A DNA stretch of 64,000 bases, taken from positions 186,001 to 250,000 of the forward strand of contig CALMAK010000021.1 of NCBI GenBank assembly GCA_937859515.1, written 5' to 3'. Made by a program: the position numbers and the translations under genes. How positions within the stretch are numbered: position 1 is the stretch's first letter; the number at the start of each line of letters is the position of its first letter. The notes beneath the pieces were generated by a model. The model searched no databases. It was not told the DNA's origin and was given only the letters and a program-made list of their open reading frames with translations. Positions 1-64,000 of this stretch are shown here, piece after piece. The stretch is from an uncultured Candidatus Saccharibacteria bacterium. Its GTDB lineage: Bacteria > Patescibacteriota > Saccharimonadia > Saccharimonadales > Saccharimonadaceae.

Positions 1-1065
1 AATTCCTTCTTCAAAGAACAATTGCGCATCATCAAGGCACAAGATAATATTTTTGGCATTATATGCCTCACTGATAATACCCATAATCAAGTTTTCCAGC
101 TCACCACGACCAGGTGCCGCTGCAATCAGTGCTGCCGAGTCCAGCACAAAAACCTGTCGGAACTTAAGATGCGACGGCAAGTCTGACGCCGCGTCCAATA
201 ATCGTTCGGCGAGTGCCGCAACCAGTGTTGACTTGCCAACACCATTTGCGCCCACCAACACAACGTTTTGACGACCACCTGTCCCAAACATCTCAATCAT
301 CTTATCAAGCGCTTGATTATGCGCCTCTAGGTCAACCTGCAATAATCCACCCGCAGCAATTTCGGCACTGATGTTATGGCCGTATCTTTCAAGTAGCGGA
401 ATATAGCCGAATGACCAATCACGGGCGATACCACCCGTGCGTCGCGGCGCCTGATGTTGATGCACCAGTTGCCTAAGGTGGTCGTGCCAGCGAACGCCAG
501 CCTCAAGGTCAGCATCCTCAAGTTTCATGTGCGCCAGCAGTGTCTGATATCCAGGAATGATACGCACTAATGCTACCGCCACGACCGCGCCCGTAATCGC
601 ATGACTGCCGGTGCGCTCACGAATAGTGTGCGCTTCTGCCCATATCTCAGCCGAAGCATCAGGATCGTCATGTAATAAATTAGTAAAGAAGTTCATCGTA
701 ATACCAAAACGCACTGCCATAAATTGCCCGCCTGATGTCATCAGCGCTGCCTGCGCTATAGCAAGTGGCGTTGGCTTATTTGGCAAGAGCCCTAGAACAT
801 CTGATGCCAATTGATCGGACAGGTCGTCAGTCTTTCCCAGTGGTATATCACGCAGTTCGCCACGGCGCCATTCGACAATCATCATCGGCACCGCCGCGAG
901 CCCAATACACAACCACCCGTAGGTACTGCCTAGAATAAAGAAAGCAGCACCAGCGAACGCCAGTCCGACAGCAGATAACACCAGCATAGTACGCCACAAC
1001 GTTGTTAGCGATGCATTAATGCGCGCCTTTTCTGCACGCGCGGAGTGATAATTAAAGTCCGGCAT
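1..1065 (-). CDS. Membrane-anchored Clp/ClpC-type AAA+ ATPase, 3' end outside window
   Basis: The reading frame is open from an ATG at 1065 to the window edge, giving 355 residues of a longer protein. Residues about 15-62 form two hydrophobic segments. A Clp N-terminal-repeat-like helical region follows, then an IARDWSFGYIP motif typical of the ClpC inter-domain segment. The first AAA+ domain has a Walker A (GANGVGKST) near residue 275 and a Walker B-like IILCLDDAQ near 340. ClpC/ClpB proteins unfold substrates for ClpP or disaggregate proteins. The N-terminal membrane anchor is unusual for textbook ClpC and implies action at the cytoplasmic membrane. The start overlaps the preceding gene by 14 bp, so the two are probably cotranscribed. 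The family is clear; whether it partners with ClpP cannot be judged from this part. Confidence 0.85.
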   Translation of the reverse strand, partial: MPDFNYHSARAEKARINASLTTLWRTMLVLSAVGLAFAGAAFFILGSTYGWLCIGLAAVPMMIVEWRRGELRDIPLGKTDDLSDQLASDVLGLLPNKPTPLAIAQAALMTSGGQFMAVRFGITMNFFTNLLHDDPDASAEIWAEAHTIRERTGSHAITGAVVAVALVRIIPGYQTLLAHMKLEDADLEAGVRWHDHLRQLVHQHQAPRRTGGIARDWSFGYIPLLERYGHNISAEIAAGGLLQVDLEAHNQALDKMIEMFGTGGRQNVVLVGANGVGKSTLVAALAERLLDAASDLPSHLKFRQVFVLDSAALIAAAPGRGELENLIMGIISEAYNAKNIILCLDDAQLFFEEGI

Positions 1066-1438
1066 GAGGTACCCATCCAATCGCAAACATCACCGCACCA
1101 ATAATCGGCAACAGTGGCACAAACAACCATAATATACCTTCAATAAGACCCAGGACAGCAAGTATCGTCGTCCATACCGTCCCAACAATCAGCATGATCA
1201 GCCGAACCGTGGCACCAATGCAACGAGACAATAAACGGTCGAAAAATGCGCGAATCTGTGCATCGAGCCCGCCACGAATCTTGCCAGCAGAGATCTGGCG
1301 AAAAGGTGCAAATAATGTCTTCAACAGCAAGTCCAACGAAAAAAAGTCATATGCCTTCATTAAGCGTTCACCAATCATCTGTGCGCGCTCGCGCCAACCA
1401 GCACCATACCACCACCCAAGAAGTCCCACTATAAACAT
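1052..1438 (-). CDS. Small multi-pass membrane protein, unknown function
   Basis: About 128 residues, with a first hydrophobic segment at the N-terminus, a basic amphipathic middle (residues about 25-80) and two or three hydrophobic segments in the last 60 residues. I do not recognise a family. I prefer the ATG at 1438 to an upstream in-frame start at 1480, because a TACAAT box lies exactly 6 nt upstream (1445-1450) and because 1480 would overlap the divergent murT coding region. The end overlaps the Clp ATPase start by 14 bp. Co-expression with a membrane-anchored Clp protein suggests a partner at the membrane; this is inference only. Confidence 0.6.
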   Translation of the reverse strand: MFIVGLLGWWYGAGWRERAQMIGERLMKAYDFFSLDLLLKTLFAPFRQISAGKIRGGLDAQIRAFFDRLLSRCIGATVRLIMLIVGTVWTTILAVLGLIEGILWLFVPLLPIIGAVMFAIGWVPHAGL

Positions 1439-1461
1439 ATCTATATTGTATACTAAGACGT
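1439..1461. promoter_or_regulatory. Bidirectional -10 element between murT and the divergent membrane gene
   Basis: The plus strand has TATACT at 1449-1454, with a 7-nt spacer to the murT ATG at 1462. The minus strand has TACAAT at 1450-1445, with a 6-nt spacer to the ATG at 1438. The two hexamers share the TA step at 1449-1450. With a -10 to +1 distance of about 6-7 nt, both messages would begin at or within a base of their start codons, so both would be leaderless. Confidence 0.6.
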
Positions 1462-2742
1462 ATGGTTCGACCACTCTCAATTATCCTTGGAAAAACACTT
1501 CGCCACATTGCACGCTTGCGTGGCGGCAGCGGATCGGCACTGCCTGGGCTTTTTGTCGAACGCATTGACCCGAATTTTACTAAACAAACACTCGGCCAAC
1601 TGCCTCACGGCGTCGTACTGGTTAGTGGCACCAACGGTAAGACCACCACTACCAAGATGATCGTTGAGCTCCTCGAAGGTCAAGGACTTCGCGTCTTTAC
1701 CAACCGCACCGGCAGCAACTTTAGCCGTGGCGTTGCTGCAGCACTTCTAAGTGAAATTAGTATTGGCGGCAAACTAGCAGCAGATATTGCCGTACTTGAG
1801 CTGGACGAAGCACACGCGGTACATTTTGTTCGTGCAATCGCCCCACGCCATACCTTATTGTTGAATGTAATGCGCGACCAATTGGATCGTTTTGGCGAGA
1901 TTGACACCACCACAAAACTGCTGACGACCATCGCTGAACATACCACTGATAGCCTGACGCTAAATCGCGAGGACCCACGTATTGCCGGAATTGCCAATCT
2001 TGCGCCTAACACTGTGTCAATACACTACTTTGGCCTTTCACTCCAACTGCTTAGTCAATTTCCAAACGATGATAATCTCCATGATCAGTCGAGTGTAAAA
2101 AGTACACAGCTACCCGCAGACGTTATCCTAGAATCCTTCAGTACCTCATCAGCTTCATTCATTATTAACGATGTCGTCTACCCCACCTCACTGAAATTAT
2201 CGGGTGTCTACAACGTCTTTAATGCCGCAGCCGCTCTTGCAACAGTACGTAATATACTAGGTGATACAGCCAACACTACAAAGCTCATTGAGACTCTCAG
2301 CACTATTACACCGGCATTCGGCCGCGGTGAGATTATTGAGATAGATGGCCAGCCACTTGAGCTAGTACTCGTCAAGAATCCAAGCGGCTTTCGCCTTGGA
2401 CTGTCTTCATTTTCTCCCGAAGGATATGCCACCATGATTGCCATCAATGATAATTATGCCGATGGTCGGGATATGAGCTGGCTATGGGATGTTGATTTCA
2501 AGAGTCTGCGCGTAAACGGCGTTGAAATGGTCAGTGGTATTCGCGCTTATGACATGGCATTGCGCCTTGATTACGACAAAGTGTCAACGACAGCCATCGT
2601 TCCCGATCTTAAGCAATCATTAAAGGATTTTATCACCACACACCCGAATCAGCCAAAGCGTATATTCTGCACATACACTGCAATGTTGGCATTGCGTCGC
2701 GAAATTAACCTGATTACCCCTGTAAAGGCCATCGACTCATGA
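1462..2742 (+). CDS. murT: Lipid II isoglutaminyl synthase, MurT-type Mur ligase subunit
   Basis: 426 residues of the Mur ligase fold. The ATP-binding loop SGTNGKTTT lies near residue 55, with central ligase motifs such as LNVMRDQLDRFGEID, and a C-terminal DUF1727-like domain ends the protein. MurT works with GatD to amidate the D-glutamate of lipid II. The next gene is gatD, with a 4-bp ATGA overlap (2739-2742), which confirms the assignment. Oddity: MurT of Gram-positive bacteria usually carries a four-Cys zinc ribbon in the middle domain. Here the stretch around residues 165-210 has no cysteine and only one Cys is visible, near the C-terminus, so the ribbon is lost or replaced. The start is leaderless, with TATACT 7 nt upstream. 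Confidence 0.9.
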   Translation: MVRPLSIILGKTLRHIARLRGGSGSALPGLFVERIDPNFTKQTLGQLPHGVVLVSGTNGKTTTTKMIVELLEGQGLRVFTNRTGSNFSRGVAAALLSEISIGGKLAADIAVLELDEAHAVHFVRAIAPRHTLLLNVMRDQLDRFGEIDTTTKLLTTIAEHTTDSLTLNREDPRIAGIANLAPNTVSIHYFGLSLQLLSQFPNDDNLHDQSSVKSTQLPADVILESFSTSSASFIINDVVYPTSLKLSGVYNVFNAAAALATVRNILGDTANTTKLIETLSTITPAFGRGEIIEIDGQPLELVLVKNPSGFRLGLSSFSPEGYATMIAINDNYADGRDMSWLWDVDFKSLRVNGVEMVSGIRAYDMALRLDYDKVSTTAIVPDLKQSLKDFITTHPNQPKRIFCTYTAMLALRREINLITPVKAIDS

Positions 2743-3470
2743 ATCAGCAACCTCCAAGACCAATTCATATTTTGCAATTGTATCCCCGAGACATGAATAT
2801 TTACGGTGACACTGGTAACCTGCTAGTATTGCAACGACGGCTTGAACATTATGGCTATGAACCTATCGTCTATTCATACAATCCAGGGGATGCCTTCCCT
2901 GAGGACGTAGATATCGTACTTGGTGGCGGTGGGCAAGACAGTGGACAAAGTAAAATCCAAGATGACTTAATTGCCATTGGTCCACGCCTCCAAGACCTCG
3001 CCGACAGTGACACCCCAATGCTGGTGATTTGTGGTCTCTATCAGCTGTTTGGGCACTTTTTTGAAACCCGTGATGGTGCACGTATTAACGGTATCGGTAT
3101 TCTAGACATAGCCACATACGGCAAAGACGAGCGTCTAATTGGCAATATTCATACCAACAGCCGCCTATTTGGAGATATTGTTGGGTACGAGAATCACAGC
3201 GGCCAAACCTTCCTGGGCGATAGCGCCACACCACTTGCTGAGGTAATCCTTGGCGCTGGCAATAATACGAAAGATGCTCACGAAGGTGCGATGTACCGCC
3301 ACGTCATTGGGAGTTATCTTCATGGATCGTTGCTACCAAAAAATCCTGCCATTGCAGATTATCTGATTCGTCATGCCATCAAAAAGAGATACGGTAATAA
3401 CCTTGAACAGACCTATGATGACTCGCTCGCCGACAAGGCTCGCGCTGTCGCTATAAAGCGACCACGCTAG
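2739..3470 (+). CDS. gatD: Lipid II isoglutaminyl synthase, glutamine amidotransferase subunit
   Basis: 243 residues, a class I CobB/CobQ-type glutamine amidotransferase. It has the GDTGNLLVLQRR segment near residue 24, a GGGGQD loop near 65, the nucleophile Cys at about residue 98 in VICGLYQ, and the catalytic His in SYLHGSLL near residue 190. It supplies ammonia from glutamine to MurT for amidation of the peptidoglycan stem. Translation is coupled to murT by the ATGA overlap. Its stop overlaps the end of the convergent peroxiredoxin gene by 4 bp. Confidence 0.9.
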   Translation: MNQQPPRPIHILQLYPRDMNIYGDTGNLLVLQRRLEHYGYEPIVYSYNPGDAFPEDVDIVLGGGGQDSGQSKIQDDLIAIGPRLQDLADSDTPMLVICGLYQLFGHFFETRDGARINGIGILDIATYGKDERLIGNIHTNSRLFGDIVGYENHSGQTFLGDSATPLAEVILGAGNNTKDAHEGAMYRHVIGSYLHGSLLPKNPAIADYLIRHAIKKRYGNNLEQTYDDSLADKARAVAIKRPR

Positions 3471-3931
3471 GACGCTTGGAGTCGCCGCACCTCTTCGACA
3501 ACCTGCCCACCATGGCCTAATGGCGTCACACGACCATATACTTTTACCACTTGCCCATCTGGATTAATGATAAATGTTTTACGTAAAATACCTTCACGAC
3601 CAAATTGTTTTTTGCCCCACGCTCCATATGCAGTGATAACTTCACCATCCACATCACTCAATAGCGTGAAATTAAGGTTATATTTTGCCTTAAACTTTTC
3701 ATGCGCTGTCGCATCATCTTTTGACACACCAACCACTTGCGCACCTAGTGCCGTCAGCTCATCACGTGCGTCTCGCATCGCACACGCCTCAACGGTACAC
3801 CCCGGCGTATCATCTTTTGGATAGAAATAAAGCACTACCCACTTGCCACGATACTCAGACAATGAATGTAACTTCCCCTCATCATTAGGGAGGGTAAACG
3901 ATGGCGCTGGATACGGAATGACTTGTTTCAT
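3467..3931 (-). CDS. bcp: Thiol peroxidase of the Bcp/PrxQ family
   Basis: 154 residues, full length for the family. Thioredoxin fold with the peroxidatic Cys45 in TPGCTVEACAM and a resolving Cys50 five residues later, as in Bcp/PrxQ. It reduces H2O2 and organic hydroperoxides using thioredoxin. An extended -10 (TGA-TACACT) lies exactly 6 nt before the ATG, so the message is probably leaderless. The gene converges on gatD with a 4-bp overlap. Confidence 0.9.
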   Translation of the reverse strand: MKQVIPYPAPSFTLPNDEGKLHSLSEYRGKWVVLYFYPKDDTPGCTVEACAMRDARDELTALGAQVVGVSKDDATAHEKFKAKYNLNFTLLSDVDGEVITAYGAWGKKQFGREGILRKTFIINPDGQVVKVYGRVTPLGHGGQVVEEVRRLQAS

Positions 3932-3983
3932 ATCTTCAGTGTATCAGATTAAGCTCAGGATCCCATGGTACAATGGGTGTTAT

Positions 3984-5099
3984 ATGTCGCCAAAAAAGGA
4001 ACAAAAAAAATCAAGTCGCATCGCTGCATTTGATTTATTACGAGGCTATTTTCTCATTGCGATTATTATTAACCATCTGAATTATCCTAGCCTCGCAAGC
4101 CTCCTGACGATGAAAGGTGAACTGTTCGTGTCGTCAGCCGAAGGCTTCTTTTTAATCTCTGGTATTGTGCTAGGAATCGTTCGCGGCGCAAAATTGATTA
4201 ATCAACCATTCAAGGAGGCTGCGCGTCTACTGTTGAAACGCGCTGGACAGCTATATATTATTTACTTCTTAAGCACCGTACTGTTCACTCTTATTGGTTG
4301 GTGGTTTTTCATGGACAATCCTGGGCTGAAATCTGGTATCGCATCACCCGACACACCAATTCATGAAATGCTGTGGAACGCGGCAAGCTTTAGCTATCTG
4401 TACGGTTGGCTGGACTACCTTCGCCTTTACATCTTCTTCCTACTGGCAAGTCCTCTTGCAATTTGGCTACTGCGCAGAGGTCTGTGGTGGTTGGTGGTGG
4501 CAGTAAGCGTATCCCTGTGGTACTTTACACCTGAACCCGACTGGCCAGCTAATGTTTATGCTCAACCATACAATTGGCAGCTGATTTTCTTTAGCGGTCT
4601 CGTCATCGGATTCCACTGGAAGCACATTTCCGAATGGTGGCAACGCCTCAAAAAACCACTGCGTATCTCGATTGTTTCATTAGTTGTTGGCACGGCATTC
4701 GTAACCCTTGCCTTTAATATTTTCCTGGCATTTGGCGGTAAAATCGGCCCTGATGTCTACGCATACGTAGCGCCAATCCGCGATACTCTCAGTCCATACT
4801 TTGATAAAGAGAACCTACCACTCGCACGCCTATCACTGTTTATGCTGTGGTTCTGGGCGTCATTCTGGCTATTCAGGAGGTTCGAGCCGTTCATTGTCAA
4901 ACGGTTGGGGTGGCTACTGCAATCATTTGGCGGCAGTTCACTGTACGTGTACATTGTACATGGCATTCTCATTTTCTTTGTCCACCTCTTCCTGCCAAAG
5001 CAAGGCTACCTTGTGAATCTCCTCATTGTCTCAGGTATTGTGTCAACCATCTGGCTGATGATCCGGTACAAAGTATTGATGAAGATTATTCCGCGATAA
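3984..5099 (+). CDS. OpgC/acyltransferase-like multi-pass membrane protein
   Basis: 371 residues with about ten hydrophobic segments. It opens with a short Lys/Ser-rich tail and then FDLLRGYFLIAIIINHL, which resembles the first helix of acyltransferase-3 and OpgC-type enzymes (FDxLRG, then His). Members transfer acyl or succinyl groups to surface glycans; the substrate here is unknown. The start chosen is the ATG at 3984, with TACAAT at 3969-3974. An upstream in-frame Met would overlap the divergent bcp gene. The last 14 bp overlap the convergent glycosyltransferase gene. Next to a GT39-like enzyme, a role in surface glycan decoration is plausible. Confidence 0.7.
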   Translation: MSPKKEQKKSSRIAAFDLLRGYFLIAIIINHLNYPSLASLLTMKGELFVSSAEGFFLISGIVLGIVRGAKLINQPFKEAARLLLKRAGQLYIIYFLSTVLFTLIGWWFFMDNPGLKSGIASPDTPIHEMLWNAASFSYLYGWLDYLRLYIFFLLASPLAIWLLRRGLWWLVVAVSVSLWYFTPEPDWPANVYAQPYNWQLIFFSGLVIGFHWKHISEWWQRLKKPLRISIVSLVVGTAFVTLAFNIFLAFGGKIGPDVYAYVAPIRDTLSPYFDKENLPLARLSLFMLWFWASFWLFRRFEPFIVKRLGWLLQSFGGSSLYVYIVHGILIFFVHLFLPKQGYLVNLLIVSGIVSTIWLMIRYKVLMKIIPR

Positions 5100-6666
5100 C
5101 TTGAAATCGAATCGCTGTATAGGCAGGCTTGCCTGTGAATGGGTCGGGTTGCGTAAGAATCTGCAGCTGTTTAAGATTATCAAACGGAGGATTCGGCATA
5201 CTCTCGCCTGATCGAGCGACATACCAGAAAGTTTTATGGCTATCAAGAAACGACTGCTTGTCAGTAATCTTGCCATAGTCACGTGTGCGCAACATTTCCA
5301 ATGAACCATATTCGTATGACCCCGTATCAACAAACCATACGCTGTGACTATCTGATGCATAAAATACCGCATCGTAATACATCCACATCGAGGCAGCGAT
5401 GACTGGATCGCCCACGGTTGATGTAGCAGTAATCTGCCGCATAATTTGCTTGGCACCACTTGACTCATTTGTAGTCTTGTTGTGATTACCATAATGATAC
5501 ACGTTGAGAATTCCAATGATACTTGCGCCAATTATCAGCACGTGAGTCACTACTGTCACGATCTTCTTTTTATGCTGCGTTGAAAACCACAACACAAAGC
5601 CTAGTAAAATAGAGATAGCCACCGATGATGTTACGAGATACCGGTCGACAAACGATGACTGCAATGGTGGCATTGAGGCCAATAACAGCAAAGTAGGCGG
5701 TACAAACGCCAGTGCCGCCAGCAACCAGTACGTTGGACGTTGTGACTTCTTAAGTGCCTTATACCCCCTGATGCTCAACCAAATACTGATCGCCACCAGC
5801 ACGACAAAGCCAAGCGTAAGCCATGGCGTCAAACCACCCTGGTCTAGATAAAGCACGGTATTGGTAAAGAAATTCGTCAAGGTTACCGGGCTGACAGGAG
5901 GAATCCAAAAACCAAACGCCTGAACAATCGATAACTGCTTGACGAGATACGGCAGCCATGGGGCAAATAGCCCGACAGCAACAGCATGCGCCACCAACCA
6001 ATCCTTTGTAAAGAAAGCAGCCATATATTTCTTAGGGCGACGTTTTGCATCTTTTGCCACCGATAGTGCGCGCCATACCCAGTGTGCCAGCCATACAATT
6101 GCTGCGAAATAATGCGTCCACATGCCCAGCGACACCAGTACACCATACACCACCCACAACCTACGTCGACCACTCTCGACCGCCCGTATCAGAACATATG
6201 TTGCTGCCAACGCAATTGCAAGAACGAGCGTATACATACGCATTTCTTGGCTGTATCGCACAAGGATTGGTGAAAGCACCATTGCTAATAGTCCGTACAG
6301 TGCAGCTTTGCGTCCAAATGTCCGGTGCAGCAGCAAATAGCCAAACACTATCGCTACGCCTGCGAACAAAACACTCATAGACCGTAGTGCGATGTCCGTC
6401 GTACCAAATAAAAGACTCCATAATTTCAGCAACCAGTAATACAATGGCGGATGAACGTCGACCGACGTGAACTGCCAGATTTCAAGAAAATCAAACCTGA
6501 TGATATACGCACTAAATGCTTCATCAAACCAAATTGAAGAGCTGGCGATTGTCACCAGGCTAATCAATGCAAAGACACTAATTCCAATAATCAACGCAAT
6601 AATATCAGTGCGACCAATGGTGTGTTTTTTATTTGTAATGCGCGTGATCAGTGATCGTAAACTCAT
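5086..6666 (-). CDS. GT39/PMT-like polyisoprenyl-phosphate-dependent glycosyltransferase
   Basis: 526 residues: about 11 transmembrane segments followed by a soluble C-terminal domain of roughly 130 residues. The first extracytoplasmic loop has WFDEAFSAY and then DVHPPLYYWLLK, the Asp-Glu and HPPLYY signature of the GT-C families ArnT/PMT (GT39, GT83). Such enzymes move a sugar from a lipid carrier to lipid or protein outside the membrane. The ATG at 6666 was chosen because sequence upstream of it is not hydrophobic and runs into the tRNA-Pro promoter region. It converges on the acyltransferase-like gene with a 14-bp overlap. Confidence 0.8.
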   Translation of the reverse strand: MSLRSLITRITNKKHTIGRTDIIALIIGISVFALISLVTIASSSIWFDEAFSAYIIRFDFLEIWQFTSVDVHPPLYYWLLKLWSLLFGTTDIALRSMSVLFAGVAIVFGYLLLHRTFGRKAALYGLLAMVLSPILVRYSQEMRMYTLVLAIALAATYVLIRAVESGRRRLWVVYGVLVSLGMWTHYFAAIVWLAHWVWRALSVAKDAKRRPKKYMAAFFTKDWLVAHAVAVGLFAPWLPYLVKQLSIVQAFGFWIPPVSPVTLTNFFTNTVLYLDQGGLTPWLTLGFVVLVAISIWLSIRGYKALKKSQRPTYWLLAALAFVPPTLLLLASMPPLQSSFVDRYLVTSSVAISILLGFVLWFSTQHKKKIVTVVTHVLIIGASIIGILNVYHYGNHNKTTNESSGAKQIMRQITATSTVGDPVIAASMWMYYDAVFYASDSHSVWFVDTGSYEYGSLEMLRTRDYGKITDKQSFLDSHKTFWYVARSGESMPNPPFDNLKQLQILTQPDPFTGKPAYTAIRFQVIAE

Positions 6667-6745
6667 ATTAATATCCGTAACATTAGATAATACTCTAGCA
6701 ATTGTACACCATTTGAGGTATAATTTGTTAGGTAAAAACACCTAT

Positions 6746-6821
6746 CGGGGTGTGGCGCAGTTGATAGCGCGCTCGGTTTGGGACCGAGAGGTCGAAGGTT
6801 TGAGTCCTTTCACCCCGACCA
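6746..6821 (+). tRNA. tRNA-Pro (anticodon TGG)
   Basis: Cloverleaf with acceptor stem CGGGGTG/CACCCCG, anticodon arm CTCGG-TTTGGGA-CCGAG (anticodon TGG), T arm with GGTTTGAGTCC, discriminator A, and an encoded CCA at 6819-6821. TATAAT lies at 6719-6724. A strong terminator follows immediately. Confidence 0.95.
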
Positions 6822-6822
6822 T

Positions 6823-6856
6823 AGAAAAAAGACTGCCTTTTGGTAGTCTTTTTTCT
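6823..6856 (+). terminator. Rho-independent terminator of tRNA-Pro
   Basis: The inverted repeat AGAAAAAAGACT-(G/C-pair steps)-AGTCTTTTTTCT with a TTTT loop sits 2 nt after the encoded CCA. It is A/T-flanked and could work in both directions. Confidence 0.85.
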
Positions 6857-7105
6857 ATAACACGGCGTTGAGATTTAAGCCTTTAGCTTTTTGTCCTGGC
6901 AAGAATAGTCGAAGGTTTGGCGTAGCGAAGAAAGGAAACGAAAAGTTCTTTTCGTCCTTTTGTACCTCTTACGCTTGCAAAACTCTCAGTTCTACCTCAT
7001 AATCACGCCCCGTCGCCCCTATTATCATGCGATGCAGAGATTTCAGCTTTCTGAGCTTAGATCCCTGCACCGCGCAGGTACACACCAAAGAGAAGGACGA
7101 CGGTC
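6857..7105. other. Intergenic stretch between tRNA-Pro and the GC-rich orphan gene
   Basis: About 250 bp with no gene I can support. It contains a 12-bp copy of part of the tRNA-Pro T-arm region (GTCGAAGGTTTG, near 6909) and a small CTTTTCGT-type inverted repeat near 6940-6960. Stops in the downstream gene's frame lie at 7052-7054 and 7058-7060. Confidence 0.4.
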
Positions 7106-7666
7106 ATTAACACAGTCAGACCAAAGTGGGTATTCAGCAATGCACTGAGCCACCTCCCACTGCACAACCACATCAACCGCGCCTATCACGAGGCGGGCGC
7201 CTACGCGTCTGCTCCTCCGGCAATCCTCCAGTGGCGGATCCCGGCACGACTCGTACCGAAGGTGGTCCACAAGCACATCAAGCCTACCTGGGTAGTGCCG
7301 AGTATCCTCCGACAGATCGAGGATGCACGCAAGGTAATCAAAGACCTGCGTTCGCTGCTTGACCACGAGCAGACGACGTGCATCCACCACCTGCCGGACC
7401 GACCACACCGCAAGCTGCATCGCAGCGTTGAGGTCGCCCGTCAAGAAGCGCCGGCTGGATTCACTCCAGGATGGACCTACACCTTCAACCCGTACGAACT
7501 TGGCCTTGCACTTCTTGACGAGTACGAAGCCTTCATCGTCCGGACGATGGAACACCCAGGATGGACATCCTTCACCAAGCTCGCACGCATCAACCAGGAG
7601 GCCAAGCGCATCCAGGCTAGCGGCGACCTGGTATCGAGTGAACTGTGGACAGTCAGCTCTGTTTGA
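7106..7666 (+). CDS. GC-rich orphan protein, possible ATT start
   Basis: Open from 7061 to the TGA at 7664. The predicted product from 7106 is about 186 residues, basic and His/Arg-rich, then helical (for example SILRQIEDARKVIKD), with no family I know. Codon third positions are mostly G or C (cac, cgc, gac, ctg), unlike neighbouring genes, and local GC looks well above the surroundings. There is no ATG, GTG or TTG near the 5' end. The best ribosome site, AGAAGGA at 7091-7097, is about 9 nt upstream of an ATT codon at 7106; ATT starts are known for infC. A GTG at 7262 would give only 134 residues. The 5' end is therefore uncertain, and an N-terminal frameshift or foreign origin are alternatives. 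Confidence 0.5.
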   Translation: MNTVRPKWVFSNALSHLPLHNHINRAYHEAGAYASAPPAILQWRIPARLVPKVVHKHIKPTWVVPSILRQIEDARKVIKDLRSLLDHEQTTCIHHLPDRPHRKLHRSVEVARQEAPAGFTPGWTYTFNPYELGLALLDEYEAFIVRTMEHPGWTSFTKLARINQEAKRIQASGDLVSSELWTVSSV

Positions 7667-7675
7667 CAGGCACAC

Positions 7676-7756
7676 GCCCGCACCCAAGTGAGACGAAAGA
7701 GCCCAATCCCTCCAGTGGATTAGGAGCCATCGTTCACCAAAGGTGCGGGCTCTTTC
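7676..7756 (+). terminator. Terminator with a competing alternative hairpin
   Basis: GAAAGAGCCC (7695-7704) pairs with GGGCTCTTTC (7747-7756). A nested AATCC/GGATT hairpin lies at 7705-7721. Alternatively GCCCGCACC (7676-7684) pairs with GGTGCGGGC (7742-7750), and the two long stems share 7747-7750, so only one can form. The segment lies just after the stop of the orphan gene and ends before the -10 of the next gene. Confidence 0.55.
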
Positions 7757-7773
7757 TATGGTAAAATATAGTC

Positions 7774-8079
7774 ATGACAACCCTCTCGGCTGGCACAATT
7801 CACGACAAAGTTCCCACTGATCTTCGAAAGATTCTTACAGACAACACTGCCGCCCGCACAACATGGGAAAATATCACGCCCCTCGCACGCAATGAATGGA
7901 TCTGCTGGGTCGAAAATGCCAAGCTTAACGAAACGCGCACTCGGCGTATCCTTAGGGCCGACCACGACCTTGCTGCAGGTAAACGCCGGCCTTGTTGCTG
8001 GATCGGTTGCATACATCGTACCGATAAAGAGATTAGTCCGTCAGTACGCGGTATTCTTGAGAAAAAAGTGAAGAAATAA
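7774..8079 (+). CDS. YdeI/OmpD-associated (OmdA) family protein
   Basis: 101 residues. The core from about residue 25 (ARTTWENITPLARNEWICWVENAK, then ETRTRRILRA) matches the OmdA/YdeI family pattern of Trp-Glu, a helical WIxxAK segment and xTRxRRI. The biochemical role of the family is not known; some members are linked to bacteriocin or peptide tolerance. A -10 TAAAAT at 7762-7767 ends 6 nt before the ATG, so a leaderless start is likely. Confidence 0.7.
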   Translation: MTTLSAGTIHDKVPTDLRKILTDNTAARTTWENITPLARNEWICWVENAKLNETRTRRILRADHDLAAGKRRPCCWIGCIHRTDKEISPSVRGILEKKVKK

Positions 8080-8138
8080 ATGACTCTCTCGTACCTGCCG
8101 AACATATGGTGTATGAGTATAGTCAGACTATCTGACTC

Positions 8139-8543
8139 TTATTGAAGACCCGCCCTTAACGTCATGAGCAGGCGAAAAAGAGTCACGAGTAACGCCACAA
8201 AACAGACAAAAATTAACATGAGTCCAACTGCTTTCTGTCGCTTTTTCAGCACATCACGTAGCGGTCGACTCTCGCCGCCTTCTTTCTTGACGCGCATACG
8301 CCCAGCGATACTGACGGCACCACCGACGAGCATCAGCACAAAGCCGGCGACAAGTGCTATGACGAGCAACGTAAAGAATGGCGCAAAGTCGCTACCCACT
8401 GGGAATCGACCATCAGTAACTTCAGGCAGCGCCCCTAATGCGAGCACAACCCCTAGTAGCATTACGACAGTGCCTATCACCTGCACAAACCATCCAGTGA
8501 CCTGTGACGTTTCTCCGCTCGATCGTATCGTATCTCGTTCCAT
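8139..8543 (-). CDS. Three-helix membrane protein, unknown function
   Basis: 134 residues with hydrophobic segments at about 18-40, 55-82 and 108-130, and a short basic cytoplasmic loop (RMRVKKEGGESRP). No family recognised. TATACT lies 8 nt upstream of the ATG. The gap to the OmdA gene contains a 13-bp palindrome (ATAGTC-A-GACTAT near 8117) but no clear terminator. Confidence 0.55.
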   Translation of the reverse strand: MERDTIRSSGETSQVTGWFVQVIGTVVMLLGVVLALGALPEVTDGRFPVGSDFAPFFTLLVIALVAGFVLMLVGGAVSIAGRMRVKKEGGESRPLRDVLKKRQKAVGLMLIFVCFVALLVTLFRLLMTLRAGLQ

Positions 8544-8561
8544 TCGTCTTTAGTATACGCC

Positions 8562-9011
8562 TCATTCGATCCGCCGCGCAAACATCTCTTCGACTTCCAT
8601 CATGAAAATCTCCGCCACTTTTGGTCCCACACCATGTAGTTTTTGCAGCCGTTTTGCGCACTCGTTTTGGTCGACACTACTTTCGATGAGCAGCGTCAAC
8701 GAGCCCTCATATTCTCGTATTAGTCGCTCCGTGCACTTCTGTAGCCCGTGCGCCGTGATGGTATCATATCGTCGGTACCCGCCATCGCACAATATATCTG
8801 ACAGTTCACGCCAGTTCACATCTCGAATCGCCCACGGCGTGTCCATTTTATGCTCGACAAAGAGCTGCCACGTCTTGATCGCCGTCTCCGCACGGATTGG
8901 CTTGCCAAACAGATAGCACAGCAAAAACCAACGAAATAGATCGAGATCGCCCGAGAATACATCGAGCCCAAACTCAGCGATTGTATGATTTTTTGGCTGG
9001 CGCTGTGACAT
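8562..9011 (-). CDS. Helix-hairpin-helix DNA glycosylase-like protein
   Basis: 149 residues. The C-terminal third has an HhH motif (LQKLHGVGPKVAEIFM) like those of endonuclease III-type glycosylases, and the rest is helical. It lacks the C-terminal four-Cys iron-sulfur loop and is shorter than EndoIII (about 210). A Lys or Asp catalytic pair after the HhH, as in the HhH-GPD family, is not evident, so it may only bind DNA. Leaderless-type promoter: TATAAT ends 6 nt before the ATG. Confidence 0.55.
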   Translation of the reverse strand: MSQRQPKNHTIAEFGLDVFSGDLDLFRWFLLCYLFGKPIRAETAIKTWQLFVEHKMDTPWAIRDVNWRELSDILCDGGYRRYDTITAHGLQKCTERLIREYEGSLTLLIESSVDQNECAKRLQKLHGVGPKVAEIFMMEVEEMFARRIE

Positions 9012-9073
9012 ATCCTTATTATACGCCTCATTTATAGTAGTAATATCACATCATATTCTCTATAATTATCCAT

Positions 9074-9310
9074 ATGGAACAGCAGATCATCCCAGGTGAA
9101 ACGCCACACCGCACCACAGACCTTGTTCATGAAGTTCTGAGTGGCATCTATTACCGCGAAACTCTCCGTCAGCAAGCAGTAAATGATCTGCGCGCAAAAG
9201 CAGCCGCCGCAACCTCTCCTGAAACACAAGCTATGTGGCTACAACAGGCTGATGAATTAGAAGCAATTCATCGCGAGGAGACTCAGTTACCTGAACTTTT
9301 TCACTACTAG
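9074..9310 (+). CDS. Small helical hypothetical protein
   Basis: 78 residues, hydrophilic and mostly helical, with no cysteine, no membrane segment and no family I recognise. Supported by TATAAT at 9061-9066 placed 7 nt before the ATG, and by codon use like its neighbours. Confidence 0.5.
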   Translation: MEQQIIPGETPHRTTDLVHEVLSGIYYRETLRQQAVNDLRAKAAAATSPETQAMWLQQADELEAIHREETQLPELFHY

Positions 9311-9379
9311 ACTGTCGCATATTACCCTGTAATTGCAACAAATTTGCATATATCAGTCATCTTAAGGTACCATGACGCA

Positions 9380-10198
9380 ATGGATATTTTACAGGTTATT
9401 TTTTGGTCATTTGTTGGCAGTGTCTTCTCTTTAGCCGGAGGTGTGTTATTGGTTGGTAGCAAAAAATTGCGAGATACGGCAATACGGTTTGGACTACCAT
9501 TTGGTGCCGGTGCACTGCTGGCTGCAGCATTTCTAGGGCTACTGCCCGAGGCAGTCGAAGGAAGTACTATCCACACCGTCGCGCTGTACAGCCTAGGAGG
9601 ATTCCTCGGATTTTTTGTTCTTGAACGATTACTTGGTTGGTTTCATCACCATGAGTCGCATCATCATGACTCTGCTGACAGCAAGCGGAATACTACCCAC
9701 CAATGGCTAGTGATCGTTGGTGACACCCTGCATAATGCTATCGATGGCGTTGCGATTGGCGCAGCCTTTCTCATCAACCCCGCGGCAGGCATCGGTACCG
9801 CACTAGCAGTGGCTGCACACGAAATCCCACAGGAGATTGGCGACTTCAGCATCCTTCTTGGCAAGGGTATGCGCGCCCGAAATGTTATTTTGGTGAACTT
9901 TTTCAGCGCCCTCGCAACAGTAGCGACTGCTCTCGCAACATATCTACTAGGGAACACTGTGGGCCTCAACCCTGCCCCGCTTATCGCTATCGCGGCTGGG
10001 TTCTTTATTTATATTGCTGCCAGTGATATCATTCCAGACATTCACGAAAAACCACGTCATGAGGGTAATATTCAAGCCCTATTGCTGTTAGTCGGTGTTG
10101 TAGCGATTAGTACGATCATCAGTCTGACACCCCACGAGCATTATCACGACGCTAGTCATGACCATGAACACAATCATCATGATAAAGACCACGAATAG
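9380..10198 (+). CDS. ZIP-family divalent metal transporter
   Basis: 272 residues with about eight transmembrane helices. A His-rich cytoplasmic loop near residues 90-105 (HHHESHHHD) is followed by the conserved metal-site helices: HNAIDGVAIGAAF (H, N, D, G) and HEIPQEIGDF (HExxxE). The C-terminal tail is a His/Asp cluster (HEHNHHDKDHE). ZIP proteins import zinc, iron or manganese. The ATG at 9380 was chosen because it starts directly at the first hydrophobic helix. A strong terminator follows the gene. Confidence 0.9.
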   Translation: MDILQVIFWSFVGSVFSLAGGVLLVGSKKLRDTAIRFGLPFGAGALLAAAFLGLLPEAVEGSTIHTVALYSLGGFLGFFVLERLLGWFHHHESHHHDSADSKRNTTHQWLVIVGDTLHNAIDGVAIGAAFLINPAAGIGTALAVAAHEIPQEIGDFSILLGKGMRARNVILVNFFSALATVATALATYLLGNTVGLNPAPLIAIAAGFFIYIAASDIIPDIHEKPRHEGNIQALLLLVGVVAISTIISLTPHEHYHDASHDHEHNHHDKDHE

Positions 10199-10217
10199 TT
10201 ATCTTCCTCGAAAAACA

Positions 10218-10248
10218 AAAAATACCAGTTGATCAGACTGGTATTTTT
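10218..10248 (+). terminator. Terminator after the ZIP gene
   Basis: AAAAATACCAGT and ACTGGTATTTTT form a 12-bp stem with a 7-nt loop and a T run. The remaining 10249-10388 up to the next gene shows nothing I can name. Confidence 0.85.
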
Positions 10249-10388
10249 GCTCCATCGCGCGTGGAAATCCTACACGGCCCTTTCCTCAATTGTTTATCGG
10301 AATGTGCCCCGTAGTCAGGTGTAAGTGTTTCTTTTAGAGATTAACTTACTACCTCCACGCTATCACAGCATAAGCATCATGTCAATAG

Positions 10389-10796
10389 CTACGTCTTTGC
10401 ATACAGTTTGTATGATGATTCGATCATATTTGTCAGTACACCAAGGTCGATGTTGGTGAGTTTTGTCACGTACAGGCAGCCTTTACTGGTCTTTACCTTG
10501 CCCAATTGCGCTAGTTCACCCTCGTACTGATCGAATCCTTCCATGAAATAGATCGTGAGGCTTGCCTTGCGCGGGCTGAACCCCAGCAATGGCATATCAC
10601 CTTCACGGCCAGAATCATATTTATAGTGAACGGACCCGAACCCAATGATACTCGGACCCCACATCACCGCAGGTTCGCCAGTGATTCGTGCCATAATGAC
10701 GATGATTTTTCGTGCTTCGTCGGCGCGCTCTTGGCTGACAGTTGCGAGAAACTCGTCAACGCTGACATTGGTTGGCTTGGTTTTGTTATCTGACAT
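10389..10796 (-). CDS. DUF1801 family protein
   Basis: 135 residues. The motifs AVMWGPSIIGFGSVHYKYDSGREG and MPLLGFSPRKASLTIYF fit the DUF1801 (YdhG-like) fold. The family's function is uncertain; some relatives were proposed as iron chaperones. A second DUF1801-type gene sits at 24176. TATGAT lies 9 nt before the ATG. Confidence 0.75.
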   Translation of the reverse strand: MSDNKTKPTNVSVDEFLATVSQERADEARKIIVIMARITGEPAVMWGPSIIGFGSVHYKYDSGREGDMPLLGFSPRKASLTIYFMEGFDQYEGELAQLGKVKTSKGCLYVTKLTNIDLGVLTNMIESSYKLYAKT

Positions 10797-10814
10797 ACTA
10801 GCCTAATCATACAC

Positions 10815-11795
10815 CTAGATTATCTGATACGGCAATCTCTTCCACTTGGCCCATACGACAAGTGTCACGACCACGACGAGCAATGTAATGAGTCCGTTTG
10901 ACGACAAAAACAGCAACCACAGATATGCCGCCCGTAACACATAGAACAACGTACGCCTAATGAATGATCGCCGCTTATCGTCATGGTTAAACCTCACCAT
11001 CCGGCTACCAATCGACCAGCCACGTGCTATGTACGGTATCATTATGTGAACCACCAATAATACGCCGACATTCACCCAATCACGCACATCCATCGCGATA
11101 TCTTTATTAATGAAGAGATATACTGCTACAAGCACCGCTATCGCCAGGCCAATAGCAATAATCTGGTCAATCACCAGTGCCACCATCATGCGTAGCAGCC
11201 CAGCCTGACGTACCGCGGCGTCTTTTTCGGCACGTTCAATCTCACGCTTTGGAATCAGCATCGCCAAGCCAAATCCAACCATCCCACCAAGCGTGTTAAC
11301 TATTAGATCATTGACGTCGAACAGGCGATAGCTACATGGGTATAGCCCAAATGCACCCGTCAATTGCGCTATCTCTACCGCAAGCGACAGCAAGAAGCTC
11401 CCGAGCACCGTGCGCCAGAACTTCCAACCAAATAGTATCCGCGCTAATATTCCAAACGGTACAAAGAACGCCACGTTCATTGCCAGCTGCAACACTGCGC
11501 GCATACCATCAGTGCGAATATCCATGATTGCCACCAATGGATTGAGGACCGGCGATAGCTGATACGCCGTGCAAAATGCCACAGGATCGTCTGGCATTGG
11601 ATACAGCGTAAAGCTCACCAGTACCAACGCGTACAGTATAAAAATGTAGATGAGTGCCGAACGACCAAACGATACCTTGTTATAGCGCCGGTATTGCATG
11701 ATGAGAATCGGCAGCGTCAGTGCCGCTGCGAGAAATGGCCATATCAACACAGCTGCCAGGAACGAAGTACTGAATGACGAGAGAAACGAAAGCAT
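10815..11795 (-). CDS. VanZ-like domain fused to an RDD membrane domain
   Basis: 326 residues. The first about 190 residues form the VanZ-like domain, five helices with MNVAFFVPFG, SLAVEIAQL and the DVNDLIVNTLGG signature. The rest resembles an RDD domain with three helices. VanZ-like proteins are linked to glycopeptide tolerance and envelope functions; the fusion with RDD occurs in several Gram-positive groups. No resistance role is shown here. Leaderless start: TATAAT ends exactly 6 nt before the ATG. Confidence 0.8.
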   Translation of the reverse strand: MLSFLSSFSTSFLAAVLIWPFLAAALTLPILIMQYRRYNKVSFGRSALIYIFILYALVLVSFTLYPMPDDPVAFCTAYQLSPVLNPLVAIMDIRTDGMRAVLQLAMNVAFFVPFGILARILFGWKFWRTVLGSFLLSLAVEIAQLTGAFGLYPCSYRLFDVNDLIVNTLGGMVGFGLAMLIPKREIERAEKDAAVRQAGLLRMMVALVIDQIIAIGLAIAVLVAVYLFINKDIAMDVRDWVNVGVLLVVHIMIPYIARGWSIGSRMVRFNHDDKRRSFIRRTLFYVLRAAYLWLLFLSSNGLITLLVVVVTLVVWAKWKRLPYQII

Positions 11796-11812
11796 AGCTC
11801 TATTATAGCGGC

Positions 11813-12283
11813 TCAGTTGCCCGGCTCAAACCGTGCCGCGATCACATCAACATCAAAGTTGCCATCCTCCGCACCAACGATCATGTCCGCTTTTTGTATG
11901 ATGGCATCAGTAAAATACTCTGGCTCAGCTTTGTCCCAAATCTCCCAAATGTCCTTCCAGTCATCTGCCGTCCGATCATCCCGTGGCACGTCACGTCCTT
12001 TGGCACGTTGATGGCGAATGTCCTCGGGAACTTGTACGAAAACACGAAATGGACGCAGGTCATCAAGGCGATCATCAAACACACCAACACCCTCGTATAT
12101 GACGATATCTTCCGTCGCCTCGCCTGCTAATTGGCGCAGTGTTGGGATACCAATAAATGGCCTGTAGTCATCACCATAGTCGTCCAAATGGAAAAGTCGT
12201 GCCTGCAATTTCTCTGCCAACAAACGAGCCAGATATGTCTTACCCGACCCACCTTTGCCATCAATTGCAATATATCGTGTCAT
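11813..12283 (-). CDS. Uridine kinase-like P-loop kinase
   Basis: 156 residues. Walker A GKGGSGKT lies at residues 9-16, followed by HLDDYGDDY (DDY/DDF substrate motif of uridine and phosphoribulokinase-like kinases), an IVIYEGVGVF strand like the VIVEG of udk, and an Arg-rich lid (HQRAKGRDVPRDDRT). Short compared with udk (about 210), so the substrate is uncertain. TACAAT lies 7 nt before the ATG. Confidence 0.7.
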   Translation of the reverse strand: MTRYIAIDGKGGSGKTYLARLLAEKLQARLFHLDDYGDDYRPFIGIPTLRQLAGEATEDIVIYEGVGVFDDRLDDLRPFRVFVQVPEDIRHQRAKGRDVPRDDRTADDWKDIWEIWDKAEPEYFTDAIIQKADMIVGAEDGNFDVDVIAARFEPGN

Positions 12284-12312
12284 ACGTACAATTGTAGCAT
12301 CTTGCCAGATTG

Positions 12313-12876
12313 CTAGCTTTGACCGTCTAGTCGCGGAACCATGATGCTGTCGCTTGTAATTGGATTCACAGCCTCACTTACCTCGAGCATCCTATCCTGC
12401 AGACGCAGACATTCGTCACTCGTGATCGGATGCGTCGCGTTTACCTGCACATACAGCCCCTCTTCTTGCCGCTGCTTTGTCACGGAAGTATACCAGGCCT
12501 GACGGTTACCGTTATTAAGCCAGTCAAAACGATACATCTCACGCGTATTTGTCTGATTTAGTTCTCTAACGTTTGCCACCTCAAGAAAACTCACCAGCAT
12601 ACGCCACTGGTTATAGTCGCGCTTTTGCACTTTGCATGACATATACGTATCAATGCTGCCATCATACATTTCGTCAGGGTCATCGGCTTCGTTGCTGTAA
12701 TCGAGCATTGTCAAGTAATGGCTCTTCGTTTCCTGATCAGTTCGCGGTCGGCGGGCGCGCTTGCGCAAATAGCCCATCATTAGGCTTTGGACCGCCAGAA
12801 TATCCTCGATCTCAAGCTGAGGCTCTCGGATCAAATCAATAGGCCACTGCGGCAGTGCTATCTCCAGCTCTCTCAT
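12313..12876 (-). CDS. Hypothetical soluble protein
   Basis: 187 residues, hydrophilic, with no signal or membrane segment. I do not recognise it. The C-terminal part holds a short internal echo (HPITSDE and NPITSDS). An extended -10 (TGG-CATAAT) ends 6 nt before the ATG, and codon use matches the flanks, which supports a real gene. Confidence 0.5.
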   Translation of the reverse strand: MRELEIALPQWPIDLIREPQLEIEDILAVQSLMMGYLRKRARRPRTDQETKSHYLTMLDYSNEADDPDEMYDGSIDTYMSCKVQKRDYNQWRMLVSFLEVANVRELNQTNTREMYRFDWLNNGNRQAWYTSVTKQRQEEGLYVQVNATHPITSDECLRLQDRMLEVSEAVNPITSDSIMVPRLDGQS

Positions 12877-12911
12877 ATTCCCATTATGCCATAATTACTT
12901 GTAAATGCAAC

Positions 12912-13265
12912 TTATTGCGGCTTGAACTTTAGCGACACTGAGTTTACACAATGCCGTACATTCTTTGGCGTCAAATATTCGCCCTCAAATACATGTCCGA
13001 GATGCCCACCACAATTCGCACAGCTAATCTCGGTGCGGTGACCGTCAGCGTCAAGTGTTCGTTTGACAGCGCCAGGAATCTCATCGTCAAAGCTTGGCCA
13101 GCCACAATGTGCATCGAATTTATCCTCCGATCGATATAGCGGCGCATCACATTGACGGCAGACAAACGTACCCTGCCTGTACTCGTCAAGCAGCTTACCG
13201 CTAAACGGCAACTCTGTCCCCTTGTCGAGAATAATGCGTTTTTCTTCGTCGCTCAGAAAACTCAT
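12912..13265 (-). CDS. msrB: Peptide methionine-R-sulfoxide reductase
   Basis: 117 residues. Zinc-binding pairs CRQC and CANC, the HCGWPSFD motif, and the catalytic Cys in RHCVNSVSL near the C-terminus. Reduces methionine-R-sulfoxide in proteins using thioredoxin. It lacks a signal peptide, so it is cytoplasmic. The stereochemical partner msrA is 0.8 kb away. TATAGT lies 9 nt before the ATG. Confidence 0.95.
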
Positions 13266-13330
13266 ACTCTATCTACTATATCGTAGTTCTACCCCCAGAC
13301 ACAGCCCTCAGTTAGTGCTATAATGGTGAA

Positions 13331-14110
13331 GTGTCTTTTTCAAGAAAATCTTCTCACCATGCATACATTCACGAGTACCCAGGCAGCGGTCCAAAGATAG
13401 TACTTCTCCATGGCCTACTCGCATCCGCACGCTACTGGCACCCCATTGCAAGACAGCTCCAGCGCGACGGTCATCATGTGATTACCATCGACCTCCTTGG
13501 TTTTGGCTATGCAGCCAACCTCTCTGCATCAGATTACAGCTACGATGAGCATGTCGAGCATATCTACTCGACTATTCAGGATGTTATTGGCGACGAACCG
13601 TTCACACTTGCGGGACATTCTCTCGGAGGATTAGTGGCGATGCGTTTTGCAAGAAAGTATCCAAAACTCGTATCCCAATTGCTCGTCTTTAATTCACCAT
13701 TCTACACAAACGCACATGAAGCACAGTCAACCATCATCGGAACAAGCCGTATCTATCACTTTCTGCTTACCTCTCGCTATCGCACAGCTGGATGGGCTAT
13801 TGCTCGGGTTGTCGGGTTTCACTTATGGGGTAAACACACCGCGAAAGCCCGCGAAGGAGCAATACGCCACATTGTCTTTAAGGGACAAGGTATCGATGAC
13901 CTCCAACAGCTTGAGACCAAGACTGTTGTCGTGACCGGCTTGCGCGATCGAAAGGTATATATCGACAACCTCATGGAGCTCACGATCCCAAGTAACATCA
14001 AAGTTGTGACAGCACCAACTGGTCATCACCTCCCACGAACAAAGCCACAAACAGTCAAACACCTCATCCAACGCGCAATAACAGAGATGCGTACCAGTTC
14101 TCAGTCATAG
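13331..14110 (+). CDS. Alpha/beta hydrolase
   Basis: 259 residues. HGLLASARYW oxyanion region near residue 27, nucleophile elbow AGHSLGG near residue 97, and the catalytic His in GHHLPRTKP near 236. Likely a carboxylesterase or lipase-type enzyme; the substrate is unknown. The start is a GTG, with extended -10 TGC-TATAAT (13319-13324) ending exactly 6 nt upstream, a clear leaderless GTG start. It converges on msrA with no gap. Confidence 0.85.
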   Translation: MSFSRKSSHHAYIHEYPGSGPKIVLLHGLLASARYWHPIARQLQRDGHHVITIDLLGFGYAANLSASDYSYDEHVEHIYSTIQDVIGDEPFTLAGHSLGGLVAMRFARKYPKLVSQLLVFNSPFYTNAHEAQSTIIGTSRIYHFLLTSRYRTAGWAIARVVGFHLWGKHTAKAREGAIRHIVFKGQGIDDLQQLETKTVVVTGLRDRKVYIDNLMELTIPSNIKVVTAPTGHHLPRTKPQTVKHLIQRAITEMRTSSQS

Positions 14111-14644
14111 TCAGACCTTTTCTGCAGTGAACCATTTCGCGTGTGCCTGGCGCACCTTGAGAATTTTTGGTGCAATCACAACACTGCAATACCCATTAGC
14201 AGGGTTGCTATTAAAGTAATCTTGGTGCTCGAGCTCCGCCTCGTAAAATGCATCAAGTGGCGTCAGCTCCGTCACAATTAAATCATCCCAATGCACTTGC
14301 GCACGCTTAATCGCCATCTCAAATAACTGCTTTTGCGTATCGTCCGCATAAAACATCGCACTGCGATATTGCGGCCCGACATCTGCACCTTGGCGATCCT
14401 TCGTCGTTGGATTGTGAATCAAGAAAAAAATATCAAGAATAGTTTCCGCTGGAATGACCGTTTCATCAAACGTTACCTGCACTGCTTCGGTATGCCCCGT
14501 CGTACCCGTCGAAACGGCGCTATAGTTGGCATCGCTTGCCAATCCACCCACATAGCCACATATAGAAACTTCAGCCCCTGTCAGCCGTCGAAACACTGCG
14601 TCTAAACACCAGAAACATCCACCGGCAATCGTATAAGTTGTCAT
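14111..14644 (-). CDS. msrA: Peptide methionine-S-sulfoxide reductase
   Basis: 177 residues, full length. Catalytic Cys10 in GGCFWC, plus GYVGG and GHTEAVQV motifs and YRSAMFY. Reduces methionine-S-sulfoxide; with msrB it covers both isomers. A strong ribosome site, GGAGG, precedes the ATG, so this gene has a leader, unlike many neighbours, and may be transcribed from the ABC genes upstream. Confidence 0.95.
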   Translation of the reverse strand: MTTYTIAGGCFWCLDAVFRRLTGAEVSICGYVGGLASDANYSAVSTGTTGHTEAVQVTFDETVIPAETILDIFFLIHNPTTKDRQGADVGPQYRSAMFYADDTQKQLFEMAIKRAQVHWDDLIVTELTPLDAFYEAELEHQDYFNSNPANGYCSVVIAPKILKVRQAHAKWFTAEKV

Positions 14645-14663
14645 GCACGCCTCCTCGCAACAA

Positions 14664-15350
14664 TCACGACATTCTTCGTCGAGTTAGTCGGCCATCCCGC
14701 ATCTCATACACTGCATCGCAATATTTCAAAAGTCTCTCATCGTGAGTCACCATGATGGTCGCTTTGCCACGCTCATGTGTCTCTTTTGCAAGGAGTTCTA
14801 CGACCTCAAACGCCTTCTTTGTGTCCAAGCTCGCCGTTGGCTCATCAGCAAGAATCAAGCTTGATGTACCATAAAGCACCTTCGCAATCGCGACACGCTG
14901 CCGCTCACCACCAGACAAATCAGTCGGGTACTTCTTCCGAAGCCTTTCAATTGAGAGTACGTTAAACAGGCCTGTCATAACATTCGCGTCCTCTTTACGC
15001 CGCGAAACACGATCAATCAGCTGAAGCTGTTTCTCGACTGTAAGATAGGGTACGAGATTTGATGCCTGCAAAATAAATCCTACTTCAGATAATCGGACCC
15101 GAGAAAGCTCTTTCACTGATAGTTTTGTAATATCCGTACCACCTATTATCACCGATCCAGTCGATGGATTCTGCAGCCCACCTGCAATCGTGAGGAACGT
15201 ACTCTTGCCCGATCCCGACGGACCGATAATCGCTATAAACTCACCTGGATGGATCGAAAAGTCAACTTGCTGTAGTGCAGTCAACTTCTGACCAGCCTGG
15301 ATATACTCTCGACTCACATTCTTGAGTGCAAGTACCGCATTCTTTGTCAT
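14664..15350 (-). CDS. ABC transporter ATP-binding protein, MacB/LolD type
   Basis: 228 residues. Walker A GPSGSGKST, signature LSGGERQRVAIAK, Walker B LILADEPTASLD and the switch His (MVTHDERL). The sequence type matches the MacB/FtsE/LolD class, which works with FtsX-like permeases in lipoprotein or peptide export and envelope stress. It starts at the end of the permease gene with a short overlap, so the two form one unit. Confidence 0.9.
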   Translation of the reverse strand: MTKNAVLALKNVSREYIQAGQKLTALQQVDFSIHPGEFIAIIGPSGSGKSTFLTIAGGLQNPSTGSVIIGGTDITKLSVKELSRVRLSEVGFILQASNLVPYLTVEKQLQLIDRVSRRKEDANVMTGLFNVLSIERLRKKYPTDLSGGERQRVAIAKVLYGTSSLILADEPTASLDTKKAFEVVELLAKETHERGKATIMVTHDERLLKYCDAVYEMRDGRLTRRRMS

Positions 15351-16417
15351 CAGCCTATCGCCTCCACAGGATCAATTTTTGCCACCGAGCGCACTGATGC
15401 AAGTCCGCCAAGCACCGCACACACCACAAACAGCCCTATAATCCCCAAGAAAAATGATACATTTACGGCAAAAGGCACCTTGCCTGCCAAGAAAAAGCCA
15501 GTCAACAACGCAAGCGCCAAGCCTATCGCAAGTCCGAACAATAGCAGCAGGAGCACCTGCACCATCACTGACCATCCAATATACCCAGTCGATACACCCT
15601 CGGCCTTGAGTACACCAAAGATATTCTTTTTCTGCAGTGTTAAAATGTAGATAAATATCGCTAACACAAATGCCGCAATTCCTATCAGGAAGCTAATCAT
15701 CAGACTAAATGTCAGTACTTGCGCCTGATATCCAGGCAGCGTAAAGCTAAAGTCACGCATCGACTGCCAGAGGGTACGATCAGTTGTATGTGCGGAATGT
15801 CCATCGCCCCGCGTAACAATTGCACTCACCGTTGTATTATCACGCATCGCTGTCATGCCCGACACTTCGCTCGCTGCAATGCGCCACGCAGGTAGCGTCA
15901 TATAGACAACGGGTGCTGTCTGAAAAGTTGCCTTCTCAGCGAATCCCACCACCGTATAGGTCGTCTCCGCTCCTTGAAGTGATATCGCATCCCCTTCAGC
16001 GACGCCAATCCTCTTTAGCTCGTCACTAACAACTACCTCATTATCAACCGTAAAGCCTCGTCCTGACGAAACTTCAGGGCTCAAGAAACTTGTCTGATCG
16101 ATACCAAATATCGCAACATCCTCTGAACCGTCAATCTCAATCGTCGCCGCGCCCACTCCAAGTAACGCCCTGTCATCCCCCAACTGACCACGGTAATCAT
16201 CCTCAAATAGCAACGATCGGCCGACGGCATTGTTGGCATTCTTAGCAAGGATAATACCACTTGCATCCCACTTGTCTAGTGCTTGTGTATAGCTCGTAGC
16301 AAGCCCATATGCTAGCGCGGTCAAAAAGAATACTAGATAGCTCACGAGGATAATCACGATAGTAATAAGAACAAAGCGCGATTTCTCCTTTAGTATCTCA
16401 TTGATAGCCAAAAACAT
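15350..16417 (-). CDS. ABC transporter permease, FtsX/MacB type
   Basis: 355 residues: one N-terminal helix (about 15-40), a large extracytoplasmic domain (about 45-235), and three helices at the C-terminus, the FtsX/MacB arrangement. It partners with the ATPase encoded just downstream. TATACT lies 8 nt before the ATG and overlaps the -10 of the divergent gene at 16442. Confidence 0.85.
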   Translation of the reverse strand: MFLAINEILKEKSRFVLITIVIILVSYLVFFLTALAYGLATSYTQALDKWDASGIILAKNANNAVGRSLLFEDDYRGQLGDDRALLGVGAATIEIDGSEDVAIFGIDQTSFLSPEVSSGRGFTVDNEVVVSDELKRIGVAEGDAISLQGAETTYTVVGFAEKATFQTAPVVYMTLPAWRIAASEVSGMTAMRDNTTVSAIVTRGDGHSAHTTDRTLWQSMRDFSFTLPGYQAQVLTFSLMISFLIGIAAFVLAIFIYILTLQKKNIFGVLKAEGVSTGYIGWSVMVQVLLLLLFGLAIGLALALLTGFFLAGKVPFAVNVSFFLGIIGLFVVCAVLGGLASVRSVAKIDPVEAIG

Positions 16418-16441
16418 CTGTCGCTAGTATACAATAGCCTC
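16418..16441. promoter_or_regulatory. Bidirectional -10 element between the ABC permease and the 84-residue gene
   Basis: Plus strand TACAAT (16430-16435) ends 6 nt before the ATG at 16442. Minus strand TATACT (16431-16426) ends 8 nt before the ATG at 16417. The hexamers share two bases of a TATA core, and the start codons are only 24 nt apart. Confidence 0.6.
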
Positions 16442-16696
16442 ATGGCATTTAACCACTACGCAAAGATGAAACGAATTCTTGCCAAACAGCCGGACGGTTG
16501 GTATATCCAGCGTATCAACGAGCCGACCAGCGCCAATAACTTTCGAGGTGAAACAGTAAACTACGATCATTATTATCGTATCTATGCCGACGACGGCACG
16601 CCAATCAAATACTGCAAATTTCAAAAAATCGACAAGCTTGCCAGCATTCTCAACACGGCAGAAGAAGAACTGCCAATTGTTGAAGAAATGGAATAG
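16442..16696 (+). CDS. Small hypothetical protein
   Basis: 84 residues, hydrophilic, with an aromatic-rich middle (NYDHYYRIYADDG) and an acidic tail (EEELPIVEEME). No family recognised. The leaderless-type promoter and neighbour-like codon use support it. Confidence 0.5.
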   Translation: MAFNHYAKMKRILAKQPDGWYIQRINEPTSANNFRGETVNYDHYYRIYADDGTPIKYCKFQKIDKLASILNTAEEELPIVEEME

Positions 16697-16698
16697 TC

Positions 16699-17058
16699 TT
16701 ACCGTGCCGTGCGCAGAATCTTTTCCATTGTCCTGCCTTTTGCCAACTCATCAATGAGCTTGTCGAGATAACGAATTTCACGCATCAGTGGATCCTCGAT
16801 ATTTTCGATCCGCACACCGCAAATAACACCAGTGATAAGTATTCTGTTGGCATTCAGTTTTGGCGCCTGCGCAAAGAAATCTTCAAAATTTGTTTCATCC
16901 GCCAGCGCTTTTTCTAATTCCGTTTGGCTATACCCCGTTAACCAACGAATGACCTCGTCGACTTCGGCCTTCGTCCGCCCTTTCTTTTCCACCTTCTCGA
17001 TATACATTAGATAGACTCTGGATACGGGCATTTTATAGATACGCTGGTTGTTGTTCAT
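16699..17058 (-). CDS. DUF2200 family protein
   Basis: 119 residues. [29 protein letters not shown] and RWLTGYSQ match the DUF2200 pattern. Function unknown. TATAAT lies 10 nt before the ATG. It converges on the 84-residue gene with a 2-bp gap. Confidence 0.75.
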
Positions 17059-17188
17059 ACTACCCTGTATTATACTCTGTATAGCACATAAGTCCGCGAT
17101 TACGCCCGAGCCCGACCCTTAGGAATCAACTCGGCACCGGCACTGCAGAAACGAAGGGCTTTTATTAACACTAGTAGGAGTTCTGACG

Positions 17189-17377
17189 ATGTCGAAATTG
17201 ACAAAGGAAGAAAAACGAGCCGAAGACTACAAGGAATGGCGAGAGTTTCGCGAAAACTTTCCCGCCCTACCTTGGAAAGCTTGGGGTAGTTGGTTCAGCT
17301 GGGGCAGCCCGGTCGGACTGGGGCTATTTTTCATCGAAATAGCCGCCGCACTCTGGATATTTTTCCAGATATTCTAG
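17189..17377 (+). CDS. Small single-pass membrane protein
   Basis: 62 residues: a charged, helical N-terminus (KEEKRAEDYKEW), a Trp-rich turn, and a C-terminal hydrophobic helix (about 42-61). No family recognised. A good ribosome site (TAGGAG) lies 9 nt upstream and a strong terminator follows. The roughly 130 bp upstream contains a possible AGCCC/GGGCT stem before a T-rich run, so its leader might be structured. Confidence 0.6.
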   Translation: MSKLTKEEKRAEDYKEWREFRENFPALPWKAWGSWFSWGSPVGLGLFFIEIAAALWIFFQIF

Positions 17378-17382
17378 CAAGG

Positions 17383-17415
17383 AATACCACCCGAGAAAAT
17401 CGGGTGGTATTTTTA
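17383..17415 (+). terminator. Terminator after the 62-residue gene
   Basis: AATACCACCCGA and TCGGGTGGTATT form a 12-bp stem followed by a T run. Confidence 0.85.
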
Positions 17416-17453
17416 TCTTCAGTTCTGAAACTCAATTTACAGATTAGATTTTG

Positions 17454-17786
17454 CTAATACAGCCTTCCGCCGAGCGGTGCTTCCCTATCCGCCGTCACCA
17501 ACACACAATTCCCTTTACCGTCTGGCACACCAAGCGTCAACACCTCAGACTTCACAGGTCCAATCTGGCGCGACGGGAAGTTTACGACGGCAAGGATTTG
17601 CTTGCCCGCCAGTTCCTCTTTTAAATAGTTTTGCGGTAATTGCGCGCTGGATTTCTTGACGCCAATCTCATCACCAAAATCAATCGTCAATTTATACGCG
17701 GGTTTACGCGCCTCGGGGAAATCTTGCACGTCAACAATCTTCCCAACGCGGATATCTAGTTTTTCAAAGTCGTCGTACGTTGCCAT
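17454..17786 (-). CDS. CsaA-like tRNA-binding domain protein
   Basis: 110 residues: a single EMAP/Trbp111-type OB fold with KLDIRVGKIVDV, a PQNY loop and VNFPSRQIGPVKSEVLTLG. CsaA-like proteins bind tRNA or act as chaperones; the same domain is the C-terminal module of some MetRS. I chose the ATG at 17786, which lies 7 nt after the upstream gene's stop, over a TTG at 17816, which would overlap that gene. Confidence 0.8.
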   Translation of the reverse strand: MATYDDFEKLDIRVGKIVDVQDFPEARKPAYKLTIDFGDEIGVKKSSAQLPQNYLKEELAGKQILAVVNFPSRQIGPVKSEVLTLGVPDGKGNCVLVTADREAPLGGRLY

Positions 17787-17793
17787 AGCTTGG

Positions 17794-18561
17794 TTATTTT
17801 TGCTTACCTTCGGCAACTAAATAATTTTTTGCTTCTCGTAGGAGAAACAGGCTGACATCATCTTTGGTATCACCGCTAGGATGAAACGGCGTACTGATGT
17901 GATGAATAAGAATCAACATATACGTCATAATAAACGTAATTGCGCCTACAATGAACACTCCACCATAAAACGGATCGATATTGGTGCACATCAATAGACT
18001 AATCACCAAGATAACGATTGTTTTAATCAAAAAGAACGCCGAAGGAATAAACTGAATACGCTGGATGTAGTTGACCCTAAATAGGTTACGCATCAACTGT
18101 GTCTGTTGGGTCTTTAGCTTTACGACAAAGTTTGGCGGCACGCCCGCTTGCTCCATTTCAGCAAATGACGCCTGTAGCTGTGCGATCTCCTTGCGGGCCT
18201 TGCCACGGCTGACGCGTGTTCCTTCGCGAAAGGTTCCTAAAATGTCGATCAGATTACGCCGAAAGTGGTCCAGATCAAACTTTGGGTAGTTTTTATGTGT
18301 CTCTTTTGCGTCGTTATACATGTCCTCAATGTTCGATGCAAACTCAGCCGGAATACGTTCGCTCTCTTTGTAATCTGCAATAGTTGCCGAAAGCACAAAA
18401 CCAAGCACAAATATGACACTCGACACAACGCTATTATGCAAAGATGTCTGTTCAATAAATTCAAAGCCAAAGTAATGCATGGCATATTTGGCTAGCAGCG
18501 ACAGCAAGGCAGCAATAAGCGCCCATAAAAATATTTTATAATTCTTTAGTATCCGTTTCAT
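17794..18561 (-). CDS. Membrane protein with DUF4239/bestrophin-like topology
   Basis: 255 residues. Two N-terminal helices (about 10-65), a soluble helical middle with conserved-looking charged residues (about 68-160), and two helices (about 175-225). The arrangement resembles DUF4239/bestrophin-like proteins, but I cannot confirm the family. Cotranscribed with the CsaA-like gene. Confidence 0.5.
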   Translation of the reverse strand: MKRILKNYKIFLWALIAALLSLLAKYAMHYFGFEFIEQTSLHNSVVSSVIFVLGFVLSATIADYKESERIPAEFASNIEDMYNDAKETHKNYPKFDLDHFRRNLIDILGTFREGTRVSRGKARKEIAQLQASFAEMEQAGVPPNFVVKLKTQQTQLMRNLFRVNYIQRIQFIPSAFFLIKTIVILVISLLMCTNIDPFYGGVFIVGAITFIMTYMLILIHHISTPFHPSGDTKDDVSLFLLREAKNYLVAEGKQK

Positions 18562-18642
18562 CCTTTACTCTGCGCCATAGGAAAAATCCATTACGTTATT
18601 ATAACGAAAAACTTAGCCTATCACCAGTTTAAACGAGATAGC

Positions 18643-19290
18643 CTAATAGGCTATCGATATATGCGCCCGATGATGGTCTGGTGTCTTGATCTCATCTACT
18701 ATTGCTAATGCAAGATCAAGGCTCGATAGATTCGACTCATTATTATCATCGAAGAAAGCAACCTCACCGCCAACCCGATAGGTGTCCCGCTTTTCGCCAG
18801 GATTAAAGGCACCGAATGCTGCCGCAGGGCTGATATACAGCCAGTCAAGAGATGATGGCGCATCAGATTGCAGCCACGTAAGTACACTCAACAACTCAAG
18901 CGCCTCCGGACGATATGCTTCTTCGAAGTCATCGCCCTCGGCAAATCGCGGTTGCCCTTCAGCTGGGCGGAGTGAACCAAAGCCGCCAACAACGAACAGT
19001 CTCGAGCCGGCAGTATCAGCCTCAGCGGCGATAGCTTTATACAGATCTGCAACTTTGCCGTGCATATCTCCACGTGGCGACAGCGCTAGCACAACAACAT
19101 CGGCATCCTGGAGCGTCTGGGACCGCAAGCTCTCGTCTAATGCCGAACCTTCAATGTATTCAACCGATTCAATCCGCTCAACCGGTGCTGAACGACTCAA
19201 TGAAATTACCTCGTAACCCCTTGCCGCCGCCTCGGCTACAACTGCCGATCCCGCATAGCCCGTTCCACCAATAACCACTATCTTTGCCAT
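18643..19290 (-). CDS. NAD(P)-binding atypical short-chain dehydrogenase
   Basis: 215 residues. Rossmann loop GGTGYAGSAV at residues 8-17, then VVLALSPRGD, VVGGFGSLRP and YISPAAAFG, as in YwnB/NmrA-like proteins. These are redox sensors or reductases; the substrate is unknown. The ATG at 19290 was chosen because GAGAGGGG lies just upstream; a TTG at 19305 is the alternative. Confidence 0.8.
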   Translation of the reverse strand: MAKIVVIGGTGYAGSAVVAEAAARGYEVISLSRSAPVERIESVEYIEGSALDESLRSQTLQDADVVVLALSPRGDMHGKVADLYKAIAAEADTAGSRLFVVGGFGSLRPAEGQPRFAEGDDFEEAYRPEALELLSVLTWLQSDAPSSLDWLYISPAAAFGAFNPGEKRDTYRVGGEVAFFDDNNESNLSSLDLALAIVDEIKTPDHHRAHISIAY

Positions 19291-19365
19291 GTCTTCCCCT
19301 CTCAATTACTATACCCAGCATAGCATTATTGGCGTGGTTGGGGTATAAAATGATAAGCTATAATC

Positions 19366-20064
19366 ATGTCAGAAAAAAGCCATATCGCTACTTCAAATAA
19401 CCAGCTGAATAAACTTCGCGCATCAGTATTAGGTGCAAATGACGGCATTGTTTCAACCGCTGGACTGGTCCTCGGTGTGACTGGTGCTGCCGCGTCAAAA
19501 GAAACAATTCTTCTTGCAGGATTTGCCGGGTTAGTCGCCGGTGCAATCTCAATGGCGGCGGGCGAGTTTGTCTCGGTCAGCAGCCAGCGTGATAGTGAAA
19601 AGGCATTTTTGAATCGTACCAAATTACATATCAAAAAAGAGCATGCCTCAGAACTGGACGAGTTAGTTGAAATCTACCAGGCAAAGGGCCTCAGCAGCAA
19701 AACTGCTATCCAAGCCGCCAGAGAGCTGCAACAAAGCGGCACGTTAATGATCGAGCTTGAAAAAGAGCTTGGTATCGATCCAGACGATCTTACTAATCCA
19801 TGGAGTGCCGCCATCGCTTCGGCGATTTCATTCGTTATCGGTGCGGCCGTGCCACTAGCAGCCATCGCGCTTACTCCGACTGAATGGCAAGTTCCGGCAA
19901 CTACTCTTGCCGTCCTTGTCAGCCTCGTACTTGCCGGAATACTCAGCGCCCGCGCTGGCGAAGCCAACAAAACCCGTGCAGCATTACGCATCGTCGTATG
20001 GGGTGTTGGCGCAATGGTAGTCACTTACGTAATCGGTCACCTTGTTGGTGTTTCACTTGGATAA
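19366..20064 (+). CDS. VIT1/CCC1 family metal transporter
   Basis: 232 residues with five helices. LRASVLGANDGIVSTAGLVLG and AGAISMAAGEFVSVSSQRD are the hallmark first helices of the VIT family, and a cytoplasmic helical metal-binding insertion lies at about 90-140. Exports or sequesters Fe(II)/Mn(II). A gene for a TerC-like DUF475 membrane protein follows after 3 bp, which suggests a shared metal-handling operon. Confidence 0.9.
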   Translation: MSEKSHIATSNNQLNKLRASVLGANDGIVSTAGLVLGVTGAAASKETILLAGFAGLVAGAISMAAGEFVSVSSQRDSEKAFLNRTKLHIKKEHASELDELVEIYQAKGLSSKTAIQAARELQQSGTLMIELEKELGIDPDDLTNPWSAAIASAISFVIGAAVPLAAIALTPTEWQVPATTLAVLVSLVLAGILSARAGEANKTRAALRIVVWGVGAMVVTYVIGHLVGVSLG

Positions 20065-20067
20065 GTT

Positions 20068-21105
20068 ATGACTGCAACAACCACACATCCGCTAAGAATC
20101 TTCTGGGTATCGGGCCTCATAACTGTCGCGTTGGGCGTACTAATGTTAGCACATGGCGGTATCATGGGATTATGGCTCTTTACCATCCTTGTCGTCTTAG
20201 AAGTCACTTTCAGCTTTGACAACGCTGTTATCAACAGCCGCGTATTAGTACGGATGTCACCGTTTTGGCAAAAACTCTTTTTGACGGTAGGTATCTTTAT
20301 CGCAGTGTTTGTAGTGCGATTCTTACTACCAATATTCATCGTTATGTTAACGTCGGGACACGGATTCATGGAAGTCGTTCACCTGGCACTTAATGACCCT
20401 GAAGCATACGGTGACACTCTTCATCATGCCGCGCCAACCATTGATGCGTTTGGCGGTACATTCCTTATGATGATTGGTATCAGCTATTTCATGGACCGCA
20501 AAAAGGACATTCACTGGCTATCGCGCATTGAGAAACATCTCGCGCGTGCTGGCGGATATCAAAACCTCACTGTATTTGTTATGCTGGCAGCCGCGATGAT
20601 TCTATATTTCACGGTCGATGACGCCCATAAGGTAACTGTACTTGTGGCATCAATCGTCGGAACATTGCTACATATTGGACTTGATTTATTTGGTTCATTC
20701 TTTGAAAAGCGGCAAAAATCATCTGCCACTAAACTAGTCGGCATGGCTGCATTTGGATCGTTTATGTATCTTGAGGTTTTGGACGCATCATTCTCGCTGG
20801 ACGGCGTCATTGGTGCATTTGCGATCACCAATGAAATTGTATTAATCATTGCCGGACTGGGTGCTGGCGCAATTTGGGTGCGGTCACTAACGGTGTACTT
20901 GATGCGATCAGGTGCATTAGGTAAATATCGCTACCTCGAACACGGTGCTCACTGGGCAATTTTGGCACTCGGTATCGTGATGCTCGTTAAACTGTACCAC
21001 GTTGAACCACCTGAATGGTTTACGGGGTCACTGGGCCTTATTGTAATTTCAGTAGCTATTATATCGAGTGTGCTTGAGAGTCGTAGGAAAAGGATCACTG
21101 CCTAA
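20068..21105 (+). CDS. DUF475/TerC-like integral membrane protein
   Basis: 345 residues with about nine helices. LEVTFSFDNAVINSRVLV and the second half LEVLDASFSLDGVIGAFAIT are the paired acidic helix motifs (E..x..FDN / D..FSLDG) shared by the TerC superfamily. TerC relatives are implicated in manganese efflux or tellurite-linked stress. It lies 3 bp after the VIT gene. The stop overlaps the end of the convergent DUF488 gene by 11 bp. Confidence 0.85.
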   Translation: MTATTTHPLRIFWVSGLITVALGVLMLAHGGIMGLWLFTILVVLEVTFSFDNAVINSRVLVRMSPFWQKLFLTVGIFIAVFVVRFLLPIFIVMLTSGHGFMEVVHLALNDPEAYGDTLHHAAPTIDAFGGTFLMMIGISYFMDRKKDIHWLSRIEKHLARAGGYQNLTVFVMLAAAMILYFTVDDAHKVTVLVASIVGTLLHIGLDLFGSFFEKRQKSSATKLVGMAAFGSFMYLEVLDASFSLDGVIGAFAITNEIVLIIAGLGAGAIWVRSLTVYLMRSGALGKYRYLEHGAHWAILALGIVMLVKLYHVEPPEWFTGSLGLIVISVAIISSVLESRRKRITA

Positions 21106-21448
21106 CTAGGGCAAGGTAACTACACAACACGACTGCTTCATTGTCATCGCTACGCGCACCATACAACAGTGTAACCCTGTCATGTGTGTGCCAATTAGCA
21201 AAAATAGTTGATGCATTAGCATTTGCTTTCAGTTCATCTTGATATCGACGAGTAAACTCCTGAAACTTTGCCGGGTCACGACCATACCATTGGCGCAATT
21301 CAGTGCTAGGTGAAATATCTTTTGCCCATTCGTCGAGCGCTGCGCGCTCTTTACTAACACCGCGTGACCATAATCTATCGACCAACACACGATAGCCATC
21401 ATCTGCCTCTGCAGGATCGTAAATTCGTTTTGTCACAAACTGTGTCAT
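21095..21448 (-). CDS. DUF488 family protein
   Basis: 117 residues. RVLVDRLWSRGVSKE, ISPSTELRQWYGRDPAKF and VTLLYGARSDDNEAVVL are the characteristic DUF488 (YeaO-like) blocks. Function unproven. Leaderless type: TACAAT ends 6 nt before the ATG. Confidence 0.85.
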   Translation of the reverse strand: MTQFVTKRIYDPAEADDGYRVLVDRLWSRGVSKERAALDEWAKDISPSTELRQWYGRDPAKFQEFTRRYQDELKANANASTIFANWHTHDRVTLLYGARSDDNEAVVLCSYLALVRQ

Positions 21449-21463
21449 GTCTCTATTGTACGC

Positions 21464-22036
21464 CTATTTTTTGGAAATATACGGGTTGCCTGTCAGGTAG
21501 AAACGCCGCAGCTTATGTACTGCCTTTGAGATACCAATGCGTGTACCAACTGTCACTTCACTGTCTGGAAGTGCTGACTTTTTAATAAGCCGCACTGGTG
21601 GCTCGGCAAGGTCATGGCCACTAAGTCGTCGGTCGATATCAAGTGCTGCACAGATTTTGCCCGGACCATTTGTCACATTGACGCCCGTCATACCACGACG
21701 CTCCTCAATTACATCAATCCCGTCAATTGGCTCGACCGCACGGATCAACACGCCCGACCCAAGCCCTTCCTTGCCACAGACCACATTGCAGCAATGATGC
21801 ATACCATAGGTGAAGTACACATACAGATGCCCCGCACTTTTGAACATCGCATCATTGCGTTTACTGCGCCCATGAAATGTATGACTCGCCTCATCAGCCT
21901 GATCATACGCCTCCGTCTCGACGATCCGCACACGAATCTCGCGCCCATCAATTTCACGGATCAGCTCACAGCCCAACAATCGCCGTGCCGCCGTTTCTGC
22001 TGGCACATTAAGCCATGAAAAATTATCAGTTCTCAC
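21464..22036 (-). CDS. DNA-3-methyladenine glycosylase, AAG/Mpg type
   Basis: 190 residues. LLGCELIRE, the catalytic VETEAYDQADEASH block, YVYFTYGMHHCCNVV and GVLIRAVEP are the conserved AAG segments. Removes alkylated purines in base excision repair. The start is GTG, with TAGAAT (extended TGA) ending 6 nt upstream, a leaderless GTG start. Confidence 0.9.
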   Translation of the reverse strand: MRTDNFSWLNVPAETAARRLLGCELIREIDGREIRVRIVETEAYDQADEASHTFHGRSKRNDAMFKSAGHLYVYFTYGMHHCCNVVCGKEGLGSGVLIRAVEPIDGIDVIEERRGMTGVNVTNGPGKICAALDIDRRLSGHDLAEPPVRLIKKSALPDSEVTVGTRIGISKAVHKLRRFYLTGNPYISKK

Positions 22037-22040
22037 AGCT

Positions 22041-22583
22041 TTATTCTATCAGCTCAGCAAGCTTGCGCGCCGTATTCACATTGCGCACGGTCATATTTGC
22101 GTACAGTTTTGTGCCAATGATTTTTTGCAAGCTGCCCTTCATTTGGTTGGCGCGAGTGATATTGGCGATGACCGCGCCGTCGACATAGTACATCGTCTCG
22201 ATATCGGGATTGTAGCCCAATCGCTCGAGAATGTCTGGAGTATTGATCTCGTCAAATAAGTAAAGTACGTCAGACTTTTGCCCAGATTTGTCAGGCTTCG
22301 GTGCGTCATTTGTCCAGTCGGGCGGAATTGCTGCAGCGATTTCCTGCACTTTTTCGCCACGCAACACAAGCGTAGGGATGGCAAAACCAAACCGCCCCTC
22401 AAGTGCAGCCTGTACATCGCTCGACACGGCAGCACCATCACTCGTAAACACTGCATTGCCAGAATTGATATATACCAGCACATCGCGAAAACCCAGACCT
22501 TCAAGCACCGCCTGAAATTCAGCCTTCGGCACGCGGCGGTTGCCGCCAGCGTTGACTCCGCGTAGCAGTGCAACGTATCTCAT
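22041..22583 (-). CDS. DUF1697 family protein
   Basis: 180 residues. YVALLRGVNAGGNRRVPKAE and VLVYINSGNAVFTS define DUF1697. Function unknown. Starts 1 codon inside the upstream Pr6Pr-like gene (overlap at 22580-22583). Confidence 0.85.
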   Translation of the reverse strand: MRYVALLRGVNAGGNRRVPKAEFQAVLEGLGFRDVLVYINSGNAVFTSDGAAVSSDVQAALEGRFGFAIPTLVLRGEKVQEIAAAIPPDWTNDAPKPDKSGQKSDVLYLFDEINTPDILERLGYNPDIETMYYVDGAVIANITRANQMKGSLQKIIGTKLYANMTVRNVNTARKLAELIE

Positions 22584-23203
22584 GCTTTAGAGCGCTTTTT
22601 GCTTACTGTTAACCATGTAACCACCGCGATGAGTATCAGACCGAGCACAAATAGGCCAATGACAGTAAGTGCGACCGAGCCATAGCCGCTTGTCGCCGGA
22701 TTGAGAAACGGATACGGATACCAACCCGTCATGGCACCGCGCATTAATGCATAGGTAACGTACAGCACAGGGAAAAGCAGCCACACAAGTGACTTTTTAA
22801 ATGACAGTGCCCGCTTTGGTCGGTCGATCAGGAAGTCGACCAGCATTGCCGCCGGAATAATATAATGGAGTACTGTGTTGTCCCACGGCACCGCCGTCAG
22901 TACAAGCCCTTCCATCCTAGCCAGCAGCAACGAAAAGCCAATACCAACCACCAAAATATAGACCGTTACCGCACTGCGCAGCACATCAAGTCGTCTCTCT
23001 CGACCTGCGGCGAGCGCTAATGCACTCAGAAGTAACGTGACAAACACAAGAATATTTGTCTGGATTGTAAAATAACTAAAGAAATTTAGTGGAGTAAAGT
23101 ATCCACGCTCTACGAGCGTTGCAATCTCTGTGACGACAGCACCAAAGCTAAGCAATGCAAAGAATATTTTATAACTAATCAAAAACATCTGCGAGCGTAG
23201 CAT
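22580..23203 (-). CDS. Pr6Pr-like (FAR-17a/AIG1-type) membrane protein
   Basis: 207 residues with six helices. FFSYFTIQTNIL, a conserved His helix (VLHYIIPAAMLVDFL) and PYPFLNP match the Pr6Pr family, relatives of the FAR-17a/AIG1 hydrolases. Bacterial function is unknown. Leaderless type: TATAAT ends 6 nt before the ATG. Ends in a 4-bp overlap with the DUF1697 gene. Confidence 0.8.
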   Translation of the reverse strand: MLRSQMFLISYKIFFALLSFGAVVTEIATLVERGYFTPLNFFSYFTIQTNILVFVTLLLSALALAAGRERRLDVLRSAVTVYILVVGIGFSLLLARMEGLVLTAVPWDNTVLHYIIPAAMLVDFLIDRPKRALSFKKSLVWLLFPVLYVTYALMRGAMTGWYPYPFLNPATSGYGSVALTVIGLFVLGLILIAVVTWLTVSKKRSKA

Positions 23204-23220
23204 ATCCTGATTATAGCGTA

Positions 23221-23682
23221 CTATTCATATTCGGCGATGACGATTTTATGCTGTGCCATCAGGGTCTTGAATGCATCAGGTTTTTTCATCAACTCATCCA
23301 TATTTTCTGGCACAATTTGCCAACTGAGACCGTACTTGTCCTTACACCAGCCACACTGTTCACTTTCTGGTACGCTGGAAAGTTTGTCCCAAAAATAGTC
23401 AATTTCGTCTTGGTCTTTACATGGTACAGTAAATGATACAGCTTCAGTGAATGTAAATTCTGGCCCTCCATTTATGGCCACAAATCGCGTACCAAAAATC
23501 TCAAACTCCATCGTCAGCACTTTGCCTGCTAGGTTTTGCTGAAAGTCCGCCAAGCCTTCGTCGGCACTATTGGGATAATGCTCGGTGCTGATAATTTTGC
23601 CGTCACTAAACACCGACGCATAGAAGTTCACCGCCTCTTCGGCATTGCCATCAAACCACAAGTTTGGAACTATTTTTTGCAT
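23221..23682 (-). CDS. VOC/PhnB-like protein
   Basis: 153 residues with VPNLWFDGNAEEAVNFYASVF and CGWCKDKYGLSWQIVPE, typical of the PhnB/3-demethylubiquinone methyltransferase-like branch of the vicinal oxygen chelate superfamily. Enzymatic activity unassigned. It lies 2 bp after the next upstream gene, with an AGGAGAG ribosome site. Confidence 0.85.
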   Translation of the reverse strand: MQKIVPNLWFDGNAEEAVNFYASVFSDGKIISTEHYPNSADEGLADFQQNLAGKVLTMEFEIFGTRFVAINGGPEFTFTEAVSFTVPCKDQDEIDYFWDKLSSVPESEQCGWCKDKYGLSWQIVPENMDELMKKPDAFKTLMAQHKIVIAEYE

Positions 23683-23684
23683 CG

Positions 23685-24179
23685 CTACTCTCCTTTCTCT
23701 TCTACCTTTTGACAGTATGCCGCCAGATCACTATCCGAATTGATACCAATTCCATAGGGCGAGCTGGCGCTCTTGAGTAATGTTACATGTGAAAACGCTG
23801 GCTCATACTCTGGTATTCGCCTACGCACCACTCCACGCAGACCGTCCAGCGCCACGATACGAGCTGGTGCAATCAAGGTCATTTCGTCACCATCCCTACA
23901 GACATACCGCTCATCGCCCAACCCCTGAAACGCTACGGCTTCTGGATTATCATGCAAAAAGCTGCGCACATCATCGACAATTCCCGCGACTGTCGCTGGG
24001 TCCTCCGACAGCTTACCTGCCGCCACCAAACTCACATGATACTCATCTTTTGGGAATAATTCAGTGCCGTCAAAAACCTGCATCGTCTGCTCGGGAATCT
24101 GCTCCGTCACATCGAGCATGATATAGTGCTTCACCTCAGGGTCGTACCATATTTGCTCAGTAATATTCGTGCGCGTCAT
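23685..24179 (-). CDS. Probable 2H phosphoesterase-like protein
   Basis: 164 residues. Two H-x-S/T-L motifs, HVSL near residue 48 and HVTL near residue 130, about 80 apart as in the 2H phosphoesterase fold (RNA ligase-like cyclic phosphodiesterases). I infer the family from these motifs only. Starts inside a 4-bp overlap with the DUF1801 gene upstream. Confidence 0.5.
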   Translation of the reverse strand: MTRTNITEQIWYDPEVKHYIMLDVTEQIPEQTMQVFDGTELFPKDEYHVSLVAAGKLSEDPATVAGIVDDVRSFLHDNPEAVAFQGLGDERYVCRDGDEMTLIAPARIVALDGLRGVVRRRIPEYEPAFSHVTLLKSASSPYGIGINSDSDLAAYCQKVEEKGE

Positions 24180-24511
24180 GCCAATTGCTCCTTTCGATAT
24201 ACCACGACGCGCTTGATCAGATCGGTCGGCAGCGGCTGGTTATTTGGAAATTGTACCGAGCCCTTACCTTGCTTATACTTGGCAAACTCCTCAACAAAAG
24301 CCTCGTGGCCATTAGGTGTGGCATAGAATCCAACATGTTTTGCATATCCAGCAAAATAAACAAGTGGCTTATTGTTCAGTTTATAAGCTGGCATACCATA
24401 CGCAATCGACTCAATTGCTTGTGGCGCTGTGGTGCGAATAAGAAGACGTACAACTTCTAGTCGCTTTTTCACCTCGCCGTTGAATTGATTGATGTATGCG
24501 TCAACATCCAT
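24176..24511 (-). CDS. DUF1801 family protein (YdhG-like)
   Basis: 111 residues. PQAIESIAYGMPAYKLNNKPLVYFAGY and HVGFYATPNGHEAF match DUF1801/YdhG. Distinct from the copy at 10389. Member of a run of small genes (23221-24763) read in the same direction. Confidence 0.8.
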   Translation of the reverse strand: MDVDAYINQFNGEVKKRLEVVRLLIRTTAPQAIESIAYGMPAYKLNNKPLVYFAGYAKHVGFYATPNGHEAFVEEFAKYKQGKGSVQFPNNQPLPTDLIKRVVVYRKEQLA

Positions 24512-24523
24512 GATAGTCCCCTA

Positions 24524-24757
24524 TTACCTTTCTCGTTCAAATCGCGGCACCAGCTGGCCGTCAATCTCGACAGTTTTGACAAACATTGCGTACGGACGGG
24601 CGAACAATCTATATTGTGACTCGTACAATGGCCGATATATTACCAGCTGCTCATTGGTTTCGGTGTGCAGTGCAACATCAATAATCTCATAGCGCTTACC
24701 AGATTTTGTATGACGGTAGATGCCAGTTTCAATAAACAACGGGGTTGGGTCTTCCAT
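24524..24757 (-). CDS. DUF1653 family protein
   Basis: 77 residues (79 from the alternative ATG at 24763). TGIYRHTKSGKRYEIIDVALHTETNE and VIYRPLY are the DUF1653 core, a small beta-barrel-like domain. I prefer the second ATG because GGAG lies 9 nt upstream; the first ATG directly abuts the response regulator stop. Coupled to the two-component genes. Confidence 0.75.
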   Translation of the reverse strand: MEDPTPLFIETGIYRHTKSGKRYEIIDVALHTETNEQLVIYRPLYESQYRLFARPYAMFVKTVEIDGQLVPRFERER

Positions 24758-24763
24758 GACCAT

Positions 24764-25150
24764 TTACTCCTCGGTCTCGTCCCGTTGGGTTTTGCCCGTC
24801 ACTTCATCAAGCTTAGCGACAAGTTCCGATGGTGGATAGTCGGACTTTACCAGATAGTCAGTAGCGCCTAGTTCATAAGCACGCTTGATTCGGCTTGACT
24901 CTGTAAAATCACTCAGGATAAAAATCTTAGTTTGCGGAGGGCGATTGGTGAATTGTTCAAGAAATTCAATGCCATTCATGTTCGGCAGCAACATGTCAAG
25001 AAGAATGATATCGTATTCCTCACCCTCTAACACTGTCAATGCCTGCGCGCCATCCGCCACAACGTCTAGCTCATAACCCGCATGTTCGAGCGTATCTTTG
25101 TAAAATTTCTGCATCACCGGAAAATCTTCAACCATCAATACTCTTGTCAT
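24764..25150 (-). CDS. Single-domain response regulator (CheY-like)
   Basis: 128 residues: one receiver domain and no output domain. Acidic pair near residue 8, phospho-acceptor Asp in ILLDMLLP near residue 52, Ser in LSDF and Lys in YLVKSD. The output must come through protein contact. ATGA overlap with the histidine kinase gene. Confidence 0.9.
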   Translation of the reverse strand: MTRVLMVEDFPVMQKFYKDTLEHAGYELDVVADGAQALTVLEGEEYDIILLDMLLPNMNGIEFLEQFTNRPPQTKIFILSDFTESSRIKRAYELGATDYLVKSDYPPSELVAKLDEVTGKTQRDETEE

Positions 25151-26427
25151 TGTTTTGTTCCTTTCATTTGAATCATCACTGTTGTGCCATGCCCTTTACT
25201 TGATTGTACCTCAAGCGTGCCACCATGCGCAGTAATAATCTTCTTCGCAACGTACAGCCCAAGCCCCAACCCACCGAGGTGCTGCGAACCCTCCCGATGC
25301 AGCTTTTCAACCGAAAACTTATCTGACAAGAGTGGCATTTGTTCGGGTGCCACTCCTTCGCCATCATCAGCAATCGTAATCGACACTACGTCACCCCTAA
25401 CGCTGACACCATATCGTATTGCTACTCCATCCGCCGTATGACGAAAACTATTATCAAAAAGATTCGCCAGTACAAGACGAAGCTTAATCGCACTACCCCT
25501 AACAGTCACAACGCCACCAGCTCCCGACTCGCGCGTGAGATCACCAATACGCTGATGTGCAACTGCCGCCTGGTGGGCAGCCTTTTCAACGAGCACAACA
25601 ATGTTTACCTTGTCATCAAGATGGGCATCCTCCTCACTACGCGGCGTGGCCTCAAGAAGATTGTCGATGAGGCGGACTTGATTTTGGCTCTCACCACTCA
25701 GTAACTGCAAATAATGACGTGTTTGCTCAGTATGGTTGGCCGTATCATCGTGCTGCATAACATCAATAATCGCCTTCGAGGCTGAAGCAGGATGCTTCAA
25801 CTGGTGCGCCAACAGTGAGAGGAAGGAATTATAGGCGCGTTCACGGACATTATTCGTTTCACGCGTCATCAAAAATTCAACAATGCGTGCAAGCACTAAA
25901 AACACCATTGGGTAAAACACTACAGGCACCGCGCATTCGACCCAATCAATCGTGCCTGTCGTCATCACACTATGGAGCAAAATTGTCGCAACGTACGCGC
26001 CGCCACTCGCCGTCGCAACGTACATTACCCAACTGCGCGAGAATAGAAATCCTGCTGCAACAATTGGAATGGCGTATAGGATGATCGTGCGCGCCTCAAC
26101 TCCACCTTGTACATAAATAATAAGACTTCCCATGAATAAATCGAGAAATAGCTGCCCTACCGTAATCATCCGCTGCGCCCATAAATTTACTGAAAATTGC
26201 CGACACAGCAAAAACAGAAGAACATTTACCAGGTACCCAATCAATAAGATCTGTCCGTATTCAAGCACACGATTCGTCTCCAGTGTGGCAAGCACCGACG
26301 TCATCATTGCGATCGCACCAAACAAGATTATGTAATACCAGCGAAGGTCAATCCAGCGAAGATTATTCTTTGCCAGCGCACGTGCCACATCTTGACTACC
26401 CTGAATGGTGTACTTTGTCAGATCCAT
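25147..26427 (-). CDS. Membrane histidine kinase
   Basis: 426 residues. About six helices at residues 30-185 with almost no extracytoplasmic domain, then a dimerisation helix with the phospho-acceptor His in LAHQLKHPA near residue 205. The catalytic domain has an N box (LVLANLFDNSFRHT), G1 (IADDGEGV) and G2 (GGLGLGLYVAKK). It likely senses a membrane-linked signal. Forms a two-gene system with the receiver-only regulator downstream. Confidence 0.9.
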   Translation of the reverse strand: MDLTKYTIQGSQDVARALAKNNLRWIDLRWYYIILFGAIAMMTSVLATLETNRVLEYGQILLIGYLVNVLLFLLCRQFSVNLWAQRMITVGQLFLDLFMGSLIIYVQGGVEARTIILYAIPIVAAGFLFSRSWVMYVATASGGAYVATILLHSVMTTGTIDWVECAVPVVFYPMVFLVLARIVEFLMTRETNNVRERAYNSFLSLLAHQLKHPASASKAIIDVMQHDDTANHTEQTRHYLQLLSGESQNQVRLIDNLLEATPRSEEDAHLDDKVNIVVLVEKAAHQAAVAHQRIGDLTRESGAGGVVTVRGSAIKLRLVLANLFDNSFRHTADGVAIRYGVSVRGDVVSITIADDGEGVAPEQMPLLSDKFSVEKLHREGSQHLGGLGLGLYVAKKIITAHGGTLEVQSSKGHGTTVMIQMKGTKQ

Positions 26428-26497
26428 TGCACTTATGGTAGCACTTTATGTCTACCATTTGTAAGTGCGAACACGATTCGCTACAATTAGATCCACA

Positions 26498-26803
26498 ATG
26501 AATCAAGATAGCGACGTACGAGAAAAAGCTGAAAAACTAGTTGATTTTATTATTGCATCCGATCGCTTGGAAGGACTTGAAACACCGCCAGGAGACAGGG
26601 ACACTTTGATCAAAATTGTGCTCGGTGAGGTAGATATTAATGAATACATCGATAAAGTAAGCGACAAATTCCGCACTAAGGCCGAAACGTTTCGCGCGAT
26701 TAATGGATCATCGTATAATCCATCTAGCTCAACCAATCGACAGCCCCATCCACGATTTAATTTCAACAAGGACACAGACAATGGGAAAGAAACAAGCAAC
26801 TAG
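26498..26803 (+). CDS. VbhA-like antitoxin of a Fic module
   Basis: 101 residues, hydrophilic. Residues 21-26 read SDRLEG, matching the Fic inhibitory motif (S/T)xxxE(G/N), and the following LETPPGDRDTLIKIVLGEVDINEYI resembles the VbhA antitoxin domain. In this family the Glu of the inhibitory helix blocks ATP positioning in the Fic active site. TACAAT (26482-26487) lies 10 nt before the ATG. The 3' end overlaps the toxin gene by 23 bp. Confidence 0.8.
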   Translation: MNQDSDVREKAEKLVDFIIASDRLEGLETPPGDRDTLIKIVLGEVDINEYIDKVSDKFRTKAETFRAINGSSYNPSSSTNRQPHPRFNFNKDTDNGKETSN

Positions 26804-27407
26804 CGAAAGACCCAATTCATGGTATGACTTTTTTGCCCCTGGCACAGATGTTCTGAAGAATGCACTTGATATTGAAGATCCTAAGGAATTAGAAAATGCC
26901 GAACGCACTCTATCGCAAGCTCGCCAGGCAGTTGGTGCTGATACCATTCCACGAACCTTTGATTTTGAGCATTTCAAAACGATTCACCTAAATCTTTTTC
27001 AGGATATTTACCCTGATTGGGCGGGAGAGGTTCGCCCGGTTGGTATCAGCAAAGGTGTTAACTTCACCGAGCCAGCCTTTATCGAGTCGTACGCCAATGA
27101 CACTTTTAGCAAACTGGCCGAAAAAGACTTTCTTCGACATCTTACACGCGAAGAATTTGCTGCCGAGGCCGCAGAGTTGCTGGGACACCTTAACGCAATT
27201 CACCCATTTCGTGAAGGCAATGGACGAACCCAGCGTGAATTCATACGACAGTTAGCCGATGAAGCTGGCTACGATTTTGACCTTTCTGGCGTCACTGCCG
27301 ATCAAAATAACGAGGCGAGCTACTTATCACTTGCCTACGGCGATGACTCGGGGCTGCATAAGATAATGGATGGCGCAATAAAAGAACGTGTCGCCAAAGC
27401 GGCGTAA
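26781..27407 (+). CDS. Fic-domain protein, probable AMPylating toxin
   Basis: 208 residues. The Fic signature HPFREGNGR begins at His141, complete with catalytic His, acidic Glu and Arg. Upstream are the DIYPDWAGEVRPVGISKG flap/target-binding region and FDFEHFKTIH. Class I Fic toxins such as VbhT/FicT transfer AMP to targets including gyrase and topoisomerase IV. The ATG at 26781 has AAGGA 8 nt upstream, and an upstream in-frame ATG at 26703 lies deep in the antitoxin gene. It is held by the VbhA-like antitoxin in cis. Confidence 0.9.
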   Translation: MGKKQATSERPNSWYDFFAPGTDVLKNALDIEDPKELENAERTLSQARQAVGADTIPRTFDFEHFKTIHLNLFQDIYPDWAGEVRPVGISKGVNFTEPAFIESYANDTFSKLAEKDFLRHLTREEFAAEAAELLGHLNAIHPFREGNGRTQREFIRQLADEAGYDFDLSGVTADQNNEASYLSLAYGDDSGLHKIMDGAIKERVAKAA

Positions 27408-27416
27408 CACGTTCTT
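27382..27416. terminator. Bidirectional terminator between fic and rny
   Basis: AAGAACGTGT and ACACGTTCTT with an inner CGCC/GGCG stem. The fic stop codon lies in the 3' arm. Confidence 0.65.
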
Positions 27417-27433
27417 CTCTGAAAGCCTTCTAA

Positions 27434-28924
27434 TTATTTGGCAAATTCAATTGCACGAGTTTCGCGGATTACATTTACCTTAATAGTACCTGGATACTGC
27501 ATGGTACTCTCGATTTTATTGGCAATATCACGTGCCAATTTAATTGCGCTGAGATCATCAACTGATTTATTGTTGACGATAACACGCACTTCACGGCCAG
27601 CACTGATTGCATATGCCTTATCGATACCATTAAAGCTGACGGCGATATTTTCAAGATCACGCATGCGCTCGGCAAAGTTCTCGGCACTGATGTTGCGCGC
27701 ACCTGGACGGGCAGCCGAGACAGCGTCAACCACGCGCACTACCAATGCTTCTGGAGTTGTCGCCTCAATATCATCGTGGTGCGCCTCGATGGCATGAACG
27801 ATAGCGTCACTTATGCCATGCTTGCGCGCCAGTTCGGCGCCAATATGGTGATGCTTGCCTTCAATTTTGTGCGTCACTGCCTTACCAACATCATGCAGTA
27901 GCGTTGCAATCTTTACTGTACGGACATCCGCGCCGACCTCTTCGGCAATCATACCAGCAATATGCGCCATCTCAGTGCTATGCATCAAGACATTTTGGCC
28001 ATAACTAGTGCGATACTTCAACTCACCCAATAGACGTAGCATCTCCTTTGGAACGCCAACCACACCGACCTCACGGGCAGCGTCTTCACCAGCACGGACA
28101 ACTTCTTTTTCAATTTGCTTCTCAGCCTTGGCGAATACTTCTTCGATGCGACCCGGATGAATACGACCGTCCTTCATCAGCATTTCAAGTCCCATACGGG
28201 CGACCTGACGACGAATCGGATCAAAGCTGGACAACACCACCATACCCGGAGTGTCATCAACCAAGAAGTCAACACCCGTAGCACGTTGCATCGCCTGAAT
28301 GTTACGGCCTTCTTTGCCAATAATGCGGCCTTTCATCTCATCATCAAGCAATTTAACGGCAGTCACGGTTCGCTCAGCTGTCACTTCGCTACTCATACGC
28401 TCCATAGCAGTCACAAGGATTTCCTGGGCACGCTCTTCAGCATCATCGGCGGCTTCACGTTGCAGCTTGGCAACCAGACCCGTCAGGTCATTCTTAATAT
28501 CACGCTCGGTCATCTGCATCAGCTTTTCAGCTGCGTCTTTCTTCTTGAGGCCAGCAATCTTCTCTAATTTTTCTTGCTGACGCGTGCGAATATCACGAAT
28601 TTCATTCTTTAGAGCCTCAACCTCATCCTCTTGGGCGCGCAGCTTTTCGGCACGCTTATCAAGCTCATCCAGCTTCCGATCAAGACTCGCCTCACGGTCT
28701 GCGAGGCGCCCCTCTGTTTTCTTCCACTCGCCGCGGCGTTCATTCTCAAGCTTTAATGCCTCATCCTTCGCCTTCAGTACAATGTCGCTCGCCTTTGTTT
28801 TAGCGGAGGCGATCTCTTTCTCAGCCTTTGTTTTACCGCTCGTTCCTTTATACCGATTATAGACAACTGCCCCTCCGGCACCACCAAAGATACCGATAAC
28901 TGCGGCAATAATTATTTCTACCAT
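27434..28924 (-). CDS. rny: Ribonuclease Y
   Basis: 496 residues. N-terminal membrane helix (about 2-22), a long coiled coil (about 30-190), a KH domain with IGKEGRNIQAMQRATGVD, and an HD domain with LHDVGKAV and the HH pair KHHHIGAE. RNase Y starts mRNA decay at the membrane. The ATG at 28924 was chosen: it follows GGAAGGAA and begins exactly at the membrane helix; an upstream in-frame start adds a non-hydrophobic tail. About 120 nt of leader is predicted from a TACACT box near 29060, and it holds an ACCAAG/CTTGGT hairpin. Confidence 0.95.
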   Translation of the reverse strand: MVEIIIAAVIGIFGGAGGAVVYNRYKGTSGKTKAEKEIASAKTKASDIVLKAKDEALKLENERRGEWKKTEGRLADREASLDRKLDELDKRAEKLRAQEDEVEALKNEIRDIRTRQQEKLEKIAGLKKKDAAEKLMQMTERDIKNDLTGLVAKLQREAADDAEERAQEILVTAMERMSSEVTAERTVTAVKLLDDEMKGRIIGKEGRNIQAMQRATGVDFLVDDTPGMVVLSSFDPIRRQVARMGLEMLMKDGRIHPGRIEEVFAKAEKQIEKEVVRAGEDAAREVGVVGVPKEMLRLLGELKYRTSYGQNVLMHSTEMAHIAGMIAEEVGADVRTVKIATLLHDVGKAVTHKIEGKHHHIGAELARKHGISDAIVHAIEAHHDDIEATTPEALVVRVVDAVSAARPGARNISAENFAERMRDLENIAVSFNGIDKAYAISAGREVRVIVNNKSVDDLSAIKLARDIANKIESTMQYPGTIKVNVIRETRAIEFAK

Positions 28925-29083
28925 GTTGTGTTCCTTCCTCGCCATACTCCACCAAGTGTTCGTCTTGGTGTCATACCGATAAATCGACGGATTAATCAAA
29001 AGTAGGCGAATGTATCAAAGTTGTTCAAATATTAGTCAGTTTGACTGTGTCTAGTGTAGCGCGTTTTCACTATCCCAGGCAAG

Positions 29084-29473
29084 CTATTTCCGTGGCTGCG
29101 TAATACGCGCATCGCCACCATACTCCGGCAGAACAATTGTGTCATCATTACCACGGATCAAGCGATCTATCGACCGCTGGCGCCATTCGTCACCAACTTC
29201 GCCAACAATCGGAATTTCGCGCGCCGAAGCAATTGTGTTTGCGACCGTCAAGCCAATCCGAAGCCCCGTAAAGCTTCCCGGACCGCGAAATACACCCAAT
29301 CCGTCAAGATCATCATACGTTATACCAGCATCCAAAAATATCTCGTCGATATAGACAAATATGTTTTTCGCCAACATGCGACCCGCATCCCATGTACGAT
29401 TAATCTGCTTGTCATCACTCGCTAGCGTCATGTGGCACTCTGGTGTTGATGTGTCGATAAGTAAATACGTCAT
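29084..29473 (-). CDS. tsaB: TsaB-like tRNA threonylcarbamoyladenosine protein, short form
   Basis: 129 residues. LLIDTSTPE at the N-terminus and GPGSFTGLRIGLTVAN are the TsaB/ASKHA signature. TsaB scaffolds TsaD and TsaE in t6A formation. Usual length is about 220 residues, so only the first ASKHA half plus a tail is present; the TsaD-contact surface lies mostly in this half. Start overlaps the end of tsaE. Confidence 0.8.
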   Translation of the reverse strand: MTYLLIDTSTPECHMTLASDDKQINRTWDAGRMLAKNIFVYIDEIFLDAGITYDDLDGLGVFRGPGSFTGLRIGLTVANTIASAREIPIVGEVGDEWRQRSIDRLIRGNDDTIVLPEYGGDARITQPRK

Positions 29474-29898
29474 AGTATCACACCCTCAACCGACACGCGG
29501 CGAGTCGATTCATCAGTCGCCACAATAGCAATTCGAATATGGCCCTCAGGCAAAATATCGTTGACAATCTCGGCCCATTCGACAATCGTCACGACGTCAG
29601 TATCGTTGGTCACCTCTGACAACTCATCAGCCATAATACCTGGGTCTGTCAGACGATAAAAATCATAGTGCGCCAACACTATACCAGGCTGCGCTGTCTG
29701 ATACGTACGACTAATAGTAAAGCTTGGACTTTGTACCGCCTCATCAACACCAAGACCGACGGCGATTCCTTTTGTAAGAGTGGTCTTGCCTGCGCCAACA
29801 TCACCAACTAACTCGACAACTTCACCACCATGCAGCTGCTGACCAATAGTCTGGCCAAGTTTGCGCATTTCAAATTCCGATGTGATTTCTCTCTCCAT
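29470..29898 (-). CDS. tsaE: tRNA threonylcarbamoyladenosine ATPase TsaE
   Basis: 142 residues. P-loop GDVGAGKTT, FTISRTYQ and HYDFYRLTDPG are TsaE motifs. The ATPase regenerates the TsaBD complex in t6A synthesis. It is translated ahead of tsaB with a 4-bp overlap. TACAAT lies 9 nt before the ATG. Confidence 0.9.
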   Translation of the reverse strand: MEREITSEFEMRKLGQTIGQQLHGGEVVELVGDVGAGKTTLTKGIAVGLGVDEAVQSPSFTISRTYQTAQPGIVLAHYDFYRLTDPGIMADELSEVTNDTDVVTIVEWAEIVNDILPEGHIRIAIVATDESTRRVSVEGVIL

Positions 29899-29984
29899 TT
29901 CTTCTTCATTGTACCACTTACAGATAGGTGCGAAAACGCGCTACTAGTTTTTTACTATTTAGGCTACAATAGAACGTAAGCATT

Positions 29985-31769
29985 ATGCGTATTTCAGATA
30001 CTATTGTTGAAAAGCTCCTTCTTAAGGATAATGTCGCAACGCCCGAGGCACTTGCGTCGTTTAAGGATGAAGCAAAACAATCAAAGCGCTCGTTGCAACA
30101 GACTGTCATTGAAAACGACGTTATCAGTGACAAAGATCTTATTAAGGCGTTTTCAGAATACGCACATATTCCCTACATCGAACTTGATGCACGCGATATT
30201 ACCTCTGACGTTCTGAACAAAATCCCAGAGCGTGTTGCGCGTCAATATAATGCCGTTCTGTTTAAAATTGATGAAGACGGAACTCACCATCTTGCGATGG
30301 AAGATCCTGACGATGTTTTGGCTGTCAACTTCCTCGAAAAAGAAATTGGACAAAACACCAAGATTTATATTGCTCAGCGCAGCAATATTATCGAAGTTCT
30401 CGAAAATTATCGTGGCGATGTTAACGCCGAGCTAAAAGAAGTTATTGACATTCAGCGTGAAGACAACACTGAAAACCAGGATGTATCCGAAGCTGAAATC
30501 GCCGAAGACTCACCGATTGCACAAACCGTCAATCTCCTCCTCGAATACGCAATCAAAAGTAACGCGAGCGATATTCACATTGAACCGCGTGAAGAATTCG
30601 TGCAAATTCGCTACCGCATCGATGGTGTACTGAAGGAAGTAAACCGCTTGCCAAAAAATGTTCTCGGCGCGCTGGTGAGCCGCATCAAAATTCTCTCCAA
30701 TCTCAAAATTGACGAGCGGCGCGTTCCACAGGATGGTCGATTCAAGATCCGCGTTGGCGGCAAACAATACGCCCTCCGTGTCAGCACTCTCCCAATTGCC
30801 GATGGCGAGAAGATCGTTATGCGTATCCTCGATGAAAGCAACCGCAGCATCACACTTAGCGAGCTGGGCTATTGGGGACACTCAATTACTACCATGAACG
30901 AGGCTATCGTCCAGCCAAACGGTATGATTCTTGTGACCGGTCCAACCGGTAGCGGTAAATCGACGAGCCTATTCTCTGTCTTATCAATGCTCAACACCCC
31001 TGATGTTAATATTTCAACCATCGAAGACCCTGTTGAGTACAAGATTCCTGGCGTAAACCAAACTCAGACCAACAGTAAGGCTGGCATGACCTTCGCCAAC
31101 GGTCTTCGTGCGCTTCTGCGTCAAGACCCAAATATCATCATGGTTGGTGAGATCCGTGACGGAGAAACCGCCAACTTGGGCGTGCAAGCCGCCCTTACAG
31201 GGCACCTTGTGTTTAGTACGTTGCACACCAACAATGCTGCTACGACCCTCCCTCGTCTTCTTGATATGGAGATCGAGCCCTTCCTTATCGCCAGTACCGT
31301 TAAGGCCATTGTTGGTCAGCGCCTCGTCAGGCGCCTGGCACGATCATCACGTATTAGTTATGAGCCGACAGATGAAGAGAAGCAGGCCGTTCTTGCTCTC
31401 TTTAGCCTCAAAGAAGGCGAGTCATTTGAGCGTATTCATGAACTAGAAAAAGCAGCAGCCGAAGCAGGCATTGGTGGTGATGCGCCACTTAGTACCGACA
31501 AGGACGGTATTAGGACCTTATGGAAGGCCGATACCGAGGATAACGAAGACGGTGCGCACGCAGGATTCAAGGGACGCGTTGGTATCTATGAAGTACTTGG
31601 TAACACACTTGCTATCCAGAAATTAATTATGGCAGGCGCAACCGCAAATGAGATACAAGATCAGGCAATTGAAGACGGAATGATGACCATGCAGCTTGAT
31701 GGTGTTATTAAGGCGCTTCGCGGTGAGACAACCATTGAAGAAGTGCTTCGTGTCACGAGGGAGCAATAA
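29985..31769 (+). CDS. pilB: Type IV pilus assembly ATPase PilB
   Basis: 594 residues. An N-terminal MshEN-like domain (about 1-140), then the GspE/PilB ATPase: DIHIEP Asp box, Walker A GPTGSGKST near residue 318, Walker B IIMVGEIRDGETA and a His box (FSTLHTNNA). It powers pilus extension. The tetracysteine zinc motif found in many GspE/PilB proteins is not present between Walker B and the C-terminus. First gene of the pilus run. Confidence 0.95.
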   Translation: MRISDTIVEKLLLKDNVATPEALASFKDEAKQSKRSLQQTVIENDVISDKDLIKAFSEYAHIPYIELDARDITSDVLNKIPERVARQYNAVLFKIDEDGTHHLAMEDPDDVLAVNFLEKEIGQNTKIYIAQRSNIIEVLENYRGDVNAELKEVIDIQREDNTENQDVSEAEIAEDSPIAQTVNLLLEYAIKSNASDIHIEPREEFVQIRYRIDGVLKEVNRLPKNVLGALVSRIKILSNLKIDERRVPQDGRFKIRVGGKQYALRVSTLPIADGEKIVMRILDESNRSITLSELGYWGHSITTMNEAIVQPNGMILVTGPTGSGKSTSLFSVLSMLNTPDVNISTIEDPVEYKIPGVNQTQTNSKAGMTFANGLRALLRQDPNIIMVGEIRDGETANLGVQAALTGHLVFSTLHTNNAATTLPRLLDMEIEPFLIASTVKAIVGQRLVRRLARSSRISYEPTDEEKQAVLALFSLKEGESFERIHELEKAAAEAGIGGDAPLSTDKDGIRTLWKADTEDNEDGAHAGFKGRVGIYEVLGNTLAIQKLIMAGATANEIQDQAIEDGMMTMQLDGVIKALRGETTIEEVLRVTREQ

Positions 31770-31772
31770 TCC

Positions 31773-32993
31773 ATGGCGAAATATTCGTTTGTTGCAACCG
31801 ATTCGCATAATAACGTCGTGAACGGATCTGTGGACATGGCAGATCGCGCGGCAGTGATGAGCGCTCTCAGAAAGCAAGGGCTCCGACCGCTATCAATAAA
31901 GGACGGCGTAAAAAAATCCGCACTATCGTTGTCATTTGGCAAGGGAAAAGTTAAGTCTGACGCTCTAGTGATGTTTACAAGGCAACTAAGTGCCATGGTG
32001 GGCGCAGGCGTTCCGCTACTCCGTGCACTAGGATCACTCGAAGCGCACTCGGAGAGTCAAGCATTAAAGAAGATACTTGGTGACATCATCAAAGACGTCG
32101 AAGGAGGTGCACCGCTTGCCAATGCCCTTGAAAAACACAAATCAACCTTTAGTGATGTCTACGTTAATATGGTACGCGCTGGAGAAGCGGCCGGTATCTT
32201 GGATGATATCCTTAAGCGCCTCGCAATGCAGCAAGAAAAAAGTGCCTCGATGCGTAAAAAAATTAAAAGTGCCATGACCTATCCAATGGTCTTGATGTTT
32301 ATTACCGTTGGCGCCTTCTTCGGTCTCATGATTTTTGTTATTCCGCAGATTGGTGCCATCATCAAGGATATGGGTGGCCCCGATGCCGAACTCCCTCTTT
32401 TGACGCGGATTATGCTTGACATTAGTGCGGCAATCATTAGCTACTGGTATATTGTATTTCCTATTCTGGGAGCACTCGTATATGCCGTTATGCGATACAT
32501 TAAAACACCGAAAGGTAAACGTCTTTTCCATAAATTTGCGTTAAAATTCCCAGGGGTCGGCGGTATCGTACAAAAAGTGGCAGTTGCGAGGTTTACGCGA
32601 ACCTTCTCTGCACTTATGGGTGCCGGTGTGGCTGTCCTTGAGGCACTCGCAGTCACTTCACGTGCCGTCGGTAATTCAATTTATGAAGAAGCTATTTTGC
32701 AAGCCTCCGAAGAAGTGAAGAATGGCAGGCCACTATCAGAAGTCATCGAAGCAAATCCCCTATTTCCTGCAATTGTCGCCCAGATGCTCTCAGTTGGAGA
32801 AGAGACTGGTCAAACTGACACCGTCCTCGTAAAGGTTGCTGATTTCTATGAAGAAGAGGTCGACGTTGCCATTGACGGCATCAGCTCGGTTATTGAACCA
32901 GTTATGATCGTATTTATGGGTGGTATGGTAGGTGTAATCGCCGCCAGCGTGATGATGCCAATCGCTGGTCTTTCGCAGAATATTAAGGAATAA
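31773..32993 (+). CDS. pilC: Type IV pilus inner-membrane platform protein PilC
   Basis: 406 residues: a short N-terminal cytoplasmic region and two GspF domains, each followed by helices (about 165-190, 215-240 and 370-395). The SAMVGAGVPLLRALGSL and SALMGAGVAVLEALAVT repeats mark the two halves. It anchors the pilus motor in the membrane. Starts 3 bp after pilB. Confidence 0.95.
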   Translation: MAKYSFVATDSHNNVVNGSVDMADRAAVMSALRKQGLRPLSIKDGVKKSALSLSFGKGKVKSDALVMFTRQLSAMVGAGVPLLRALGSLEAHSESQALKKILGDIIKDVEGGAPLANALEKHKSTFSDVYVNMVRAGEAAGILDDILKRLAMQQEKSASMRKKIKSAMTYPMVLMFITVGAFFGLMIFVIPQIGAIIKDMGGPDAELPLLTRIMLDISAAIISYWYIVFPILGALVYAVMRYIKTPKGKRLFHKFALKFPGVGGIVQKVAVARFTRTFSALMGAGVAVLEALAVTSRAVGNSIYEEAILQASEEVKNGRPLSEVIEANPLFPAIVAQMLSVGEETGQTDTVLVKVADFYEEEVDVAIDGISSVIEPVMIVFMGGMVGVIAASVMMPIAGLSQNIKE

Positions 32994-33052
32994 TTATTCT
33001 GATATACAAAAACAGTTATGGTATAATTACTGAAGACATATAGAGTGGGCAC

Positions 33053-34108
33053 ATGGCAAAATTATTCTTTAAAGATAAACCAATCATCGGAATCGATATC
33101 AGCAACACTGGAATTAAGGTGATGGCTATTGATGCTAAGCGATGGCTCGTTACTGGGTACGGATCTGTCGACCTCGACCCTACCAAAGTGAAGGAGTCCC
33201 TTGACGGTGATGGCACATACCTTATTGAAAATCTTAGCTCACTTCTCAAAGAAAAAATCGTCGGCGCACTTCCTAGCAACCATGCCATTATTGCTATCCC
33301 AACCTCCCGGACCTACTCGCGCACCTTTACGGCCCCGACGAGTGTCGAGCCTATCCTTGAGGACGCAGTACTCACCGAAGCAGATCAATATATTCCTATT
33401 CCTTCAAACTCACTTTATATTGATCATGAAATAGTTGAGCGCAGCAAGGATGACCTTACCGTTCTTATGAGTGCTGTCAGCCAGCCCGTTGTTGATAGTA
33501 TCCTTCACGTTGTCACCGAGGCTGGCCTGCGACCTGTACTTATCGAACCAAGCATCAGTGCTGTTGCGCGCCTCCTCACCGCCACAGAAGACGGACATCT
33601 TCCGACCGTTATCGTTGATGTTGGTCCTGCGGGCACCGATATCGCTATCCTTGATGGCGGTGTTATTCGCGTCACCGGTAGTGTCTCCGTGGGTGGCAAC
33701 ACACTGACGCTTGCTATTGCAAAGAAACTTAACATATCACTTGAAAACGCACATCAGCTTAAGGTGCTCAACGGCCTCAACTCAGGCCCTCGTCAGCAAA
33801 AAATTGTCAGCGCACTCGAGCCAAGCCTCGAACGTATTACAACGGAAGTCGAAAAAATTATGCGCTATTATAACGAACGTATCAACGAAGAGCATAAACT
33901 CGAACAGCTCCTTGTTGTCGGAAGCGGCAGTAACGTTCCTGGTATTGGTGAGTACTTCACCAATAAGCTCGTCATGCCAGCTCGTGTTGCTAGCCCGTGG
34001 CAGCGACTTGACTTCGGCAAACTCCCCGAACCTGCCCGCCAATTCCGTCCCCGCTATATTACTGTTGCCGGGCTTGCTATTGTCGCTCCAGAGGAAGCTA
34101 GAAAGTGA
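33053..34108 (+). CDS. pilM: Type IV pilus assembly protein PilM
   Basis: 351 residues, actin-like fold. IIGIDISNTGIKVMAI phosphate-1 loop, VIVDVGPAGTDIAIL and the VSVGGNTLT segment. It forms a cytoplasmic ring that binds PilN. A TATAAT at 33022-33027 gives this and the following genes their own promoter. Confidence 0.9.
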   Translation: MAKLFFKDKPIIGIDISNTGIKVMAIDAKRWLVTGYGSVDLDPTKVKESLDGDGTYLIENLSSLLKEKIVGALPSNHAIIAIPTSRTYSRTFTAPTSVEPILEDAVLTEADQYIPIPSNSLYIDHEIVERSKDDLTVLMSAVSQPVVDSILHVVTEAGLRPVLIEPSISAVARLLTATEDGHLPTVIVDVGPAGTDIAILDGGVIRVTGSVSVGGNTLTLAIAKKLNISLENAHQLKVLNGLNSGPRQQKIVSALEPSLERITTEVEKIMRYYNERINEEHKLEQLLVVGSGSNVPGIGEYFTNKLVMPARVASPWQRLDFGKLPEPARQFRPRYITVAGLAIVAPEEARK

Positions 34109-34656
34109 TGATCAACCTTCTTCCACGAGAACAGCAAAAAGAAATTAATGCAGCAAGCGCTAATACTCTTTTGTTGCGCTATCTTATTCTGCTCGTTGGT
34201 GCGACGGTATTTCTACTTGGCGCACTAGGTGTCACCTATTTCTCGCTCGCCTCATCTGCCCGTCAAGCCGATACCACCAAAGAGCAAAACGAACGTGCTG
34301 CAGTTGGCTATCAAGAGACGCAGACAGCCGCCAACACCCTTCGTTCAGAGCTATCATCTGCCAAATCACTCTTTGATAAAGAGATTCGCTATTCGAAGGT
34401 TCTTCTCCACCTATCGTCACTTCTCCCTGAAGGGACTTCAATTAGCGAGTTCTCACTTGATAACGAATCATTCTCACAGCCCATTACGCTGTCTATTCGT
34501 ATCAGCGGCAAAGAACAAGCCCAGTTACTCGAACAAAACTTTAAGGCATCTCCTTATATCACAAATGCATCACTTGGTAACATCAAAGTAAGTAACGATG
34601 GTTCAGGGTATATTGCCGACCTCGTCTTCACCTTTACTAGGAGTGCTGCACAATGA
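34105..34656 (+). CDS. pilN: Type IV pilus assembly protein PilN
   Basis: 183 residues. Begins MINLLPREQQKEIN, the INLLP motif that binds PilM. One helix (about 27-50), a coiled coil and a small ferredoxin-like domain. ATGA overlap with pilM. Confidence 0.9.
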   Translation: MMINLLPREQQKEINAASANTLLLRYLILLVGATVFLLGALGVTYFSLASSARQADTTKEQNERAAVGYQETQTAANTLRSELSSAKSLFDKEIRYSKVLLHLSSLLPEGTSISEFSLDNESFSQPITLSIRISGKEQAQLLEQNFKASPYITNASLGNIKVSNDGSGYIADLVFTFTRSAAQ

Positions 34657-35243
34657 AAACAACCAATCTAAAATCGATCACCGCAGTTAAATTTCGCCTA
34701 GTACTCATCGTTCTTATGTCGTTCGTTGTTATCTTGATGATTGGTCTATTCTTTTTCGGATACCGATACATGCAATCAGTGAGTCAGGAAACTGCCAAAC
34801 GCCAGGCTGATGCCAGCGCCTCTGAAGATAGCATCGGTACCCTCAAGCGACTGCAGGTGCAACTTAAGACACTTGATGGTCTTAGCGAAAAGCTTTCTAC
34901 CCTGCGCTCATCAGATACCCTGCCGCAATTTGAGACCGAACGAAGTCTTCGCGCCATTACTGCCCAATTGGGTCTTGGTATTCGTGACGTAGAATTTATC
35001 GACAGTAGTGCCGCCACAGGCTCTACCGATTCAGCAACTCCCGCTGCCACATCAACAGATCGTAGTTCAAAAATCTCATTCCAGTTTAATCGGCCGCTCA
35101 CCTACGATGAACTTGTTCACTTCCTTGATGCAATCGAAACAAGCATACCAAAGCTAACTCTCCAAGGCGTAACGATTCCAACTGGATCAACCCGTAGCTC
35201 AATTGAACTTGGCACACTAACCCTTGAAATGGCGACAAATTAG
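34653..35243 (+). CDS. PilO-like type IV pilus assembly protein
   Basis: 196 residues: helix at about 18-40, a coiled coil (about 45-95) and a beta-rich C-terminal domain, the PilO arrangement. Identity rests on position after pilM-pilN and topology. ATGA overlap with pilN. A Thr/Ser-rich linker lies near residues 115-140. Confidence 0.7.
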   Translation: MKTTNLKSITAVKFRLVLIVLMSFVVILMIGLFFFGYRYMQSVSQETAKRQADASASEDSIGTLKRLQVQLKTLDGLSEKLSTLRSSDTLPQFETERSLRAITAQLGLGIRDVEFIDSSAATGSTDSATPAATSTDRSSKISFQFNRPLTYDELVHFLDAIETSIPKLTLQGVTIPTGSTRSSIELGTLTLEMATN

Positions 35244-35252
35244 GAGGTCAAA

Positions 35253-35552
35253 ATGGCAAAGAAACAAACCTCTCACAAAAAAGGTAAACCGATGTCAATC
35301 AGTGCGTTCTTTAGTCGATTCCATGCGGTAATATTCTTCGTGGTCGTCTGCGGTGCGCTTACCGTCGCCATCTACATGCTTAGTACCATCATTACTGGAT
35401 CTTCGACTCTTACTGATTACACACCTCCATCAACAAATGCCACCTTTGATACCGAAACGATTAATCGTGTCAATGAGTTACGCGACCTTGACACTCCCCC
35501 CAAGCCGCTTGAGCTGCCATCAGATGCGCGCACTGACCCATTTGCAGGGTAG
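35253..35552 (+). CDS. Single-pass membrane protein of the pilus locus
   Basis: 99 residues: a Lys-rich start, one helix at about 28-50, then a Pro/Thr-rich extracytoplasmic tail. It follows pilO by 9 bp with AGGAGGT at its ribosome site, so it belongs to the same unit. Position recalls PilP, but no lipobox or HQ domain is visible. Function unknown. Confidence 0.6.
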   Translation: MAKKQTSHKKGKPMSISAFFSRFHAVIFFVVVCGALTVAIYMLSTIITGSSTLTDYTPPSTNATFDTETINRVNELRDLDTPPKPLELPSDARTDPFAG

Positions 35553-35597
35553 GTCAATACCTTTGACGCGCCGTTAAAAACTGCTTATACTAAGAGC

Positions 35598-36185
35598 ATG
35601 TTACTACTTGGCGACCGACTACTTGGCACTCCTGTAATGAGCCTACAGGTCGGCGTTAAAGTAGCTGAAACTATTGAGCCCGTGATTGATCCACGAGATC
35701 TTATCATTGTTGCGTATGAGGTTGATGGACCACTGCTTGAAACACACCCAAAGTTTATTCGTATTGCCGATATTCGCGAGTTAAGTGATATTGGGATGAT
35801 CATAGACAGCAGCGACGAGCTGGTCGAGCTTGATGACGTAATCAAGATTAAAGAAATTCGTGGCCTTAGCTTTAAGTTAATAGGTATGAAGGTCGTTGAC
35901 GAACGCGGTCGTCGTCTCGGCAAGGTTGAAGATTATATTGTTGATACCGATAACTTTGTGATTCAACAGCTATCAGTTAAAGGTGGGATTATTAACAGCC
36001 TCTCAAGCACGGGACACCTTATCAATCGTTCACAAATTACTGAAATCAGCGATACCATTATTACTGTTAAGAGCACCGAGGCAAAGCTCACCTCCCTTGA
36101 GACAAAAGGCGACATCCATCGCACTTATAATAATCCATTCCGCAAACCAACAAGTACCCAGCCAGAAACAACTACCGTTGACTAA
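35598..36185 (+). CDS. Protein with two PRC-barrel-like domains
   Basis: 195 residues. LLLGDRLLGTPVMSLQ at the N-terminus and GMKVVDERGRRLGKVEDYIVD near residue 95 are PRC-barrel beta patterns, one per half. PRC-barrels occur in RimM and photosynthetic reaction centre H and bind RNA or protein. The C-terminal tail is Thr/Pro-rich. Leaderless type: TATACT (35586-35591) ends 6 nt before the ATG. Confidence 0.75.
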   Translation: MLLLGDRLLGTPVMSLQVGVKVAETIEPVIDPRDLIIVAYEVDGPLLETHPKFIRIADIRELSDIGMIIDSSDELVELDDVIKIKEIRGLSFKLIGMKVVDERGRRLGKVEDYIVDTDNFVIQQLSVKGGIINSLSSTGHLINRSQITEISDTIITVKSTEAKLTSLETKGDIHRTYNNPFRKPTSTQPETTTVD

Positions 36186-36828
36186 TTTCATCTAGTGCCG
36201 TCTTGATATCGTCATATCGAAATCCTTGGCGTGCGAGATATTGCATAAATTTTTGACGATCAGGATATTTCGATTGCTTTTTAGCGATTACTTTCGCCAG
36301 CTCGTCCTCATCGGCACGATCAGTCTCGGCCAGCGCCGCCTCGATAATGCGACTATCGACACCTTTTGCGCTTAATTCGGCACTTAGTTTGCGCTGGCTG
36401 GCACCCTTAGCCTGATTGCGATGCTCGACCCAATAGGCAGCAAACCTTTCATCATCAATATAGCCTTTTTCGACCAACTTATTAAATACACGATCGGCCA
36501 CTGAATGGCTAATTCCCTGACGTTCTTTTACTTCACCTGTCTGCCTTTGGCGATACTTCGTTGTGCGTGTCTTTCGGTACAGATAGTCTCGTACCTCACG
36601 TGCACTATGTGGCCGCATCAAGCAGTATTCTAATGCGCGCTGATACACTTTACCAAATGTCGATTCGGCCTCAAGCTCTACCAACATTTCTTCACTTACT
36701 TCAGCGCCTGACTTAATACCAAGATCAACCACCTGTGCAATCGTTAAGCTCAATCGATACTTGCCATCAATCGAAATATTCACTCTGTCAGGATTGCGTA
36801 CTTGTGCTGATACGCTAGTTATCTTCAT
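36172..36828 (-). CDS. recX: RecX-family regulatory protein
   Basis: 218 residues. Three-helix RecX repeats, for example CLMRPHSAREVRDYLYRK, LVEKGYIDDERFAAYWVEHR and YLARQGFRYDDIKTALDE. RecX modulates RecA filaments; recA lies 0.6 kb away in the same direction. The ATG at 36828 was chosen because TATACT ends exactly 6 nt upstream. Ends in a 14-bp overlap with the PRC-barrel gene. Confidence 0.9.
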   Translation of the reverse strand: MKITSVSAQVRNPDRVNISIDGKYRLSLTIAQVVDLGIKSGAEVSEEMLVELEAESTFGKVYQRALEYCLMRPHSAREVRDYLYRKTRTTKYRQRQTGEVKERQGISHSVADRVFNKLVEKGYIDDERFAAYWVEHRNQAKGASQRKLSAELSAKGVDSRIIEAALAETDRADEDELAKVIAKKQSKYPDRQKFMQYLARQGFRYDDIKTALDEISQR

Positions 36829-36850
36829 ATGGTTAGTATACACTAGAGGT
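36829..36850. promoter_or_regulatory. Bidirectional -10 element between recX and a divergent membrane gene
   Basis: Plus TACACT (36839-36844) and minus TATACT (36840-36835) overlap by 2 bp, and each ends exactly 6 nt before its ATG (36851 and 36828). The whole control region is 22 bp. Both transcripts should be leaderless. Confidence 0.65.
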
Positions 36851-37384
36851 ATGACAGAGACCGCCCCTAAAACACCATATGAAATTTTTAAACAGCGCTA
36901 CACACCTCTTTATCGTGTTCTTCTTATCCTTGGCATCCTTGCCGCTCTCTTGTCACTTGCATCGCTGACCAATTTGCGGTCACTCTTTGATTATTTTCAG
37001 ACCGATCCAGCATATGCAACGAGTTCACTCATTGCCGCTCTTATCGTACCAGCCCTTATGATTTCATCTCTTATTCTCCTGTGGCACAAGCATCCGACAG
37101 GAATACGGTTACGACTCGTAGGGTATAGCGTATCAATTCTCGCCTCCATCATCGGGCTCTTCACGTCTTCCGCTACTATTGAGCGCATCACCAAGGAAGT
37201 TACCGACGCCGCTATTCGTGATGGTAACGGAGTAATTACCGGAGATTTTGCCGCCAGTGTCACCCAAGCATCATTCTACGGTACGCTCTATGTCGGTATA
37301 GGCGCAAGCTTGCTGTTTTCATGGCTCTGGGTCAAAGCATGGAAACGACAAGTCAAAGCCGATACTAAAAAACACCCCAAATAA
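36851..37384 (+). CDS. Four-helix membrane protein, unknown function
   Basis: 177 residues with hydrophobic segments near 22-45, 62-85, 95-115 and 145-168, and a Lys-rich tail. No family recognised. The leaderless-type promoter and the terminator downstream bound it as a single gene. Confidence 0.6.
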   Translation: MTETAPKTPYEIFKQRYTPLYRVLLILGILAALLSLASLTNLRSLFDYFQTDPAYATSSLIAALIVPALMISSLILLWHKHPTGIRLRLVGYSVSILASIIGLFTSSATIERITKEVTDAAIRDGNGVITGDFAASVTQASFYGTLYVGIGASLLFSWLWVKAWKRQVKADTKKHPK

Positions 37385-37415
37385 AAAATCGCCGGCACGT
37401 ATCCGGCGATTTTTT
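37383..37415. terminator. Bidirectional terminator between the membrane gene and recA
   Basis: AAAAAATCGCCGG and CCGGCGATTTTTT form a 13-bp stem with a 7-nt loop and T runs on both strands. Confidence 0.9.
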
Positions 37416-37418
37416 ATT

Positions 37419-38456
37419 TTATGCTTCGGCTTCAGCCACCTTAGCACGGACCTTTTTATCAATTTCTTCGAGGACCTTTGGATTTTCCTTCAGATACTTC
37501 TTCGTTGCCTCACGACCCTGGCCAATCTTGCTATCGTTATAGTCAAACCATGCACCAGATTTACCAACAACACCATGCTGCACCGCAAGATCCAAGACGT
37601 CACCCGTCTTTGAGATACCTTCATTGTACATGATGTCAAACTCTGCCACACGGAATGGCGGCGCAATCTTATTCTTGACGATCTTCACCTTGGTTCGGTT
37701 ACCGATAATGTCTTCGCCTTCTTTGATCTGACCTGTACGGCGAATGTCCATGCGGACAGAAGCGTAAAACTTCAGTGCGTTACCACCCGTTGTCGTCTCT
37801 GGATTGCCAAACATCACGCCAATCTTCATACGAATCTGGTTAATGAAGATGACTGTCGTCTTTGACTTGTTGATAATACCCGTCAGCTTACGAAGCGCCT
37901 GACTCATTAGACGAGCCTGCAGACCCATATGGCTATCACCCATATCGCCATCAATTTCAGCTTGCGGGACAAGGGCTGCCACCGAGTCAACTACCACGAG
38001 ATCGACTGCGTTTGAGCGCACCAACGTCTCAGCAATCTCAAGTGCTTGCTCACCGTTGTCTGGCTGTGACACCAAGAGATTGTCTGTATCAACACCCAGC
38101 TTGCGTGCATAAGCAGGGTCAAGTGCATGCTCGGCATCGATAAAGGCTGCTGTACCACCCTTTTTCTGCACTTCGGCGATGGCATGCAATGTGAGGGTTG
38201 TCTTGCCAGAGCTTTCTGGCCCATAGATCTCAATGATTCGACCCTTTGGATAGCCACCACCTAATGTCAGGTCGAGGCTCAACGCACCTGATGAAAATAG
38301 TTCCACATCAACAGTAGTGGTATCACCAAGGCGACGAATCGCCCCGTCACCAAACTGCTTGTTAATCTGTTCCTGTGCTAGTCCCAATGCTTTCAATTTT
38401 GCATCACTTGCTACTGGCTTTGCACCAATCGGGTCTTTTTCTGCCTTTTTCGCCAT
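37419..38456 (-). CDS. recA: Recombinase A
   Basis: 345 residues. Walker [10 protein letters not shown] near residue 70, Walker [11 protein letters not shown], the L1/L2 loops and an MAW-type signature ([16 protein letters not shown]) are intact. Catalyses strand exchange in recombination. It has a ribosome site (AGAGGGAA) and a leader; no obvious LexA box was seen. Confidence 0.97.
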
Positions 38457-38520
38457 ATTCCCTCTCTTTCTTATACTCTATTATACGTATACTGGGTTGA
38501 ATTTGCTATAATATATCTAT

Positions 38521-38940
38521 ATGAGACATCGAACTGGCTTCACCGTAATTGAACTGTTATTTGTTGTGGTAATCTTTGCGGCAGCCAGTATCATCTTCTT
38601 TGTCCAGAAGAACAACATCGAAGTGACTGCGCGTGACACACAGCGCAAAACGGCAATCAATGCAATGTATCTCAGTCTTGAGGAGGTATATTTTAAAAAG
38701 CATGGCAGCTACCCCAGAGAACTAAGCAAAGATACCCTTCCTTCGGTCGATGAGGCATTGTTTACTGATCCAAATGGCATCAAGCTTGGACAAACAACTG
38801 TTACAGTAAACGACACGAAGTACCCCGTTGCGTCCAATTACCGTTACGAGGCAACCAACTGCACCGAAGATGTATGTAAAAGCTACACCCTTCGCACTAC
38901 TCTTGAGAACGAAGATGACTTCGTAAAAAAGAACCGCTAA
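38521..38940 (+). CDS. Type IV prepilin-like protein
   Basis: 139 residues. Class III signal peptide: MRHRTG followed by FTVIELLFVVVIFAAA, so cleavage after Gly6 leaves Phe1 and Glu5 of the mature pilin. The C-terminal domain has a Cys pair (NCTEDVCKS) for a D-region-like loop. Probably a pilin subunit for the machine encoded at 30-35 kb. Extended -10 TGC-TATAAT (38507-38512) lies 8 nt before the ATG. Confidence 0.85.
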   Translation: MRHRTGFTVIELLFVVVIFAAASIIFFVQKNNIEVTARDTQRKTAINAMYLSLEEVYFKKHGSYPRELSKDTLPSVDEALFTDPNGIKLGQTTVTVNDTKYPVASNYRYEATNCTEDVCKSYTLRTTLENEDDFVKKNR

Positions 38941-39786
38941 CTAGACTTCCTGTGTATCAAGAAAATCTGCTCCAACAGGACGACCGTTCTTGAAGTTTTC
39001 AACAGCGTTATTTACGATTGCAATTTGTCTTTTTGGATCTTCAACAAAGTTAAATCGGTATGTCGTCTCCTCACCTTCAGTACTGAGCCTCATCAATCCA
39101 TAGCCAAAGATGTTTGGCAAAATTCCATACTGCTTAAAGCTCGCATCTTCGATACTACCAAGACTCACCGTCTGTTCATGGCGCGAAAATAGCCCATGCT
39201 GGATTTCCTGGATTACACTCTCGTTCGTAAGGAAAAATTGGTTCTGCAGATATACCCAAATTGCGATACCCCCCAAAAGACCCGCAAAGAACATAAGCAG
39301 TAGAATCCCACCAATAACTGTCGTAATCGGCGGCAAATCAACAAGTGCCATGGCCGGTGAAGAATAAAAATCTGGTGCCAACACCAAGGCGACCGTCAGT
39401 AGTACTAACACCAAAGTAGTGATGCTCACCGGAATGAAAAGCCCAATTGGGTGGCGGCGTATACGTAACATCACAAATTCGCCCTCACTGAGATTCAAAA
39501 AAGGATAGAGACGCTTTGATTCTTCAGACTTGCGCTGTAATGCATCGCTCATTTGAGGGACCTGTGGGTCATATGAACGTGTCGTATGTACAAAGTCTGG
39601 CTCATTCGCATACTGAGCACGAACTTGTGGATTGAAGTTATGCCCTTCGTAACCCGTAGGTTGCGCCGTCACAATTGACGTCGGCTGCGGCGGGGCCGCC
39701 GCCTGAGGTGGATGATGATACAGCGGACGCCCTTCGGTGTCATAAGCAACTGGCTGCGGTTCTTGTGGTTGCTGATCATTACTCAT
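38941..39786 (-). CDS. Membrane protein with bacterial PH domain
   Basis: 281 residues. A Gln/Pro-rich disordered N-terminus (about 1-85), two helices (about 125-150 and 160-190), then a PH-like domain with VIQEIQHGLFSRHEQTVSLGSIEDASF. Function unknown. Leaderless type: TAGAAT ends 6 nt before the ATG. First of a long run of minus-strand genes ending here. Confidence 0.75.
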   Translation of the reverse strand: MSNDQQPQEPQPVAYDTEGRPLYHHPPQAAAPPQPTSIVTAQPTGYEGHNFNPQVRAQYANEPDFVHTTRSYDPQVPQMSDALQRKSEESKRLYPFLNLSEGEFVMLRIRRHPIGLFIPVSITTLVLVLLTVALVLAPDFYSSPAMALVDLPPITTVIGGILLLMFFAGLLGGIAIWVYLQNQFFLTNESVIQEIQHGLFSRHEQTVSLGSIEDASFKQYGILPNIFGYGLMRLSTEGEETTYRFNFVEDPKRQIAIVNNAVENFKNGRPVGADFLDTQEV

Positions 39787-39798
39787 AATTGTATTCTA

Positions 39799-40809
39799 TC
39801 ACCCTTCGGCCGTGCGCCCAAGATGACGATATGCCTTGGGTGTGACGCGGCGCCCCCGCGGTGTACGCTCGATAAAACCAAGTTGCAATAGATACGGTTC
39901 GTAAAAATCCTCAATCGTCGTCGCTTCATCACCAGTCAAGGCTGCAATCGTTGTCAGTCCAACAGGATTGTCACCGTAGTTATCAATAATACTAGTCAAA
40001 AGATTACGGTCTGCCGGATCAAGCCCTAACTCATCCACCTCCAGCATTTCGAGGGCCCTCGTGGTTGTCATGGTGTCAATAATGCCATCACCGTTGACGT
40101 CGGCATAATCACGCACGCGTTTTAATAGGCGATTGGCGATACGTGGCGTCAGCCTCGCACGCGTTGACAGATCCTTGGCTGCATCGGGATGAATGTCACT
40201 TTCTAGAATCGTTGCGGCACGCTTGATAATTTGCTCGATTTCTTTAGGTGTGTAAAATTCCAAACGGTGAATATGCCCAAATCGATCACGAAGTGGCGCC
40301 GCCAGACTGCCCGTACGCGTTGTCGCACCGATCACCGTGAATTTCGGCAGATCAAGGCGCACACTGCGCGCTGCAGGCCCCTTACCAATTACGATATCAA
40401 GCTTGTAATCTTCCATCGCACTATAGAGCACCTCTTCCACCGCACGACTCAGGCGATGAATCTCATCGATAAAGAGAATATCACCGTCACCAAGATTCGT
40501 CAGGATGCTCGCAAGGTCACCAGCACGCTCAATCGCAGGCCCCGCCGTCACACGGATATTCTTACCCATCTCGTTGGCGATCACGGTTGCCATTGTCGTC
40601 TTACCAAGCCCTGGAGGACCATACAGCAGCACGTGATCAATCGGCTCGTCACGCTTCTTTGCTGCCTCGATTGCCAATTTCAGATTCTTTTTTAATCTCT
40701 CTTGCCCCACGTAATCGACAAACGTCTGAGGACGCAAGGTAACCTCAATTACCTGCTCGTCATTGTTATCATCGTGAATAACAGTATCTATGATGCGTTC
40801 AATAGCCAT
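39799..40809 (-). CDS. ruvB: Holliday junction branch migration helicase RuvB
   Basis: 336 residues. Walker [10 protein letters not shown], Walker [10 protein letters not shown], sensor [10 protein letters not shown], and a winged-helix C-terminus ([17 protein letters not shown]). Drives branch migration with RuvA. TATAAT lies 7 nt before the ATG, so it has its own leaderless-type promoter although it sits in a run with ruvA and ruvC. Confidence 0.97.
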
Positions 40810-40824
40810 TATGTCTATTATAGC

Positions 40825-41049
40825 TTATAGCTCTCTCGTCGTGCCATTATGTTCTTTACCAAGTCCTTTGAGGTGTACGATACCAGTGCCGATTGCAACG
40901 CCAGCCGCCACGGCACCAGCAACTTTCGTAGCACGTTCATTGCCTCTCATCGCCACGAGCGCAAATCCAGCAGTCGCAAGGCTTGTTGCGCGCTGATACT
41001 TTCTGCCTTTTGTGGCTTCACCCGTTTTGATGAGATGGAACAAGTTCAC
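40825..41049 (-). pseudogene. 3' fragment of a CDP-alcohol phosphotransferase-like gene
   Basis: 74 residues from a GTG at 41049 that overlaps the stop of the preceding fragment (GTGA). Begins NLFHLIKTGEATKGRKYQRAT, which fits the GK..T segment found after the catalytic motif in this family, followed by two small hydrophobic helices. It reads as a direct continuation of the 41046-41360 fragment; the two frames are separated at a run of seven G on the coding strand (41049-41055). Translational coupling as two proteins is the alternative. Confidence 0.55.
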
Positions 41050-41360
41050 CCCCCCACAATCGCAGCTCGCACCGCCAGCACGCCAATTATCCCGCGCGTC
41101 TCTGGATATTTTTTCGCTACCTCTGCCGCAACACGTATCTCCGAAAGATGGTCAATCACCCCATCAGCCACACGACGAGTGCGCGTATCGGCATCAAACT
41201 TCCGAAGTATCGCTCCGTCAAGAATATCAGCCGCCACAAATGCCGCCATATCTCCATCAATCGACTTATCGTCTCTGACCCGACGAGCCATACGCTCCGC
41301 CATACCGAGTCGGGCAGCGGTCAATCCCACACCAAACGCTTGTTTGGCAATTTCTTTCAT
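41046..41360 (-). pseudogene. 5' fragment of a CDP-alcohol phosphotransferase-like gene, interrupted at a G7 tract
   Basis: 104 residues. D45-x2-D48-G49-x3-R53-x8-R62-x3-D66-x3-D70 matches the CDP-alcohol phosphotransferase motif D-x2-D-G-x2-A-R-x8-G-x3-D-x3-D in spacing, with A to L and G to R changes. The frame ends Val-Gly-Gly-stop exactly after the G7 run. One inserted G would give a single protein of about 178 residues. Hydrophobicity is low for this membrane family, so activity is doubtful. It lies 6 bp after ruvA. Confidence 0.55.
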
Positions 41361-41366
41361 GAACTT

Positions 41367-41942
41367 CTAGCCTTTTAGCGCCTCTGTCACTCGCTCTGCC
41401 GTTGAAAGTTCAGTCGAGATACCCTCCAGCGCCTTTGATGCGTCCACCAGATTGTACCCGAGCGCCATGAGCGCCTCAAGTGCTTCGTCAGTATGTGAAA
41501 TCGACTGTGATACACCAATCGTATCATTGTCATAGCGCAGTGGCATACCGACCTTATCGGCGAGATCGACGATGACACGATCTGCCGTCTTCTTGCCAAC
41601 ACCACTGGCTTTTGCGATATAGACAGCATCTTCATTCGCGATCGCATTGCGCACCACCTCACTCTCACCAAGACTGAGGATCGCCAGCGCTGCCTTTGGA
41701 CCGACGCCCTGCACACTAATCAAAAGTTCAAATAACTTCTTAGCTGCAAGTGACGAGAATCCAAATAAGTCTTGCGACTGCTCACGAATGTGATGATAGG
41801 TATAAAATTTTACCGACTCGTTTAGTAAAGCCCGCTCGTAGTCGCCAAGCGCAACTTGCACTTCATAGCCTACACCATGGACATCAATAATGACGGAATT
41901 TCCAAATTTTTCAGCCACTTCTCCTAAAACATGTGCGATCAT
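41367..41942 (-). CDS. ruvA: Holliday junction DNA-binding protein RuvA
   Basis: 191 residues. N-terminal OB fold, the HhH pair LLISVQGVGPKAALAIL and IAKASGVGKKTADRVIVDL, and a C-terminal three-helix domain for RuvB contact. Binds junctions as a tetramer. Extended -10 TGA-TACACT (minus 41954-41949) ends 6 nt before the ATG. Confidence 0.95.
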   Translation of the reverse strand: MIAHVLGEVAEKFGNSVIIDVHGVGYEVQVALGDYERALLNESVKFYTYHHIREQSQDLFGFSSLAAKKLFELLISVQGVGPKAALAILSLGESEVVRNAIANEDAVYIAKASGVGKKTADRVIVDLADKVGMPLRYDNDTIGVSQSISHTDEALEALMALGYNLVDASKALEGISTELSTAERVTEALKG

Positions 41943-41960
41943 GTACTTAGTGTATCACTT

Positions 41961-44141
41961 TTACGGTGTGGTCGTCTCGCCTGGATCAGTTGTTTCACCA
42001 GAATCGCCAGTTTCAGGCTCTTCTTCGTCGGGATCGGGTGCAATTGGTTCGGTCGTAGGCTCTTCCTCTGGTGGCTTTACCTCTTCTTTCTTCTCGGGAG
42101 CCGCTGAACATGATGAAGTCGGTAATGCCGATACAAGGAACACTTCACTGTAGGTATTAGTGCCCTGGTTCGGCGCCAAGCCACCCGTTCCGTGACACAC
42201 CCATCGCTCGACAACACCATCCGGACGCGAGAATGATGGATTTGCAGCACCGATTGCTGCTTGCATCGTAGCACGCCAAATTGGACCCGCCATATCTGCG
42301 CCACCACTTACCATCACTTCGTTGTCATTGTTGCCAACCCAAACACCAATGGCAATATCTGGCGTATAGCCAATCGTCCATGCATCTCGGTTATCGTCAG
42401 TTGTTCCCGTTTTCACCGCCACCATTTTACCTGGGACATTCAATGCCGACCCAAACATAAATGAACGGGCATTCGTATCAGAAAGGATGCTCGAGATTAG
42501 ATAGGCACCCTGCGAACTAATCGCTTGCTTTGATGATGATTCGTGCGTATAGATGACTTTGTTAAATTTATTACTAATCGTCTGAACCGTCGTATTTTTA
42601 CGTAGTTGCCCACCATCGGCAAACGCCGCATACGCGTTCGTCATCTGGTTTAACGGCACCTCGGCAGCGCCAATTGCCAGCGCAAGTCCATAGTCCTGCG
42701 GATCATTCGTAAGCGTCGTAATACCCAAATCTTTCGCTGCCGCAATCGAGTTGGCAATACCATACTGCTGCATGACTTTAACTGCAGGAATATTCAGCGA
42801 CCTCGCCAAGGCTTGACGTACTGTCACATTGCCATAGAATTGCCGCGTTGCATTATTTGGTGCATATCCGTTAATATTAATCGCCTCATCCTTGATAATA
42901 GTTGCAGGTGTAATCTTCCCATCAGCCAATGCCGCTGCATAATATAAAGGCTTAAAGGTACTACCTGGCTGACGTTTGGTCGTCGCCATATTAACCTTGC
43001 CCCAGTCCTCATTTTGGTAGTCAACCGATCCGACTAACGCACGAATCTCACCAGTCTTCGGATCAATCGCAATCAGGCCAGCGTTCGATCCACCCATACC
43101 CTGAATGTATCCAACGCGTGACTGAACATTTGCGACCGCCTGCCGTTGCAGCGCTAAGTCGAGCGTTGTTGTTACTTGGTATCCCGAACGCTCTACCGTC
43201 TCTTCGCCGTATTTGTCATACAATTCAGCCAGTACCATTTCGGTAAAATGAGGAGCATCATTCTTGATCACTGCCGGAGGCTGATAGATTAATTCTTCAG
43301 ACAGCGCCAAAGTGCGCTGGCTCTCCGTAATCATGCCTTCACGCACCATCCGCTTCAGTACTTCAGACTGTCGTGCGACGCCTTTGGCCTCGTCGCCAGT
43401 AATCGGTGAATAGGCACTTGGTGCCGGCAGCAACCCTACAAGCATTGCGCTTTCTGCAAGTGTCAAGTCAATCGGCTCTTTGTTGAAATAATTACGCGCA
43501 GCTTGCTCAATACCAAACGAATTGTTACCAAAGAAGACAGAGTTAAGATACATCTCAAGAATCTCATCCTTGGAATAACGTTGTTCAATTGCCACCGCCA
43601 CCGAAAAAGCTTGATACTGTCGCAGAAATCCTCGTTCACGGTTCAATAGCGTCATTTTTGCAAGCTGCTGAGTGAGGGTCGAACCGCCAAACTCACCACC
43701 ACCCGAGAAGGCGTAGCCATACACAGCACGCATCGTACTAAGAATTGAGACACCCCCATGGTCGTAGAAATTCTTATCCTCACTGGCAATGACTGCCTTT
43801 TTCATGTACGGAGAAATCTTGTCGAGGGACACTAGTTCGCGATGCTCAGCCGTCCCAACACTATAGAATGTCTCGCCATGGACATCTTTTAACACAACAC
43901 CTGTGTTGTTGCGGTTCATGAGCTTTTCCATGTCACCCATCGTTAATGCAAAGTACGCAAATGTAAGAAGTGGAATTACCAATACCACCAGTACAATTGG
44001 CCCACCGATAAGCAATGACTTTTGCCACCACGCAAGCGTACGGAACCAGCTCCAACGATCACGTAGCCACCATTTAAAGCGTCGCCATATTGGATGGCGT
44101 TGACGTTTGAATAGCCGCTTTTTCTTCTGTGTCATCACCAC
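41961..44141 (-). CDS. Class A penicillin-binding protein
   Basis: 726 residues. A very basic N-terminus, a helix at about 45-68, GT51 glycosyltransferase with EDKNFYDHGG and GGSTLTQQLAK, then a transpeptidase with the serine motif STFK near residue 392, SLN, and KTGTTDD near 577. Builds and cross-links peptidoglycan outside the membrane. The last about 60 residues are Glu/Pro/Thr repeats. Lies between ruvA and ruvC. Confidence 0.95.
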   Translation of the reverse strand: MVMTQKKKRLFKRQRHPIWRRFKWWLRDRWSWFRTLAWWQKSLLIGGPIVLVVLVIPLLTFAYFALTMGDMEKLMNRNNTGVVLKDVHGETFYSVGTAEHRELVSLDKISPYMKKAVIASEDKNFYDHGGVSILSTMRAVYGYAFSGGGEFGGSTLTQQLAKMTLLNRERGFLRQYQAFSVAVAIEQRYSKDEILEMYLNSVFFGNNSFGIEQAARNYFNKEPIDLTLAESAMLVGLLPAPSAYSPITGDEAKGVARQSEVLKRMVREGMITESQRTLALSEELIYQPPAVIKNDAPHFTEMVLAELYDKYGEETVERSGYQVTTTLDLALQRQAVANVQSRVGYIQGMGGSNAGLIAIDPKTGEIRALVGSVDYQNEDWGKVNMATTKRQPGSTFKPLYYAAALADGKITPATIIKDEAININGYAPNNATRQFYGNVTVRQALARSLNIPAVKVMQQYGIANSIAAAKDLGITTLTNDPQDYGLALAIGAAEVPLNQMTNAYAAFADGGQLRKNTTVQTISNKFNKVIYTHESSSKQAISSQGAYLISSILSDTNARSFMFGSALNVPGKMVAVKTGTTDDNRDAWTIGYTPDIAIGVWVGNNDNEVMVSGGADMAGPIWRATMQAAIGAANPSFSRPDGVVERWVCHGTGGLAPNQGTNTYSEVFLVSALPTSSCSAAPEKKEEVKPPEEEPTTEPIAPDPDEEEPETGDSGETTDPGETTTP

Positions 44142-44154
44142 TAATTATACCATT

Positions 44155-44625
44155 TTACCGGCTAAACAAGGCATGTGTGATGGCTGCAGCCAGTGCATCG
44201 GCCGCGTCATCGGGCTTAGGGACCGATTGAAGATTCAACTGCAGACGCACCATCTCTTGCATCTGTTTTTTGTCTGCCTTGCCGTATCCTGTAAGACTTT
44301 GTTTGATTTGCTGGGGGGTATACTCGGCGATCGGTAGTCTGGCTTTACGACCTGTCAGCATCGCTACCCCACGCGCATGCGAGACACTCATCGCAGTCGT
44401 GACGTTTTGGGCAAAAAAGAGTTTCTCGATACTCATCACCTCGGGCTTAGTCTCAGTAATAATTTCTGTTAAACCGTCAAAAATCTCTTCGAGACGCTCA
44501 TCTAATGGTGTATGTGCTGGTGTTGTAATTACGCCAGCCGTTACGAGTACCGTCTTGCCTTTTGCAACGTCGATCACACCAAAGCCAAGGATACCAGTGC
44601 CAGGATCGATACCGATAATTCTCAT
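44155..44625 (-). CDS. ruvC: Holliday junction resolvase RuvC
   Basis: 156 residues. Catalytic Asp7 (GIDPGT), Glu in MSIEKLFF, and the C-terminal DDAADALAAAITHA acids. Cuts junctions symmetrically. Extended -10 TGA-TACACT (44637-44632) ends 6 nt before the ATG, almost identical to the ruvA promoter. Confidence 0.95.
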   Translation of the reverse strand: MRIIGIDPGTGILGFGVIDVAKGKTVLVTAGVITTPAHTPLDERLEEIFDGLTEIITETKPEVMSIEKLFFAQNVTTAMSVSHARGVAMLTGRKARLPIAEYTPQQIKQSLTGYGKADKKQMQEMVRLQLNLQSVPKPDDAADALAAAITHALFSR

Positions 44626-44637
44626 ATACTTAGTGTA

Positions 44638-46314
44638 TCATTTCATAGATTTTCCTGGTCGGAAAACCTTACGAGTGACTCGTCCAATCTCCTCGCGCCA
44701 CTCCCATCCCCCGTAGCCAACGGCAGCCAGTGCGACACCGCTCAACACCCACCAACCAATAAATACACTGGCACTGTCACGAATAGGCTCGACGGCAAAA
44801 CTTGCCGCAGGTGGTATCGATTGTTTGACGTTGCGACAACGATTCGTCAGTGGATTACGCTCACGACCCTCACCACAGTCCGCCAGAGCGATGTCATCGC
44901 TACTGGCAATTTTTTTGCATCTATTGGTATCAGGGTTACGGAACTGATCATCAGCACATGGCTTTAAGGCGTTTGCGGCTGTCGCAATCGAGCGACAACG
45001 GTTAGTTTCTTCGCTGCGGTATTGACCTTCGCGGCATGGTATCAACGTACGTGCGACAGCGATAGTACGACAACGGTTCGTCTCCTCGCTACGATACTGA
45101 TCGTCACGACATGGCACCAATTCACGCGGTGACGAACCGCTACCCTTACTGCCTGCCATCTCAGTAAAATCATTTGCCTCGTTTAGCGGTGAGGGTATCG
45201 CCCATCGCCATGTACCTGCCTCAAAGCTATAGGCCCATGATCGCCCTACTTGCACTGCCCTATCCGACCCAATATACGGCGGCACGCCAAGATCAAAAGA
45301 CACATACCCATATACGTCTTCAAGCCAAACCGTACCGTCATTGGCAGTAAACGACACACGCTTACCGTCTCTATCATGCGCAATAATCATCCACCCATTT
45401 TCCTCAATGACTCCAGACAAGTACGTCGTATTTGTTGCCGAACTGGACGCGTTGCTATAGCCTGACCGCAATCGATAGAGCGATAGATCTACTGGGGCTA
45501 CACCAGTGTTTTTAATCTTTATATAGTCATAACATTCTTCGGTCTCTTGCCCAATCACACAACTCTTTGGGTTTACCAATACCTCAAGGACAGAGATGTC
45601 AGGAGCATCAGGCAGAACATACAATCCACCGCTCAGCACTGTATCAGCACCGGCCGAGAACGTTGTATTCGTCGTGTAGTTACCCGCACTCGACTTAAAT
45701 CGATGCATCAAGCTGCCGTCATAATTAGCTGGAATAATTACCTTATTTGGCTTGATATCACTTCGCATTAAACTAATATCCTGCGCTGCAACCGCCTCAT
45801 CTCCAATAGGCAGTACGTACTCGCCATCTGCCATCACTGACTCATCTTGCCAAGCAAGCGCCATATAGCTTCGCGGCTTTATCCACCCTACGGGCAACAT
45901 TATCGGATATTCTTCATCACCTGCCACGAACAACAATTCATACCCATCCAATGGCTGCATGACAGACGAATTATTATATATTTGTACCGCGTGCAAATGC
46001 GCGCCAGTGGCCTTATAGGCGGTGATGATTAATGGTGAATCAGGTAACTCTGGTGGCAGAAGTTGAATAATGTCTGGCTGAGGCGGCGGTATGCTGTCTG
46101 CTCGCCCTGACTCATCGTGGATCGTCATTGGCTCAGTTGACACCCCTAACTGCTCCGTATCCTGAGTAGTGAGGTCCTCAATCTGCTCATCGCCACCCTC
46201 TTCGCTGATTACTACTGCTTTATCACCTTCTTCTGATGCAAAAACCGCCCCCGAAGGAGCGGCGCACGAAACAACTAAGACAAAAACCAATGATAGTAGT
46301 AAGAATCTCTTCAA
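44638..46314 (-). CDS. Surface protein with lamin-tail domains and Cys repeats
   Basis: 558 residues. Signal peptide at 1-27; a Cys at residue 17 could suggest a lipoprotein, but it is not a clear lipobox. Two lamin-tail-like beta domains (about 75-200 and 235-375). At about 400-510 there are four tandem repeats of the form P-C-x-(D/E)-x-Q-(Y/F)-R-x-x-(E/D)-T-N-R-C-(R/K), two Cys each. A helix lies at about 520-540, with a basic cytoplasmic tail. Start is TTG with GAGGG upstream. Likely anchored outside the membrane, with repeats as disulfide-bonded knobs near the wall. Function unknown. Confidence 0.75.
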   Translation of the reverse strand: MKRFLLLSLVFVLVVSCAAPSGAVFASEEGDKAVVISEEGGDEQIEDLTTQDTEQLGVSTEPMTIHDESGRADSIPPPQPDIIQLLPPELPDSPLIITAYKATGAHLHAVQIYNNSSVMQPLDGYELLFVAGDEEYPIMLPVGWIKPRSYMALAWQDESVMADGEYVLPIGDEAVAAQDISLMRSDIKPNKVIIPANYDGSLMHRFKSSAGNYTTNTTFSAGADTVLSGGLYVLPDAPDISVLEVLVNPKSCVIGQETEECYDYIKIKNTGVAPVDLSLYRLRSGYSNASSSATNTTYLSGVIEENGWMIIAHDRDGKRVSFTANDGTVWLEDVYGYVSFDLGVPPYIGSDRAVQVGRSWAYSFEAGTWRWAIPSPLNEANDFTEMAGSKGSGSSPRELVPCRDDQYRSEETNRCRTIAVARTLIPCREGQYRSEETNRCRSIATAANALKPCADDQFRNPDTNRCKKIASSDDIALADCGEGRERNPLTNRCRNVKQSIPPAASFAVEPIRDSASVFIGWWVLSGVALAAVGYGGWEWREEIGRVTRKVFRPGKSMK

Positions 46315-46375
46315 CGACCCACCCTCATTATACTGACACTTTAAATATATGGTCTTACGTAGTGTCTGTCAACAA

Positions 46376-47098
46376 CTATTCGATATCTGCCGTGATATCA
46401 GCATTCGTGTGTACGTTTACAACATCGTCCAATTCGTCAAGCGCATCAAGTACTTTCATCAACTTGGTCGCCGTCTCCTCATCAGACACTTCGATCAATG
46501 ATGTACCAATATATTGCAGTTCGGCATCCTTCACCTCAAGACCCGCCTCAATAAGCGCAGCACGCACTTTGGCAAGATCTTTTTGGTCAGTGTACACGGT
46601 AATTTCGCCGTCCTCGTCTACCGCATCTTCAGCACCGCAATCAAGTACTGTCAACAAGGCATCTTCGCCAGTTGCCGCAACCACCATGACACCTTTGCGC
46701 GTAAATTGAAACATCACACTGCCCGCATCAGCTACGCGGCCGCCATTTTTTGCCAAAGCATTGCGAACTTCCGGAAACGTGCGGTTGCGATTGTCCGTCG
46801 CGGTCTCGATGATAATACCAACGCCTCCTGGACCCATACCTTCGTAAGTGATTTCTTCCAGCTGGGCAGCATTCTTATCACTGACGCGATCAATCGCGCG
46901 CTGCACGTTGGCGTTTGGCATATTGGCTTGTTTTGCCTTTTCGATTGCCAATGCCAGTGCTGGGTTCATGGCCGGATCGACACCACTGCGTGCCGCAATG
47001 GCAATTTGGTTACCAATACGTGTAAAAATCGCACCACGCTTGGCGTCATTTGCACCCTTATCACGCTTAATCTTCGCCCATTTACTGTGTCCAGCCAT
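46376..47098 (-). CDS. YebC/PmpR family protein
   Basis: 240 residues. Starts MAGHSKWAKIKRDKGANDAKRG, the YebC family N-terminus, with YEGMGPGGVGIIIE in the middle. Family members act as transcription regulators or, as shown for YebC2-type proteins, relieve ribosome stalling on proline stretches. GGAG lies upstream. Confidence 0.93.
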   Translation of the reverse strand: MAGHSKWAKIKRDKGANDAKRGAIFTRIGNQIAIAARSGVDPAMNPALALAIEKAKQANMPNANVQRAIDRVSDKNAAQLEEITYEGMGPGGVGIIIETATDNRNRTFPEVRNALAKNGGRVADAGSVMFQFTRKGVMVVAATGEDALLTVLDCGAEDAVDEDGEITVYTDQKDLAKVRAALIEAGLEVKDAELQYIGTSLIEVSDEETATKLMKVLDALDELDDVVNVHTNADITADIE

Positions 47099-47167
47099 AT
47101 CAAACTCTCCGTTTCGTTACTAGTCGGTAGGTATTTATACCTATTGTAACAGATAGCAGAATACCTG

Positions 47168-48622
47168 TTAATCGACGATACTATGATCTTTTAGTGATAG
47201 TTGTGTCACGCGGTGCACGTACACGCAAGCACCGATAATCACTCCGTACAGCAACAACACCCACCCTCCCACATCAACGTCTGTCATCGCCCAGGGAAGA
47301 TTTGCGAGATAGGTCGCCGTACTCGTCATATACCCCAGTAACCATGTTGTTGGAACTGCAAGCGCTGCACCAAGAAACGGAATCGTCATTGCGCTCAACC
47401 CTGTTATAAATACAAGTAACATCGCAAGTGGTACAAGCGGTAGCACGAGGAGGTTAGCGATCAAGGCCACATTCGACATCTGTCCGAACACCATAATGAT
47501 AATCGGCAATGTCGCCAACTGTGCCGAAATTGTTTCGCCCATAATCTGGCGGATGGCCCCAGGTTTTTTATCACCAAAGAAATATGATTGCAATAACGGT
47601 GCTACAATCATCACCCCAGCAAAGGCCGCAAAGCTCAACTGCCACCCAACATCACCCCAGGCGTAGCTAGGATTAATAAGTACCGTCACGGCAGCCGCAA
47701 CTGGCAGCAACACAAGCGGGTGAAATTTGCGCCCATAATACCATGCCAATAGGCTAAGTCCTGTCACCAATCCCGCGCGCGACATACTCGGACTCATCCC
47801 CGTCACAGCAATAAAGCCCAGCACCAATCCGCTCGACATGATCAGTGCCATGTATCGTGATATTCTCATAAATATACGACGCGCAAAACGGACCAGAATT
47901 GTTAGATTATACCCACTTGCCACAATGATGTGCGTTAGTCCTGCAACGCGCAGTGCTTCACCCAACTCTTCAGGAAGCGCCCGTCGTTGCCCCAATAGAT
48001 ATCCGAGCCCAAGGCTCACCTGAGGCTCGGGTACCACTGATCGCACTGACTTGCCAAATGCATCACGCACACGAAGTGCAACATCACCAGGCTCAGGACG
48101 CTCAACGCGTACAATATCTGCGCGGTATATTGATGCAGGAAAATTACCAAACCCTTCAGATATCTTCCCTCGCACCGTCACAACATCACTACGCCTCACG
48201 TCATTATTCGTCGTGAATGTCACCCATACGACACCCGGAAGTGTCATTTCGCCATATACTATCGAAGATACCTTCATGACATACTGTCCATCTACGCGCT
48301 GATCAATATCCTCTCTGACAACGCCGCGGATTTCGACCATGTGCCCCAAAATCTGTTGATATGCCATCAGATCAACCCGGTCAATTCCACCACGCCACAG
48401 CCCAATAATCATCCCGCCCAAAAGACAAAGAACAATCATAGCAATATATCGAAAACAAAAGACAATCGCAAGCAGCGTCAGAGCGACCACCACCCATACG
48501 CAGTGCGAAAACCATCCAGCGGGTACATCAGCCGCCAGTGCAACGCCTACAACACAACCAGCAGCAATGGTTGCAATCAACCATGATACATGAATCCGTC
48601 GCTTTAGCGCCCACCAGTTCAT
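47168..48622 (-). CDS. comEC: ComEC/Rec2-family DNA-uptake channel
   Basis: 484 residues. Helices at the N-terminus, a DUF4131/OB-like region (about 85-185), and the competence core with HIIVASGYNLTILV, GMSPSMSRAG and SYAWGDVGWQLSFAAF. The C-terminal beta-lactamase-like domain of long ComEC proteins is absent, so this is the short form. Imports single-stranded DNA. Works with type IV pili in natural transformation. A TAGACT box ends 7 nt before the ATG. Confidence 0.92.
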   Translation of the reverse strand: MNWWALKRRIHVSWLIATIAAGCVVGVALAADVPAGWFSHCVWVVVALTLLAIVFCFRYIAMIVLCLLGGMIIGLWRGGIDRVDLMAYQQILGHMVEIRGVVREDIDQRVDGQYVMKVSSIVYGEMTLPGVVWVTFTTNNDVRRSDVVTVRGKISEGFGNFPASIYRADIVRVERPEPGDVALRVRDAFGKSVRSVVPEPQVSLGLGYLLGQRRALPEELGEALRVAGLTHIIVASGYNLTILVRFARRIFMRISRYMALIMSSGLVLGFIAVTGMSPSMSRAGLVTGLSLLAWYYGRKFHPLVLLPVAAAVTVLINPSYAWGDVGWQLSFAAFAGVMIVAPLLQSYFFGDKKPGAIRQIMGETISAQLATLPIIIMVFGQMSNVALIANLLVLPLVPLAMLLVFITGLSAMTIPFLGAALAVPTTWLLGYMTSTATYLANLPWAMTDVDVGGWVLLLYGVIIGACVYVHRVTQLSLKDHSIVD

Positions 48623-48680
48623 TACATTCAGTCTATCGCATTATGATACAATTATCATATACAACCATAAGGAGATTCTC

Positions 48681-48893
48681 ATGGCATCAGCACTGAATTT
48701 TATCAAAGTTACCACTCTCACTACTCTCGCACTGTATGTATTACTTGCAGGTCTTTTGGCGATTGCCGCTGTACTTTCATGGGTTAGCTGGGAATTTGTC
48801 GGTGAATGGCTTGGACGTATCGGGCTGGTTGCACTATTGATTGTTGCTCTCACAGGAGTAATTGCTGCTATTACCGGGTTGCTTCGAAAATAA
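48681..48893 (+). CDS. Small two-helix membrane protein
   Basis: 70 residues: hydrophobic segments at about 12-37 and 45-66. No family recognised. Has a leader with AAGGAG 6 nt before the ATG and an extended -10 TGA-TACAAT near 48647-48652. A strong terminator closes it, just before the left inverted repeat of the accessory island. Confidence 0.6.
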   Translation: MASALNFIKVTTLTTLALYVLLAGLLAIAAVLSWVSWEFVGEWLGRIGLVALLIVALTGVIAAITGLLRK

Positions 48894-48908
48894 TCAGCAT
48901 CCTCCAAG

Positions 48909-48938
48909 AAAAAACACTCACATTTGTGAGTGTTTTTT
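48909..48938 (+). terminator. Terminator after the 70-residue gene
   Basis: AAAAAACACTCAC and GTGAGTGTTTTTT form a 13-bp stem with a 4-nt loop. Confidence 0.9.
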
Positions 48939-48941
48939 CTA

Positions 48942-49117
48942 TGGAGCGATTTTTTGAATTCGCTAGAACCCATTTTAGCACAAAAAGCTAATTGAGCCGC
49001 GCCGCCTGTCCGCCGAAAGGCGGACGCGCCCCGACCAGAAAACCCTTTGCATATTTTTTGAAATTTCCCCCGCCGTGATTTTTTGGATTTGGTAAAGGGT
49101 GTTCTGGTCGGGTGCGC
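48942..49117 (-). repeat. Left copy of a 176-bp perfect inverted repeat (repeat Y)
   Basis: Base-for-base reverse complement of 51479-51654. It contains a GTCCGCC-TTTC-GGCGGAC hairpin, a TGC-TAAAAT promoter-like box and a terminal AGCGA/TCGCT hairpin, and ends with CTCCA at its outer edge (48946-48942). Confidence 0.95.
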
Positions 49118-49163
49118 TGTCGCTTTGGCGACATTGGCGGTGTTAGAGTATAATAGGACTACT

Positions 49164-51248
49164 ATGAATACTGAGATGTACTTGAGGCGACGTAGCAAGG
49201 TAATAGTTGCCAACCAGTCTGATCACGCTGAGCTTGATGACGCGTATCTTGTGAGTATGCAAAAGAATATCGAGAGTCTGGGCTATACTTTTTCTACTGA
49301 TGTCCTAAAGGCACTTAAGCAGACTAGCCAAACACAGGCAATCAGCTTTTATGAAGACGTAGTAGCCGCACTAAAGCAGTTAGTGGGCGCGAATGTAGTA
49401 TATAAGCCTATGTACCCCAACTTTCCTAAGCAGGTAGCAAACGCCGACGAAGTTGAGCTATATATCAATGCGCAGCTTCACTATTTTGGCAATTGGCTCG
49501 GGGTAAGAATACTGCCTGAATACGAAAAAGAAGCGAGAGGCGAACTGACTGATAATGTTTCCCTCAAGACTATCAATCTTGGTAGCGTCGATGATTTTAA
49601 CAGTATTTTCACACTTTTAGTCCAGTCAAAATCCTCTGTATCTGAATCTGACAAAAACGATATCAAGTGGTTTGCGCAGAACTACACTGATAACATTGTC
49701 GGATTGCTGCCAGACGAGATACCCAATAAGGAAAATCTCGCCACCGTAACATGCTATTTACTTGAATATACGCAGCACGGTGGTGAGCTGGCAAAGCAAT
49801 ACTTCAAGACTGCGACAGATGTCTTGCGGCTCATCGTTGCACTGTCGGGCGGTGATGTGAGCCTTGCTGAAAAATCTAAGATTAAAAGCTTTAAGCGTGC
49901 AGAGCGCCGCATGATTTTGGAGCTTCTCGAAAACTGCAAGTCAATTACCGAGGATATGCTGCGCTATAAAGAACAGTGGAAACGTGCTGGCGAGCGTCTG
50001 CATCCGTCTGAGTATAAGAGCCGCTTTCCGAAAACCGAGAAAGCCTTTGAGGTACTGCGTGATGACAAGCCATTTGAGACATTCAATAGCAAGCTTGAGC
50101 AACGTATCAAACAGCACGATACTACAGAATCTCTGGCATTGCTAAAAACTCGGCCAGGCGAGCTGGCTCGCAAGCTTGATTTATTGCTGCGAACAGCATC
50201 TAATCCTCAAGAGGTGTTAGATGCTTTTTCAGAGGTTGCGCCGTCGGTTTCATCAACCGTACTTTGGCAATTATGGGCACATCTCAAAGAGCGAAATCAT
50301 CAAAAACCTATTCGTGTTTTCTTCCCGAAAGGCAATGTCGGAAAAGCTCAAGCAATCGAGAACAATCTTCCTAAATTAAATGAGGAGACTCGGCAAAAAG
50401 CGATAGCAATCTGCAGAGACGCGCTCCTTGCAAAATACAAAACACTCCCGCCACTCGGTAAAGTATATATTGATCGAGAGCTAAAAGATTTTACAATACC
50501 ATTTGCGTTACGCTCGGCATCTAAGGCGCTGAGAACTGTCGGGAGAGGCAGCCGATTGGCGCTGCCAAGCGGCAATACCGTACGCTTCTTCATCTGGTGG
50601 AAAGACGGTATAGACCGAACTGACATAGATTTAAGTGCTCTGGCGCTAGACGAGCATAGTCAGTTTAAGATGCAAATTGCGTACTATAACCTAAAAGAAC
50701 TTGGCGGCTATCACAGTGGCGATATCACCTCAGCGCCCGACGGGGCTTCTGAGTTTATAGATTTGGAAATTGACAAAATGCTTGAGGCTGGCGTGCGATA
50801 TGTCATTATGTCGGTCAACTCGTACACTGAGCAGCCGTTCTACGACCTACCTGAGTGTTTTGCGGGCTTCATGATGCGCCAGCATCCACAGAGCGGCGAG
50901 ATATACGAGCCACGAACCGTTGGAAACAAAATTGACCTTACTGCCAATACAAGAGTTTGCCTGCCGTTCATTATCGACCTCAAAAAGCGAAGTGTTATCT
51001 GGACTGACTTGGCGGTAACACGCAACCCAAGCAGCCAAAACAATGTACTGGGTAACATGTCGACGCTCACGATCATGAATAAAGCAATGCTGTCGCTCGT
51101 GAAGCCAAGTTTACTTGATTTATTTACGTTCCACGCCGAAGCGCGGGGCGAACTAGTAAAAACGATAGATGATGCTGATATAGTGTTTAGCCTCAAGCAA
51201 GGGATTACTCCATTCGATACCGATACGATAGTTGGAGAATATCTGTAG
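49164..51248 (+). CDS. TerD-like domain stress protein inside the inverted repeats
   Basis: 694 residues. Residues about 1-460 are helical, including an RAGERLHPSEYKSRFP segment. Residues about 470-640 match the TerD pattern: DIDLSALALDEH, YYNLKELGGYHSGD, DGASEFIDLEIDKM and ECFAGFMMR. This resembles the long MXAN_6230/SCO0854-type proteins of Ter stress systems. TerD domains bind calcium; several DLDLS-type acids are present. Start: ATG with TATAAT (49149-49154) 9 nt upstream; an in-frame GTG/ATG further up lies in the repeat. No other ter genes are nearby, so it is an isolated cargo gene. Confidence 0.75.
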   Translation: MNTEMYLRRRSKVIVANQSDHAELDDAYLVSMQKNIESLGYTFSTDVLKALKQTSQTQAISFYEDVVAALKQLVGANVVYKPMYPNFPKQVANADEVELYINAQLHYFGNWLGVRILPEYEKEARGELTDNVSLKTINLGSVDDFNSIFTLLVQSKSSVSESDKNDIKWFAQNYTDNIVGLLPDEIPNKENLATVTCYLLEYTQHGGELAKQYFKTATDVLRLIVALSGGDVSLAEKSKIKSFKRAERRMILELLENCKSITEDMLRYKEQWKRAGERLHPSEYKSRFPKTEKAFEVLRDDKPFETFNSKLEQRIKQHDTTESLALLKTRPGELARKLDLLLRTASNPQEVLDAFSEVAPSVSSTVLWQLWAHLKERNHQKPIRVFFPKGNVGKAQAIENNLPKLNEETRQKAIAICRDALLAKYKTLPPLGKVYIDRELKDFTIPFALRSASKALRTVGRGSRLALPSGNTVRFFIWWKDGIDRTDIDLSALALDEHSQFKMQIAYYNLKELGGYHSGDITSAPDGASEFIDLEIDKMLEAGVRYVIMSVNSYTEQPFYDLPECFAGFMMRQHPQSGEIYEPRTVGNKIDLTANTRVCLPFIIDLKKRSVIWTDLAVTRNPSSQNNVLGNMSTLTIMNKAMLSLVKPSLLDLFTFHAEARGELVKTIDDADIVFSLKQGITPFDTDTIVGEYL

Positions 51249-51478
51249 GCATAGTAGAATAGGAATTGATAAGGCTATTTAGTCGCTTCCTTCTCATTTC
51301 TGACTCTAGCGATTAAGCTTCCCTTATCTCTAAAGAAATCAACACGCTAGCTGTGGCGTGTTTTTACTTTTGGTCATCCACCGACTCAGTGGTTAATAGC
51401 TAGACTCTCAGGATGAGGGCGCGTAGCGCGTCGGCTCTGCCGACTAAAGCCGCGCCACCTCTACTACTTTTGCAGTAG
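51249..51478. other. Non-coding stretch between the TerD-like gene and repeat Y
   Basis: About 230 bp without a gene. Holds the terminator at 51341-51365 and two hairpins near 51431-51478 (TCGGC/GCCGA and CTACT/AGTAG). Sequence from 51425 is rich in GC hairpins with a TAAAGC spacer, like the ones at 51755-51805. Confidence 0.5.
51341..51365 (+). terminator. Terminator of the TerD-like gene
   Basis: AACACGC and GCGTGTT stem followed by a T run. Confidence 0.75.
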
Positions 51479-51654
51479 GCGCACCCGACCAGAACACCCT
51501 TTACCAAATCCAAAAAATCACGGCGGGGGAAATTTCAAAAAATATGCAAAGGGTTTTCTGGTCGGGGCGCGTCCGCCTTTCGGCGGACAGGCGGCGCGGC
51601 TCAATTAGCTTTTTGTGCTAAAATGGGTTCTAGCGAATTCAAAAAATCGCTCCA
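51479..51654 (+). repeat. Right copy of the 176-bp perfect inverted repeat (repeat Y)
   Basis: Identical to the reverse complement of 48942-49117. It ends in CTCCA (51650-51654), which is also the first five bases of repeat X. Confidence 0.95.
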
Positions 51655-51749
51655 AATCGGACTTTTCGAGGAAAATATCGCCCGAATGGGCGGTTTTTTC
51701 TTTGGTTGCGCGGAGCGCAAACCACGGGTTTTTCAGGGGGGAGATTTGA
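51650..51749 (+). repeat. Copy of the tRNA-Lys 3' flank (repeat X), inverted relative to the original
   Basis: 100 bp, one mismatch (51725) to the reverse complement of 53391-53490. It starts with CTCCA, the same bases as the tRNA-Lys 3' end, and carries the tRNA terminator hairpin (CGCCC-GAAT-GGGCG plus T run). Confidence 0.95.
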
Positions 51750-51754
51750 AATTG

Positions 51755-51781
51755 CCATGTGCTAAAGCACATGGATTTTTG
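51755..51781 (+). terminator. Palindromic terminator upstream of the recombinase promoter
   Basis: CCATGTGCT-AA-AGCACATGG followed by ATTTTTG; a second perfect hairpin AGCGGCT-AA-AGCCGCT follows at about 51791-51806. Confidence 0.7.
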
Positions 51782-51826
51782 CTTGTTAGAGCGGCTAAAG
51801 CCGCTACGCCTTGCGTGGCTCATCGT

Positions 51827-51840
51827 GATATAATAAGGGT
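51827..51840 (+). promoter_or_regulatory. Extended -10 promoter of the recombinase leader
   Basis: TGA-TATAAT (TATAAT at 51829-51834). The +1 is expected near 51841, exactly where the structured leader begins. Confidence 0.65.
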
Positions 51841-51957
51841 GGACACAAATCATTAGACAAGGCTATTTTTTGGCTCAAATAGCCACTTCGTACAAGTTAG
51901 ACTTGTCTGATTTGTGTCCAGCGAAGTGGCTTTTTGAGTATCAAAAGGAGGGGCGAA
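51841..51957 (+). ncRNA. Structured leader RNA with pseudoknot/terminator potential
   Basis: An outer stem pairs 51841-51861 with 51902-51919 (18 bp, 3-nt bulge). Inside are GGCTATTT/AAATAGCC (51861-51884) and ACAAGT/ACTTGT (51892-51906). AGCCACTTCG (51881-51890), inside the outer loop, pairs with CGAAGTGGCT (51922-51931) outside it, followed by five T: an H-type pseudoknot or a terminator. A second CGAAGTG lies on the recombinase start codon (51954-51960), so the same loop could mask translation. Probable cis regulator of the recombinase; no known class recognised. Confidence 0.6.
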
Positions 51958-53574
51958 GTGAACAAATACATCTTGTATGTGCGTAAAAGTACCGATGTAG
52001 AGGACAAACAAGTGCTATCTATTGAGGCGCAACTAGCGGAACTCCGCAAGTTTGCCAAAGATAATCAACTAACGGTAGTTGATACCATCATTGAGAAAAA
52101 GTCCGCTAAAATACCAGGTCGTCCCAAGTTCGGCGCAGTTTTGGAGCGCATACAGGCAGGCGAAGCCAACGCGATACTCGCGTGGCATCCCGACCGATTA
52201 GCTCGCAACTCCGTAGACGGTGGACAATTGATTTATCTCTTAGACCAAAGAAAACTCGCCGATCTAAAGTTTCAGACATTTTGGTTTGAAAATACTAGCC
52301 AAGGTAAGTTCATGCTCAACATCGCTTTTGGACAAAGTAAGTATTATGTAGACAACTTGAGCGAAAACACCAAGCGCGGACTGCGCCAAAAGGTACGGCG
52401 CGGCGAATACCCTAGCAACGCACCGTTTGGCTATTACAACGACAAACGCGACAAGACTATTAAAGTAGATAAGCAACTAGCTCCGCTTGTTGTGTCTATT
52501 TTTGAAATGTATGCAAAAAACGAGAGCCGTTTTGCAGATATTGGTGACTATCTATACTCGCAAGGAATAAAGACCAAAGGTGGCAAAGTATACAAACCAG
52601 ATAAGGTCAAAAAGATTTTGACTAACCCGTTTTACTACGGACACTTTGTGTATCGCGGCGAGATACACGAGGGAAAGCATACACCGCTAATAAGCAAAAA
52701 GTTATACGATGATGTACAAAAAGTTGTTGCTCTGCGTTGTTTTCGGCAACAAGACCATACGCGCGAACCTGCGCCGTATTGTGGACTGCTCAAATGTTCG
52801 TGCGATATGATGATTACTGCCGAAAACAAAACCAAACGACAGAAAAATGGCAATGTTCATTACTATGTTTACTACCGATGTACGCGTAAAAGCAAAACGA
52901 TTACTTGCACGGAGCAACCTGTGCGCTCCGAGCCATTAGATGAACAGTTGTCGGGCTTGTTGGCGCAATTCGCCCTGCCTGACGGCTGGGGCGACTGGTT
53001 GCGCCAGAGAATTGACAAGACAGAACGCAAGGAGCAAGCCGAAAGTGATGTATTGCTGGACGACCTACGCGACAAGGTGGCGCACCTGTCGGGGAAATTG
53101 CAAAGACTCCTTGATAGTTTCTTGGACGAACTCATAGACCGCCAAACCTACCTTGCCAAGAAAGCCGAGCTAATGAGCGAAAAGAAGTCTTTAGAAGAAC
53201 AAATGAGCGATATTGCGCTGGGTCAAAATACTTGGGTTGAACCGATGACAAAGTGGCTAGATAAAGCCGCTTCTATCTGTTCTATCGCTCATGCTGACGA
53301 CTTTTTTGCAAAGAAAACACTTTTGAGAGAAATCTTTGGGTTGAACCTGTTTTTAACAAACAAAAATGTCGCCACTCGTGGCGACCAATCTCAAATCTCC
53401 CCCCTGAAAAACCCTTGGTTTGCGCTCCGCGCAACCAAAGAAAAAACCGCCCATTCGGGCGATATTTTCCTCGAAAAGTCCGATTTGGAGGGACCACTGG
53501 GGCTTGAACCCAGGACACCCTGCTTAAAAGGCAGGTGCTCTAACCAGCTGAGCTATGGTCCCACAAATATGTGA
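51958..53574 (+). CDS. Large serine recombinase (integrase)
   Basis: 538 residues as it now reads. Resolvase domain with catalytic Ser11 (YVRKST) and WHPDRLARN; recombinase domain with FGYYNDK and ILTNPFYYGHFVY; zinc ribbon with Cys at about 271-310; coiled coil (about 355-425). GTG start with AAAGGAGG 6 nt upstream; an ATG at 51934 lacks such a site. The last about 60 residues are antisense to the copied tRNA-Lys flank and to tRNA-Lys itself, so the native C-terminus probably ended near 53350-53390. Mediates site-specific integration or inversion. Confidence 0.9.
   Translation: MNKYILYVRKSTDVEDKQVLSIEAQLAELRKFAKDNQLTVVDTIIEKKSAKIPGRPKFGAVLERIQAGEANAILAWHPDRLARNSVDGGQLIYLLDQRKLADLKFQTFWFENTSQGKFMLNIAFGQSKYYVDNLSENTKRGLRQKVRRGEYPSNAPFGYYNDKRDKTIKVDKQLAPLVVSIFEMYAKNESRFADIGDYLYSQGIKTKGGKVYKPDKVKKILTNPFYYGHFVYRGEIHEGKHTPLISKKLYDDVQKVVALRCFRQQDHTREPAPYCGLLKCSCDMMITAENKTKRQKNGNVHYYVYYRCTRKSKTITCTEQPVRSEPLDEQLSGLLAQFALPDGWGDWLRQRIDKTERKEQAESDVLLDDLRDKVAHLSGKLQRLLDSFLDELIDRQTYLAKKAELMSEKKSLEEQMSDIALGQNTWVEPMTKWLDKAASICSIAHADDFFAKKTLLREIFGLNLFLTNKNVATRGDQSQISPLKNPWFALRATKEKTAHSGDIFLEKSDLEGPLGLEPRTPCLKGRCSNQLSYGPTNM
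53391..53490 (-). repeat. Original tRNA-Lys 3' flank (repeat X)
   Basis: Directly continues from the tRNA-Lys 3' end; partner of 51650-51749. Contains the tRNA-Lys terminator (53440-53463). It is also read through as the end of the recombinase frame on the plus strand. Confidence 0.9.
53440..53463 (-). terminator. Terminator of tRNA-Lys
   Basis: On the minus strand CGCCC-GAAT-GGGCG followed by six T. Confidence 0.8.
53486..53562 (-). tRNA. tRNA-Lys (anticodon TTT)
   Basis: Acceptor GGGACCA/TGGTCCC, anticodon arm CCTGC-CTTTTAA-GCAGG, T arm GGGTTCAAGCCCC, discriminator T, and an encoded CCA at 53488-53486. The discriminator T is unusual for tRNA-Lys. Its 3' five bases CTCCA are the core shared by both repeats of the island. 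Confidence 0.95.
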
Positions 53575-53591
53575 TGAAATGTACGACTATC

Positions 53592-53620
53592 AGCATACCA
53601 CTACAGAGGTAACTCGTCAA
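53592..53620 (-). promoter_or_regulatory. Promoter of tRNA-Lys
   Basis: On the minus strand TTGACG (53620-53615), a 17-bp spacer, then TATGCT (53597-53592), about 30 nt before the tRNA 5' end. Confidence 0.7.
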
Positions 53621-54102
53621 TGCTTTGATTTCGACTTGTGTCCACCTGTTGCATGTACAGCCAAGAGATCAAGCACTGCCAGCACTACACCTACAGTGAC
53701 GATATATGCCTGATACTGCTGTAAAAAGCCATACACAGCACGCCCCGTATCATCTAACACCAATGCCGATCCCAAGGGTGCTGCCACCAATATCAATGCA
53801 AAAGCTGCAAACAAGAGTGCACCCGTCAAGCGACCATGCCTACCCGTATACGATGGACCACTGAACAGCAATAATATCGCCGGCAACAATACCAACCCCG
53901 CTGCAACATAGCCAGCAATTGCAATTCCCGAAAGCTCGGCGTTTGCTGATTCAATCATAGATATAAGTAATGTCGCCCACATTGAACTTAGCAACGACCC
54001 TGCTGCTAGTGCCAGCCCCAGCACACCAAAGCGGCGCCTCGTCATGAATGCCAAGCCAAACAATATCACGCCAAGTACTATAAATAATCCGACCGTTACC
54101 AT
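53617..54102 (-). CDS. Four- to five-helix membrane protein, unknown function
   Basis: 161 residues with hydrophobic segments spread over the whole length (about 2-20, 30-55, 62-82, 92-112 and 120-145) and a Lys/His-rich tail. No family recognised. Starts in an overlap with the DUF192 gene and has AAGGAGGGG just upstream, so it is coupled to it. Confidence 0.6.
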   Translation of the reverse strand: MVTVGLFIVLGVILFGLAFMTRRRFGVLGLALAAGSLLSSMWATLLISMIESANAELSGIAIAGYVAAGLVLLPAILLLFSGPSYTGRHGRLTGALLFAAFALILVAAPLGSALVLDDTGRAVYGFLQQYQAYIVTVGVVLAVLDLLAVHATGGHKSKSKH

Positions 54103-54581
54103 ACATTCCCCTCCTTCAGCCGTTCCTCATCAAAATATGCAGTCATGTCATTTCGTATCGCCTTGTCTTTCACCGTCCCAGATGCGAACTCGATCACATA
54201 CCGTGCAGGCCGATCTGGTCGATATACCTCAGGGTAGCTTTTAGGTGACACACCGCTCATTGTATGAATAACACGCCGCTTCTGATCAAGCCACACCACA
54301 TCAACCGGTATATTCATGTCCTTCATCCAGACGCCATGTTTGTCATCCTCTTCAAAAACAAATAACATCGCCTTGTCTTCGGGTAATTGTTTAGCTCCGG
54401 ATAAACCCTTCGTACGTGCCTTGTCTGTCATGGCGACCCGCGCCGTAAATACGCCATCACCCAATCGCACCGTCACCTTCGGTTGGGCCATCTCATGGAT
54501 AACATAGATAATCCCAGCAGCGACCGCGATGACTGTCAACGCCACCCAAAGCCATACATAAGAATCCTTCTGCACGCTCAT
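54096..54581 (-). CDS. DUF192 family protein
   Basis: 161 residues. One N-terminal helix (about 10-32), then the DUF192 domain: MTDKARTKGLSGAKQLPEDKAMLFVFE, HGVWMKDMNIPVDVVWLD and YVIEFASGTV. Extracytoplasmic, function unknown. An ATG at 54602 would add seven residues; neither start has a clear ribosome site. Confidence 0.85.
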   Translation of the reverse strand: MSVQKDSYVWLWVALTVIAVAAGIIYVIHEMAQPKVTVRLGDGVFTARVAMTDKARTKGLSGAKQLPEDKAMLFVFEEDDKHGVWMKDMNIPVDVVWLDQKRRVIHTMSGVSPKSYPEVYRPDRPARYVIEFASGTVKDKAIRNDMTAYFDEERLKEGNVW

Positions 54582-54663
54582 AAGGACAATACTTCCGTAC
54601 ATACTAGCATATGTACTATCTTACCATGAAGATGGAGTCAAATACCTCCTTCAGGAGGAGGGG

Positions 54664-55575
54664 TTACGCGCCGACTTTATCCTTTTTGTTGCGGCGCTTG
54701 GCATTCACCTCAACATACTCAATGATTGGTGTCGCAACATCACGCTTGGTCACCTTCTCGATGCCGAATCCAGGGCTAGCGTTTACCTCCAGTACTAATG
54801 GGCCACGCGCGCTACGCATCATATCAACACCCGCCACATTTAACCCCATTGCTTTTGCTGCTTTTACTGCCATCTTACGCTCTTCTTCAGTAAGCTTTAT
54901 GACCGTTCCTTCACCACCCTTATGAAGATTTGACCGAAAATCATCATCAAGACTCTGACGCTTCATGCTCGCAACCACACGACCGCCTACCACAAATGCG
55001 CGGATATCGGTGCCGGCTGACTCTTCAACAAATTCTTGCACCAAAATGTTCGTGCCATCTTCATTCGATAGATAGAACGCCTGCAGTACTGATTTTGCCG
55101 CCTTCTTACTTTCAGCCAACACCACACCATTACCGTGCGTACTACGTGCTAGCTTGATGATAACCGGTGCCCCACCCAACTTATCGAGCAGATCGTCAAT
55201 ATCTGCGGAGTTGCGTGACACAATCGTCCGAGGAATATCAACACCAGACCTTGCAAGTAATTGCATACTGCGTAATTTATCACGTGAACGGACAATTGCA
55301 ATCGAACTGACCACGCTAAACACACCTTGCATTTCTAACTGGCGAACAATAGCCGACCCATATCGTGTCATGTAGTTGGCAATACGCGGAATAATGGCAT
55401 CAAATTTAGCCAAATCTTCACCTTTGTAACTAACGGTTGGATTGCTCTTCTCGATTGAAGCATACGCATTTTTATACTTAATAACTTTCACTTCGTGCCC
55501 ACGAGCCTTTGCTACTTCAACAAGACGTTTAGTAGAATAGTTGGCGTTACCGTTAGATAAGATTGCAATTCGCAT
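54664..55575 (-). CDS. rimK: RimK-family ATP-grasp ligase
   Basis: 303 residues. RimK N-terminal domain, then ATP-grasp with VIIKLARSTHGNGV, VQEFVEES, FRSNLHKGGEG and the metal/ATP site VLEVNASPGF. RimK adds glutamates to the C-terminus of ribosomal protein S6; related enzymes make other peptide tags. Follows the aspartic protease gene after 2 bp. Basic tail (KRRNKKDKVGA). Confidence 0.9.
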   Translation of the reverse strand: MRIAILSNGNANYSTKRLVEVAKARGHEVKVIKYKNAYASIEKSNPTVSYKGEDLAKFDAIIPRIANYMTRYGSAIVRQLEMQGVFSVVSSIAIVRSRDKLRSMQLLARSGVDIPRTIVSRNSADIDDLLDKLGGAPVIIKLARSTHGNGVVLAESKKAAKSVLQAFYLSNEDGTNILVQEFVEESAGTDIRAFVVGGRVVASMKRQSLDDDFRSNLHKGGEGTVIKLTEEERKMAVKAAKAMGLNVAGVDMMRSARGPLVLEVNASPGFGIEKVTKRDVATPIIEYVEVNAKRRNKKDKVGA

Positions 55576-55577
55576 GA

Positions 55578-56069
55578 CTATTCGCGCCCCTCTTCTTCAT
55601 CCTTCGGGAACTCAATGCCATATTCTTTCTTTAGCTGCACGCGATCAACTGCCGATTCATTAGTATCAACCAAAAAGCGACGGTTCAACATGGTACGCCC
55701 AAGCAGAATCGGATAAATCTTTTTTGAACGGTCGGCCAGCGTAAATTTCGCCTGAAATATCTTTGGCCCTAACTTCACTTTAAACCGCACATCGTAACGC
55801 TCTTCCTCGTGTCCAAACGAGTTTGCGACCTTCACCTTTTGAAACTCATTAGTCGACAAGCGCTGTGCCATTTGACCGCACACAGGATGGCCGCCGAAGA
55901 TAGTGAAGGAAACAACACCGTCCTTTTCAGTAATATCCGATGCGTGGACCGCAGATCGATACGCGCCCGTGTCAACTTTGGCCGGCACACCATGAATACC
56001 GAGATCAGTAAAGTTAAGCCGTTCCGAACGACCAATAATCAGTTTGTGGAAATCATTACGAGTTGCCAT
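55578..56069 (-). CDS. RimK-associated retropepsin-like aspartic protease
   Basis: 163 residues. VPAKVDTGAYRSAVHA with the catalytic DTGA, later IYPILLGRTMLNRRFLVD, the pattern of the ATP-dependent zinc protease/RimB-like family found with rimK. It may trim residues added by RimK. The ATG at 56069 was chosen over a TTG at 56090 because it starts at the conserved domain. Confidence 0.85.
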   Translation of the reverse strand: MATRNDFHKLIIGRSERLNFTDLGIHGVPAKVDTGAYRSAVHASDITEKDGVVSFTIFGGHPVCGQMAQRLSTNEFQKVKVANSFGHEEERYDVRFKVKLGPKIFQAKFTLADRSKKIYPILLGRTMLNRRFLVDTNESAVDRVQLKKEYGIEFPKDEEEGRE

Positions 56070-56152
56070 ATTTACTTCTTCACTATACAAGTTTATGCTT
56101 ACGGTTGTCTATCTTGACTATTATAGCATGAAACGTTATAATAATCAATACC

Positions 56153-57391
56153 ATGGCACATGTTTTAATCATTGGCAAATCATTTTCAGGACTAAAAAAC
56201 TTCCTCGTTCAACACGGCCACACCTATACCATATTACAGGACGAACTGGCGACAAAGTTCCCTGAAAAAAAGTTCAAACACCGCGTTGTCTGCTCGTTCC
56301 GTGACGAATCGTCATATCTCGCAGCTGCTCACAAGGTTCATGATCACCATCCAGTTGATGCCGTCATCACCATCTACGAAAATTATATTGTTGCAGGCGC
56401 TGTGGTCGCCACAGCTTTGGGTTTGCCGGGTCTTACTAAGGAGGCCGCTCTTGCCTGTACCGACAAAGAAATCATGCGCGGCAAATTTGCCCTCTCCACC
56501 GAGAAAGTCAGCCCTGACTTTCAGGTAGTTGATTCACGAGAAAGCTTGACTGATTTTGCCACGTCTCACACGTTCCCCCTCATCCTCAAGCCTGCCAATC
56601 TTGCCAAGAGCCTGCTGGTGACTAAAAATGATTCCCTGGATGAATTATTAGCAAACTATGACAAAGCTCTTAACCTCACTGCAACAACCTACAAAAAATA
56701 TGCGCCAAACAGCACGCCAAAATTCATTGTCGAAGAATTTCTTGAAGGCAGCATCCATTCAGTTGATGCATTTGTTGATGCTCACGGCGAACCACATGTG
56801 CTAGAACAGGTCGTCGACTACCAAACAGGGCACGATATCGGGTTTGACGATAATTTTCACTATTCTCGACTGCTGCCCTCACAACTATCAGATGCCGATG
56901 TTGCCGCTATCCGCCATACCGCAAAACTGGGCTGTAAGTTATTGGGTATGACCAGTAGTCCGGCACACGTCGAAATTATCCTCACACGTGACGGCCCACG
57001 TATCGTTGAGATCGGTGCGCGTAACGGTGGTTACCGCGAACGCATGCATCGTCTTGCAAATGATATCGACATCACAAAAAATGCGCTTGCACTTGCCCTG
57101 AATAAACCTCTTGCAATTACCGCCAAAAAGAATGCCTCGGTAGGTGTTTTTGAACTATTCCCCAAAGTTCCAGGTGCTTTTGCTGGCATCAGCCACCAGG
57201 CCGAACTTGAGCAGCTTGCTTCGTTAGACTACCTCAGTATCAAGGCTCGTCCTGGCCACTTTGTTGGAAAATCAAGCGACGGACACAAAATGACCGCCAT
57301 TGTCATTCTCCATAACGATGATGCAGACCAGTTCGCCCAAGACATGCAGTACATGAATCAGTTCTGTGCCGTGCAAACTACTACGTTATAG
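56153..57391 (+). CDS. ATP-grasp carboxylate-amine ligase
   Basis: 412 residues. Central ATP-grasp with FPLILKPANLAKS, FIVEEFLEGSIHSVDAF and RIVEIGARNGGYRERM; the C-terminal domain resembles BacD/PurK-type ligases. Joins a carboxylate to an amine using ATP; the substrate is unknown. TATAAT (56137-56142) lies 10 nt before the ATG. The end overlaps the next ligase gene by 6 bp. Confidence 0.85.
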   Translation: MAHVLIIGKSFSGLKNFLVQHGHTYTILQDELATKFPEKKFKHRVVCSFRDESSYLAAAHKVHDHHPVDAVITIYENYIVAGAVVATALGLPGLTKEAALACTDKEIMRGKFALSTEKVSPDFQVVDSRESLTDFATSHTFPLILKPANLAKSLLVTKNDSLDELLANYDKALNLTATTYKKYAPNSTPKFIVEEFLEGSIHSVDAFVDAHGEPHVLEQVVDYQTGHDIGFDDNFHYSRLLPSQLSDADVAAIRHTAKLGCKLLGMTSSPAHVEIILTRDGPRIVEIGARNGGYRERMHRLANDIDITKNALALALNKPLAITAKKNASVGVFELFPKVPGAFAGISHQAELEQLASLDYLSIKARPGHFVGKSSDGHKMTAIVILHNDDADQFAQDMQYMNQFCAVQTTTL

Positions 57392-58300
57392 TTCTGCCAA
57401 ATAGGCGTCGAGTGTTTGGATTTTATCGGTTACGTATGATCCTGTCGCCATTTGTGGCATATTATTAATTTCTAACAGGTAAAATTTACCTGTTTCTTTG
57501 TGTTGAATCATATCGACACCAGTCACCTCACGTCGCAACAGACGTGCCAAAGTAACCGACTGCTTGGCAACTTCTTCAGGCAATTCACCTGGGTCAAGCC
57601 ATGTTGCCTCACCACCTTTTGATGTGTTGTTAAGGTGTGAATCCGACTGCGATCGGCGATGAATCACCGCTGTCACCTTGTCACCCATCACAATAATCCG
57701 ATAGTCACCATCGTTAGGCACAAATGACTGCACGACAAACCAAGGGCCTTCGGTTTCGTTCATTCTCTCACTTAAACGCTCGGCCTCATCACGACTTTCA
57801 ACCAGATAATTATCATCCCCTCGACTAGCTAACGCCCCCTTCATAATGACCGGGTATCCACCCTGCCAAGATTCAGCAAATCCTCGTCGCAGGGTTCCGG
57901 CATTCATGCTGAAGAGAAACGGCGTAATTGATACCCCTCCTAATGCCGCGTACACGTACTGACTTAGCTTCGAACGCGAACGCGTATACAGTGCTTCCGT
58001 ATTTACCACCTTTACTCGTTTTGCCTGCAAATAAATCGACACGCTCAGCGCTACATCCTCAAGCATCTTCGTTTTAAACCAGGCAATTAGAAACACCGCG
58101 TCAAACGATGCGATATCAGTCACGCCATCAGATAGTAGAACCTTTAGATCTGTTCCATCATAGGCAAACAAAAGGTTCTCAAATTCGTCGACAACATAGT
58201 CGCAGGTTGTAGCAATATCAGCAAGCGCCGTCTCATAGGTTGTTTTTTGATCAAATGTCGGACGATCGTCCTTGCGCGTTAATATAAGAACTTTTTTCAT
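57386..58300 (-). CDS. RimK-like ATP-grasp ligase
   Basis: 304 residues. VIMKGALASRGDDN, FVVQSFVPNDGDYR, HLNNTSKGGEATWL and FYLLEINNMPQM are ATP-grasp sites, with E/N metal ligands intact. Related to RimK but different in its N-terminal half. TATTAT ends 6 nt before the ATG. Third ligase of the cluster. Confidence 0.85.
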   Translation of the reverse strand: MKKVLILTRKDDRPTFDQKTTYETALADIATTCDYVVDEFENLLFAYDGTDLKVLLSDGVTDIASFDAVFLIAWFKTKMLEDVALSVSIYLQAKRVKVVNTEALYTRSRSKLSQYVYAALGGVSITPFLFSMNAGTLRRGFAESWQGGYPVIMKGALASRGDDNYLVESRDEAERLSERMNETEGPWFVVQSFVPNDGDYRIIVMGDKVTAVIHRRSQSDSHLNNTSKGGEATWLDPGELPEEVAKQSVTLARLLRREVTGVDMIQHKETGKFYLLEINNMPQMATGSYVTDKIQTLDAYLAEL

Positions 58301-58378
58301 ACCTGTATAATACCACCATCTGTTTGTATTTTCATGGAGGGTATTGCTTTTTTATAATGTTTATGTTATAATAGAATT

Positions 58379-59098
58379 ATGAAAATCGTTGCTATTGGCG
58401 GCGGCGAAAAAACACCTGCCGTCACTCACGCGCTAGAACTCACCGGGGCCGAAAAGCCTCATGTGTTAATCAACCCGTCATCTGCATCAACCCAGGCGTC
58501 ATATGACCGCAAGGTGCCCATGATTACACAGTATTTTGAGGAGCTTGGTGCGTCAACGTCAGTATTGCACGAATACGGCGTTGATCCATCGGCAGAGCGT
58601 CTCGCCCACGAGTTAGGACGTGCCAGTATGATTTATACCTTGGGTGGTAATTCACCCTATATGCTGCGCACCATGCAACGTCATGGCAGCGATGTGGCCA
58701 TTGCCCACGCTATGCATCGAGGCTTAGTTCATGCTGGTACAAGTGCAGGTGCGCTGCTTCCTTTCGAGCTTGCCCACAGCAATGTCGCCAAGCGGCCAGC
58801 CGAAGAGGAGTGGGATTATGCTTATCTCGAAACTCTTGGCGTCTTGCCTGGCGTCGCTACCGCGCACGCTGATCAACACGACCCAACGCCCCATGGTCTG
58901 CGCGATCAATCACGCCTCGAAGCATTGGCCGCGACTTTCCCTCAGGCAGTAGATTTAGGATATGCCATCGATAACCATGCCGCAATCGCGTTCACTTCAG
59001 ATAATGCACCTCAAGTTATCCGGTCACATCCAGAGGCACAAGCCCGCATTCTCCGCCGTTCGGCAACCGACGATTCGATTTCAATCGAAACGCTATAA
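58379..59098 (+). CDS. S51 family peptidase (PepE/cyanophycinase-like)
   Basis: 239 residues. IAIGGGE at the N-terminus, the nucleophile Ser122 in AGTSAGAL, and a YTLGGNSPYML loop. S51 members include peptidase E (Asp-X dipeptides) and cyanophycinase. In this cluster it could hydrolyse peptides made by the ATP-grasp ligases. Leaderless type: extended -10 TGT-TATAAT (58367-58372) ends 6 nt before the ATG. Confidence 0.85.
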   Translation: MKIVAIGGGEKTPAVTHALELTGAEKPHVLINPSSASTQASYDRKVPMITQYFEELGASTSVLHEYGVDPSAERLAHELGRASMIYTLGGNSPYMLRTMQRHGSDVAIAHAMHRGLVHAGTSAGALLPFELAHSNVAKRPAEEEWDYAYLETLGVLPGVATAHADQHDPTPHGLRDQSRLEALAATFPQAVDLGYAIDNHAAIAFTSDNAPQVIRSHPEAQARILRRSATDDSISIETL

Positions 59099-59104
59099 GA
59101 CTCT

Positions 59105-60208
59105 CTAAAAGATACTCTTCTTGCTGCCTTTTTTGAACTGATCCAGCAGTTCTTTCTGCTTTTTGGTTAGCTTAGTCGGCGTATCAACAACAATACTGAC
59201 GATATGTGCACCACGTCGGTCACTGCGCAGATGCGGCACACCGTGATTCGATAACTTGAAGTCGGTACCGCTTTGTGTGCCTGCAGGCACCTTCATCGTG
59301 ACCGTTCCGTCAACTGTCTCAACATCAATTTCCGTACCCAGTGCCGCATCAATCATACTGACGTGCGCCTCACTGAGAATCAAATCTCCTTCACGCGTAA
59401 ACATCTTATGTGGCTTGACACTGATATGGACGTACATGTCACCCTTAACGCCACCGCCATCAGCCGCCTCACCGCGTTCGCGCAGACGAATCGTTGCACC
59501 ATCATCAATACCAGCAGGGATTTTGATCGTCATCGTCGTCTTGCGACGTTCAGTACCCTTACCTCGACAAACTGTACAAACCTTTTCAGGCACCTTCCCC
59601 TTACCGTGGCATGTCTCGCACGTCACGCTCTGTTGGATTGGGCCAAACATGGTGTTCATGACACGTGTTTGCTGACCTGCACCCTTACAATCTGGACATG
59701 TCTTCAGGTTTGATCCAGGTTCAACCGTCGTGCCCTTGCAGTGCGTACATTCATCTTCAAGCTCTAATTCCAACGGATACTCCAGACCAAACACCGCCTC
59801 CTCAAACGTCAGCCGCAAGCTCACTTCAACATCACGTCCACGACGCGGACCACGCTGCTGTTGCTGGCCACCAAAGAACTGTCCAAAAATATCACCGAGG
59901 CCACCATCGCCAAAGTCAAAGTGTACATTTTGACCGCCAAAACCACCGAAGCCCTCAAACGGATTGCCACCCGCGCTACCACCAGACGCACCGCCAACAC
60001 CGGCATGGCCGAATTGATCGTACCGCTGTCGCTTTTGCTTATCTTTCAGCACTTCGTAGGCCTCATTAACCTCCTTAAACTTCGTCTCGTCTCCACCTTC
60101 TTTGTCAGGATGGTATTTAACGGCAGCCTTGCGAAATGCCTTCTTCAGCTCATCATCACTGGCGCCCTTGCTGACACCTAATACTTCATAATAATCGCGT
60201 TTACTCAT
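59105..60208 (-). CDS. dnaJ: Chaperone DnaJ
   Basis: 367 residues. J domain with HPD (residues 32-34), a Gly/Phe-rich stretch (about 70-115), four CxxCxGxG-type zinc repeats (about 140-220) and the C-terminal substrate domain. Co-chaperone of DnaK. A CIRCE site lies upstream and TATACT lies 8 nt before the ATG. It is not linked to dnaK or grpE. Confidence 0.97.
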
Positions 60209-60227
60209 CTGTTACTAGTATAGAAAA

Positions 60228-60254
60228 CTAGCACTCAAAATGCAAGAGTGCCAA
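60228..60254. promoter_or_regulatory. CIRCE operator upstream of dnaJ
   Basis: CTAGCACTC-N9-GAGTGCCAA, two mismatches to the consensus TTAGCACTC-N9-GAGTGCTAA. HrcA repressor site. It lies between dnaJ and the divergent glycosidase-like gene, so both may respond to heat. Confidence 0.85.
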
Positions 60255-60292
60255 TACATCGCATTCCTGCCACAAGGTGATACACTATAAGC

Positions 60293-61414
60293 ATGAGCAA
60301 CTTCTTTTCTCGCCTTTCAACTCCGCTACGATTAATGCGCGTTGCGGGACGGCAAGTATATGCTCGCTATTTCGATGAGTTACAGCATTTTGATGGCAAC
60401 GCACGAGCGATCTGCCGACAGGTTGTTGATGGCACGTGGAACGGCACTTTTTATACCACGAGCCTTGGGCATTACGATTATTTTTGGATGCGTGATTTCG
60501 GTACAGTTGCTGGCCCTCTGGTGTCAATTGGCGAACGTGAAAAGGTCCATAAAACACTGCGGTGGGCACTGAAGCATTACCGCGCAGCTAACCACGTAAC
60601 GATCTGTATCGACCCGAATGGTCGTGCTTTCAATGCGCCAGGGCGACAAAGTATCGACGCACTACCGTGGCTAGTGCATTCACTAGCCATCAGCAAATAT
60701 CCCCTCACTAAGACCGACAAAGCATTTTTGAATCGGCGCATTAAGGTGTATTGCAAAAAATACCTGCAAACCTATTCTGGTCATCTCAAAAAACGTCGAT
60801 TATTTAACGAATTACGTGATGCAGTACATTATGATCGCAGCGCCTATGCATTAGCATTGACTGGACGCCTTAGTATTGCTGCCGGCGAGCTAGGACTTAC
60901 CTTTCCTTATCCACCTAATCGTTACGCCGAAGAACTTATCAGCCACTACTGGACAGGCCAGTATTTCCGCACTGACGCCGAAACTGATGATTTTAGTGCC
61001 GAATGTGCATTGATGCCGTTCTTCTTAGGCGTGATTCGCGATAAAAATAAGGCAGCCTCCACGTTTGACTACATCTTAAAATCAAAGCTTGAGACTCCTT
61101 ACCCCCTGAAATACAGCAATGGAAAGCTGAAGTTCCGCTATCGATTTATGATGGGACCGATTGCAATGCCGAACTATACCGGTGATACCATCTGGACATG
61201 GCATGCCACGTTCTATCTACATTTACTAAAACGATACAAACGACCTGAATATAAGGTGGAGTATGACAAATTTGCCAGCTTGATCGAGCGTCATGGCAAT
61301 TACCCAGAACTCGTTAATCCTGATGGATCATGGTACTACGCACCGTTCTATCGTGCCGACCCCGGCATGGTGTGGGCGGCGCTATTCCTTAGCTTGCCGA
61401 TACCGAAAGAATAG
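60293..61414 (+). CDS. (alpha/alpha)6-barrel glycosidase-like protein
   Basis: 373 residues, helical. WNGTFYTTSLGHYDYFWMRDFG, a DAVHYDRSAYALAL segment and CALMPFF fit the six-hairpin glycosidase fold (GH15/GDE-like, amylo-1,6-glucosidase type). Acidic residues in DYFWMRDF could be catalytic, but the family cannot be pinned down. No signal peptide. Extended -10 TGA-TACACT (60281-60286) ends 6 nt before the ATG. Confidence 0.65.
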   Translation: MSNFFSRLSTPLRLMRVAGRQVYARYFDELQHFDGNARAICRQVVDGTWNGTFYTTSLGHYDYFWMRDFGTVAGPLVSIGEREKVHKTLRWALKHYRAANHVTICIDPNGRAFNAPGRQSIDALPWLVHSLAISKYPLTKTDKAFLNRRIKVYCKKYLQTYSGHLKKRRLFNELRDAVHYDRSAYALALTGRLSIAAGELGLTFPYPPNRYAEELISHYWTGQYFRTDAETDDFSAECALMPFFLGVIRDKNKAASTFDYILKSKLETPYPLKYSNGKLKFRYRFMMGPIAMPNYTGDTIWTWHATFYLHLLKRYKRPEYKVEYDKFASLIERHGNYPELVNPDGSWYYAPFYRADPGMVWAALFLSLPIPKE

Positions 61415-61415
61415 C

Positions 61416-61446
61416 AAAACGTGCCCGCATATTGCGGGCACGTTTT
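61416..61446. terminator. Terminator between the glycosidase-like gene and dnaK
   Basis: AAAACGTGCCCGC and GCGGGCACGTTTT form a 13-bp stem with a 5-nt loop; it can serve both convergent genes. Confidence 0.9.
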
Positions 61447-61461
61447 AGTGAGGTAGTCGGG

Positions 61462-63366
61462 TTATTTTTTACCCTTCTTCTTGTCGTCTTCAACAACTTC
61501 ACCCTCAACCGGCTCATCCTTATCATCAGATTTTGCCTCATCGTCCTTGTCAGACTCTTCTTTGGCAGCTGCCTCGTACAATTTCGCACCAATCGACTGA
61601 ATTTTCTCCAGCAATTCATTTGACGCCTTCTCCAGCTGATCCTTATCATCAGACTCAAGGTGTTTCTTAGCCTCTTCAACTGCCTCTTCAATCACTTTTT
61701 TGTCATCGTCAGAGATTTTGTCAGCATACTCCTTTGGCATTTTTTCTGCCTGATAGATACCGTTTTCAAGACTATTGCGAGCATCGACCGCTTCGCGCTT
61801 TTTCTTGTCCTCGTCGGCATGTGCTTCGGCTTCTTTTTGCGCCTTTTCAATATCGTCTTTGCTCATGTTGCCACTGTCCTGAATCGTAACAGAGTTTTCC
61901 TTGCCTGTGCCCTTATCCTTAGCAGTCACATTCAAGATACCATTCGCATCAAGGCTGAAGGTTACTTCAATTTGTGGCACGCCACGAGGCGCAGGCGCAA
62001 TACCATCGAGGATGAATCGGCCGAGTGACTTATTATCATTCGCCATCTCGCGCTCACCCTGAAGTACATGGATTTCAACTTGCGGTTGATTGTCAGCCGC
62101 AGTACTGAATGTTTCGGACTTACTGGTTGGAATCGTACTGTTGCGCTCGATCAATTTCGTCGATACACCACCCATTGTCTCGATACCGAGTGACAATGGA
62201 GTCACATCTAGCAGCAGAACATCTTTGACGTCACCAGCAAGGACTCCGCCCTGGATTGCCGCACCAACAGCCACAACTTCATCAGGGTTCACACCTTGCA
62301 ATGGGTCTTTACCGAAGATTTGCTTTACCTTCTCAACCACCGCCGGCATACGAGTCATACCGCCAACCATGACGATTTCGTCGATGTCGCTTGCCTTCAA
62401 ATCAGCATCCTTTAGTGCCTTATTGACAGGATCAGCCAAACGATCAATCAGATCGGCGACTAATTCCTCAAGTTTTGCGCGGGTCAATGTATACTCAAAG
62501 TGCTTTGGACCATCAGCATCAGCCGTAATAAATGGCAGATTTACTTCATAGTTTGCGGTACTCGAAAGCTCTTTCTTGGCCTTCTCGGCCTCATCTTTCA
62601 GGCGCTGCAAAGCCGCGTTGTCCTTCTTTAAATCAACACCCTCTTCTTTCTTAAAGTAATCAATGAAATGATCAACAATGCGATTGTCGAAATCTTCACC
62701 ACCAAGGTGTGTATCACCATTGGTCGAACGGACCTCAAATACACCATCACCCAATTCGAGAATAGAGACATCAAATGTACCACCACCAAGGTCAAAGACA
62801 GCGATCTTTTCTTCCTTTTTATTCTCTAGGCCATACGCGAGGGCAGCCGCAGTTGGCTCGTTAATGATGCGCTTCACCTCAAGGCCGGCAATCTTACCAG
62901 CGTCCTTGGTTGCCTGTCGTTGGCTGTCATCGAAGTACGCAGGAACGGTAATAACCGCTTCGGTGACCTTTTCGCCAAGGAAGGCTTCGGCATCAGCTTT
63001 GATCTTTGAAAGAATCATCGCCGACACTTCTTCTGGAGTATAATCCTTGCCATCCAGCTTAACGGCAACACCATCACCCTTCTTGACGATCTCGTATGGC
63101 ATGATGTCGAGGTCTTTTTGAACTTCTTTATCACTAAACTTACGTCCGATGAGGCGCTTCACGCCATAAATCGTATTTTTTGCATTAGTGACGCGTTGAC
63201 GTTGGGCAACTTGCCCAACAAGGCGTTCGCCCTTTTTATTGATTGCTACCACACTTGGTGTAGTGCGATTGCCCTCGGCATTCGCAATCACCTCTGGCTT
63301 ACCTGCCACAAGATACGCAAATGCGCTGTTGGTTGTACCAAGGTCGATACCAATAATTTTTCCCAT
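61462..63366 (-). CDS. dnaK: Chaperone DnaK (Hsp70)
   Basis: 634 residues. ATPase domain starts [14 protein letters not shown], with [13 protein letters not shown] and the linker at about 380. Substrate domain, then an acidic Lys/Asp/Glu-rich tail. Folds proteins with DnaJ and GrpE. GAAAGGAATAG ribosome site. Two CIRCE-like sites upstream. Confidence 0.98.
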
Positions 63367-63415
63367 ATTCTATTCCTTTCGTTATATTTCGTAGATAATC
63401 TTCTGTCTTACTATA

Positions 63416-63442
63416 TTAGCACTCTATGTATGTGACTGCCAA
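63416..63442. promoter_or_regulatory. Second, degenerate CIRCE-like site upstream of dnaK
   Basis: TTAGCACTC-N9-GACTGCCAA: the left half is perfect and the right half has two mismatches. Confidence 0.55.
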
Positions 63443-63460
63443 TACTTTTAGTGTATAAAA

Positions 63461-63487
63461 TTAGCACTCACATGTCAAGAGTGCTAA
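63461..63487. promoter_or_regulatory. Perfect CIRCE operator upstream of dnaK
   Basis: TTAGCACTC-N9-GAGTGCTAA, an exact match to the HrcA operator. A TATACACT box lies between it and the second site. Confidence 0.95.
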
Positions 63488-63513
63488 TTCAGATTCTTTT
63501 GTAAACCCATGGT

Positions 63514-64000
63514 TTACAAAACTGGTAGAAACGACAGCAGCATAAATAGTATGCCCATCACCATAAGGCTGACACCCACCGTGCGATACGGACGGAGGTT
63601 TTTGATTCTTGTAAGGTAGCGTTCGATGTGCATAAAAAGTTTTGGACGCCAGTATCTTGCCGCCAGTATCACGACATAAGGCAGCATGGCTGCACCCAGC
63701 AGAATAACGATGAGTGCTACACCTACCAGCAGATTACTGGTCGCATGAACAACAGTGCGCGCACCCAATAGTAGTGCGGCAACACCCGTTACTCGAGTAA
63801 TCGCCCGTACAAACCCAAAACTAAACAACGCTGCACCACCCGTTCGCCCTTTTGTCTGTACTGGTGGCTGAGGAGTCAACGCTAACCGTTGCCCCCTATG
63901 ACGCCGACCTAATAATACTATGTACATTCCGGCACATAAGCTCATCAGCCCTATTACTATATCGACGCTATTCGTTCGATACTCACCAACTATCTCCCAC
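63514..64000 (-). CDS. Multi-pass membrane protein, 5' end outside window
   Basis: The frame is open to the window edge, giving at least 162 residues. Helices lie near both ends of the visible part and in the middle. An internal ATG at 63945 is not the likely start, because the upstream codons continue a hydrophobic segment (NSVDIVIGLMSLCAGMYIVLL). No family recognised. Confidence 0.6.
   Translation of the reverse strand, partial: WEIVGEYRTNSVDIVIGLMSLCAGMYIVLLGRRHRGQRLALTPQPPVQTKGRTGGAALFSFGFVRAITRVTGVAALLLGARTVVHATSNLLVGVALIVILLGAAMLPYVVILAARYWRPKLFMHIERYLTRIKNLRPYRTVGVSLMVMGILFMLLSFLPVL

Follow-up and report, generated by a model that had tools for sequence, protein, structure and literature searches.

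In myxophage Mx8, attP lies within the gene of the tyrosine integrase IntP, and integration through this single site changes the C-terminus of the protein. The yeast 2-micron plasmid, encoding the tyrosine recombinase Flp, is a replicating circle in which two unique regions lie between two inverted repeats carrying recombination sites, and it does not integrate at tRNA genes. Integrons, with a tyrosine integrase and folded attC sites, show polarized growth of cargo cassettes at one site. In archaeal suicidal integrases (SSV, pTN3, and pT26-2 type), which are tyrosine recombinases targeting tRNA genes, att is located inside the integrase gene, and the gene is split by integration; a review of archaeal tyrosine recombinases considers self-disrupting recombinases to be exclusive to archaea (PMC8371274). 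Large serine integrases of phages and ICEs (A118/LI type) have Resolvase, Recombinase, and zinc-ribbon domains and integrate by a single crossover; canonical ones do not perform attP × attR or attP × attL recombination without a directionality factor, and serine integrases have been modeled with the zinc domain 5 bp nearer the center on attB than on attP (PMC3783163).

The locus described here is located in a 64,000-nt stretch of DNA (the window) from a 907-kb Saccharibacteria genome. It resembles Mx8 and the archaeal suicidal integrases in that, as judged from frame continuity and tail exchange, att lies within the recombinase gene and the gene is altered on integration, and the archaeal systems also in the use of tRNA targets. 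It differs from Mx8 in the serine type of the recombinase and in two predicted attP copies, and from the archaeal systems in the bacterial host, the serine recombinase, the exchange of a tail instead of splitting of the gene, and the inverted spare copy. It shares with A118/LI-type integrases the domain composition, a match to PDB 4kis, and a single-crossover integration model; unlike them, the family has a core at the tRNA 3' end and two inverted copies of the predicted attP, which overlaps the 3' end of the recombinase gene, and no gene for a directionality factor is evident. The circle predicted from the integrated layout would, similarly to the 2-micron plasmid, have two inverted recombination sites. 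The likeness to integrons is in the polarized growth of cargo cassettes; still, in place of the tyrosine integrase IntI and folded attC sites, the element has inverted att copies and, as its sole recombinase, a serine recombinase that cuts both strands. An integron-like folded single-stranded attP was set aside, since serine recombinases cut both strands. A literature search combining Saccharibacteria, serine recombinases, tRNA, and inverted repeats yielded no paper with all four, which is not proof of absence, and further searches by title or abstract gave nothing nearer to the element; the layout with an inverted spare recombinase 3' end is apparently unreported.

Read in the tRNA sense, the locus has the order tRNA-CTCCA-X-recombinase-X'-TGGAG-Y-cargo-Y'-CTCCA-terminator (Table 1). 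The initial annotation had described two inverted repeats, one perfect, of 176 bp, enclosing the cargo gene, and one of 100 bp with one mismatch enclosing a serine recombinase, the two meeting at CTCCA beside tRNA-Lys, and this description holds base for base, with the X arms complementary at 99 of 100 positions (the sole mismatch is at 51725). All three of its core-bearing sites are present as well, and to these we add a fourth CTCCA at 48902–48906. Inverted cores past the native terminator are found in 4 of 20 elements with 4.0 expected, which is not above chance, and the interpretation of such a core as a scar of an earlier insertion was therefore rejected. A chance origin of the repeats is ruled out by their length and exactness, and an assembly artefact, by the existence of 35 other complete elements with the same layout, several of them in single-contig genomes.

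Removal in silico of the DNA between the outer cores makes tRNA-CTCCA directly abut a clean hairpin terminator, so that X is element DNA supplying a new terminator and not the native 3' flank of tRNA-Lys, as had been supposed. The latter reading is also rejected because X-type arms are found at many kinds of tRNA gene and hence move with the element. By its sequence, the integrated copy spans 48942–53490.

Table 1. Features of the integrated element and its flanks (positions in the window).
Feature	Position	Strand	Basis
T, displaced native tRNA-Lys terminator hairpin, chromosomal side of attL	48907..48940	-	16-bp perfect hairpin and U-run; joining to tRNA 3' end gives normal tRNA-terminator order
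Core TGGAG (minus strand CTCCA), left element boundary, attL	48942..48946	-	sequence
Y, left arm of the 176-bp inverted repeat	48942..49117	.	176/176 complementary to 51479-51654
Cargo gene, 694 aa from ATG (721 aa from upstream TTG 49083)	49164..51248	+	ORF, no confident domain
Y', right arm of the 176-bp inverted repeat	51479..51654	.	complementarity
Core CTCCA of the putative intact middle attP (Y'-CTCCA-X), shared by X and Y	51650..51654	+	sequence
Spare recombinase 3' end, inverted, 5' of recombinase; tail codons ..FLEKSDLERFFEFARTHFSTKS, stop	51605..51754	-	minus-strand frame; tail motif in 34/36 elements
X, left arm (51647-51754 if extended: 108 nt, 97%)	51650..51749	.	complementarity
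Large serine recombinase, GTG start; conserved part to ~53388, X' tail, antisense tRNA-Lys, stop 53572-53574	51958..53574	+	Pfam, PDB match, reading frame
X', right arm; codes predicted recombinase C-terminal tail, putative new tRNA-Lys terminator region	53391..53490	.	complementarity, frame
Core TGGAG, last five nt of tRNA-Lys, right boundary, attR	53486..53490	-	sequence
tRNA-Lys(UUU), target gene	53486..53562	-	ARAGORN

By its domains the recombinase is classified as a large serine integrase: Pfam identifies Resolvase (PF00239, 7.7e-24) and Recombinase (PF07508, 5.4e-18), with the zinc ribbon (PF13408, 1.4e-4) slightly under its curated cutoff, the match to 4kis (A118 integrase) has an E-value of 1.5e-06, and Y7, R9, and S11 of the catalytic serine motif in the Resolvase N-terminal domain are invariant among 13 relatives. 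The closest named relatives are from Saccharibacteria. Phage recombinases have less than 27% identity among the matches listed, no match was found in a plasmid collection, and one IMG/VR locus, L159 (1–4598), encodes a relative with 40% identity; in this locus a methyltransferase cargo sits alongside the recombinase within the X-bounded segment.

Relatives of the recombinase are present in 36 of 393 genomes of the order (E ≤ 1e-60) and, across the phylum Patescibacteria, in 82 of 380 (E ≤ 1e-90). We have examined 81 loci, the window included, the relatives having 39–92% amino-acid identity. X arms flank the recombinase in 66 loci and the full layout of Y-cargo-Y' next to X-recombinase-X' is seen in 36, with X and Y overlapping at the core by 3–10 bp in 32 of the latter. 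Many, not all, of the 15 family members lacking an X pair are at contig ends, and at some X-only loci on long contigs a Y pair was undetected. The tRNA 3' end is directly adjoined by 68 of the 81 loci, representing 18 amino-acid types and 30 anticodons, and in all 68 the recombinase faces the tRNA; at least one further locus adjoins tmRNA. By sequence comparison the layout represents a phylum-wide family of small integrative elements, not an oddity of a single genome.

Targets other than tRNA are observed in several loci. In L128 (2536–2924) the recombinase faces the 3' end of tmRNA, and tmRNA is probably also the target in L127, given the similar readthrough tail. L057 and L076 have a common non-tRNA target, TGGTGCGGAGCTACAGAATTTACTTAAAC, 3' of the recombinase, which ends with CCA on the other strand and has no match in Rfam or by ARAGORN. 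More distant serine recombinases of the same order (30–38% identity) have X/Y-type repeats in none of six cases; distant recombinases facing tRNA without inverted repeats in L161 and L162 may represent a single-site ancestral form.

L054 is a sister element located at tRNA-Leu(UAA). When its flanks are joined, they align continuously with tRNA-terminator-lemA loci that are uninterrupted in two genomes, G130 and G001, the second belonging to the genus of the window. This site thus has the features of a genomic island, extending from the tRNA 3' end to a displaced flank and empty in relatives. The empty tRNA-Lys locus whose search had been suggested was not found for the window's own site in relatives.

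Complete elements from the first set have Y'-core-X at the middle junction, Y'-core-chromosome at the left end, and tRNA-core-X at the right end. Consequently, Y'-CTCCA-X is predicted to be an intact attP, and the outer ends, its split halves attL and attR. The initial annotation was right that different inverted repeats have been joined via recombination at a common core and that this is not an ordinary island with one att pair. As the middle attP is inverted relative to the element ends, the excised circle would have two identical copies of attP that face one another. A T-loop-like GGTTC is located in Y' 29 nt from the CCA end in 19 of 21 complete elements of the order, while in tRNA genes this distance is 25 nt; the shift of four (not five) is suggestive of the shift of the zinc domain between attP and attB, and would help explain how one recombinase family uses many tRNA genes.

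The recombinase gene also has its 3' end within the repeats, a feature missed initially; by this reading, the C-terminus changes upon integration, and a full spare attP lies at the middle junction. In the integrated state the recombinase frame passes through X' and the core into antisense tRNA, and if read on the circle, it continues past X' and the core and terminates in Y with a brief tail such as LVEFYNSARTYFSTKC. In all 66 recombinases this frame stays open through the end of X', compared to 50 of 132 other frames, and the circle-read stop is 11–18 residues past X' in 32 of 36 complete elements. An hxx(F/Y)xx(A/V)RTxF-like tail is common to 34 of these 36, even at approximately 40% recombinase identity and with varying length of X'. 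The codon-position entropy of the tail is weakly coding-like, and its conservation seems to reflect both coding and a DNA motif of the att site, two sources not separable here; maintenance of the frame despite variable X' lengths appears to be the stronger argument for translation. By its frame, the recombinase gene has attP as its 3' end, and the architecture shows that upon integration antisense tRNA takes the place of the recombinase tail. L060 contains two elements in tandem; here the recombinase of the outer one continues into Y of the newer one and has thereby recovered a tail of this type, which is the outcome expected under the model if a further element has entered next to the tRNA. 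In the window (53491–53574) and in relatives, recombinase ORFs terminate in antisense-tRNA peptides (..GLEPRTPCLKGRCSNQLSYGP..), and hence database entries for recombinases from such bacteria may show misleading C-termini.

X arms of one element are more similar to each other (median identity 99.2%) than to those of other elements (73%, median of best matches), the element's own arm being closer in 60 cases out of 60. Identity of Y arms tracks the presence of the recombinase, with a median of 100% in elements having one vs. 92.6% in recombinase-less cassettes, where the values were transcribed by hand (p = 3e-4). The Y-end pattern has matches in 58 of the 393 genomes from the order (the reversed control gives none), and many of these matches are Y-cargo-Y' units adjoining tRNA without a recombinase, e.g., L084, L085, L086, L087, L088, L094, L095, and L059. 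In several such units the place of X-recombinase-X' is taken by an X-hairpin or X-hairpin-X' remnant of 54–118 bp, the X-hairpin-X' remnants sometimes combining two different X types. In L085, a partial, inverted, degenerate copy of tRNA-Ser and a second terminator hairpin lie past the cassette, making the locus nearly palindromic. L059, L060, and L095 are arrays with alternating X and Y segments, as expected from entry next to the tRNA and outward decay of older elements.

The cargo content differs widely across the family and includes restriction-modification systems of types II and III, which are frequent, an OLD-like nuclease, a reverse transcriptase, a transporter, and metabolic enzymes. 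Even elements with 90% identical recombinases have entirely different cargo, and two close relatives with the same layout at tRNA-Lys, L011 and L012, differ as well (one has SDR, GNAT, and hydrolase genes, the other has EamA and SDR); cargo is thus exchangeable between Y arms. Among 36 elements, cargo is oriented as the recombinase in 12, oppositely in 19, and in mixed fashion in 5. The 694-aa cargo protein of the window has no confident Pfam or PADLOC match, leaving its previous label "TerD-like" without Pfam support, and no relatives among the 393 genomes of the order.

We consider it probable that the element is a serine-type counterpart, in bacteria, of the archaeal suicidal integrases, with an inverted spare 3' end. 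In the proposed mechanism, a circular element would enter the tRNA 3' end via the large serine recombinase by an attP × attB crossover at the core formed by the last five bases. The order within attP would be X, containing codons of the C-terminal tail, then the core, then Y, containing approximately the last 14 residues and the stop. The circle would have attP twice, inverted, one copy 3' and the other 5' of the recombinase, so that the recombinase and the cargo would each be bracketed by an inverted repeat. Integration through the copy 3' of the recombinase would split it into attR and attL and replace the tail by antisense tRNA, while the second copy would remain whole in the middle. The recombinase segment could then invert, through the cores or through homologous recombination between the X arms, which would restore the proper tail and permit excision. 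The extent of the arms, with X starting close to where the conserved recombinase domains end and Y spanning the tail end and the stop, fits integration via attP at the recombinase 3' end.

The sequences themselves show the element boundaries, the layout common to the family, the constant facing of the recombinase, the uninterrupted relatives of one site, the continuity of the frame into Y, the exchange of the tail, and the turnover of cargo; from these we infer the circular form, which site pairings recombine, locking by tail loss, and unlocking by inversion. A switch driven by inversion, taken alone, has just under an even chance, and a latch formed by the self-disrupting recombinase, with the tail swapped at integration and the inverted spare 3' end allowing inversion to re-arm it, is tentative, being somewhat below an even chance. 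No circular form was seen, and the unlocked orientation of the recombinase is observed in none of the 68 tRNA-adjacent loci, which counts against a switch, yet a short-lived active state would give the same fixed orientation. The need of canonical serine integrases for a directionality factor when recombining such site pairs also counts against it. Furthermore, the tail is outside the canonical recombinase domains, and its loss might leave the enzyme active.

The turnover and mixed orientation of cargo, the opposite orientations of one SDR gene in L044 and L046, as well as survival of Y-armed recombinase-less cassettes in arrays, would also agree with a platform for natural recombinase-mediated cassette exchange, in which an inverted pair of attP sites flanking the cargo serves for swapping or inverting cargo cassettes between elements and the effect on the tail is secondary. 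This is rather unlikely, as it requires attP × attP recombination, not performed by canonical serine integrases, and homologous recombination over 100–180-bp arms would produce the same turnover. A reading of the two invertible segments suggested earlier as switches controlling expression relies on the inverted cores on both sides of each segment. Inversion of cargo has one direct support from the sequence, an SDR dehydrogenase gene (87% amino-acid identity) in opposite orientations relative to the recombinase in two close relatives, L044 and L046, which is the sole close pair of homologous cargo genes; free inversion of the recombinase segment is not supported, given its constant orientation. 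Since nearly all comparisons reveal different and not flipped cargo, and the arms by inspection contain terminator-like hairpins and no obvious promoters, we regard such switches as very unlikely.

High identity within elements implies gene conversion, and X holds a terminator hairpin serving the tRNA, so that the repeats could be a functionless duplication kept by homologous recombination, with the arms acting only as insulating terminators; conservation of the layout in many families and at 40% recombinase identity, together with the greater divergence of Y arms in recombinase-less cassettes, makes this highly improbable. Two adjacent, separately mobile transposons would account for long terminal inverted repeats on each segment and for independent Y-cargo-Y' units. 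They would not account for the X-hairpin-X' remnant holding the place of X in several of these units, nor for the recombinase frame joining X to Y; no DDE or other transposase is found between the repeats of the window element among ORFs or by Pfam, and a serine recombinase cannot excise DNA between inverted cores. Of all readings we give this one the least credence, as exceedingly improbable.

The analogue of suicidal integrases with an inverted spare 3' end would thus be a bacterial, serine-type self-disrupting recombinase with an apparent built-in remedy, contrary to the restriction of such recombinases to archaea (PMC8371274), and the latch, if true, would be a switch between integration and excision in place of a directionality factor. 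Patescibacteria have tiny genomes with few mobile elements described, and the family adds a compact one carrying restriction-modification and other accessory genes. Moreover, recombinases using many tRNA-gene ends could aid genetic work in these hard-to-manipulate bacteria.
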